Positions 1 through 34,044 of a stretch of DNA of 34,044 nt are shown piece after piece. The notes beneath the pieces are model-generated. The model had not been told where the DNA came from. It made no database searches and saw only the letters and a program-made list of their open reading frames with translations. The stretch's first letter is position 1, and each line of letters starts with the position of its first letter. The stretch is from Chloroflexota bacterium. Lineage in GTDB: Bacteria > Chloroflexota > UBA6077 > JACCZL01. A program made the position numbers and the translations under genes. The stretch covers positions 1 through 34,044 of the forward strand of contig JADZEM010000061.1 in the NCBI GenBank assembly GCA_020850535.1, in the 5' to 3' direction.

Positions 1-152
1 CCCCGCCTACACGCATTCAGTCGCTCCGCGACGGACGCCGGGAACAGCGTCGTCCGGTGAGACCGGGGCGTCGCGCAGCGACTGCAGGAGCGTAGGCGGG
101 GCTTTCAAGCCCCGACGCGGCGGCACGACGCGCTCAACATGCGATTGCCCTG
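1..152 (+). mobile_element. MITE-like palindromic element, copy 1 (left end cut off by the window)
   Basis: This stretch matches the complete element at 26821-27039 from its inner hairpin to its right terminal repeat. Shared parts are the inner arm ending in GCGTAGGCGGGGCTTTCAAG, the GTCGCGCAGCGACTGCA block, and the right terminus AACATGCGATTGCCCTG ending at 152. The left terminal repeat lies outside the window. It has no coding capacity. The middle, about 35-90, is almost identical to copy 3 (33881-34044, opposite orientation) and differs from copy 2, so copies 1 and 3 belong to one subgroup. The outer end reads GCCCTG followed by C, which suggests that the conserved terminus is CAGGGC. Confidence 0.8.
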
Positions 153-189
153 CTCCACTTCGTTCGTGCCTCGCCGCGGTCAGGATGAC
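153..189. repeat. Partial copy of the GTCATCCC/GGGATGAC repeat family
   Basis: This resembles the right arm of the full repeat at 31049-31158: a CTCCACTTCGTTCGTGCCTCG-like arm ending in GGTCAGGATGAC at 179-189. Only one arm is present, and it directly abuts the end of the MITE-like element. The element may have inserted into or next to an older repeat and cut it. No gene is visible in 1-204. Confidence 0.6.
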
Positions 190-204
190 GTGGGCGAGAA
201 GCCG

Positions 205-1392
205 TTACACCGCTCCAGACTCGTGGAGTTTCGCGATCTCGGCTGACGAGTAGCCAAGCTCACCCAGCACCTCGTCGGTGTGCTCGCCGAGCATCGGGGG
301 CGGCAGGCGGATCTCGGCCGGGGTCTCCGACAACTGCCAGGGGAAGCCCGTGACGCTGATCGTGCCGGCCTTCGGGTGCTCCACCGTCCGACGCAGGTTC
401 AGGTGCTCCGTCTGGGGATCGGCGAAGACGTCCGTGAGCGTGTAGACCGGGCCGCACGGCACATCGACCTTCTCCAGGATCGCCACGACCTCCGCCACCG
501 TCAGCGACCCGAGGCGCGCCTCGATGGCGGCGATCAGCGGCTCACGGTTGCCAACGCGGTCGCGGTTGAGGGTGAAGCGCGCATCGTCGAGCAGCGATTC
601 CAGCCCCAGCGCTTTACAGAACGCCTGCCACATCCGCTCGTTGCCGCAGGCCACGTTGACGAAGCCGTCTGACGCCGAGAACGTCTCGTACGGGGCGATG
701 CTCGGATGGCGGTTGCCAGCGAGGCCCGGCGCGTTGCCGGTGGCGAAGAAGCGGCCAGCCTGGAACGTCAGCAGGGCCACCTGCCCGCCCAGCATCGAGG
801 CGTCGATCCACTGGCCCACGCCCGTCTTCTCGCGGACGAACAGGGCGCTGCTGATAGCGAACGCCGCGAACATGCCTGCGCCGATGTCGGCAATCGGGAT
901 GCCGAACTTGGTTGGCTGGCCTCCTGGCTGGCCGGTCAGACTCATCGCCCCGCCCATGCCCTGCAAGACCTGGTCGAAAGCTGGCTGGTTGGCGCGCGGT
1001 CCGGTCTGCCCGAATCCGGAGATCGAGCAGAAGATCAGGCGCGGGTTGAGCCCCTTCGCCTGCTCGTAGCCAAAGCCGAAGCGGTCCATCAGACCGGGAC
1101 GGAAGTTCTCGACCAGCACATCGGACTGCTCGATCAGCTTCCGAACGATCTCGCGGCCCTCGGGCTGCTTCAGATCGACGGTGACGCTGCGCTTATTGCG
1201 GCTGATGCTCATGAAGTAGGTGCTCTCGCCCTCGATGAAGGGCGGTCCCCAGCCGCGCGCCTCGTCGCCAGTGCCCGGCATCTCCACCTTGATCACGTCG
1301 GCGCCCATGTCGCCGAGCATCAGCGTGCAGTACGGCCCGGCCAGGGCGCGAGTCAGGTCCAGAACGCGAATGCCAGCGAGTGGTCCGGGCAT
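205..1392 (-). CDS. CaiB/BaiF-type (family III) CoA-transferase
   Basis: Family III enzymes move CoA between carboxylic acids through an aspartyl-CoA thioester; the substrate here cannot be told from sequence. Numbered from the upstream ATG at 1404, the protein shows the N-terminal signature GIRVLDLTRALAGP (11-24), the GADVIKVE nucleotide/CoA-binding stretch (34-41), ENFRPG (99-104) and the catalytic-Asp motif PIADIGAG with Asp173. The total of about 395 residues is normal for the family. I start at the ATG at 1390-1392 because GGAG lies 6 nt upstream; the ATG at 1404 has no comparable ribosome site and adds only MECS. The gene stands alone, divergent from udg across about 220 bp. No dehydrogenase or ligase neighbour hints at a substrate. 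Identification is secure at family level only. Confidence 0.93.
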   Translation of the reverse strand: MPGPLAGIRVLDLTRALAGPYCTLMLGDMGADVIKVEMPGTGDEARGWGPPFIEGESTYFMSISRNKRSVTVDLKQPEGREIVRKLIEQSDVLVENFRPGLMDRFGFGYEQAKGLNPRLIFCSISGFGQTGPRANQPAFDQVLQGMGGAMSLTGQPGGQPTKFGIPIADIGAGMFAAFAISSALFVREKTGVGQWIDASMLGGQVALLTFQAGRFFATGNAPGLAGNRHPSIAPYETFSASDGFVNVACGNERMWQAFCKALGLESLLDDARFTLNRDRVGNREPLIAAIEARLGSLTVAEVVAILEKVDVPCGPVYTLTDVFADPQTEHLNLRRTVEHPKAGTISVTGFPWQLSETPAEIRLPPPMLGEHTDEVLGELGYSSAEIAKLHESGAV

Positions 1393-1611
1393 CGAGCACT
1401 CCATCGTGCCTGTATCAGCAGAAGGATACGGGCAAAGATTGTGTCAGGCCCGTGGCTCGAAGGCGATGGCTGCCGAGGCGGGCCGAGGGAAGCACGGTTC
1501 GTGCGGCGCCAGCGAGAGGATACGTGGATGTGATGGTCCGGTCAATTCGGAACCGCCCAGACCGGTGGTAGCATCCAGACAGAACCGCGGCTGACCGGGC
1601 CAGGAGGGGAC

Positions 1612-2277
1612 ATGTCAGAGGAACTGACCGTGATCGCTCAGGAAGTCCGCTCCTGCACGAACTGTCGCCTGCACGAGGGCACCCGCAACGGCGTCCCGGG
1701 CGAAGGCAACCCGAACGCCGAGATCCTCTTCGTGGGCGAGGGGCCGGGCTTCCACGAGGACGCCCAGGGCCGACCGTTCGTCGGACCGGCCGGCAAACTG
1801 CTTAACGAGATGCTGGAGCGGGCCGGCCTCTCGCGAGACGATGTGTACATAACCAACGTTGTTAAACATCGACCGCCCGGCAATCGTGACCCGATGCCGG
1901 ACGAGATCGAAGCGTGTCACGGCTATCTCGAACGGCAGATCGCCGAGATCAAGCCGGTCTTGATCGTGACGCTGGGACGGTTCTCGATGGCAACGTTCTT
2001 CGGGCCACAGGCGCGGATCACCCAGATGCACGGTCGGCTGCGGCCCTGGCGCGACATCGCGGCCTACGCCTGCTTCCACCCGGCCGCTGCGCTGCGCCAG
2101 CCGAAGTACCGTGAAGGACTCGAAGAGGATTTTGACAAGCTGCCGCGCGCGCTGGAGGCGGCCCGCAAGCGCGCCCGCGAACAGGCCGAGGCCCGAGCCG
2201 CCGGAACGACCGGTGCAACGGCCCCCGGCGGGACCGATCCGACGCAGTCGGGGCCGTCCCAGATGACGCTGTTCTAG
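1612..2277 (+). CDS. Type-4 (Fe-S) uracil-DNA glycosylase with a C-terminal clamp-binding-like tail
   Basis: This enzyme removes uracil from DNA as the first step of base excision repair. Family-4 marks are the four cluster cysteines C15, C18, C102 and C154, which fit the [4Fe-4S] spacing. Motif A is GEGPGFHEDAQGRPFVG (42-58), and the second active-site motif is HPAA from H156. Residues about 175-221 form a charged, then Gly/Thr/Pro-rich, probably disordered tail ending in QMTLF. QMTLF fits the QxxL(F) beta-clamp-binding pattern; a clamp contact is inference. The start is set by AGGAGGGG just upstream of the ATG. The stop lies 2 bp before the ftsK GTG, so the two are probably cotranscribed. 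It has been annotated in some genomes as a SPO1 DNA polymerase-related protein; the cysteines support glycosylase here. Confidence 0.93.
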   Translation: MSEELTVIAQEVRSCTNCRLHEGTRNGVPGEGNPNAEILFVGEGPGFHEDAQGRPFVGPAGKLLNEMLERAGLSRDDVYITNVVKHRPPGNRDPMPDEIEACHGYLERQIAEIKPVLIVTLGRFSMATFFGPQARITQMHGRLRPWRDIAAYACFHPAAALRQPKYREGLEEDFDKLPRALEAARKRAREQAEARAAGTTGATAPGGTDPTQSGPSQMTLF

Positions 2278-2279
2278 CC

Positions 2280-4523
2280 GTGGCGACTGCACGACGCGCC
2301 CGGCCGGCTGCCACGACGACCCGCCGCAAGACCCCGTCCGCGCCAAGAGGCCCGAGCCTGCTCTCGCGCGCGCTCACGGCGCTCGGGCAGAACCGCCGGC
2401 TGCTGACCGATATCGCTGCCGTATTGAGCATCGTCCTCGGCTGCATCAGCGCGCTGGCCATCGCGTTCCCGTCAGGCTGGATGACCACGCCGCTGGAGCA
2501 CTGGCTCACCTTTGCGCTGGGCGGCACAGCCTTCCTGACGCCGATCTGGCTGGTGGTTCTCGGTGTGATGCGCCTCGCGGCCAGTTTCCGTGGCGAGAAC
2601 AGCCGCCCGACGGTCCGCGTCCTCGGCGCGCTGCTGATCTCGCTGGCGCTGCCGGCCATCGTCCACCTCGTCCCCAGTGGCGAGGTCGAGCCGGCCGCCC
2701 GGGCGTTCGAGCTGCGGGCCGGCGGCGGCGCGTTCGGCTACTTTCTCTCGGATGGGCTGACCGATGCGCTCGGGCTGCCGGCCGCCATCGTGCTGCTGCT
2801 CGGGGCGATGGCGCTCGGCGCTCTCCTGCTGTTCGACCTGACCCTTCTGGAGGTCGGCGTCTGGCTCGGCATCGGCGCGACGCTGCTGGCCCGCCTGACC
2901 TGGCAAGGCATCAGCCAGGTTCGCGCCAAACTGGCCGAGCCGCGGCTGAAGGTGACTATCGCCGGCAGTCAGCAGCAGGCTCGTCCGCTGGCCGGCGCGA
3001 TCAAGCAGGTGGTTCGCAAGGCTCGCCCGGCGCCGCGCCCTCGCGAGGAGGAGCCGGCCGCCGTCCAGGCCGAGCTGGAGCTGCAGCCGTCGGTCCCTGG
3101 CCGGCCGGGCGCGCAGGTGTGGCGGCTGCCAAACGTGACGATCTTCCGCTCGGCCCCGGTGGTCGAGCAGAGCCAGACTGACGTACGCGCCCAGGCCAGA
3201 GTGATCGAGGAGACGCTGGCGAGCTTCAACGTGCAGGCCCGTGTCATCGAGGTCAGCACCGGACCGACGGTCACCCAGTTCGGGCTGGAGCCGTCGCCGG
3301 GCGTGGCCGTCAACAAGATCCTGGCCCGTCAGCACGATCTCTCGCTGCGGCTCGGGGCGACCGCGTTGCGGATGGAGGCCCCGGTGCCGGGGCGGCGCGT
3401 CGTCGGCATCGAGGTGCCGAACCGCACCGGCCAGACCGTCAGCCTGCGTGAGCTGTTCGAGTCCGATCGGTGGGCGAAGCCGAAGTCGAAGCTGCGGCTG
3501 GCGCTCGGGCGCGACGTGAGCGGCGAGGCCGTCGTCGGCGATCTCGCCAAGATGCCGCACCTGCTGATCGCGGGGGCGACCGGCAGCGGCAAGTCGGTCT
3601 GCATCAACACCATCGTCGCCTCGCTGATCTACCAGTCCACGCCAGACGACCTCCAGTTCATCATGGTCGACCCGAAGATGGTCGAGCTGGTCGGCTTCAA
3701 CGGGATTCCGCACCTGAGGATGCCCGTCGTCACCGACATGGAGAAGGTCGTCGGCGTCCTGAAGTGGGTCGTCAAAGAGATGGAGCGGCGCTACGGGCTG
3801 CTGGCGGCCCGTTCGGCCCGCAACATCGAGGCGTACAACAAGGCCGTGGCCGAGATCCCGAACGAGAAGAAGATGCCGTTCCTGGTCGTCGTCATCGACG
3901 AGCTGGCCGACATGATGATGATCGCCGGGGACGAGGTCGAGCGGCTGATCTGCCGGCTGGCCCAGCTTGCCCGCGCCGCTGGCATCCACCTCGTCGTGGC
4001 GACGCAGCGGCCGTCGGTGGATGTCATCACCGGCCTGATCAAGGCCAACATCCCGACCCGCATCTCGTTCGCCGTCAGCTCGCACATCGACTCGCGCACG
4101 ATCCTCGATTCGGCCGGTGCGGAGAAGCTGCTCGGGCGCGGCGACATGCTCTACTTGCCGCAGGATGCCAGCAAGCCGGTTCGGCTCCAGGGCGCGTTCG
4201 TCTCGGACGAGGAGATGAAGACGCTGGTGGACTTCTGGACGAAGCTCGGGCAGCCTGCCTACACCGACGACGACATCCGCGAGGTCGATCAGCTCAACAT
4301 CAAGGACGATGAGGATGGCGACGATCTCTACGAGAAGGCGGTCGGCGTGGCGATCCAGTACCGAAAGGTGTCGGCGTCGCTGCTCCAGCGTCGGCTCGGA
4401 ATCGGGTATCCGCGCGCGGCGCGGATGGTCGATCTGCTGGAAGAGCGCGGCGTGATCGGACCGTCCGAGGACGGCCGCTCGCGGGAGCTGCTCGAACAGC
4501 ACGAGCCGCTCGGCGTCGAGTGA
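2280..4523 (+). CDS. ftsK: DNA translocase FtsK/SpoIIIE
   Basis: This is a hexameric ATP-driven DNA pump that clears chromosome termini from the division septum. The N-terminus is basic. Four or five hydrophobic segments lie between about residues 40 and 210. A linker, about 225-300, leads to the motor: Walker A GATGSGKS at 432-439 and Walker B VVVIDELAD with D540/E541. The C-terminal winged-helix gamma domain (about 675-740, with ASLLQRRLGIGYPRAARM) would recognise orientation sequences. At 747 residues it is SpoIIIE-sized, with a short linker compared with E. coli FtsK. The start is GTG, 2 bp after udg. Its stop overlaps the next gene's GTG by 4 bp (GTGA), so translation is likely coupled to the glycosyltransferase genes downstream. 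Confidence 0.97.
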   Translation: MATARRARPAATTTRRKTPSAPRGPSLLSRALTALGQNRRLLTDIAAVLSIVLGCISALAIAFPSGWMTTPLEHWLTFALGGTAFLTPIWLVVLGVMRLAASFRGENSRPTVRVLGALLISLALPAIVHLVPSGEVEPAARAFELRAGGGAFGYFLSDGLTDALGLPAAIVLLLGAMALGALLLFDLTLLEVGVWLGIGATLLARLTWQGISQVRAKLAEPRLKVTIAGSQQQARPLAGAIKQVVRKARPAPRPREEEPAAVQAELELQPSVPGRPGAQVWRLPNVTIFRSAPVVEQSQTDVRAQARVIEETLASFNVQARVIEVSTGPTVTQFGLEPSPGVAVNKILARQHDLSLRLGATALRMEAPVPGRRVVGIEVPNRTGQTVSLRELFESDRWAKPKSKLRLALGRDVSGEAVVGDLAKMPHLLIAGATGSGKSVCINTIVASLIYQSTPDDLQFIMVDPKMVELVGFNGIPHLRMPVVTDMEKVVGVLKWVVKEMERRYGLLAARSARNIEAYNKAVAEIPNEKKMPFLVVVIDELADMMMIAGDEVERLICRLAQLARAAGIHLVVATQRPSVDVITGLIKANIPTRISFAVSSHIDSRTILDSAGAEKLLGRGDMLYLPQDASKPVRLQGAFVSDEEMKTLVDFWTKLGQPAYTDDDIREVDQLNIKDDEDGDDLYEKAVGVAIQYRKVSASLLQRRLGIGYPRAARMVDLLEERGVIGPSEDGRSRELLEQHEPLGVE

Positions 4524-6058
4524 CCGCACCGTACAGGGCAGGACGGCACCCGACTGCCACCACTGCGGATCTGGTTGACGACGATCTGACTGGCCCGCTG
4601 ACGGTTCTCGCCGTCGTCGGCGGGCTGATCTGGGCGGCAGCGGTCGGTCTGCTGGTCTTCTACCTGCTGGTCTACGTCGCCCACACGACGAATCTGGCTC
4701 GCTATCCGTACGACCTCGACCAGGGCGAGGGGTACGACCTGAACAGTGGGCTGGCGCTGGCTCGCGGCCTACCGATCTACACCGACAACAGCCGGTACCC
4801 GTACTACTCGTCCAACTACCCGCCGGTCTTCTCGGCCATCCTGTCGGCCATCGTGCAGCAGACCGGGCCGACGCTGGCGGCGGGCAGGCTGCTCTCGGCG
4901 ACGGCCGCCCTGCTGACGGCGCTGCTGATCGGCGCGGTCGTGTATGCGCGCAAGCAGGTCGGGCTGGCGGCGCTGACGGCCGGCCTGCTGTACCTCGGCT
5001 CGGTCTACGTCTTCCACACGACGCCGCTGGCCCGCGTCAACGCGCTGGCCGTCCTGTTTGGGTTGGCCGGCGTCGCGTGTTGCCTGGGGCGCGGGTGGCG
5101 CTGGGGAGCAGCGGCGGCCGTCTGCTTCCTGCTGGCCCTCTACACCAAGCAGACGACCATCGACGCGGTGGCGGCTGGCCTGCTGGCGCTGGCGCTCCGC
5201 GACCTGCGACTTGGCGTGGCCGTTGGAGCGGTCGTCGGCGTCGTCGGCGGCGTCCTGCTGCTGCTGCTGAACGCGGCGACCGATGGCGGCTTCTGGGTCA
5301 ACGTGGTTGTCGGCAACGTCAACCCGTTCGACGCAAAGCAGGCCGTTGACTACTACCTGAACTTCTTGCATCTCCACCTGATCGTGGTCGGGCTGGCCGC
5401 GCTGGAGGTCTTCCGAGCGGTTCGCACCCGGCAGCCTGGACCGCTCGAGCTGTACTGGATCTTCTCGATGCTCCTGGCAATCAGCGTGGGGAAGTGGGGC
5501 GCGGGGGAGTCCTACTTTCTGGCCCCTATCGCGGCCTCGGCGGTCCTGGCCGGGCAGACATTCGCCCGACTGCAACGGAACATCCCGTACGACGACCTGG
5601 CGATCTTCGCCGGCGGGGCCATGTTGCTCATCCAGGCCATCCTGCTGTCGCACGGGCCGCTCTACCGTCTCGGCCCGTCGTTCACCGATGGTGGAGCGCA
5701 GGCCTCCGTGCTGAGCCGCTGGCCCGGCGAGCCAGAGCTTCGGGCCGCCAGCGACCTCGTGCAGAAGCTGCGCGAGGCCGACGGTCCGGTCCTGCTCGAA
5801 GACCCGAGCTACGGGATCGCGGCCGGCAAGGAGGTCGTCGGCAACGCCACGCACCTCCGCAACGTCTATCAGGCTGGCCGCTGGTCGCCCGATGGCCTCG
5901 TGGCCGACCTCCGCGAGCGCCGATTCTCATGGGTCGTCCTGAACGCCGAGCTGTACCCCGAGCCGGTCCTCGCGGCCATCGGGCGATACTACTACCTGTA
6001 CGAAACGTATGAGATCAACGGCACGACCCAGCAACTGTTCGCCCCTGGGGACGAGTAG
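4520..6058 (+). CDS. GT-C fold multi-pass membrane glycosyltransferase-like protein (GT39-like)
   Basis: This 512-residue protein has about ten hydrophobic segments, the first at about 28-52. The first extracytoplasmic loop carries an acidic motif, YDLDQGEGYDLN (about 63-74), like the Asp/Glu catalytic loop of GT-C enzymes that use polyprenyl-phosphate sugars. A conserved-looking SNYPP follows at about 97. The C-terminal about 110 residues (after about 400) are soluble and probably extracytoplasmic. GT-C enzymes of this type move sugars from lipid carriers onto envelope acceptors; donor and acceptor are unknown here. The GTG start overlaps the ftsK stop. A dolichol-phosphate-mannose-synthase-like GT2, which could make the lipid-linked donor, follows. 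The family is likely; the exact activity is not established. Confidence 0.8.
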   Translation: MTAPYRAGRHPTATTADLVDDDLTGPLTVLAVVGGLIWAAAVGLLVFYLLVYVAHTTNLARYPYDLDQGEGYDLNSGLALARGLPIYTDNSRYPYYSSNYPPVFSAILSAIVQQTGPTLAAGRLLSATAALLTALLIGAVVYARKQVGLAALTAGLLYLGSVYVFHTTPLARVNALAVLFGLAGVACCLGRGWRWGAAAAVCFLLALYTKQTTIDAVAAGLLALALRDLRLGVAVGAVVGVVGGVLLLLLNAATDGGFWVNVVVGNVNPFDAKQAVDYYLNFLHLHLIVVGLAALEVFRAVRTRQPGPLELYWIFSMLLAISVGKWGAGESYFLAPIAASAVLAGQTFARLQRNIPYDDLAIFAGGAMLLIQAILLSHGPLYRLGPSFTDGGAQASVLSRWPGEPELRAASDLVQKLREADGPVLLEDPSYGIAAGKEVVGNATHLRNVYQAGRWSPDGLVADLRERRFSWVVLNAELYPEPVLAAIGRYYYLYETYEINGTTQQLFAPGDE

Positions 6059-6124
6059 CGTGCTACCATTCGGCGGCCCCGGAGCCAGTCAGCAGCCGGC
6101 GAGTACGGCGAGTGGAGCGGTCTC

Positions 6125-6820
6125 CTGAAGCTCTCGATCATCATCCCCTGCTACAACGAGCGCACCACCGTCGTGACCCTGCTCGATCAGGTCCGCGCCG
6201 TCGACATCGGCGACATCGAGAAGGAGATCGTCATCGTCGACGACTTCTCGACGGACGGCACGCGGGACATCCTCAAAGAGCAGGCCGCCACGCGCGGCGA
6301 CCTGAAGCTGCACTTCCTGCCCCGAAACCAGGGCAAGGGCGCGGCCTGCCGCGAGGGACTCAAGCACGCGACCGGCGACATCCTGCTGATCCAGGATGCC
6401 GACCTTGAGTACGACCCCGCCGACTACCCGGTGCTGCTCCGACCGATCCTGGCTGGCCGCGCGAAAGCCGTCTACGGCTCGCGCTTCCTGGGCGAGCACA
6501 AGGCGATGTACTTCTGGCACGCCGTGGGCAATCAACTGCTGACGCTGATCACCAACGTCCTGTTCGACACCACCTTGACCGACATGGAGACCTGCTACAA
6601 GGTCTTCACCAAGGACATCGGCGACCGCCTGGTGCTGAAGTCGAATCGCTGGGGCTTCGATCCGGAGATCACAGCGAAGATCATGCGGATGGGCCATCGC
6701 ATCTACGAGGTGCCGATCTCCTACACGGGCCGCGAGCACTGGGAAGGCAAGAAGATCGTGGCGTGGCGGGACGGTCCGCGCGTCCTGCTGACCCTGCTGC
6801 GCTACCGCTTCTTCAGCTAG
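6125..6820 (+). CDS. Family 2 glycosyltransferase, DPM1-like polyprenyl-phosphate sugar synthase
   Basis: The GT-A domain shows LSIIIPCYNE at the very N-terminus, VDDFSTDGT, and the metal-binding QDADLEYDP with D91/D93. A C-terminal RWGFDPEITAKI ... GREHWEGKKI block is typical of dolichyl/undecaprenyl-phosphate mannose (or glucose) synthases. There are no C-terminal membrane helices, so it is the soluble, DPM1-like class. Start: no in-frame ATG, GTG or TTG lies between the upstream stop (6056) and the conserved motif. CTG at 6125, with GGAG 8 nt upstream, keeps the whole motif. The first ordinary start, GTG at 6173, would delete the nucleotide-binding strand. It probably supplies the lipid-linked sugar used by the flanking GT-C and YfhO proteins, which is inference from order and family. 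Confidence 0.88.
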   Translation: MKLSIIIPCYNERTTVVTLLDQVRAVDIGDIEKEIVIVDDFSTDGTRDILKEQAATRGDLKLHFLPRNQGKGAACREGLKHATGDILLIQDADLEYDPADYPVLLRPILAGRAKAVYGSRFLGEHKAMYFWHAVGNQLLTLITNVLFDTTLTDMETCYKVFTKDIGDRLVLKSNRWGFDPEITAKIMRMGHRIYEVPISYTGREHWEGKKIVAWRDGPRVLLTLLRYRFFS

Positions 6821-6849
6821 CGCGGCCCCGGTTCGAACGAGAAGGCCAT

Positions 6850-6965
6850 GTCATCCCGACCGAAGCGAGGCACGAGCCGAGTGGAGGGTTCTTCCAGGGG
6901 CGTGCGGCGCCATGACGGGGAAGATCCCTCGACTGCACTCGCAGGCTCGTTCCGCTCGGGATGAC
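6850..6965 (-). repeat. Full copy of an inverted-repeat element (GTCATCCC...GGGATGAC)
   Basis: This is an imperfect palindrome of about 116 bp starting GTCATCCCGACCGAAGCGAG and ending GCTCGGGATGAC. Inner complementary blocks are GGGTTCTTCC and GGAAGATCCCTC. Its reverse complement aligns along its length with 31049-31158. It is non-coding; any ORF across it is spurious. The element fills most of the gap between the GT2 gene and the yfhO-like gene, and its last bases contain the ATG used as that gene's start. The RNA could fold into a long hairpin across the intergenic space. Confidence 0.85.
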
Positions 6966-9870
6966 GGAGTACACGTCAACGGAGTCCCGGCGCGAGCGCT
7001 GGCTGCCAGAGGCACTCGCGGGCCTGGCGCTGCTGGCGCTGGTGCTGCTGTTCAACCCGGGCCTCGCGTTCGCTGGGCACGTGCTGGGCGGCTACGACGC
7101 CTTCGTCTACTTCTATCCGCTCCGCTCGTACATCGCCGAGACGCTCGGCCAGGGCTACCTGCCGCTCTGGAACCCGTACCTCTTCGCCGGCACGCCCTAC
7201 CTTGCCAATCCCCAGACGGCGGTCTTCTACCCGGGGACGTGGCTGTTCGCGCTGCTGGACGTGCCGCGCGCCTACGCCGTCAACTTCCTGGCCCATCTCT
7301 GGATCGCCGCGCTGAGCACCTACGCCTTCGCCAGGATCAGCCTGGGTCTGGGTCGCGTGGCCGGCGTGCTCGGCGGGGCTGGCTTCGCCTTCAGCGGGTT
7401 CATGAACGGGCAGGCCGGGCACATCAACCAGTTCAGCGTGGCGGCGTGGCTGCCGGCCGTGATGCTGCTGCTTGACCTGACTGTGCGCCGACCCCGTCTC
7501 GGCCCGTTCCTCGGGCTGGTGGTGGTGATCGCGCTCCAGGTCCTGGCCGGCCACCCGCAAGAGGTCTACATGACCATGGTGGCCGTCGGGATCATGCTGC
7601 TCTGGCGCGTCGTCGGCGGCTGGCAGACCGTCCCCCCCTGGGTTGAGCGACTCCGGCTGCTCTTGACGGGCGGCATCGCGCTCGGTGTGGCGGCCGGTCT
7701 GGCCGGCGGCATCTCAGCCGCGCAACTGCTGCCAACATTGGAACTGTCTGGGCTGTCGATTCGCGGGGGCGGGCTGAGCTACCAGCTTGCGGCCTTCGAT
7801 GCGCTGCCGTGGCCGCTGCTGCTGCCATCGCTGTTCCCTGGCTACTGGGCGCACCTGCCCACCACCGAGTTCTTCGGCCACCTGGGCACGGCGCTGTTCG
7901 CGCTGGCCTGGCTCGGGTTACTGGTGGGATCGGGCCGGCCGGCGGTGCTCGGGGCGGTGCTGGTGACGCTCGGACTGCTGCTGGCAGTCGGGGACGCCAC
8001 GTCGGCCTATCGCTTCCTGTTCGACTACGCGCCGGGGTTCTCGTCGTTTCGGGTGCCGGCGCGCTGGCTGATGGTCTCGACCGTCGGGCTGGCGATCCTG
8101 GCGGCGGCGGGCCTGGACCGGCTGGTCAGGTGGCGCGATGGCGGGCGAACTGCGTTGACGACGCTGCTCGGGGAGGTCGGCCGCGTGCGCCGCCTTCTCG
8201 TGGGCGTTGCGATCCCGCTGGCCCTGCTGTCGCTGGTCTTCTGGGGGCAGCCGCAGTCGAAGTGGCTGCTGCTGGCCTGGGGCGTAGTCGTCGGCCTGAC
8301 GATGCTCGGCGCGCTGCTGGCGGTCACGCTGCCGAAGGCGCGGACCCCGCTCCTGGTGCTGCTCGTCGGCGGCGCGCTGCTCGATCTCTGGCTGGCCGGC
8401 GCGAACCTCGAGCACCGCCAGACCATCCCGAACATCGCCTACAAGCAGTCGCGCGAGGCGACGACCGAGCTGCTCGCGCGCGCTGCCGCCCAGCCAGGCT
8501 ACCGCTCGCTGAGCATCGCCAGCACCGAGTACGTCGTCAAGGAGACCGGCGAGTACGAGGAGCGGTACGGCGGCCTGCGGCGGCTGGCGCTCGACAACCT
8601 GCTCTTCGCCGTCAAGTGGAACGAGACGCTCTGGCCAAACGTGCCGCTGGAGTACCGCCTCCGCTCGGCGGATGGCTACGATGGCGGCGTGCTGCCGCTG
8701 CGGACCTACTATCAGTTTGCCCAGGCGATGCTCGGGGAGCGGGCGCGGCCCGACGGCGTCCTGATCAGCCGCCTGGACGCCGCGCCGGAGCCGCGCTGGC
8801 TCGATCTGCTGGGGGTGCGCTGGATCCTGGCCGGCCGAGTCAAGGACGACACGCGTGGTGCCGTCTACTACGACCGCGCCCTGACCCGTGTGTTGCGGCC
8901 CGGCGAGTCGCTCGTCCTGGGCGCTCTGCCGCGCGGCGGCCTCACGAAGCTGGGCATCATCTCGTCGGTCGCCAGCGTCGGGGATGCCCGGGCGTTCGTG
9001 CGCGGCAACGACGTGGCCATCCTCCGTCTGACGGCGCCTAACGGCTCGGTGCGCGAACTGCCGCTCACCGTCGGCCGGACCACGGCGCCCGAGACCTGGA
9101 AGCCCGAACAGGCCCCGGACCTGGATCGCGTCGAGCGGTGGGGCGATCGCGGCCCGGATGCCCCGGGCGATTGGATCGCCGAGGTCGAATTCCCACGTCA
9201 GGAGGTTGCCATGCTGGAGATACGCAGCGTCAGTCCAGAGCGTATCCTGAATGTGCGCGCCCTCAACCTGATCGACGACGAGCGGCAGATGGCCTTTCCG
9301 ATCACCCCCGACAGTACCGTCGAGCGAGTGGACTTCTTCGACGTGAAGCTGTACGAGCGCCAGACCGCCCTGCCACGTGCCTACCTCGTCACGCAGGCTG
9401 AGGTGCTCGATCTGGCAGAGGCGTCCACGCGTCTTTCCGATCCAGCTCACAACCCCCGCACGGCCGCGATTCTGGCCCCGAGCGAGACGGTGCGCCCGCC
9501 GGCCGCGTCACCGGCGGCGGGTTCGACCGTCGGACAGGCTCACATCGAACGCGACGATCCCGAGCGCGTGGCCATCTCGGTCTCGACGGCCGCGCCGAGC
9601 ATCCTGGTGCTGTCCGATAGCTGGTTTCCCGGCTGGCGCGCGACGGTTGACGGCCAGGATGTTCCCATCGAGCGGGCCAACATCCTGTTCCGGGCCGTCC
9701 AGGTCCCGGCCGGCCAGCACACCGTCGAGTTTATCTACCAGCCGCGCTCGGTTCAGGTCGGGCTGGCGATCTCGGGCGGCAGTCTCCTGCTCGCGGTCGT
9801 GCTGGCCATCGGCGCAAGCGCCTGGGTCCGACCACGGCGGCTGCCAACACCTGGGGAGACGACGGCATGA
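6961..9870 (+). CDS. YfhO-family membrane protein (GT-C type)
   Basis: This large integral membrane protein of 969 residues has about a dozen hydrophobic segments in the first about 490 residues. The first loop has GYDAFVYFYP and LPLWNPYLFAGTPYLANPQ (about 45-85), the YfhO hallmark. A soluble extracytoplasmic region lies at about 500-930, with the family's beta-sandwich-like end (SWFPGWRATVDGQ, about 890). A final helix lies at about 935-955. Bacillus YfhO/CsbB-type pairs add sugars from undecaprenyl-phosphate to envelope polymers, so a job with the adjacent GT2 is plausible. The only early start is the ATG at 6961, which lies inside the repeat ending at 6965 and has no clear ribosome site. 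The stop overlaps scpB by 4 bp (ATGA). Confidence 0.85.
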   Translation: MTEYTSTESRRERWLPEALAGLALLALVLLFNPGLAFAGHVLGGYDAFVYFYPLRSYIAETLGQGYLPLWNPYLFAGTPYLANPQTAVFYPGTWLFALLDVPRAYAVNFLAHLWIAALSTYAFARISLGLGRVAGVLGGAGFAFSGFMNGQAGHINQFSVAAWLPAVMLLLDLTVRRPRLGPFLGLVVVIALQVLAGHPQEVYMTMVAVGIMLLWRVVGGWQTVPPWVERLRLLLTGGIALGVAAGLAGGISAAQLLPTLELSGLSIRGGGLSYQLAAFDALPWPLLLPSLFPGYWAHLPTTEFFGHLGTALFALAWLGLLVGSGRPAVLGAVLVTLGLLLAVGDATSAYRFLFDYAPGFSSFRVPARWLMVSTVGLAILAAAGLDRLVRWRDGGRTALTTLLGEVGRVRRLLVGVAIPLALLSLVFWGQPQSKWLLLAWGVVVGLTMLGALLAVTLPKARTPLLVLLVGGALLDLWLAGANLEHRQTIPNIAYKQSREATTELLARAAAQPGYRSLSIASTEYVVKETGEYEERYGGLRRLALDNLLFAVKWNETLWPNVPLEYRLRSADGYDGGVLPLRTYYQFAQAMLGERARPDGVLISRLDAAPEPRWLDLLGVRWILAGRVKDDTRGAVYYDRALTRVLRPGESLVLGALPRGGLTKLGIISSVASVGDARAFVRGNDVAILRLTAPNGSVRELPLTVGRTTAPETWKPEQAPDLDRVERWGDRGPDAPGDWIAEVEFPRQEVAMLEIRSVSPERILNVRALNLIDDERQMAFPITPDSTVERVDFFDVKLYERQTALPRAYLVTQAEVLDLAEASTRLSDPAHNPRTAAILAPSETVRPPAASPAAGSTVGQAHIERDDPERVAISVSTAAPSILVLSDSWFPGWRATVDGQDVPIERANILFRAVQVPAGQHTVEFIYQPRSVQVGLAISGGSLLLAVVLAIGASAWVRPRRLPTPGETTA

Positions 9871-10478
9871 GCGATCCTCGACGCTCGGCAGACGCGCCTG
9901 ACGACCTGGACGACGACCAGCCGCTCGGGGGGGCGCTCCTGTCGGACGGTGAGCTGTCGGCGCACCTGACGGCCATCCTGTTCGCCGCCGACGAGCCGCT
10001 GCCGTTCGGGGAGCTGGCGCGGCTGCTCGAGGTCAAGCGCTCGGCGGTCGAGCGCGTGGCGCGGCAGCTTGGCGAGGGTCCCCCAGCCGGTCTGCTGCTC
10101 CAACGCCACGACGAGCGCCTGCAACTGGTCACTGCGGCAGAATCGGCGCGCTACATCCGACGCCTGCGCGGCCTGGAGGAGCACGCTCGTCTCTCGCGGG
10201 CGGCTCTGGAGGTGCTGGCCGTTGTGGCGTACCGTCAGCCGGTCACCCGCGCCGAGATCGAGGCGATCCGTGGCGTCAACGGCGACCGCGCCCTGGCCTC
10301 GCTGCTCACCCGGAGCCTTGTCGAGGAGGTTGGCCGACGCGAGACGGTCGGGCGGCCGGTGCTGTTCGGCACCACGCTGGACTTTCTGGAGCACCTGGGC
10401 CTGCGCTCGCTGTCGGATCTGCCGCCAGTCGAACAGCCTCAACCGACCGAGCCGCCGGCTTCCGGCGGCTCGTCATAA
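9867..10478 (+). CDS. scpB: Segregation and condensation protein B
   Basis: ScpB is the kleisin-associated winged-helix subunit of the SMC-ScpAB condensin complex. The 203-residue protein shows the usual two winged-helix domains: LSAHLTAILFAADEPLPFGELARLL (about 30-54) and LEVLAVVAYRQPVTRAEIEAIRGV (about 113-136). These are followed by the VGRPVLFGTT wing (about 167-176). The C-terminal tail is Pro/Ser-rich and overlaps a strong hairpin. scpA is usually adjacent but is absent in this window. The ATG overlaps the yfhO-like stop (ATGA), so scpB ends a run that starts with udg and ftsK. Two chromosome-segregation genes thus flank three envelope-glycosylation genes. Confidence 0.95.
   Translation: MSDPRRSADAPDDLDDDQPLGGALLSDGELSAHLTAILFAADEPLPFGELARLLEVKRSAVERVARQLGEGPPAGLLLQRHDERLQLVTAAESARYIRRLRGLEEHARLSRAALEVLAVVAYRQPVTRAEIEAIRGVNGDRALASLLTRSLVEEVGRRETVGRPVLFGTTLDFLEHLGLRSLSDLPPVEQPQPTEPPASGGSS
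10449..10471. terminator. Strong hairpin between convergent scpB and the protease gene
   Basis: A perfect 10-bp stem, GAGCCGCCGG / CCGGCGGCTC, with a CTT loop. It sits in the last codons of scpB (encoding the PASGG tail) and 47 bp past the stop of the convergent protease gene. There is no T-run, so it is not a textbook intrinsic terminator. Its position between convergent genes still suggests a bidirectional transcription end. Confidence 0.5.
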
Positions 10479-10517
10479 CCTGCTCACAGCCCTGGGCCGC
10501 GGCGAGGAGGCGTGGCG

Positions 10518-13500
10518 CTAGAACCCGGCGCTGGTGCCGCCGCCCACCAACGTTTGCCAGTTTCCGCAGAGATCGGTCACGGTGAGCGCCACGGTCGCCG
10601 GCAGTCCGGGCGTCTGCCGACGCACGTAGAACGTGTAGCTGGACGGCGCGCCGGCCAGTTGCACGGTGCCGGGAGTGCTTCGGCCGTTGCCAAGCTCCGC
10701 CGTGTCGATCAGCGCGTTCGGCAATGACGTGTGGCTGTCCGCGCCGAACTGCACCGACAGGATCCGGTTGCCGACGTCCGTGGCGCTCGCGGACAGCACC
10801 ACCAGCAGGCGTCCGTCGCCTGACAGCCGGGTCGCGACGTTGACCTTCGGGCGTGGCGAGCAGGCGATGGCGACCTGGAACATCACCGGTTGCTGCTGAC
10901 CGTTCGGCGGCAACGCCTTCCAGTCGCTGTTCGTGTCGTCGTTCCAGAGGCCGACCGAGGTCATGGTCCAGGGACCGCCGGTGGCCAGCGGCTGCTGTAC
11001 CGTGAAGGTCGTGGTGGCCCCTGGCTGAATCACCGCCGAGGTCGGCGAGCTGACCGTGGCCTGCCACGCCGAGCCGACGAAGTTCGTCCCGCCCAGGTAG
11101 GGGTGGAGGGCCGGCGTGGCGATGCCGCCGTAGTTCTTGATCGAGACGGTGAAGGTGGCCGTGCCGCCCGCGGTCAGGTTGCCGGCGACGGTGATCGGGC
11201 CTTCCTGGCGAGGGTCCGCCGCTGGCGGCTGAGCAGCGGCGATCGTCAGAATGGCGTTGCCGCTCCCCGAGTTGTAGCCGCCCACCTGCACGCGGTACGC
11301 CGTCCCGGCCTGTCCGCTGAACTGCACCTGGGACGCCGTATTGACGTTGTTGGAGATGTCGTCGTTGCAGGCGACTTCAGACAGACTGCCGACCGATCCG
11401 CCGGAATAGACCCGCAGCACCGTATCGAAGCTGCTGCCGGCCGTAGACATGGTGACGGTGCCGGAGCTCGCAGGCGTATAGGTGTACCAGGCCGTCTTTC
11501 CAATGGTGAGGCTGCTCCCGGCGCAGCTGAAGGTGGTCGGCTCGCTGGCCTCGGTCGTGGCCCCGGTGGTCAGCGCGACTTGCTGCCCGGCGTTGACCGT
11601 CGAGCCGGGGAACGCGTCGTTGGCCGGGGCTGGCGCACAGCTCGACGTGGACTGGAACACGGCTTCTATCAGCCGGTCTGACTGAATGGTGAAGGTGTAT
11701 GGGTTCGTGTACGACTGGTTGGCGCGGTTTTCGCGCCAGCGGATGAAGCAGTTGGACGGGCTGGCGGTGAGCGTCACCGACTGGCCGGCCGTGTAGGTCG
11801 TATCGACGCCGCTGACCTGCCCGGCGGCTGTCGGGTAGATCACCGTCCGCACCGCGAGCCTCGGCGTGGTGAACGAGACCGACACCGTGGCGCTGGTCGC
11901 ACCGGTCTCCGTCACTCGGATGGTCAGGCCGGCCGCATCGTCGTCGTAGGACTCGGTCAGGCTGAGCGGCGCATCGTTGAAGTCAGTCGTCCCCGAGCTG
12001 CTGGCCGGCGACGTATCCACGAGGTTGGAGTCGCCGCCGCCGCCGCTGCCGCTGAAGTCCGGATTGCAGTAAGCCGTGCAGAGCGGGCTCGCCCCTGATG
12101 CGTGTACCAGGACGCCGCTGCCGTACTCGGTCCGTCCGGAGAGGAAGCCGTTCCAGGTGGCCGTTGGCTTGCGGTACTCCAGGTAGTAGTAGCCGTTGAC
12201 CGTGCCACCGGAGCTGCGCGTGCGTGGGATCCGCAGCACCTTGACGTTCGCCGTGCCGTCCTCGTACGCATTGAGCTGGTAGCTGCCGTTGGTCGTGACG
12301 GTCTGGGAGCGCCCACCGTTGAGCCACGCCAGCGCATCTTTGTGGACGCCATTGGGGTGCCCGTAGCCGCCCGCGTTGCCCATCACGTCGGCCGGGTCGC
12401 CGTACTCGGTGCTGTAGCAGATGCCGGTCCCGATGCCCGAGGTGCCGCAGTCGAGGGAATTGGCGTGCCAGACGCCGATGTTGTGGCCGTACTCATGGAC
12501 GGCGACGCCGCCGATCTTGCCGTTCAGGGCTGTCGATCCGAGGGCGTTGTTGTAGTCCCACGAGACGGACAGGTACTGAAATGCGCCGTCGTAGCTGCCC
12601 TGGTACTGTGAACGCACGGTGCCAACGCCGCCGCTCCCGCAGCCGGCCGCCGTGGTCGTCATCACCGAGATGACGACACGGTCGTAGGTACCGAAGTTCA
12701 GGTCGGGGTCTGCCGCCGCGAACGCCTGCGCGCGGATCGTGTCGGTGTTACAGTCGGTGGCGGCGATGCTGTATGGCCCGTACACGTCGGCAGCCGTGCC
12801 CTCAACACCGTTGCCGCCGACGATGAGCGTCTGGCCGTAGGAGGCCTCGTAGTAGTAGTTGCGGGCGCTGCCGGCGTTGGCCGACGAGAAGAAGATGCTG
12901 GCCGTGTTCGCCTTGTTCGCGTAGGGGTGGGATGCGATGCCGCTGCCCATCGCCAGGATGATCGCCGTGCGCTGGTTGCCGGTGGTCCCGACCGCGCTGG
13001 GCGACTGGATCACGACCATCTGATCGGAGACGACGGCGTCGCTGCCGGCGAGGGCCACGCCGTTGGTCTGGATCACGTCCCCTGGCCGGGCCGCGCCAAT
13101 CGACGCCCCCAGCGCCAGCGGCCTGAACCGACCATCCTTGGCGAGGCGCGTGATGTACTCGCTGTGGCCGTCCTCATAGTCGACGTGGAAGACCTGAAAC
13201 TCGCCGTCGACCGACACGCGCTCTTCGACGTACTGGCGAGACTGCGGCGGCAGCGCCGCGCGCTCGGCCGGCGTGAGCGCAAGATCGAGCACGGCGGACG
13301 GATCGGACTGCGCCAGCCGGTTGATGAGCGCTTGCCGACGCTGCGCCTTCGTAGTGATGGCCGCCTGAACGGCCGGACCTTTTGGCGGCGCGGCTGTCGC
13401 GCCACGCAGCTCTTCGGTCAGCTCCGAGGCCTCGGAGCGCGCTTCGGGATCGCGCTGCCGGTCCGTTGGAGCCGCAACCGACAGTCCATCGTGTGCAAGC

Positions 13501-13583
13501 GCAGTACGGGGCGGCAGCAGAATCAGCGCCGCGATGACCGACACTCCGGCGAACAGTAATCCGAGCAGCACCTGGCGCGCCAC
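10518..13583 (-). CDS. Secreted multidomain M11 (gametolysin-like) zinc metalloprotease
   Basis: Residues 1-31 form a signal peptide (MARQVLLGLL..., cut probably after TALA). A propeptide-like region runs to about 190. The catalytic domain carries the metzincin zinc motif HEYGHNIGVWH (H363, E364, H367, H373) and a downstream Met-turn DVMGN. Further parts are an InlB-B-like repeat (about 577-645, with YTAGQSVTLTASP), a PPC-like domain (about 655-790, starting PANDAFPGS and containing AWYTYTPASSGTVTM), and two beta-sandwich domains to the C-terminus (1021). The enzyme is probably exported to degrade protein or glycoprotein; the substrate is unknown. No sorting signal or C-terminal membrane anchor is visible. 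GTG start with AGGGGG about 6 nt upstream. It is convergent with scpB and divergent from rplU. Confidence 0.85.
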   Translation of the reverse strand: MARQVLLGLLFAGVSVIAALILLPPRTALAHDGLSVAAPTDRQRDPEARSEASELTEELRGATAAPPKGPAVQAAITTKAQRRQALINRLAQSDPSAVLDLALTPAERAALPPQSRQYVEERVSVDGEFQVFHVDYEDGHSEYITRLAKDGRFRPLALGASIGAARPGDVIQTNGVALAGSDAVVSDQMVVIQSPSAVGTTGNQRTAIILAMGSGIASHPYANKANTASIFFSSANAGSARNYYYEASYGQTLIVGGNGVEGTAADVYGPYSIAATDCNTDTIRAQAFAAADPDLNFGTYDRVVISVMTTTAAGCGSGGVGTVRSQYQGSYDGAFQYLSVSWDYNNALGSTALNGKIGGVAVHEYGHNIGVWHANSLDCGTSGIGTGICYSTEYGDPADVMGNAGGYGHPNGVHKDALAWLNGGRSQTVTTNGSYQLNAYEDGTANVKVLRIPRTRSSGGTVNGYYYLEYRKPTATWNGFLSGRTEYGSGVLVHASGASPLCTAYCNPDFSGSGGGGDSNLVDTSPASSSGTTDFNDAPLSLTESYDDDAAGLTIRVTETGATSATVSVSFTTPRLAVRTVIYPTAAGQVSGVDTTYTAGQSVTLTASPSNCFIRWRENRANQSYTNPYTFTIQSDRLIEAVFQSTSSCAPAPANDAFPGSTVNAGQQVALTTGATTEASEPTTFSCAGSSLTIGKTAWYTYTPASSGTVTMSTAGSSFDTVLRVYSGGSVGSLSEVACNDDISNNVNTASQVQFSGQAGTAYRVQVGGYNSGSGNAILTIAAAQPPAADPRQEGPITVAGNLTAGGTATFTVSIKNYGGIATPALHPYLGGTNFVGSAWQATVSSPTSAVIQPGATTTFTVQQPLATGGPWTMTSVGLWNDDTNSDWKALPPNGQQQPVMFQVAIACSPRPKVNVATRLSGDGRLLVVLSASATDVGNRILSVQFGADSHTSLPNALIDTAELGNGRSTPGTVQLAGAPSSYTFYVRRQTPGLPATVALTVTDLCGNWQTLVGGGTSAGF

Positions 13584-13670
13584 GGCAGCCCCCTGTTCCG
13601 TTCGCCGGCCACGGAGAACGCCCGCTCACAAAGCACCGGCGGCGAGATGGTACCAAGAAGCCACAACGTA

Positions 13671-13694
13671 GCGCGTACCTGAGAAGGTACGCGC
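13671..13694. promoter_or_regulatory. Hairpin with GNRA tetraloop upstream of the protease gene
   Basis: GCGCGTACCT-GAGA-AGGTACGCGC gives a perfect 10-bp stem with a GAGA loop on the plus strand. It lies about 90 bp upstream of the protease start in the 288-bp gap to rplU. As DNA it is also a 24-bp dyad that could bind a dimeric regulator. Its function is not known. Confidence 0.4.
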
Positions 13695-13777
13695 GGTGAA
13701 TCGGAACACGACTGTCGCGAAAGAAATAGCCTGGGTGGGCCGGAGCATCACCTAAAGTGGCCGCGGACACTGCTCGT

Positions 13778-13807
13778 TTGCCGCCCTGGTGGGCCGGCTG
13801 GTACTAT
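13778..13807 (+). promoter_or_regulatory. Candidate sigma-70 promoter of the rplU-rpmA operon
   Basis: TTGCCG (13778-13783) and TACTAT (13802-13807) are separated by 18 bp. Each matches 4 of 6 consensus bases. Transcription would begin near 13814, placing the hairpin at 13812-13835 at the very 5' end of the message. This is a weak, pattern-only call. Confidence 0.35.
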
Positions 13808-13811
13808 TGTC

Positions 13812-13835
13812 GAGCCGCGACACCAGTCGCGGCTC
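13812..13835 (+). promoter_or_regulatory. Leader hairpin upstream of rplU
   Basis: A perfect 10-bp stem, GAGCCGCGAC / GTCGCGGCTC, with an ACCA loop, lies 45 bp before the L21 start. Ribosomal-protein mRNAs often carry 5' structures that bind a ribosomal protein for feedback control. This hairpin could play that role or simply end transcription from upstream. It does not match any leader I can name. Confidence 0.45.
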
Positions 13836-13880
13836 TCGTGTGTCCACGAAGCTGTATGCTAGTAAGGATGGATGGTCGTC

Positions 13881-14201
13881 ATGTACGCGATCCTCGAGAC
13901 GGGTGGAAAGCAGTACAAGGTCCAGCCGGACGACGTCATCGAGGTCGAGCGTCTCGACGGCGAGGTTGGGGCTCAGATTGAGCTCGGCCGCGTGTTGATG
14001 GTCGCGGCTGATGATGCAGCGCCACGGTTCGGTAGCCCCGCGATCGACGGCGCGAAGATCGTCGGCGAAGTGCTTGAGCAGGCGAAGGGCGAGAAGCTCA
14101 TCATCTTCAAGTACAAGCCGAAGGTGCGGTATCGGCGGAAGACTGGACATCGCCAGCTCGTGACGCGCGTCCGAGTCGGCGACATCGTGGCGCCGGAGTA
14201 G
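13881..14201 (+). CDS. rplU: 50S ribosomal protein L21
   Basis: This is a structural protein of the large ribosomal subunit that binds 23S rRNA. The sequence [23 protein letters not shown] at the N-terminus and the basic [16 protein letters not shown] region are L21 hallmarks. The length of 106 residues from this ATG matches the family. An ATG 9 nt upstream (13872) is also in frame and closer to AAGGATGG, giving MVV before MYAIL. I prefer 13881 on family conservation, but the two cannot be separated by sequence alone. rpmA follows after 4 bp, the usual order. Confidence 0.97.
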
Positions 14202-14205
14202 ATCG

Positions 14206-14475
14206 ATGGCTCACAAGAAGGGCATGGGTTCGACCCGAAACGGCCGCGACAGCGCGGGCCAGCGTCTCGGGGTCAAGCGGAGCGACGGGCAAGTGGTGCT
14301 CGCCGGCACGATCATCGTGCGGCAGCGCGGCACGGCCATTCGCCCCGGCAACAATGTGGGCGTCGGTCGGGACCACACGCTGTTCGCGCTGGTGGACGGC
14401 ACGGTCCGATTCGAGAACGCCACCAGGGACCGCAAGAAGGTCAGCGTCTACGAGCCGGCGGTCGTCGAGGCCTGA
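14206..14475 (+). CDS. rpmA: 50S ribosomal protein L27
   Basis: L27 lies near the peptidyl-transferase centre and its N-terminus reaches the tRNA ends. The 89-residue protein begins [16 protein letters not shown] and contains [12 protein letters not shown] and the [18 protein letters not shown] fold, all typical. The N-terminus begins directly with AHKKG, without the cleavable leader seen in Firmicutes. It is cotranscribed with rplU. The ObgE GTPase gene that often follows is not here. Confidence 0.97.
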
Positions 14476-14565
14476 TCGGGCCTCCGTTCCCATCGGCTCA
14501 TCTACACTGGTTTTCTCGCTCATCGCCGCACGGACCTGCCGTGCCGCACAATGGAGCACCGCACC

Positions 14566-14784
14566 ATGAAGGATGGCATCCATCCCGGCTACTCCGCGGC
14601 CACGATCACCTGTGGCTGCGGCAGCGTCATCGAGACCCGTTCGACCAGGCAGAACCTCAGGATCGACGTCTGCTCCCGTTGCCATCCGTTCTTCACGGGC
14701 GAGCAGCGGCTGATGGACACGGGCGGCCAGGTCGAGCGGTTCCGCCGCCGCGCGCAGCGCGCTCAGCAGGCGCAGCAGAGCTAA
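14566..14784 (+). CDS. rpmE: 50S ribosomal protein L31, zinc-binding form
   Basis: A 72-residue protein starting MKDGIHPGY. Four cysteines, C16, C18, C36 and C39 (CGCG and [10 protein letters not shown]), mark the zinc-containing form. Zinc-starved bacteria often also carry a cysteine-free paralogue, which is not present here. The start is chosen by homology to MK(x)IHP; GGAG lies 9 nt upstream. The ATG at 14551 would add only MEHRT. In many bacteria rpmE is followed by yqhQ-prmC-prfA. Here only yqhQ follows, then the direction reverses. Confidence 0.96.
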
Positions 14785-14860
14785 CGCCCAACCCACACCC
14801 TGACCCCTGACGCTCGCACGTCGAGTGCCCCGCACAGGGCCGGCAGTCAGCGGAGGAGCT

Positions 14861-15928
14861 ATGCCAGACGCACGCTCCTCCTCCGACCGCCGGCCCTCAC
14901 GCATCTCCCCCACCACCTACGGCGGACAGGCCGTCCTCGAAGGCGTGATGATGCGGGGGCGGCGCTGGGCCTCGGTGGCAGTTCGCGCGCCAGACGGCGA
15001 GATCGTCGTTCGGTCAGAGCGGCTGCCCGTCCACCTCTACGGCGGCTGGGTGAGCAAGACGCCGTTCCTGCGCGGTCTGACGGTCCTGTGGGACTCGCTG
15101 GGGCTTGGCATGAAGGCGCTGATGTTCTCGTCGGAGGTCGCCGAGCGCGAGGCGCCGAAGGCCGATGCCGACGGAGCGCCTGGCGACGACGCCTCGGAGC
15201 AGCCCGCCAGCGCTTCTCTCTCCTCGTCTGCTGACGCTGCCTCGCAGCCGGCCGTGTCTACCTTCGGCCAGACGCTCCAGTGGACGACCGTCGCCGTGGC
15301 GATGCTGTTCGGCATCGGGGTCTTCTTCCTGCTGCCGCTGGGTGTGGCTGGCCTGCTGGAGCTGGCCGTCGATAACACGTTCGTCGTGCACATCTTCGAG
15401 GGACTGGTCCGGCTGGCCCTGCTGGTCGGCTACGTCTGGGCCATCGGCTTCGTGCCCGATATCCGGCGCGTGTTCGCCTATCACGGCGCGGAGCACATGA
15501 CGATCCACGCCTTCGAGGCTGGCGAGCCGCTCGACCGCCAGCACATCGGCAAGTATTCGCCGGCCCACCCGCGCTGCGGGACGGCGTTCCTGTTGCTGGT
15601 GGTGGCGATCTCGATCCTGCTCTTCGCGCTGATCCCGACCGACAACTGGTGGATCAGGATCGCCTCGCGCATCCTGGCGATTCCGCTGATCGCCGGCATC
15701 GCCTACGAAGTGCTGAAGCTCGGCGGTGCGCACACCGAGCACCCGCTGATGCAGGTGATCGTGGCACCGGGGCTGGCGCTCCAGGCGTTGACCACGCGCT
15801 ACCCTGAGCCGGATATGATCGACGTGGCCGTCGCCTCGTTCGAGACGATGTACAAGTTGGAGCAGGAGTCGGACCCGGCGCGCCCGGGCGGCGCGCCGTC
15901 GCCGGAGTCAGCGCCGCCGCTGAGCTAG
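14861..15928 (+). CDS. YqhQ/DUF1385 family membrane protein
   Basis: The signature [14 protein letters not shown] (residues 20-33) defines this family. The protein then has a soluble Ser/Ala-rich stretch (about 95-135), paired hydrophobic segments (about 150-215), [19 protein letters not shown] (about 206-224), HPRCGTAF (about 237), and two more hydrophobic segments (about 245-295). Its biochemical role is not firmly known. Bacillus YqhQ is a membrane protein encoded near translation-termination genes, and the position just after rpmE fits that. The start is the ATG at 14861, with GGAGGAGCT directly before it; a GTG at 14825 has no such site. The last 21 bp overlap the end of convergent hisIE. 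Confidence 0.9.
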
Positions 15929-16537
15929 CGCCTTCCAGATGTCGTCGGGCGTCAGGCCGCTCTCGGCCAGCAGGACGAACGTGTGGAACCAGAGGTCCGC
16001 CGTCTCGTTGATCAGGTCCGCGCGGTTGTGGGTGACGCTGGCGATGACGACCTCGGTCGCCTCCTCGCCGACCTTCTGGGCCATCCGCTCGATGCCGCGC
16101 GCCGCCAGCTTCGCGATGTATGAGCCGTCCGGACGGTCACGCAGCCGCTGCTGGATCGTGGCGAACAGCTCCGCTGCGACCTCTGACGACGGCGGTGCGC
16201 CCTCGGCCTCGTGGACAGACGTGAAGAAGCAGGAGACCTCGCCGGTGTGACAGGTTGGCCCGGCCGGATCGGCCAGCACCAGGATCGTGTCGGCGTCGCA
16301 GTCGATCCGCAGCGCCCGCAGCTTGAGCACGTTGCCGGACGACTCTCCCTTGCGCCAGAGCCGGCCTCGGCTGCGGCTCCAGAACCAGACCTCGCCGTCC
16401 GCGAGCGTCCGCGCATAGGACTCCTGGTTCATGTAGCCCAGCATCAGCACCTGGCCGCTGGTAGCGTCCTGCACGATGGCTGGGATCAGGTCGTACGTCT
16501 GGAAGTCGGGTGCGCCGGCCGCTGCTGCGTTGCTCAT
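15908..16537 (-). CDS. hisIE: Bifunctional phosphoribosyl-AMP cyclohydrolase / phosphoribosyl-ATP pyrophosphatase
   Basis: This enzyme catalyses the second and third steps of histidine synthesis. The N-terminal HisI domain (about 10-115) shows [17 protein letters not shown], the metal-site CDADT (from C80) and the catalytic [11 protein letters not shown]. The C-terminal HisE domain (about 120-205) shows [13 protein letters not shown], the MazG-like acidic helix. The 209-residue length is normal for the fused form. The start is the ATG at 16537, with GAGGGGG 5 nt upstream, and it overlaps hisF by 4 bp (ATGA). The frame stays open far upstream, but that portion is a shadow of hisF. The 3' end overlaps yqhQ on the other strand by 21 bp. 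Confidence 0.96.
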
Positions 16538-17328
16538 GCGGCCCCCTCGCCGGCCAGGGCATCGTCCAGGTGAACGGGCCGCATCGGCAGGCCGCGCTCG
16601 GTGCAGCGCGCCTTCACGTCGGCAATCCGCAGCGTGCCGTAGTGGAAGATGCTGGCGGCCAGAGCCGCGTCGGCCTTGCCCTCGATCAGCACATCGGCCA
16701 TGTGGTCGGCGTTGCCGGCCCCGCCGCTCGCCACCACCGGCACGGTGACTGCCTCCGAGATGGCGCGGGTCAACCGCAGCTCGAAGCCGGCCTGCGTGCC
16801 GTCCGCGTCGATGCTGTTGACGACCAGCTCGCCGGCCCCAAGCTCGACGCCCTGCTGCGCCCACGCGATCGCGTCCATGCCCGTCGGACGACGGCCGCCG
16901 TGCGTGACGATCTCGTAGAACTCGCCGTTCCACTTGATGTCCATCGACAGCACGATGCACTGCGCGCCGAACCACTCGGACGCCTCGCGGATCAGCTCCG
17001 GGCGGGCCACGGCGGCGCTGTTGATGCTGACCTTGTCCGCGCCCGCCAGCAGCATGGTCCGCACGTCGTCGGCGGTGCGGATGCCGCCGCCGACCGTCAG
17101 CGGGATGAAGACCGCTTCCGCCGTGCGCCGCACCACGTCCAGCATGATGTCGCGGCCGTCCGACGACGCCGTGATGTCGTAGAAGACCAGCTCGTCAGCG
17201 CCCTCGCGGTTGTAGACTTCGGCCAGGGCGACCGGGTCGCCAGCGTCGCGCAACTGCTCGAAGGTGACGCCCTTGACGACGCGGCCCTTGTTGACGTCGA
17301 GGCAGGGGATGATGCGGCGAGTGAGCAC
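16534..17328 (-). CDS. hisF: Imidazole glycerol phosphate synthase, cyclase subunit HisF
   Basis: HisF uses ammonia delivered by HisH to convert PRFAR into imidazole glycerol phosphate and AICAR. It is a (beta/alpha)8 barrel starting [19 protein letters not shown]. Catalytic residues are D11 and D130 (LSMDIK), and phosphate-binding motifs are VGGGIRT and ASGGAG. The 264 residues include a C-terminal extension of about ten Ala/Glu residues. GTG start with AAGGAG 8 nt upstream. It lies 23 bp after hisA and overlaps hisIE. The other his genes (hisG, D, C, B) are not in this window. Confidence 0.97.
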
Positions 17329-17351
17329 GCGCCAATGACTCCTTGGGCTGT

Positions 17352-18086
17352 TCAGCCGGACGCGCGCGACGCGAGCGCCTCGATGGCCGACCCGAGATCG
17401 ACGTTGCCGGTGTAGATCGCCTTCCCGACGATCACGCCGACGGTCCCCGTTTCGGCAAGGTCGATGATGTCCTGGGGCTGGCCGACGCCGCCCGATGCGA
17501 TCACGCCAACTGTGGGCACGGCCTGGGCCATCTTTCGCATCGCGTCCAGGTTGGGGCCGGTCAACATGCCGTCGCGGCTGATGTCGGTGTAGACGATGGT
17601 CTTGACGCCGCGCTCGGCCATCTGGCGGGCGAGGTCGAGCGCGTCCACATCCGAGACGTCCACCCAGCCACGAACGGCAACCCGGCCGTCTCGGGCGTCG
17701 ATCCCGATGCCGACCAGCCCGCCGAAACGCCCCAGCGCCCAGTCCACGAAGGACGGGTCTTCGATGGCCTTGGTGCCGACCATCACCCGGTCCACGCCAG
17801 CGTCGACGGCAGCCTGGATGTGGTCGAGCGTCCGCAGGCCGCCGCCCAGTTGGACCGGCACCGAGACGGCGTCGGCAATCGCCTTGACGACTGCAAGCTG
17901 GCGCGGCTCGCCGTCTTTCGCGCCGTCGAGGTCGACCACGTGAATGCGCGTCGCGCCGGCCGCCTCCCAGCGACGGGCCATCGCGGCCGGATCGTCACCG
18001 TAGACGGTCGAACGGTCGAAATCGCCCTGCACGAGGCGGACGCAACGGCCGCCCTGAAGGTCGATGGCGGGGATGATCTCAAACAC
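17352..18086 (-). CDS. hisA: ProFAR isomerase HisA
   Basis: HisA carries out the Amadori isomerisation of ProFAR to PRFAR. It is a (beta/alpha)8 barrel of 244 residues. It begins [17 protein letters not shown], with catalytic D9 and the partner D130 in GIDARDG. Phosphate-binding motifs are LGGGLRT and [20 protein letters not shown] is the conserved loop around the second half-barrel site; dual HisA/TrpF (PriA) activity cannot be excluded from this. GTG start overlapping the hisH end by 8 bp and lacking its own ribosome site, so translation is probably coupled. Confidence 0.96.
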
Positions 18087-18726
18087 GGGAGGACGCCGAG
18101 ACCGCCGTCACCGCCCGGGGCGCGGTGCAGTTGCGAGCGAAGTTGCGGTAGATCCGCAGCCCGATCTCCGAGCTCTTCTCCGGGTGGAACTGGGTGGCGA
18201 ACACGTTTTTGTGCGCGACTATCGAGGCGAAGCTGACGCCGTAGTCCGTCTCGCCGACCGTATCGGCGTGGTCGGCCGGGTCCACGTAAAACGAGTGGAC
18301 GAAGTAGAAGTAGGCGTTGTCGGGCACGCCCTCCAGCAACGGATGGTGCTGGCGGATGCGGACTGAGTTCCAGCCGATGTGCGGCACCTTCTGGCCGCCG
18401 GGCAGCCGACGGACCGTGCCGGGCACCAGTCCGAGGCACTCGACGCCACGACCTTCCTCGCTCGACTCGAAGATGATCTGCTCGCCCAGGCAGACGCCGA
18501 GGAACGGCCGGCCGGAGCGCACGTACGCCCGCAGTGGCTCGACCAGCCCGAGGGCGGTGAGGTTCTTCATCGCGTCCACGGCCGAGCCCTGGCCGGGGAC
18601 GACCAGCCCGTCGGCCTGGGCGATGATGGCCGGGTCGTCGGTCACGACCGGATGCTCGCCCACCGACTCCAGCGCTTTCGCGACACTCCGGAGGTTTCCG
18701 GCTCGGTAGTCGAGAATCACAATCAT
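18079..18726 (-). CDS. hisH: Imidazole glycerol phosphate synthase, glutaminase subunit HisH
   Basis: HisH is a class I glutamine amidotransferase that hands ammonia to HisF. It begins MIVILDYRAGNLRSVAKALE. The oxyanion-strand motif is VPGQGS, the nucleophile is C79 in GVCLGEQ, and the catalytic H181 and E183 are in FHPEKSS. The residue after CLG is Glu, where Met or Leu is more usual. The start is the ATG at 18726, on homology; the open frame to 19461 is a shadow. It is the first gene of hisH-A-F-IE. A candidate -10 (TAGAAT) lies 35 bp upstream. Confidence 0.96.
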   Translation of the reverse strand: MIVILDYRAGNLRSVAKALESVGEHPVVTDDPAIIAQADGLVVPGQGSAVDAMKNLTALGLVEPLRAYVRSGRPFLGVCLGEQIIFESSEEGRGVECLGLVPGTVRRLPGGQKVPHIGWNSVRIRQHHPLLEGVPDNAYFYFVHSFYVDPADHADTVGETDYGVSFASIVAHKNVFATQFHPEKSSEIGLRIYRNFARNCTAPRAVTAVSASSRV

Positions 18727-18760
18727 GCCCAGGCGCCCCCCGAATGTGCGGTCCGGGCGA

Positions 18761-18766
18761 ATTCTA
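18761..18766 (-). promoter_or_regulatory. Candidate -10 box for the hisHAF-IE operon
   Basis: On the minus strand TAGAAT (5 of 6 to TATAAT) lies 34 bp before the hisH ATG in an otherwise GC-rich gap. No convincing -35 box is seen at the right distance. No his leader peptide, T-box or attenuator is visible in 18727-18948. Confidence 0.3.
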
Positions 18767-18948
18767 TCAGACGCCGCACGGGCTGACGGCCGGCCCGTGC
18801 GGGTAGCTCGTTCGGACTGAATGGAGGCGGGAACGTCACGTCGCGGAACGGCTGGCCGTTGTCCCAGATGGCGCAGGTGTGCGTGGCATGGCCGCGTCTC
18901 GTCGCGGCCACGCTCGGCTGCGGACTGATGCCATGCGTGAGGCCGCCA

Positions 18949-20553
18949 ATGTCGAACCGTCTGCCTCCCAGATGGCCGGGCCTGCTCCTGCTGTGGGGGC
19001 TGCCGCTGGCGTTCGTGATCCTCTCGTGGTGGACGGCCGCTGGGTTCCCCTACTACCTCGACAATAACGAGACGTTCCTCTCGTACGTCCATGCCCGAAA
19101 TCTCGAAATCTGGGATCCGTTCGACTACGGCTGGCTCACCGCCGAAGCGACCGATCCCAGCCAGCCGGCAGTCAGCGACATCTACTCGCACAACCCGAAC
19201 GGCCCGCGCTACCTGCACTACGCGCTGCTGCGGGCCGGCCTCCGCGAGCTGCCGGTACACGTGCTCGCCATCTCTGTCGTCAGCACGCTGATGTGCCTCT
19301 GGCTCTTGACCCGGGCCTTCTGGCGGCCCGGCCTGAGCGTGGTCGCGTTCGCGGTGGTGCTGGACTACGTCGGGTTCCTGTCGTGGACGGTCAACACCTA
19401 CCGCGTGTGGGTCTTTGTGCTGTTCTTTGGGCTGGTGCTGGCCGTCGCCCGGAAACGCCACGTCTGGATGGCGCTGTTCACGTTCCTGCTATTCCAGTTG
19501 GAATACGGCACCGCCCTGTTCGTGGGCGCAACCATGACGATGCTGGTGCTGCTGCTGCGCGGCTGGCGGGACAGCAGCCTGATCGCGGCATCGGCGGTGG
19601 GCGCTCTCCTGTCAGTCGGGCTGTTCGCCGCCCAGGTGCTGGCTTACTATGGCCCGGGCGGCTTCATGCAGGAACTGACGGCGACCTACGTCCGGCGTGG
19701 TACGGCGGGATCGGAGGCGGCCGGGGCACGCTTCATCTTCCAGGCCTGGAACGGGCTGTACGAGATGATGACGAGCATAGCGCGGGACACTTACAACCGG
19801 CCCGTGCTGCTGGTCACCGTCGCCGGCATCGGCTTCGCCTTCCTGATGCTGCGTCGGCCAGATGCTACACCTGCCGAGCGTTTCACGGCGTCGCTGACGC
19901 TCTCGACGGTCCTCGGCGCGCTGGTCACCTCGACGCTGCTCTACGGTTATTTCCTGCATGGGTTCGTCGAGTCGCTGCTGCCGCTGACCGTCTTCCTGAT
20001 CGCGCCGGCCTTCGGCGTGGTCGCACTTGAGCTGGGCCGCCTGATCGAGCCGCGATTCACGCGGCCGGCAGTCGGGCCGCTGGTGGGCCTCGGCGTGCTG
20101 CTGCCGCTCGCATGGTCGTCCGTGGCCCACTTCGAGCCGCCAGTTGCCGTACCGCTGTTCGAGTTACTCCAGGGTGATCTGCGTGGCCGCTCGACGGTGT
20201 CGCCGTCACTCGGCGCGGCGATGATGGGGCCGGAGTTGGCGTTCGCCCTGGCGGACGGGCGGGCGGCCTCGACCGGGGACATCGAGGCGACACCGACAGA
20301 CCTGAGCCGCCTGGCGGGGGTCCGCGACGAGGACGGTGGCCTGTTCTACGTTTGCCTGGACACGCTCTACCTGCGTCAGCGACACAAGGATGGGGCGTAC
20401 AGTGTCTGTGAGATCGCAGCCAGCCGGTTGGCGCGGCGCGGTCATCAGCCGATGGCGTCGGGCCTGGGGTGGACCGTCATCCCGATCAACCCCGAAGATC
20501 GTGTGGAAGACGGGCCAGACGTGTACGCAGGGCCCGCCGGTGGTCGGCCATGA
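18949..20553 (+). CDS. GT-C-like multi-pass membrane protein
   Basis: A 534-residue protein from this ATG, with about ten to twelve hydrophobic segments. The first is WPGLLLLWGLPLAFVILSWW. The first outer loop carries FPYYLDNNETFLSY, with acidic residues where GT-C enzymes hold their catalytic Asp/Glu. The C-terminal about 140 residues are soluble. Function is unproven; a lipid-linked sugar transferase of the envelope is the best guess. Start: the frame opens with TTG at 18859, but the ATG at 18949 has a purine-rich GTGAGG upstream and puts the first helix near the N-terminus. Overlaps the next gene by ATGA. Divergent from hisH. Confidence 0.7.
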   Translation: MSNRLPPRWPGLLLLWGLPLAFVILSWWTAAGFPYYLDNNETFLSYVHARNLEIWDPFDYGWLTAEATDPSQPAVSDIYSHNPNGPRYLHYALLRAGLRELPVHVLAISVVSTLMCLWLLTRAFWRPGLSVVAFAVVLDYVGFLSWTVNTYRVWVFVLFFGLVLAVARKRHVWMALFTFLLFQLEYGTALFVGATMTMLVLLLRGWRDSSLIAASAVGALLSVGLFAAQVLAYYGPGGFMQELTATYVRRGTAGSEAAGARFIFQAWNGLYEMMTSIARDTYNRPVLLVTVAGIGFAFLMLRRPDATPAERFTASLTLSTVLGALVTSTLLYGYFLHGFVESLLPLTVFLIAPAFGVVALELGRLIEPRFTRPAVGPLVGLGVLLPLAWSSVAHFEPPVAVPLFELLQGDLRGRSTVSPSLGAAMMGPELAFALADGRAASTGDIEATPTDLSRLAGVRDEDGGLFYVCLDTLYLRQRHKDGAYSVCEIAASRLARRGHQPMASGLGWTVIPINPEDRVEDGPDVYAGPAGGRP

Positions 20554-22619
20554 TCGGCGAGCGCAATGTCAGGATGTCGCTGTGGCCACGTCACACCCGA
20601 ACGATCACCCTGGCTGCCGGCGTCGTCGTGGTGGTTGCAGGCGGCCGTCTGGCCGCGTCGAGCCTCCCAACTGACCGTCCGACGCCGCTGGCGATCTTCA
20701 CCCACCTCTACGGCCTGCTCTTGCTGGCTGGTCTGCTGTGGCTGTCGGCGTCGGTTGGCCGGGCCATCTTCCGAGCCGGCCGCCAGCCTGCCGACTCGGC
20801 GCTGGCATCTTGGCTCTTCGCGACGGTGCTTGGTGCGGGAGTCCTAGCCTATCTGATGCTCGCGCTCGGCCTTGTCAGCCTGCTGACGCCCTCGGCCATC
20901 GTGCTGACGCTTGCCGTGGTAGCGGGCGTCGTCTGGCCGTCGCTGCGCGAGGCGCCCAGCGCAGTGCTGGCAGCCCGGCAGTGGTTGGCTACGGCTCGGG
21001 CGGGAACCCGACGGGCCGGCCGACTGCTGGGGTTCTGCGTGCCGCTGACCGAGCTGATGCTGGCGCTCCTGCTGGTACAGGCGCTGGCACCACCGACCGG
21101 CTACGACGGCCTGATGTACCACCTCGCTGGTGCGCGGCGCTTCCTGGAACTGGGCCGCCTGACGGTCCTGCCGGACATCCAGCAGGCGAACATGCCCTTC
21201 ACAGTGGACATGCTCTACCTGATCGGGCTGGTGCTCGGGAGCGACGAGGTAGCCGGGCTGCTCCATCTCGCCTTCGCGCTGATGCTGGCGCTCTCGGTCT
21301 TCCAGTTCGGACATGAGTTTCTGGACGCCCGCACTGGCGCCTTCAGCGCGGCGATCCTGCTCTCCGGAACGCTGGTCGCCGTCTACGCGCCGATGCCCAA
21401 CATCGACTTCGGGCTGGCCCTATTCGACTTCCTGGCGGTGTACGCGTTTGCCCGCTGGCTGCGCGATCAGCGTCGTTCGGATCTGGTCCTGTGCGGCTCA
21501 CTGCTTGGCTTCGGCCTGGGCACCAAGTACCTCGGCGGGATCACGGTGATCGTCCTGGGTCTGACGTTGCTCTGGCGGCTCGCGCCGACGGTGCGGACAC
21601 GCGGCCCCCGCCCCGTCCTGGCCGATCTCCTGGTGTTCGGTGCGCCGGTGGCCCTGATTGCCGCGCCCTGGTACGTCAAGAACCTGCTGCTGCTCGGCAG
21701 CCCGATCTGGCCGTTCCTGGCGCCAGGCGAGACTGACCTGAATATCGCGATCTCGGCGAACGTCTCGCTGGGCCGCTCCTGGCTGGACTACCTGTTGCTC
21801 CCCTGGCGCATCTACTTCGGAACCGGCCATGAGTATCCGCTGGCCCGTCTGCCGTTGCTGCTGATGGTGTTGCCGCTCTACACGCTGCTGCCGGGGCATC
21901 GCGTGGTCTCGGGCCTGCTGGGTCTGTCACTGGTGCATCTGCTGATCTGGAGTCAGGGCGCACATGTCGTCCGCTATCTGACCACGATTCTGCCCGAGCT
22001 GAGTCTGGCGGCCGGCTACGTGGTGGCGCAAATTGCTTGTGCGCCCAGGTTCGCGGCGCTGGGGCCTCGACTGGCGCCCGGGCTGCTGGTCGCCGGACTC
22101 GCGCTCGGGACGGCCTGCGCCGGCGTGCCGGTGCTGTTTGGACAACCCTACCTGCAGCTCGTCGGGTGGGAGTCACGCGATGCCTACCTGATGCGTCATC
22201 TGCCGAATCACCGCCTCGTCGCCCGCCTCAACCGGCAGGGCGAGGAGGTGCGTGGCGTGCTCCTGCTGGGGGACCGGCGCGGCTTCTACGTGGATGGGCC
22301 GTACTGGGTGGACGTCAGCCTGGGGGCATTCCGCACGCTGGCGACCGCGCCCGACCCTGACGCCGCTGAGGCGTATCTCGACACACTTGGCGTCTCACAC
22401 GTCCTGGTCAGCGCGCCGGACATCCAGTGGCACGCTCGCTACGACCCTGACGGCTGGATCCAGGCGTGGTATGCACGCTTTCAGGAGACGCGGCTCTCAT
22501 ACCTGGTTGAGGAAGACCGCTACTACGACCTGACGTTGTACCGCGTGCGGGATCTCGCGGCGGCGCGCGCGCTCGCCGCCGGTCCGGACTGCAAGCGCAC
22601 GTGCGACTGTGGCAACTAG
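20550..22619 (+). CDS. GT-C-like multi-pass membrane protein (GT39-like)
   Basis: A 689-residue protein with roughly twelve hydrophobic segments up to about 540, then a soluble tail. The first outer loop holds PTGYDGLMYHLAGARRFLELG, resembling the acidic loop of GT39/ArnT-like enzymes; other notable motifs are NMPFTVDMLYL and AAPWYVKNLLLLGSPIWPF. The ATG at 20550 overlaps the preceding stop (ATGA), so the pair is translationally coupled; the frame extends back to 20469 within the previous gene, which I reject. Substrates are unknown. The 3' end lies 4 bp from the convergent prfB stop, with no terminator-like hairpin between them. Confidence 0.75.
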   Translation: MIGERNVRMSLWPRHTRTITLAAGVVVVVAGGRLAASSLPTDRPTPLAIFTHLYGLLLLAGLLWLSASVGRAIFRAGRQPADSALASWLFATVLGAGVLAYLMLALGLVSLLTPSAIVLTLAVVAGVVWPSLREAPSAVLAARQWLATARAGTRRAGRLLGFCVPLTELMLALLLVQALAPPTGYDGLMYHLAGARRFLELGRLTVLPDIQQANMPFTVDMLYLIGLVLGSDEVAGLLHLAFALMLALSVFQFGHEFLDARTGAFSAAILLSGTLVAVYAPMPNIDFGLALFDFLAVYAFARWLRDQRRSDLVLCGSLLGFGLGTKYLGGITVIVLGLTLLWRLAPTVRTRGPRPVLADLLVFGAPVALIAAPWYVKNLLLLGSPIWPFLAPGETDLNIAISANVSLGRSWLDYLLLPWRIYFGTGHEYPLARLPLLLMVLPLYTLLPGHRVVSGLLGLSLVHLLIWSQGAHVVRYLTTILPELSLAAGYVVAQIACAPRFAALGPRLAPGLLVAGLALGTACAGVPVLFGQPYLQLVGWESRDAYLMRHLPNHRLVARLNRQGEEVRGVLLLGDRRGFYVDGPYWVDVSLGAFRTLATAPDPDAAEAYLDTLGVSHVLVSAPDIQWHARYDPDGWIQAWYARFQETRLSYLVEEDRYYDLTLYRVRDLAAARALAAGPDCKRTCDCGN

Positions 22620-22623
22620 CCGA

Positions 22624-23734
22624 TCAGGCGTTGCCCCCGCGACCGACTGACCACGCGAGGTAGCTTCGCATCACTTCGTCGATCTCGCCATCCAGGATGG
22701 CAGCCGTGTCGCTGGTCTCGTAGGCGGTGCGCTCGTCCTTGACCATGCGATACGGGTGCAGCACGTAGTGGCGGATCTGGGTGCCCCAGCTCGCCTCGAC
22801 ATGCTCGCCGCGCAGCGCCGCCGCCTCGGCTTCGCGCCGCTCCAGCTCCTGCTCGACCAGCTTCGAGCGCAGCATCATCATCGCCGTCTCGCGGTTCTGG
22901 AGCTGCGACCGCTCCGTCTGACACGCCACCACGATGCCGCTCGGGATGTGGGTCAGGCGGACGGCCGTGCTGACCTTGTTGACGTTCTGGCCGCCAGGGC
23001 CGCCAGAGCGGAACATGTCCAGCTTGATATCCTCGGGGCGGATCTCAATGTTGATGTCGCTGTCGACTTCCGGCATCACCTCGACCTTCGCGAACGAGGT
23101 CTGGCGACGATGCGCCTGGTCGAACGGCGACAGCCGCACCAGCCGGTGGGTGCCGCGCTCGCTGCGGAGGTAGCCGTACGCGAACTCGCCCCGGATCTGG
23201 ACCGTGGCGCTCTTGATGCCGGCCTCCTCACCTTCGGTGCGGTCGAGCATCTCGGTCTTGAAGCCGCTGCGCTCGGCCCAGCGGACGTACATCCGCAGGA
23301 GCATCTCAGCCCAGTCCTGCGCCTCGGTGCCGCCGGTGCCAGCATGCACGGACACCACGGCGTTGCGGCGGTCGTACGGACCGGACAGCAACAGCCGAAA
23401 CTCAAGCTCGGCGAGACGCTCCTGGATGGCCGTCAGCTCAGCGTCGACCTCGGCGCGGGTGTCGGCGTCGTCGGCCTCGACGGCCAACTCCAGCAGCACC
23501 TCGGCCTCGTCGATCCGCTTCGAGATGTCAACCCACGGTGTGACCTCGTCGCGCAGACCGGACAACTGCTTGTGAACCTGCTGGGCCGCTTCGGCATCGT
23601 CCCAGAAATCGGGCGCTGCTGACTGCTCTTCGAGGGCGGCTACTTTTCGCTGCTTGTCAGCGAAGTCAAAGACGCACCTGAAGGTCAGATACGCGGTGAC
23701 GCAGATCGCTGAGCGAGTTTCGGGTTTCTTGCAC
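22624..23734 (-). CDS. prfB: Peptide chain release factor 2, made through a programmed +1 frameshift
   Basis: RF2 ends translation at UGA and UAA. The main frame (23667-22624) encodes the SPF anticodon-like tripeptide in [10 protein letters not shown], which is RF2-specific, and the catalytic GGQ in [11 protein letters not shown]. The N-terminus lies in another frame: GTG at 23734, with AGGGA 8 nt upstream, gives 22 codons ending SDLQVRL, then UGA at 23668-23666. Shifting +1 at CTT-TGA-C continues with [15 protein letters not shown]. The full product is 369 residues, the usual RF2 size. The frameshift lets RF2 control its own level. Convergent with the GT-C pair; divergent from ino1. Confidence 0.96.
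23665..23680 (-). promoter_or_regulatory. prfB programmed +1 frameshift site
   Basis: On the minus strand the site reads CAGGTGCGTCTTTGAC. It has a Shine-Dalgarno-like AGGTG, a 3-nt spacer (CGT), the slippery CTT, the in-frame stop TGA, and C after the stop. This is the same layout as in E. coli prfB (AGGGGG, 3 nt, CUU UGA C). When RF2 is scarce the ribosome pauses at UGA and slips forward one base. Confidence 0.95.
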
Positions 23735-23967
23735 GGATTTCTTCCCTGCCGCTAGATTTCTCTGGCGTAGTCTTGCCGCGAAACTGTACCACGGGCCGCG
23801 CGCCCGTCGGCGGTACCCTACGTCCTCCGCGCCAGGCCGTTCTGCGTCTGGCCGATTCAAGCGCGATGCCGACGGGCTGGCGCTGACCGGCATCGCTCGG
23901 GACCGCAGCCGCGCCCGCACGATCCGGCCGCTCACGCCGTCGAGCATCATCGAGGGGAGAGCGCGAA

Positions 23968-25089
23968 GTGGGCGCTGTGCGCGTGGCGATCATCGGCGTA
24001 GGGAACTGCGCCTCGGCTCTGGTGCAGGGTGTCGAGTACTACAAGAACGCCAAAGAGGGCGACGATATCCCAGGACTGATGCACGTCGATCTTGGTGGCT
24101 ACAAGATCCGCGACATCGAATTCAGCGCCGCCTTCGACATCGACGCGAACAAGGTCGGCAAGGATCTCTCCGAGGCGATCTTCCAGGAGCCGAACAACAC
24201 CATCGTCTTCTCGAAGGTGCCGAACCTGGGCGTGCCGGTCAGCCGGGGCATGACTCACGACGGCCTGGGGTTCTACCTGAACCAGAAGATCCAGAAGGCG
24301 CCGGGCCAGACCTCGGACATCGTCCGGATCCTGCGCGAGACCAGGACGGACGTGGTCGTGAACTACCTGCCGGTCGGCAGTGAGACGGCGACCAAGTGGT
24401 ACGTCGAGCAGATCCTGGCGGCCGGCTGCGGCTTCGTCAACTGCATCCCGGTCTTTATCGGCCGCGAAGAGTACTGGCAGAACCGCTTCAAGGATCACAA
24501 CCTGCCGGTCATCGGCGACGACATCAAGAGCCAGGTCGGCGCGACGATCACTCACCGTGTCCTCGCGCGGCTGTTCCAGGATCGGGGCGTCAAGCTGGAG
24601 CGCACGAGCCAGTTGAACGTCGGTGGCAACATGGACTTCTACAACATGCTGGAGCGCGCCCGGCTGGAGTCTAAGAAGATCTCGAAGACCAATGCCGTGA
24701 CCTCGCAGCTTGAGTTCGACATCGAGCCGGAGAACGTCTACATCGGCCCGAGCGACTACGTGCCCTGGCTGACGGACCGCAAGTGGGCCTACATCCGGCT
24801 GGAAGGCCGCTCGTTCGGGGACGTGCCGCTCAACATCGAGCTGAAGCTCGAAGTGTGGGACTCGCCCAACTCGGCCGGCGTGGTCATCGACGCCGTGCGC
24901 TGCGCGAAGCTGGCAATGGACCGCGACATCTCGGGCACGCTCGAAGGGCCGTCGGCCTATTTCATGAAGTCGCCGCCGATCCAGCACCCTGACGAGATCG
25001 CGCGAGAGCTGGTCGAGGCGTTCATCCGCGATGAGTCCCGCCCGACGCCGCCCGCCCGCGCGGACGCGGAGAGCGGCGCCGGCGAGTAG
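23968..25089 (+). CDS. ino1: myo-Inositol-1-phosphate synthase
   Basis: This NAD-dependent enzyme makes inositol-1-phosphate from glucose-6-phosphate. The Rossmann motif is [16 protein letters not shown] (about 6-21). Further family marks are [34 protein letters not shown] (about 189-203) and [13 protein letters not shown] (about 216-228). At 373 residues it is the compact actinobacterial/archaeal type rather than the about 500-residue eukaryotic one. GTG start with GAGGGGAGAG about 8 nt upstream. The next gene is a CDP-alcohol phosphatidyltransferase that could use the product. Phosphatidylinositol phosphate or other inositol compounds are therefore the likely end products; which one is not shown. 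Confidence 0.94.
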
Positions 25090-25101
25090 CCGGCGGCCAG
25101 T

Positions 25102-25134
25102 GAGCGGGCGCTCCGGCGGCCGGAGCGCCCGCTC
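25102..25134. terminator. 15-bp perfect hairpin between ino1 and the phosphatidyltransferase gene
   Basis: The stem is GAGCGGGCGCTCCGG (25102-25116) and its complement (25120-25134), with a CGG loop, starting 13 bp after the ino1 stop. There is no T-run. It could end or attenuate transcription after ino1, or protect the 3' end of the message. If it terminates fully, the next gene needs its own promoter in the 47 bp that follow. Confidence 0.55.
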
Positions 25135-25181
25135 GGGTACCATACCTTCCAGAATCGCTCATACACCGGGGCGGCCGGTCG

Positions 25182-25868
25182 ATGCTGGCCGCCTGCACGA
25201 CTCCCCACCCAGATTTCTTCCTGAGGCTTGGTACACGCGTGGCTGTCTGGATGCGCTCGGTCAAGGTGGGGTTCCGTGAGGCTGTCCAACCGCTCGCGGT
25301 GGCGTTAGCGCGCGCCGGCATCCAGGCGAACTGGCTGACCTACCTCGGGTTCCTGCTGAACGTCGTCGTGGCAGTGATGGTCGCGCAGGGCTGGTTTCTG
25401 GTTGGCGGAGCGACGTTCCTGATCGTCAACGCGCTCGACTTCCTCGACGGCGCGGTGGCGCGGGCGGCGGGCACGGCCGGCGCGTTCGGCGCGTTCCTCG
25501 ACTCGGTCCTGGACCGCTACTCGGAAGCGGTGGTCTTCGTCGGGCTGGTCGTCTGGTACGCCAGGGCCGACGATCAACTGGCGATGGTGATGTCGGCGCT
25601 GGCGCTGTCCGGGTCGTTCATGGTCAGCTACTGCCGCGCCCGCGCCGAGGGCCTGGGCCTGGACTGCGAGGTCGGGTTGCTGCAGCGTCCCGAGCGCATC
25701 GTCGTGCTGGGTATCGGGCTGATGCTGTCCGACGTGGTCCACCCGATGCTGCTGGTGGCGGTCTTGATCGCACTGGCGCTGCTCACGAACTTCACGGCAG
25801 CCCAGCGAATGCGGCACGTGGGCCGGCTGTTCGAGGAGCGGCGTAAGGGCCGCGGCATCGGGGGCTGA
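25182..25868 (+). CDS. CDP-alcohol phosphatidyltransferase, probable phosphatidylinositol-phosphate synthase
   Basis: This is a membrane enzyme joining a CDP-diacylglycerol (or CDP-archaeol-like) donor to an alcohol. The full signature D-x2-DG-x2-AR-x8-G-x3-D-x3-D is present: D86, D89, G90, A93, R94, G103, D107, D111. About six hydrophobic segments surround it. SYCRARAEGLGLDCEVG and LLQRPERI are typical of the actinobacterial phosphatidylinositol-phosphate synthase branch, and ino1 next door would supply inositol-1-phosphate. A PgsA-like phosphatidylglycerol-phosphate synthase is the main alternative. The start is uncertain: the ATG at 25182 has a weak ribosome site, and the ATG at 25251 (MRSVKVGF) fits family N-termini as well. 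Confidence 0.85.
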   Translation: MLAACTTPHPDFFLRLGTRVAVWMRSVKVGFREAVQPLAVALARAGIQANWLTYLGFLLNVVVAVMVAQGWFLVGGATFLIVNALDFLDGAVARAAGTAGAFGAFLDSVLDRYSEAVVFVGLVVWYARADDQLAMVMSALALSGSFMVSYCRARAEGLGLDCEVGLLQRPERIVVLGIGLMLSDVVHPMLLVAVLIALALLTNFTAAQRMRHVGRLFEERRKGRGIGG

Positions 25869-25875
25869 CGCGCGC

Positions 25876-26202
25876 TCAGTCGGGCTCGATGGTCACCCGC
25901 AGGCCGCGTGCTGCAAGCTGGTGCTCGTACAGTTCGGCTCGTTCCTTCGGCGCGCGCGCCACAACCGACGCGCCGGTCGTGTGGACTTCCCAGGCGTGCT
26001 GGTGGGCCTTGTCCCGCGTCATCCCGGGGATGATCCGGCAGAGCGCCACCTCGACGTCGTCGAACGAATGGCAGTCGCAGTCCAAGACCACGACTTTGAA
26101 CGGCCGTAGCGCCTTCGGCACGACCGTCTGATCGCGGTCGAGGTCAGGGTGCGTGATCGTCGGCGTCGTCTCGGCTCGGGGCGGCGTGCTTCGTGGAGCC
26201 AT
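25876..26202 (-). CDS. clpS: Divergent ClpS-like Clp protease adaptor
   Basis: ClpS delivers N-degron proteins to ClpAP/ClpCP. The 108-residue protein has the ClpS fold pattern: FKVVVLDCDCHSFDDVEVAL (about 35-54), WEVHTTGASVV (71-81) and an ERAELYEHQL helix. H74, the conserved binding-pocket His, is kept. The NDD motif that holds the substrate amino group is DCD (41-43), so Asn becomes Asp and the first Asp becomes Cys. F47 stands at the gatekeeper position, Met in E. coli. N-degron binding is therefore doubtful or altered. The ATG lies 6 bp after the DUF2283 stop, with AAGGGG upstream. No clpA/clpC is in the window. Confidence 0.82.
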   Translation of the reverse strand: MAPRSTPPRAETTPTITHPDLDRDQTVVPKALRPFKVVVLDCDCHSFDDVEVALCRIIPGMTRDKAHQHAWEVHTTGASVVARAPKERAELYEHQLAARGLRVTIEPD

Positions 26203-26208
26203 CTGGTG

Positions 26209-26433
26209 TCAGGCCCCTTCAGCGAGTTGACGCAGGAGCCTGGCGCGTACGCCCACCAGCGTCACGCCGACCACTTCATGCGCGGCTTCGTCGTAGCGCA
26301 GGATGACGCCATCACCAGCATCGACACCCATGGCCGCGCGAGGTGCGCCCAGCGCGAGATAGAGGACATCGGCCTCTTCATCGTAGGTCCGAGTTACCGG
26401 CTCGCGGCCTTCCAGTATCTTCACCGCTTCCAT
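26209..26433 (-). CDS. DUF2283 family small protein
   Basis: A 74-residue protein with the DUF2283 pattern: TYDEEADVLYLALG (about 14-27) followed by VILRYDEAAHEVVGVTLVG. These small beta-rich proteins have no established function and often sit in toxin/antitoxin or mobile neighbourhoods. The start is the ATG at 26433, with AAGGAG 6 nt upstream; the frame stays open upstream, but that part is low-quality and overlaps a clpS remnant. It is cotranscribed with clpS and is sandwiched between an intact clpS and a truncated one. Confidence 0.85.
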   Translation of the reverse strand: MEAVKILEGREPVTRTYDEEADVLYLALGAPRAAMGVDAGDGVILRYDEAAHEVVGVTLVGVRARLLRQLAEGA

Positions 26434-26482
26434 AGGATGCTCCTTGACCGCGACTGGTAGACGGTGTGACCTCGGTGGCCCG

Positions 26483-26581
26483 GTCCAGCAGCACGACGTT
26501 GAACGGCCTGAGCGCCTTCGCCACGACCATCTGGACTCGGTCAAGGTCAGGGCGTGTGATGGTTGGTGTCGGACTACGCAT
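26483..26581 (-). pseudogene. Truncated duplicate of the clpS 5' end
   Basis: From the ATG at 26581 the frame reads MRSPTPTITRPDLDRVQMVV and on through AKALRPFNVVLLD. Over 30 residues, 23 match the N-terminal segment of the intact clpS at 25876-26202, and nucleotide similarity is also clear. Similarity stops at the position of the NDD motif (here D-R-A), after which the frame runs into unrelated sequence overlapping the DUF2283 gene. The ClpS core is missing. It is best read as a remnant of a tandem duplication; a short translated leader peptide is a less likely alternative. Confidence 0.75.
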
Positions 26582-26812
26582 CGCTATCTGTATTCTCGCA
26601 GATTGATAGTCCTACGAGGGGTCTTCGCACACGAGCCGGCGGATCTCTGACCTGATCGAGATGTAGATGTTGCCCTGTCGATCCAGTCTGACGACTCCCG
26701 CATCGACCGTGTCGCCTCGTTCCTCCTGCTGTCCACGACTCATGGCTCCCCAGGCGGCCAGCACCGTACCGTCCGGTCCCAACCGTTTGACCGGCAACGG
26801 GCCACCGTGGCT

Positions 26813-26820
26813 GACGTAGA
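26813..26820. repeat. Target-site duplication, left copy (GACGTAGA)
   Basis: GACGTAGA directly before the left terminal repeat is repeated exactly at 27040-27047 after the right one. An exact 8-bp duplication flanking an element is direct evidence of transposition. If the true terminus is CAGGGC rather than CCAGGGC, the duplication would be 10 bp with one mismatch. Confidence 0.85.
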
Positions 26821-27039
26821 CCAGGGCAATTGCATGTTCGCTGGTGTACCCGAAGCATCATGGAACGGGCGGTCGGGGACTGAAGTCCCCGCCTACACGC
26901 ATGCCGTCGCTGCGCGACGGCCGTGGGGAACGGCAGGCACTGGTGCGACTGGAGCGTCGCGCAGCGACTGCATGACTGTAGGCGGGGCTTTCAAGCCCCG
27001 ACGCCGCCGCACGACGACATCAACATGCAATCGCCCTGG
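26821..27039 (+). mobile_element. MITE-like element, copy 2 (complete, 219 bp)
   Basis: The ends are CCAGGGCAATTGCATGTT and, inverted, CCAGGGCGATTGCATGTT: an 18-bp terminal inverted repeat with one mismatch. Inner inverted blocks follow: GTCGGGGACTGAAGTCCCCG against GTCGGGGCTTGAAAGCCCCG, and GCCGTCGCTGCGCGACG against GCAGTCGCTGCGCGACG. The whole element is thus an extended imperfect palindrome. There is no coding capacity. The CAGGGC ends and an 8-10 bp duplication fit what is known of the ISAs1 family, so a full-length ISAs1-like transposase elsewhere in the genome is the likely mobiliser; that is inference. It lies inside the NHL pseudogene. Confidence 0.9.
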
Positions 27040-27047
27040 GACGTAGA
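27040..27047. repeat. Target-site duplication, right copy (GACGTAGA)
   Basis: This is an exact copy of 26813-26820. Removing the element and one copy rejoins the NHL reading frame. Confidence 0.85.
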
Positions 27048-29138
27048 CGTTGCTTGCTGCGTCCACGGTCAATGATGTGATACGCGCGAACATGGTTGTG
27101 CCAGTGCGCTGATCATCGACCGGGACATCTCCCCAGCGCGCCAGCACGGCGCCGTCTGGGTCCAGCGCGAGTGCGGTAGCGGTGAACGTGCGGCCACGCG
27201 GCGCCCATCGATCAAGATCCTCCGCCCGCCAGCGAGCCTGCTGCCGACCATCCGGCCCGATCTTGTACACGCTCCCCTTGTCGGCGATATACACCGTCTC
27301 ATCGGGAGCCACGACGTAGTCCACCGCCTCTGGCACATACCGGTCCCCGGCCACACCAGCAGGCTGCCAGTGCTTGTCTACTTCGCCATTGGCATTCACC
27401 CTGACGACCGCGTTGCGACGGATCTGATCGCCATCTGAGTATGAGGGTCCCAGGCGCGTCGGCCGGTGCGCCGATCCTGGCGATCGTTTCGCCAGTCGGC
27501 GCGAGTTTCTGGATCTGTCCAGAGCCTTGCCAGCCACCACCTGTTGCGTAGATGGCGCCGTCTTGGTCAACTGCGATCCCCCCTGCCTGCGAAATGGTCC
27601 AGTCGCCCAATGGTGTGCCGTCCGTCGTGTACGCACGGATCAGCCAGCCACCATGCTCAGAGACGTACAGGAGTCCGTCAGCACCGAAGGTGATGAGCCC
27701 TGGCCGAAAGAGCTTTCCGAACCATTCCTGGCTGCGCCAATGATCGATAGCGTCGCCGTCTGGCGACAGTACGTGTATCGCTCCGCCGTACTGACTGTAC
27801 TCGGTGACGTAAAGCGTGCCGCTGCGATCGGCCGCCATGCTATGCGGTCGCGCGATGGGGGTGCCGGGCGTCAGCGGAGACAGACCGGCCGTACTCAGCA
27901 AGCGGGATGCACCCGTACGCAGGCTAATCCGCTTGAGTTGGCTTCTGGCGGGAAAGATGTGTGACACCGTACCGCTGCGGGAGACCGAGTAGATATAGAG
28001 ATAGCCGCCGCCGACAGCAATTGACCCGAGCGCTGTTGTCAATTCGGTCTCCACGATGGTCTGACCGAACTGTTCGGTCGTGCGCGGCTCGACCGGATCG
28101 GGCAGCACGATCTCCTGTAGCTGGCCATCAGGAGCGAGCCTCAAGACGCGCTGATAGGCCAGGTCAGCCACGTACAGATTGCCAGCCTCGTCGATGGCGA
28201 CGTCCTGCGGTACTGGTCGAAGGTCTGGTCGCTCCTGGGGGAGACCGATGATCTCCAGTACGGCACCGGTCGGTGAGAGACGTTGGAGACGTCCATTCCC
28301 GGCATCGGCCACGACCAGATTGACGGGCCAGTTCCAGGCTCTCCGGGCCGTCACCGGCCTGACCAAACTGTCCCAATGGCTGGCCAGACGCCGCGTAGCG
28401 GACCAAGAAGTACGGTTCTGGCCCGCTGAGCGGCAGCGGATCCGCGAAGAGCACGACGATGTCGCCACCTGGAGCCACGACGATTCCTCGGATCGTTCCG
28501 ACATGCTCGATGTAGCCGGGCCAGATCGGGAACGAGCCGGCTGGAGCACCATCCGGAGTGAGCTTCTGGATGCGCTTGTTGACCGGATCTCCGACGTACG
28601 CTATTCCGCTGGCATCGATGCCGACGCCGCTACGTGCGGCCAACTCACCGGGCGCGTCGCGGGCGCCAGCGAAGACCTTCCAGTGACCGGGAGTCGTCAC
28701 GTCTGCCGGTACTGCCGGCGGAATGAGCGTCACCCTGGCCGGCTCGTTCGCAAGTGCTGCGTGGGTACCTACAATGGCCACAGCCAGGACGAGACACACG
28801 ATGATGATGAAGAACCGAGCGTGGCGGGTCACCTGCCTGTTCCCGGCTCGTCTCGTTTCGGCTGAGGTGCCCGCCACGAGGCAACCTCCCGCTTGCTTGC
28901 CGGATAGTCGCTCTACCATGGAGCACCTCGTCGACTGCCGCCGCCGTAGGGGACAACAGATCTTGCCTCGCGAGCATATCAGCTTCTCGTCTCAGGTTCG
29001 CAAGTGCAGGTGCCAATGGTCAAAGAAGTGGGACATTTTCGTGTCTGCTGGGTCATTCGTCGGACATTCAGCCTATGCGGCTCTGCCAAGGCAGGACTAA
29101 GCTGTACCTGACCGTCCATTTCGGATAGGGGGTCGCAC

Positions 29139-30944
29139 ATGTACTTCCAGAACTACAATCCAACTGGCAATGTCGTCTTCTCCACACTCGCTGCTGCTCT
29201 GCCCATCGTCGTCCTGCTCTACTTCATCGCATTGCACCCGCACCGGGACGCCGAAGGTCGGCGGCACCTCGGAGTCAGCGCGCCGCTGGCGGCGCTGATC
29301 GGCGTCGTGGCCGCGTTCGCGGTGGCGCTCGGCGTGATGGGCATGCCGCTGGCCGGCAGCATCTCGGCGTTCGTGCTGGGCGTCCTGTCAGGGTTCATGG
29401 GGATCATCTGGATCGTCGTGGCGGCGATGCTGCTCTACACGATCACCCTGATCAGCGGGAACTTCGAGATCGTCAAAGAGTCGATCATTCACATCTCGTT
29501 TGACCGGCGGCTCCAAGTGTTGCTGATCGCCTTCTCGTTCGGGGCGATCATCGAGGGAACCTCCGGGTTCGGGACACCCGTCGCCATCGCCGGGGCGATG
29601 ATGGTCGGCCTCGGCTTCGCACCGCTGCAGTCGGCGGTGCTGAACCTGCTGGCGAACACCGCGCCCGTCGCCTGGGGAGCCATCGGCACCCCGATCATCA
29701 CCCTCGCCGCCGTGAGCGGCCTCCACGAAGTCACGATCTCTGCCATGGCCGGACGGCAATTGCCGTTCGCATCGGTGCTGGTGCCGTTCTGGCTGGTCGC
29801 TACGTTCGTGCGAATGGAGGGCGGATCGTGGGGCGAGGTCTGGGAGGTCTGGCCGGCGACGCTGGTAGCCGGCGGCGTCTTCGCCGTCGCCCAGTTCGTC
29901 GTCTCGGGAACCGAGGGGCTGCACCTGCTGACCGACGTGATCTCGGGCATCGTGTCGGTGGTGGCGGTGGTGCTGTTCCTCCAGGTCTGGCATCCGCGAC
30001 GCCGATTCTTGCTGCGGGTCGAACGGCTGGCCGCCACGGCAGGCGGTGGAGACGACAGCGCTGGCGGGCCGGCCGACGAGGCGCGGTACCGATATCCGTA
30101 CACACTCGGGCAGACTGTGCGTGCCTGGGTGCCCTGGGTCTTGCTCGTGATGTGCGTGGGCGTGTGGGGCGCTCCCAGCGTCAAGACGGCGTTCGACACA
30201 GCGTTGCCACCGGTAGAGGCCCAGGTGCTCGGCCTGCATGTCAGCGGCACGGCCTCGCGCCCCGTCTTCGATATGCCAGCGCTCCACCTGCTGGTGCAGC
30301 GCACCCCGCCCGTCGCCGCCGCCGACGCCAGACCCGAGGCCGCACAGTTCCCGCTGAACTGGCTCTCGGCGGCGGGCACCGGCGTGTTCGTGGCGGCAGT
30401 GCTGAGCGGGCTGTTCGTGCGCCTCTCGGCCGGCCAGTGGGCTGAAGCGGGCTCGCGGACGGCCCGACGGATGCGCATCCCGATCCTGGTTATCGCCCAG
30501 GTGCTGGGCATCGGCTTCCTGACTCGCTATGCGGGCCTGGACGCCGTTCTGGGTCTGGCCTTCACGGCTACGGGCGTGCTGTACCCGTTCTTCGCCGCGT
30601 ACCTCGGCTGGCTTGGCGTCTTCCTGACCGGCTCTGATACGGCGTCGAACGCGCTGTTCGGCAGCCTGCAGCGGATCACCGCCGAGCAGCTTGGCTTGAA
30701 TCCGATCCTGATCGTCGCGGCCAACTCGTCAGGCGGGGTGATGGGCAAGATGATCGACGCTCAGTCGATCACGGTCGCCACGGCAGCCTGCTACGAGGAT
30801 CCCCAGGAGGGCGCGCACGCGGTCGGCCCGATCTTCCGGACGGTCTTCTGGCACTCTATCGCGCTGGCGGCGTTCATCGGGGTGGTGGTGATGCTCCAGG
30901 CGTACGTCTTCCCCTGGATGGTGCCCACGCCGCCCGGCGGCTGA
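29139..30944 (+). CDS. L-lactate permease family transporter
   Basis: LctP/LldP-type proton symporters import lactate, and some import glycolate. The 601-residue protein has about 13-14 hydrophobic segments. The family's re-entrant motif IIEGTSGFGTPVAIAGA lies at about 137-153, and NTAPVAWGAIGTPI at about 175-188. The second half holds LTGSDTASNALFGSLQ (about 487-502) and the end motif NSSGGVMGKMIDAQSI (about 530-545). The start is ATG, with GATAGGGGG upstream. No lactate dehydrogenase (lldD or lutABC) is adjacent, so the substrate rests on family alone. The 219 bp upstream (28920-29138) hold no gene and no clear promoter motif. Confidence 0.93.
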   Translation: MYFQNYNPTGNVVFSTLAAALPIVVLLYFIALHPHRDAEGRRHLGVSAPLAALIGVVAAFAVALGVMGMPLAGSISAFVLGVLSGFMGIIWIVVAAMLLYTITLISGNFEIVKESIIHISFDRRLQVLLIAFSFGAIIEGTSGFGTPVAIAGAMMVGLGFAPLQSAVLNLLANTAPVAWGAIGTPIITLAAVSGLHEVTISAMAGRQLPFASVLVPFWLVATFVRMEGGSWGEVWEVWPATLVAGGVFAVAQFVVSGTEGLHLLTDVISGIVSVVAVVLFLQVWHPRRRFLLRVERLAATAGGGDDSAGGPADEARYRYPYTLGQTVRAWVPWVLLVMCVGVWGAPSVKTAFDTALPPVEAQVLGLHVSGTASRPVFDMPALHLLVQRTPPVAAADARPEAAQFPLNWLSAAGTGVFVAAVLSGLFVRLSAGQWAEAGSRTARRMRIPILVIAQVLGIGFLTRYAGLDAVLGLAFTATGVLYPFFAAYLGWLGVFLTGSDTASNALFGSLQRITAEQLGLNPILIVAANSSGGVMGKMIDAQSITVATAACYEDPQEGAHAVGPIFRTVFWHSIALAAFIGVVVMLQAYVFPWMVPTPPGG

Positions 30945-31048
30945 CCGCACGAGCGATCTGGCCGCTCTGGCCTGACCCAATGCCTCGCGAGGCTGAAGCT
31001 GATGCCGTGTCCGTCGTCGCAACCGAAGTGAGCCTGCGAACCCTGCCC

Positions 31049-31158
31049 GTCATCCCGAGCGGAGTGAGCCTGCGAACGCAGTCGAGGGATCTTCCTCGTG
31101 TCGGCACACAGGGGAAGATCCCTCCACTCCGCTCGTTCCTCGCTTCGGTCAGGATGAC
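31049..31158 (+). repeat. Full copy of the inverted-repeat element (GTCATCCC...GGATGAC)
   Basis: A 110-bp imperfect palindrome with arms GTCATCCCGAGCGGAGTGAG and CTCGCTTCGGTCAGGATGAC. Inner complementary blocks are GAGGGATCTTCC and GGAAGATCCCTC. It is inverted relative to the copy at 6850-6965. AGTGAGCCTGCGAAC occurs both just outside (31027-31041) and inside (31063-31077), a 15-bp direct repeat that hints at slippage or partial duplication. The 349-bp gap 30945-31293 contains only this and the palindrome at 31232-31255. Confidence 0.85.
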
Positions 31159-31231
31159 GGAGGGGAGGTCGTATGTCGCTTCGGTCGGGAGGACAGTCAA
31201 ATCACATTCAAGGAGATAGAGTCCTTCAGAC

Positions 31232-31255
31232 AGGCGGGGGACATGTCCCCCGCCT
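31232..31255. repeat. Perfect 24-bp palindrome downstream of the M81 peptidase gene
   Basis: The half-site is AGGCGGGGGACA and the second half is its exact complement. It resembles the inner GGCGGGGACT..AGTCCCC hairpin of the MITE-like element and may be a solo relic of it. It lies 39 bp past the M81 gene stop and could act as a terminator stem, though no T-run follows on either strand. Confidence 0.7.
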
Positions 31256-31293
31256 CGCGACACGAATGACGAACTGAAGACGCTGTCTCGGTG

Positions 31294-32772
31294 CTACTCC
31301 ATCGGGTCGAGCGGGAAGATCGGGCGGCGGACGTGCTGGTACCGGAACCGAGAGAGATCGGAGTTACTCAGGCCCGGAGTATCGACTTCGACGACCCGCG
31401 AGGCCAGCGGCTCGAACGCCCCGCGATAGTGGACGCTCGACTTGAGCACCAGCACCCGCTTGCGGCCGGGGTCGATCCCCTGCGAACGGAACATGCCAGC
31501 ATCCAGCGCCTGGACACGGTTGCTGGTGACGATGACGTCCACGCCGTCGATGGCCAGGACGGCCGTCGGTCCCATCCGCGTCTCGGCGCCGGCGTTCATC
31601 GGGCCGAGATTCACGAAGCTGCCGTCGGTGAGCAGGCGGACTCGCCCCGTCACGGTCAGTGGCGCCCCGTGGAGAGCATCCACCTTGCCGCCAAGGTCGA
31701 GGGTGACGGTCTCGCCGACGCCGGCCTTCTGGCAGACCTTCACGGCGGCGGGATCCCAGATCGCCCCGACAGCGGCCTGCTGAACGCCACGCTGGAGCAG
31801 GCCGCGCAGCAGGATCGTGCCGTCGCACGGTGAGCCGGCGCCGGGATTGTCCGCCGTGTCGGCCAGGAGAACCGGGCCGCCAGCGTCGGCCGGGTGGCTG
31901 ACCGCGATGTCGAGCGCATCCTCGACTGGAGTGCATTGGACCACGAACTCCTGGCGTCTGGCCCAGGCCAGCGCGGCCACCTCGTCCGCCACCCGGTCGG
32001 CGAGCGACTGGTCCCCCTCGGAGATCGCCAGGACGGCCAGGCCGGCCTCGGGTACGTCGGCATATGGGAAGCCCGCCGCCACCGTGACCGCGACCATGCC
32101 GGGCTGCCCCTCAAGCTCGTGCGCCAGCTCGATCAAGGCCCGCATCGGCGTGTCGTAGCTGGTGCACTGCTTGGGAAGGGGCGGCAGGAGGGGCGGCTTT
32201 CGCAGCGCGCGGGCCGTCCGCAGCCCGTGCGCCACCATCCGGTGGACGATCGCGCCGGCCTCCAAACCGCGTGAGTACATGTCGATATGCGGGTAGGTGT
32301 CGTAGCCGACGAGCGCGTCGGCCAGGGCGACCATGCCGTCCGAGATGTTGGCATGCAGGTCGAGGACGGCGACGATCGGGATGGACCCTACCAGCGCCCG
32401 TACTCGACGTAAGATCTCAGCGTCGCCGTCGCCGGCCCGCTCGGCCACCATCGCGCCGTGCAGCTCCAACAGCACGCCGTCGAGCGGCCCGGCGTCGCGG
32501 AGGCCGTCGAGCAGCATGGTGGTCAGGCGGTCGAACGCCTCGGCAGTGACCGTGCCGGAGGGGGCGGCCTCCGCCAGCATCGTCGGCACGACCTCGAAGC
32601 CCTCGGACCGCGCCGAGTCGATGAACCCGCCGACGATCGTCTTGGTGCCGGCGAAGGCCGGCAGCAACGCCTCGGCGCTGTGGACGCCGCGCCGCTCGAA
32701 GAGCGTCAGGTCGGTCTTAATGGTCGAAAAGGTGTTCGTCTCGTGGGAGATGCCGCCAACCGCGATCCGCAT
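31294..32772 (-). CDS. M81 family metallopeptidase (MlrC-like)
   Basis: The family is named for microcystinase MlrC, a zinc peptidase that finishes breakdown of linearised microcystin; most members have unknown substrates. The 492-residue protein begins MRIAVGGISHETNTFS, with zinc-ligand-type H10. It contains LLELHGAMVAE, AVLDLHANIS, GYDTYPHID and LADTADNPGAGSPCDGT, all conserved in M81. The start is the ATG at 32772, with purine-rich AGGCGG before it; the longer frame is not supported. It lies 17 bp after an aldo/keto reductase gene, so the pair is probably one transcript. Microcystin as a real substrate is not implied. Confidence 0.9.
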   Translation of the reverse strand: MRIAVGGISHETNTFSTIKTDLTLFERRGVHSAEALLPAFAGTKTIVGGFIDSARSEGFEVVPTMLAEAAPSGTVTAEAFDRLTTMLLDGLRDAGPLDGVLLELHGAMVAERAGDGDAEILRRVRALVGSIPIVAVLDLHANISDGMVALADALVGYDTYPHIDMYSRGLEAGAIVHRMVAHGLRTARALRKPPLLPPLPKQCTSYDTPMRALIELAHELEGQPGMVAVTVAAGFPYADVPEAGLAVLAISEGDQSLADRVADEVAALAWARRQEFVVQCTPVEDALDIAVSHPADAGGPVLLADTADNPGAGSPCDGTILLRGLLQRGVQQAAVGAIWDPAAVKVCQKAGVGETVTLDLGGKVDALHGAPLTVTGRVRLLTDGSFVNLGPMNAGAETRMGPTAVLAIDGVDVIVTSNRVQALDAGMFRSQGIDPGRKRVLVLKSSVHYRGAFEPLASRVVEVDTPGLSNSDLSRFRYQHVRRPIFPLDPME

Positions 32773-32789
32773 CCGCCTGCCGCCTCTCC

Positions 32790-33740
32790 CTACGCGCTGG
32801 CCTTGTCGAGCGTCGCGATGGCGTCGGCGTCGAGCTTGAGCGCGACGCCGGCCACCAGCTCCGCAAGCTGCTTCGGGGTGGTGGCGCTGGCAATCGGGCC
32901 GGTCATGCCCGGCCGCTCGGCGATCCATGCCAGCGCCACCTGGGCCGGCGTGACGCCGAGCCGCCTCGCGACGCCTTCGACCGCCGCCAGCACCTGCCAG
33001 CCCTTGTCGTTCATGAAGCGCTGCTGCACACCAGACGCCCGGCCGCTGGCCGGCAGCGCCGCGCCCGGCTGGTACTTGCCGGTCAGGAAACCGCTGGCGA
33101 GCGACGAGTAGGTGATGACGCCGATCTGGTCCCGCTGGCAGAGCGGCTCAAGCTCGGCCTCGTAATCGGCGCGCTGCAGCAGGTGGTACGGCGGCTGAAT
33201 GCTCTCGAAGCGAGCCCAGCCGCCCTTCGCGGCGATGGCGTTCGCCTCGGCCAGCCGCGCCGCCGTGTAGTTCGACGCGCCGATCCAGCGGACCTTACCC
33301 GCCTTGACGAGGTCGTCGAACGCGGCCATCGTCTCTTCCAGGGAGGTGTTGGCGTCGTCGCGGTGAGCCTGGTAGAGATCGATGTAGTCCGTCTGGAGCC
33401 GCTTGAGCGAGTCCTCGACCGCCTGCACCATGTACGCCTTCGAGAGACCCTGCTTGCCGTCGCCCATCGGACTCCCGAGCTTGGTCGCCACCACGATGCT
33501 CGACCGGTTGCCTCGGGCCTGCATCCACTCCCCGAGGATCAGCTCCGACTCGCCGCCCTCGTTGCCGGGCACCCAGCGCGAGTAGACATCGGCACTGTCG
33601 ACGAAGTTGCCGCCGGCCTCAACGAAGGCGTCGAGCACGGCGAAGGAGGCGTCGCGGTCGGTCGTCCAACCGAACACGTTGCCGCCAAAGCAGAGCACGC
33701 TCACGTCGAGGTTGGTCCGGCCGAGTTGTCGCTTCTCCAC
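32790..33740 (-). CDS. Aldo/keto reductase
   Basis: This is an NADPH-dependent reductase of a carbonyl substrate that cannot be named. The barrel begins EKRQLGRTNLDVSVLCFGG. The catalytic tetrad is visible: D48 and Y53 in FVDSADVYS, K87 in VATKLGS, H126 in YQAHRDD. The C-terminal NADPH-binding segment (GPIASATTPKQLAELV) is also present. The 316-residue length is normal. I start at the GTG at 33740 because GGAGGG lies 8 nt upstream; a GTG at 33773 lacks such a site. First gene of a pair with the M81 peptidase. Confidence 0.93.
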   Translation of the reverse strand: MEKRQLGRTNLDVSVLCFGGNVFGWTTDRDASFAVLDAFVEAGGNFVDSADVYSRWVPGNEGGESELILGEWMQARGNRSSIVVATKLGSPMGDGKQGLSKAYMVQAVEDSLKRLQTDYIDLYQAHRDDANTSLEETMAAFDDLVKAGKVRWIGASNYTAARLAEANAIAAKGGWARFESIQPPYHLLQRADYEAELEPLCQRDQIGVITYSSLASGFLTGKYQPGAALPASGRASGVQQRFMNDKGWQVLAAVEGVARRLGVTPAQVALAWIAERPGMTGPIASATTPKQLAELVAGVALKLDADAIATLDKASA

Positions 33741-33880
33741 GGTGGATCCCTCCGAGGGCTGAAGGGCGCGCACGGCCCATCAGCGGGTGACTGCGAGCAC
33801 TGGGCGCGCCAGGCCTGGCGCGCCTCCCCGGTGCAGTATGGCCGATTGCCCCGATGGATCCCACATTGCATGGCCGGAGC

Positions 33881-34044
33881 CCAGGGCGATTGCATGTTGA
33901 TGTCGTCGTGCAGCGTGGTCGGGGCTTGAAAGCCCCGCCTACGATCCTGCAGTCGCTGCGCGACGCCCCGGTCTCACCGGACGACGCTGTTCCCGGTGTC
34001 CGTCGCGCAGCGACGGCGTGACTGTAGGCGGGGACTTCAGTCCC
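33881..34044 (-). mobile_element. MITE-like palindromic element, copy 3 (inverted, cut off by the window end)
   Basis: It starts with the terminal repeat CCAGGGCGATTGCATGTT and then runs through the reverse complement of the element at 26821-27039, ending inside the inner GGGGACTTCAGTCCC hairpin. Its middle is nearly identical to copy 1 at 1-152. No target duplication can be checked because the far end is outside the window. The 140 bp between it and the aldo/keto reductase start hold no recognisable gene. Confidence 0.85.

Follow-up and report, generated by a model that had tools for sequence, protein, structure and literature searches.

A conserved second ClpS with an altered degron pocket in one order of Chloroflexota, and a likely mobile-element scar beside its gene

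Judging from its sequence and from that of its relatives, a small gene of a Chloroflexota genome encodes a variant from the known family of ClpS protease adaptors that is real, conserved and uncharacterised, and in which the grip on the amino group of the N-degron has been lost. The gene lies in the window (that is, the whole stretch of 34,044 nucleotides analysed here), next to a truncated clpS copy that is likely the scar of a mobile element. The best joint explanation, to which a probability of about 0.55 can be given, is that the protein would act as a ClpC adaptor or competitor with changed substrate recognition and that the truncated copy would be an attL-like remnant of an integrative element.

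Three genes follow one another in the window, all on the minus strand: (i) the truncated clpS, or stub (26581-26378); (ii) a gene for a DUF2283 protein (26433-26209); and (iii) the intact clpS (26202-25876). The interval 25876-26581, proposed for this group in the original prediction, is correct. The intact gene (ClpS-B, or the DCxC form; 108 aa; 25876..26202, minus strand) reaches 41 bits with the PF02617 profile (cut-off 23), which places it in the ClpS family, and its identification is completed by conservation and dN/dS across copies. At the site of xNDDxxxM in canonical ClpS it carries VVLDCDCHSFDDVE, so that D-C-D-C-H replaces N-D-D-x-x, as had been predicted. The codons of this DC[D/S/Q]CH motif (D41-C42-D43-C44-H45; 26068..26082, minus strand) align with canonical positions 47-51 in Caulobacter numbering. 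The pocket histidine, also expected to be kept, is found within EVHTTG (H74; 25981..25983, minus strand) and aligns with Caulobacter H79 and E. coli H66 (position from PMC12493166).

The DC[D/S/Q]CH form is present as five gene copies in four Chloroflexota genomes, which belong to three genera of one family and to another family of the same order. Apart from the window genome, the form is carried by two members of the same family, G001 (with two DCxC copies) and G002, and by G007 of the same order. All four genomes also have a canonical HNDD clpS, which in the window genome is located on another contig, and the proposed search for a second, canonical copy was thus successful. The data correspond to four species, all of them draft assemblies (for G001, completeness is about 86% and contamination 7%). 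Among the 16 genomes of the order, four carry the DCxC form; no further carriers were found in a sample of 400 genomes of the phylum, and among 84,980 species genomes that were scanned, G001, G002 and G007 were the only DCxC relatives. Likewise, no DCxC clpS was found in the viral contigs or in the phage records searched, the sole match in plasmids was an NDD copy from Miltoncostaea oceani (38% identical), and a Cys-x-Cys-His form of ClpS was not found in the literature searched.

Over the five copies, the motif reads D-C-[D/S/Q]-C-H-[T/S]-F, with the D, C, C and H residues and the pocket histidine invariant; within it, only the middle residue and the site of S or T show amino acid changes. 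The dN/dS test that had been suggested for the DCDC segment gives pairwise values of 0.06-0.15 for the gene, that is, purifying selection. The original prediction considered early decay equally possible, and regarded as refutation the finding of relatives with NDD in the same gene and a chance loss here; relatives carry DCxC instead. Since the form is conserved in four genera at these dN/dS values beside a canonical clpS, early decay is rejected. The broader idea of an inactive or decaying ClpS whose pocket has been lost is, in turn, very improbable: two of the three amino-group contact positions are indeed gone, and pieces of the gene are decaying in relatives (a 3' remnant in G001, a fragment on C127 of G002), but the low dN/dS between genera, the intact reading frames and the invariant motif largely refute it. 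The intact gene is best regarded as a diverged and apparently functional second ClpS of one Chloroflexota order. The G002 fragment (G002:C127; L098 4400-4550) is a 66-base DCxC clpS remnant (QHAWEIH..ASVVARAPK) in a heavily decayed region, and it follows that the gene was copied and lost more than once.

In the ClpS of Caulobacter, Asn47, Asp49 and His79 grip the alpha-amino group of the substrate (PMC12493166). An Asn-Asp pair had been named as the grip at the outset; the literature names these three residues instead, and of them only the histidine is fixed here. Indeed, position 47 is Asp in all five DCxC copies, position 49 holds D, S or Q, and His79 is kept, so that the amino-group triad is incomplete. 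In addition to Asn47->Asp and the variable Asp49, the pocket shows the changes Asp48->Cys, Tyr50->Cys, Thr51->His, Met53->Phe and Met75->Ala, the last two of which replace the methionine gatekeepers in every DCxC copy. The alignment of five copies in four genomes therefore bears out an altered degron pocket. This pocket appears to have been rebuilt with His79 as the only amino-group contact retained and, in consequence, DCxC ClpS is not expected to bind the classical N-degrons (Leu, Phe, Tyr, Trp) in the manner usual for ClpS.

Glu79 and Glu82 in helix 3 of E. coli ClpS dock on ClpA (PMC12493166), and Lys84 is also part of the docking face. Both glutamates have equivalents in DCxC ClpS (E87..E90 within KERAE; 25933..25944, minus strand; ungapped alignment from the pocket histidine, docking on the ClpA N-domain and residue roles after PMC12493166), while the Lys84 position is Tyr or Phe. 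Canonical Chloroflexota copies have the same docking glutamates and a Tyr at the Lys84 position, and proteins with a Clp_N domain are present in all four DCxC genomes. An AlphaFold2 model built from a shallow alignment (mean pLDDT 62.5; 70-77 in most of the core) shows its structural elements in the same order as ClpS, and the PDB entries that match it best in Foldseek are ClpS structures; the prediction that the fold is kept is thus upheld by a model of moderate confidence. In general terms, the DCxC form shares with canonical ClpS (E. coli, Caulobacter; PF02617) the fold, the length, the pocket histidine and the helix-3 docking glutamates, and differs from it in the missing Asn47 and Asp49 contacts, the Cys-x-Cys-His loop and the Phe and Ala in place of the methionine gatekeepers. 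These residues suggest that DCxC ClpS probably docks on the N-domain of ClpC via the usual helix-3 glutamates, and that its substrate recognition may have changed; it would then deliver another class of substrates or occupy ClpC instead of canonical ClpS.

Second ClpS proteins are known from other bacteria. ClpS1 of Leptospira interrogans (LIC11356), with altered contacts, binds ClpA and inhibits the degradation of SsrA substrates (PMC12493166). Like DCxC ClpS, it accompanies a canonical copy and has altered contact residues, and the likeness extends to the aromatic Tyr36 at the Met40/53 position, Ala58 at Met75 and His34 at Thr51; unlike DCxC ClpS, it has lost the pocket histidine (Asp62) and has no Cys-x-Cys. 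A plasmid search with a peptide resembling Leptospira ClpS1 matched only the Miltoncostaea protein. Cyanobacterial ClpS2, also a second ClpS, has a shifted N-degron preference (PMC7966870); in contrast to what is expected of the DCxC pocket, it still binds the classical N-degrons Leu, Phe, Tyr, Val and Ile (PMC7966870).

Regarding ancestry, in an IQ-TREE tree of 39 ClpS domains the DCxC copies form one clade (support 100/99), and the canonical copies of the same genomes cluster with other canonical copies, apart from it. The sister group, with modest support (93/77), is an NND paralogue of the Chloroflexota family f56, which also occurs as a second copy beside a canonical one. Common to both clades are Phe at the Met53 position and Ala at Met75, together with Glu-Ile/Val-His and (K/L)ERAE, and hence the pocket would first have been widened or reshaped in a paralogue, while the replacement of Asn/Asp would have come later, in the DCxC branch. 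The NND clade differs in that it keeps Asn47 and Asp49 and has no Cys. In family f56 itself (L055-L063), the second ClpS with NND for NDD is conserved beside the canonical copy in at least six genomes. Another non-canonical pocket of the phylum belongs to a ClpS with HCDD in which the pocket histidine is replaced (QTQTYG; G057:C231:7268-7468, L023).

Together with the pocket histidine, the Cys-x-Cys-His loop could also form a site at the former pocket that binds a metal, probably zinc, or is switched by redox state, and that would gate the adaptor or have a structural role. C42, C44, H45 and H74 do not vary, unlike the residue between the cysteines, a third Cys and two more His (HQHAWEIH) are invariant too, and the ClpS crystal entries 9ayn, 9ayo and 1mbx contain Ni2+ or a transition metal ion (anywhere in the entry). 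Nevertheless, in a set this small, where two thirds of the columns do not vary at all, Cys/His invariance is weak evidence, and the model reaches a pLDDT of only about 70-77 in that region. Such a site, raised in the original prediction as possible metal binding through the Cys-x-Cys, is possible but rather unlikely.

The DUF2283 gene (74 aa; 26209..26433, minus strand), preceded by an AAGGAG ribosome site, does lie between the stub and the intact clpS, as described in the original prediction (PF10049 profile, 30.5 bits; cut-off 23). Its stop codon is 7 bases ahead of the ATG of the intact clpS, and both genes are probably co-translated, which would suit a functional pair of DUF2283 protein and DCxC ClpS. 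However, DUF2283 is not a conserved neighbour: no such gene was found in G002 or G007, and the copies of G001 sit on contigs other than those of clpS. The predicted partnership is consequently very unlikely, and the pair in the window is a local arrangement. A literature search on DUF2283/DUF4258 found nothing.

The stub (67 aa; 26378..26581, minus strand) resembles clpS in its first half only, and had no Pfam match of its own. Between 26483 and 26569 (minus strand) it is homologous to the N-terminal region of the intact copy and agrees with it in 23 of 29 residues and 70 of 87 nucleotides, a similarity that none of 100,000 shuffles attained; the 15 differing codons comprise nine synonymous and six non-synonymous differences. 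Homology stops after base 26483, following the Val-Leu-Asp codons and immediately ahead of the first Cys codon. A second clpS start upstream, cut exactly at the motif, was thus rightly recognised from the start; regarding its proposed role as half of an adaptor pair, the truncated copy is real, but a mobile-element scar inside the gene is the more likely explanation. Weak DNA matches coinciding with the stub (on C94 and C31 of its own genome) correspond to unrelated genes, GC-rich chance matches, and were discarded. Upstream of the stub (26574-28919, minus strand), NHL-repeat-like genes in several broken frames, interrupted by a palindrome, look like pseudogenes. The palindromic repeat (about 140 bases; arms GGGGACTGAAGTCCCCGCCTACA and TGTAGGCGGGGCTTTCAAGCCCCGAC) occurs in this decayed NHL region (26862-27005) and at both contig ends (1-140 and 33905-34044), where the assembly probably broke.

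The clearest counterpart of the stub is in G001, whose clpS locus lies partly on one contig and partly on another. L030 closes with PolX, a CCA-adding enzyme and a clpS stub that breaks off behind VVVLD; about 50 bases separate this stub from a complete clpS, after which the contig stops. L031 opens with 102 C-terminal residues of a probable large serine recombinase, followed by the 3' part of clpS and by glycosyltransferase, MraY-like and epimerase genes. In G002, the same flanking genes (65-75% identical, on both sides) enclose an uninterrupted clpS. The recombinase piece, limited to these 102 residues, had no Pfam match of its own, but shares 44% identity with a complete G002 recombinase (PF00239 and PF07508); the remainder of the G001 recombinase was not found in the bin. 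When the sites were rebuilt, attL and attR were found to share one 2-bp core (GT), with dyad symmetry in both attP (11/13, equalled at none of 10,322 other positions) and attB (6/7; 0.16% by chance), the GT-core register being the best of 174. A crossover within the LD-TG codons was dropped, given that the scan of all registers placed the GT core a few bases further. From the junctions, the intact flanks in G002 and the att dyads, it follows that in G001 the VLD codons of the host clpS are occupied by an element with an intact clpS of its own. Once rejoined, the host clpS is out of frame by 22 bases, with the VLDC codons repeated, and hence it was broken before the element arrived; the recombinase alone does not explain the stub. 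Conserved coding sites are known targets of some large serine recombinases (PMC10083194). The G001 element resembles theirs in the coding-gene target, the dyad att sites and the recombinase gene beside the junction, and differs from them in that it targets clpS and carries a replacement clpS; no paper combining clpS, serine integrase and attB was found in the literature searched. As to other possible integration sites in G002, the full-length large serine recombinase mentioned above adjoins a truncated dprA, another coding-gene target in the same bacterial family (L099 2065-4544; G002:C78), and an ORF in which a SelA-like enzyme is fused to a serine recombinase C-terminal end resembles an in-frame read-through integration junction (L102 2666-4147; G002:C106).

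The window stub breaks at most 3 bases from the codon of the G001 stub break. Of the 20 bases at and beyond this break (26465..26484, minus strand), 12 agree with the G001 junction on its element side, a score reached by 0.08% of window positions, as against about 7 for the host side. The window itself has only this left-junction-like stub: no recombinase was found in it, and its genome showed neither a clpS 3' remnant nor a member of the G001 recombinase family, for which reasons the scar reading rests here on analogy. A plain partial tandem duplication in which no integrase took part, with DUF2283 between the copies by chance, is quite possible, although it is the less favoured origin. Within the window, stub and intact copy resemble each other more than either resembles the copies of other genomes (both share VVxKALRPF), and the absence of recombinase and 3' remnant from window and genome suits such a duplication; the coincidence of both break points within 3 bases, the recombinase element with symmetric att sites in G001 and the excess of element-side over host-side matches beyond the break speak against it. 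By analogy with G001, the window stub is probably an old left junction (attL-like) whose remaining parts were deleted, at roughly even odds with plain duplication. An integrative element would have targeted the VLD codons of clpS, leaving the stub as left junction, and would have brought a replacement clpS copy, as is found in G001, of a related genus, today. A more far-reaching proposal, namely a new class of Clp adaptors in which a Cys/His metal or thiol pocket switches ClpC specificity and which is spread and repaired by serine-recombinase elements with a replacement copy, appears distinctly unlikely.

In bacteria, the N-degron pathway is defined by ClpS, whose contact residues are generally taken as the hallmark of its function. 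From Leptospira, it was already known that a second ClpS with altered contacts can still bind ClpA; what appears to be new here is the Cys-x-Cys-His form. The DCxC paralogue represents a natural experiment in which the scaffold is kept, the ClpC docking face is probably kept and the amino-group contacts are lost. It makes testable whether a ClpS may serve other substrates or purely regulate ClpC. For its part, a clpS-targeting recombinase element that carries a spare clpS would offer a small, testable case of host-gene replacement.
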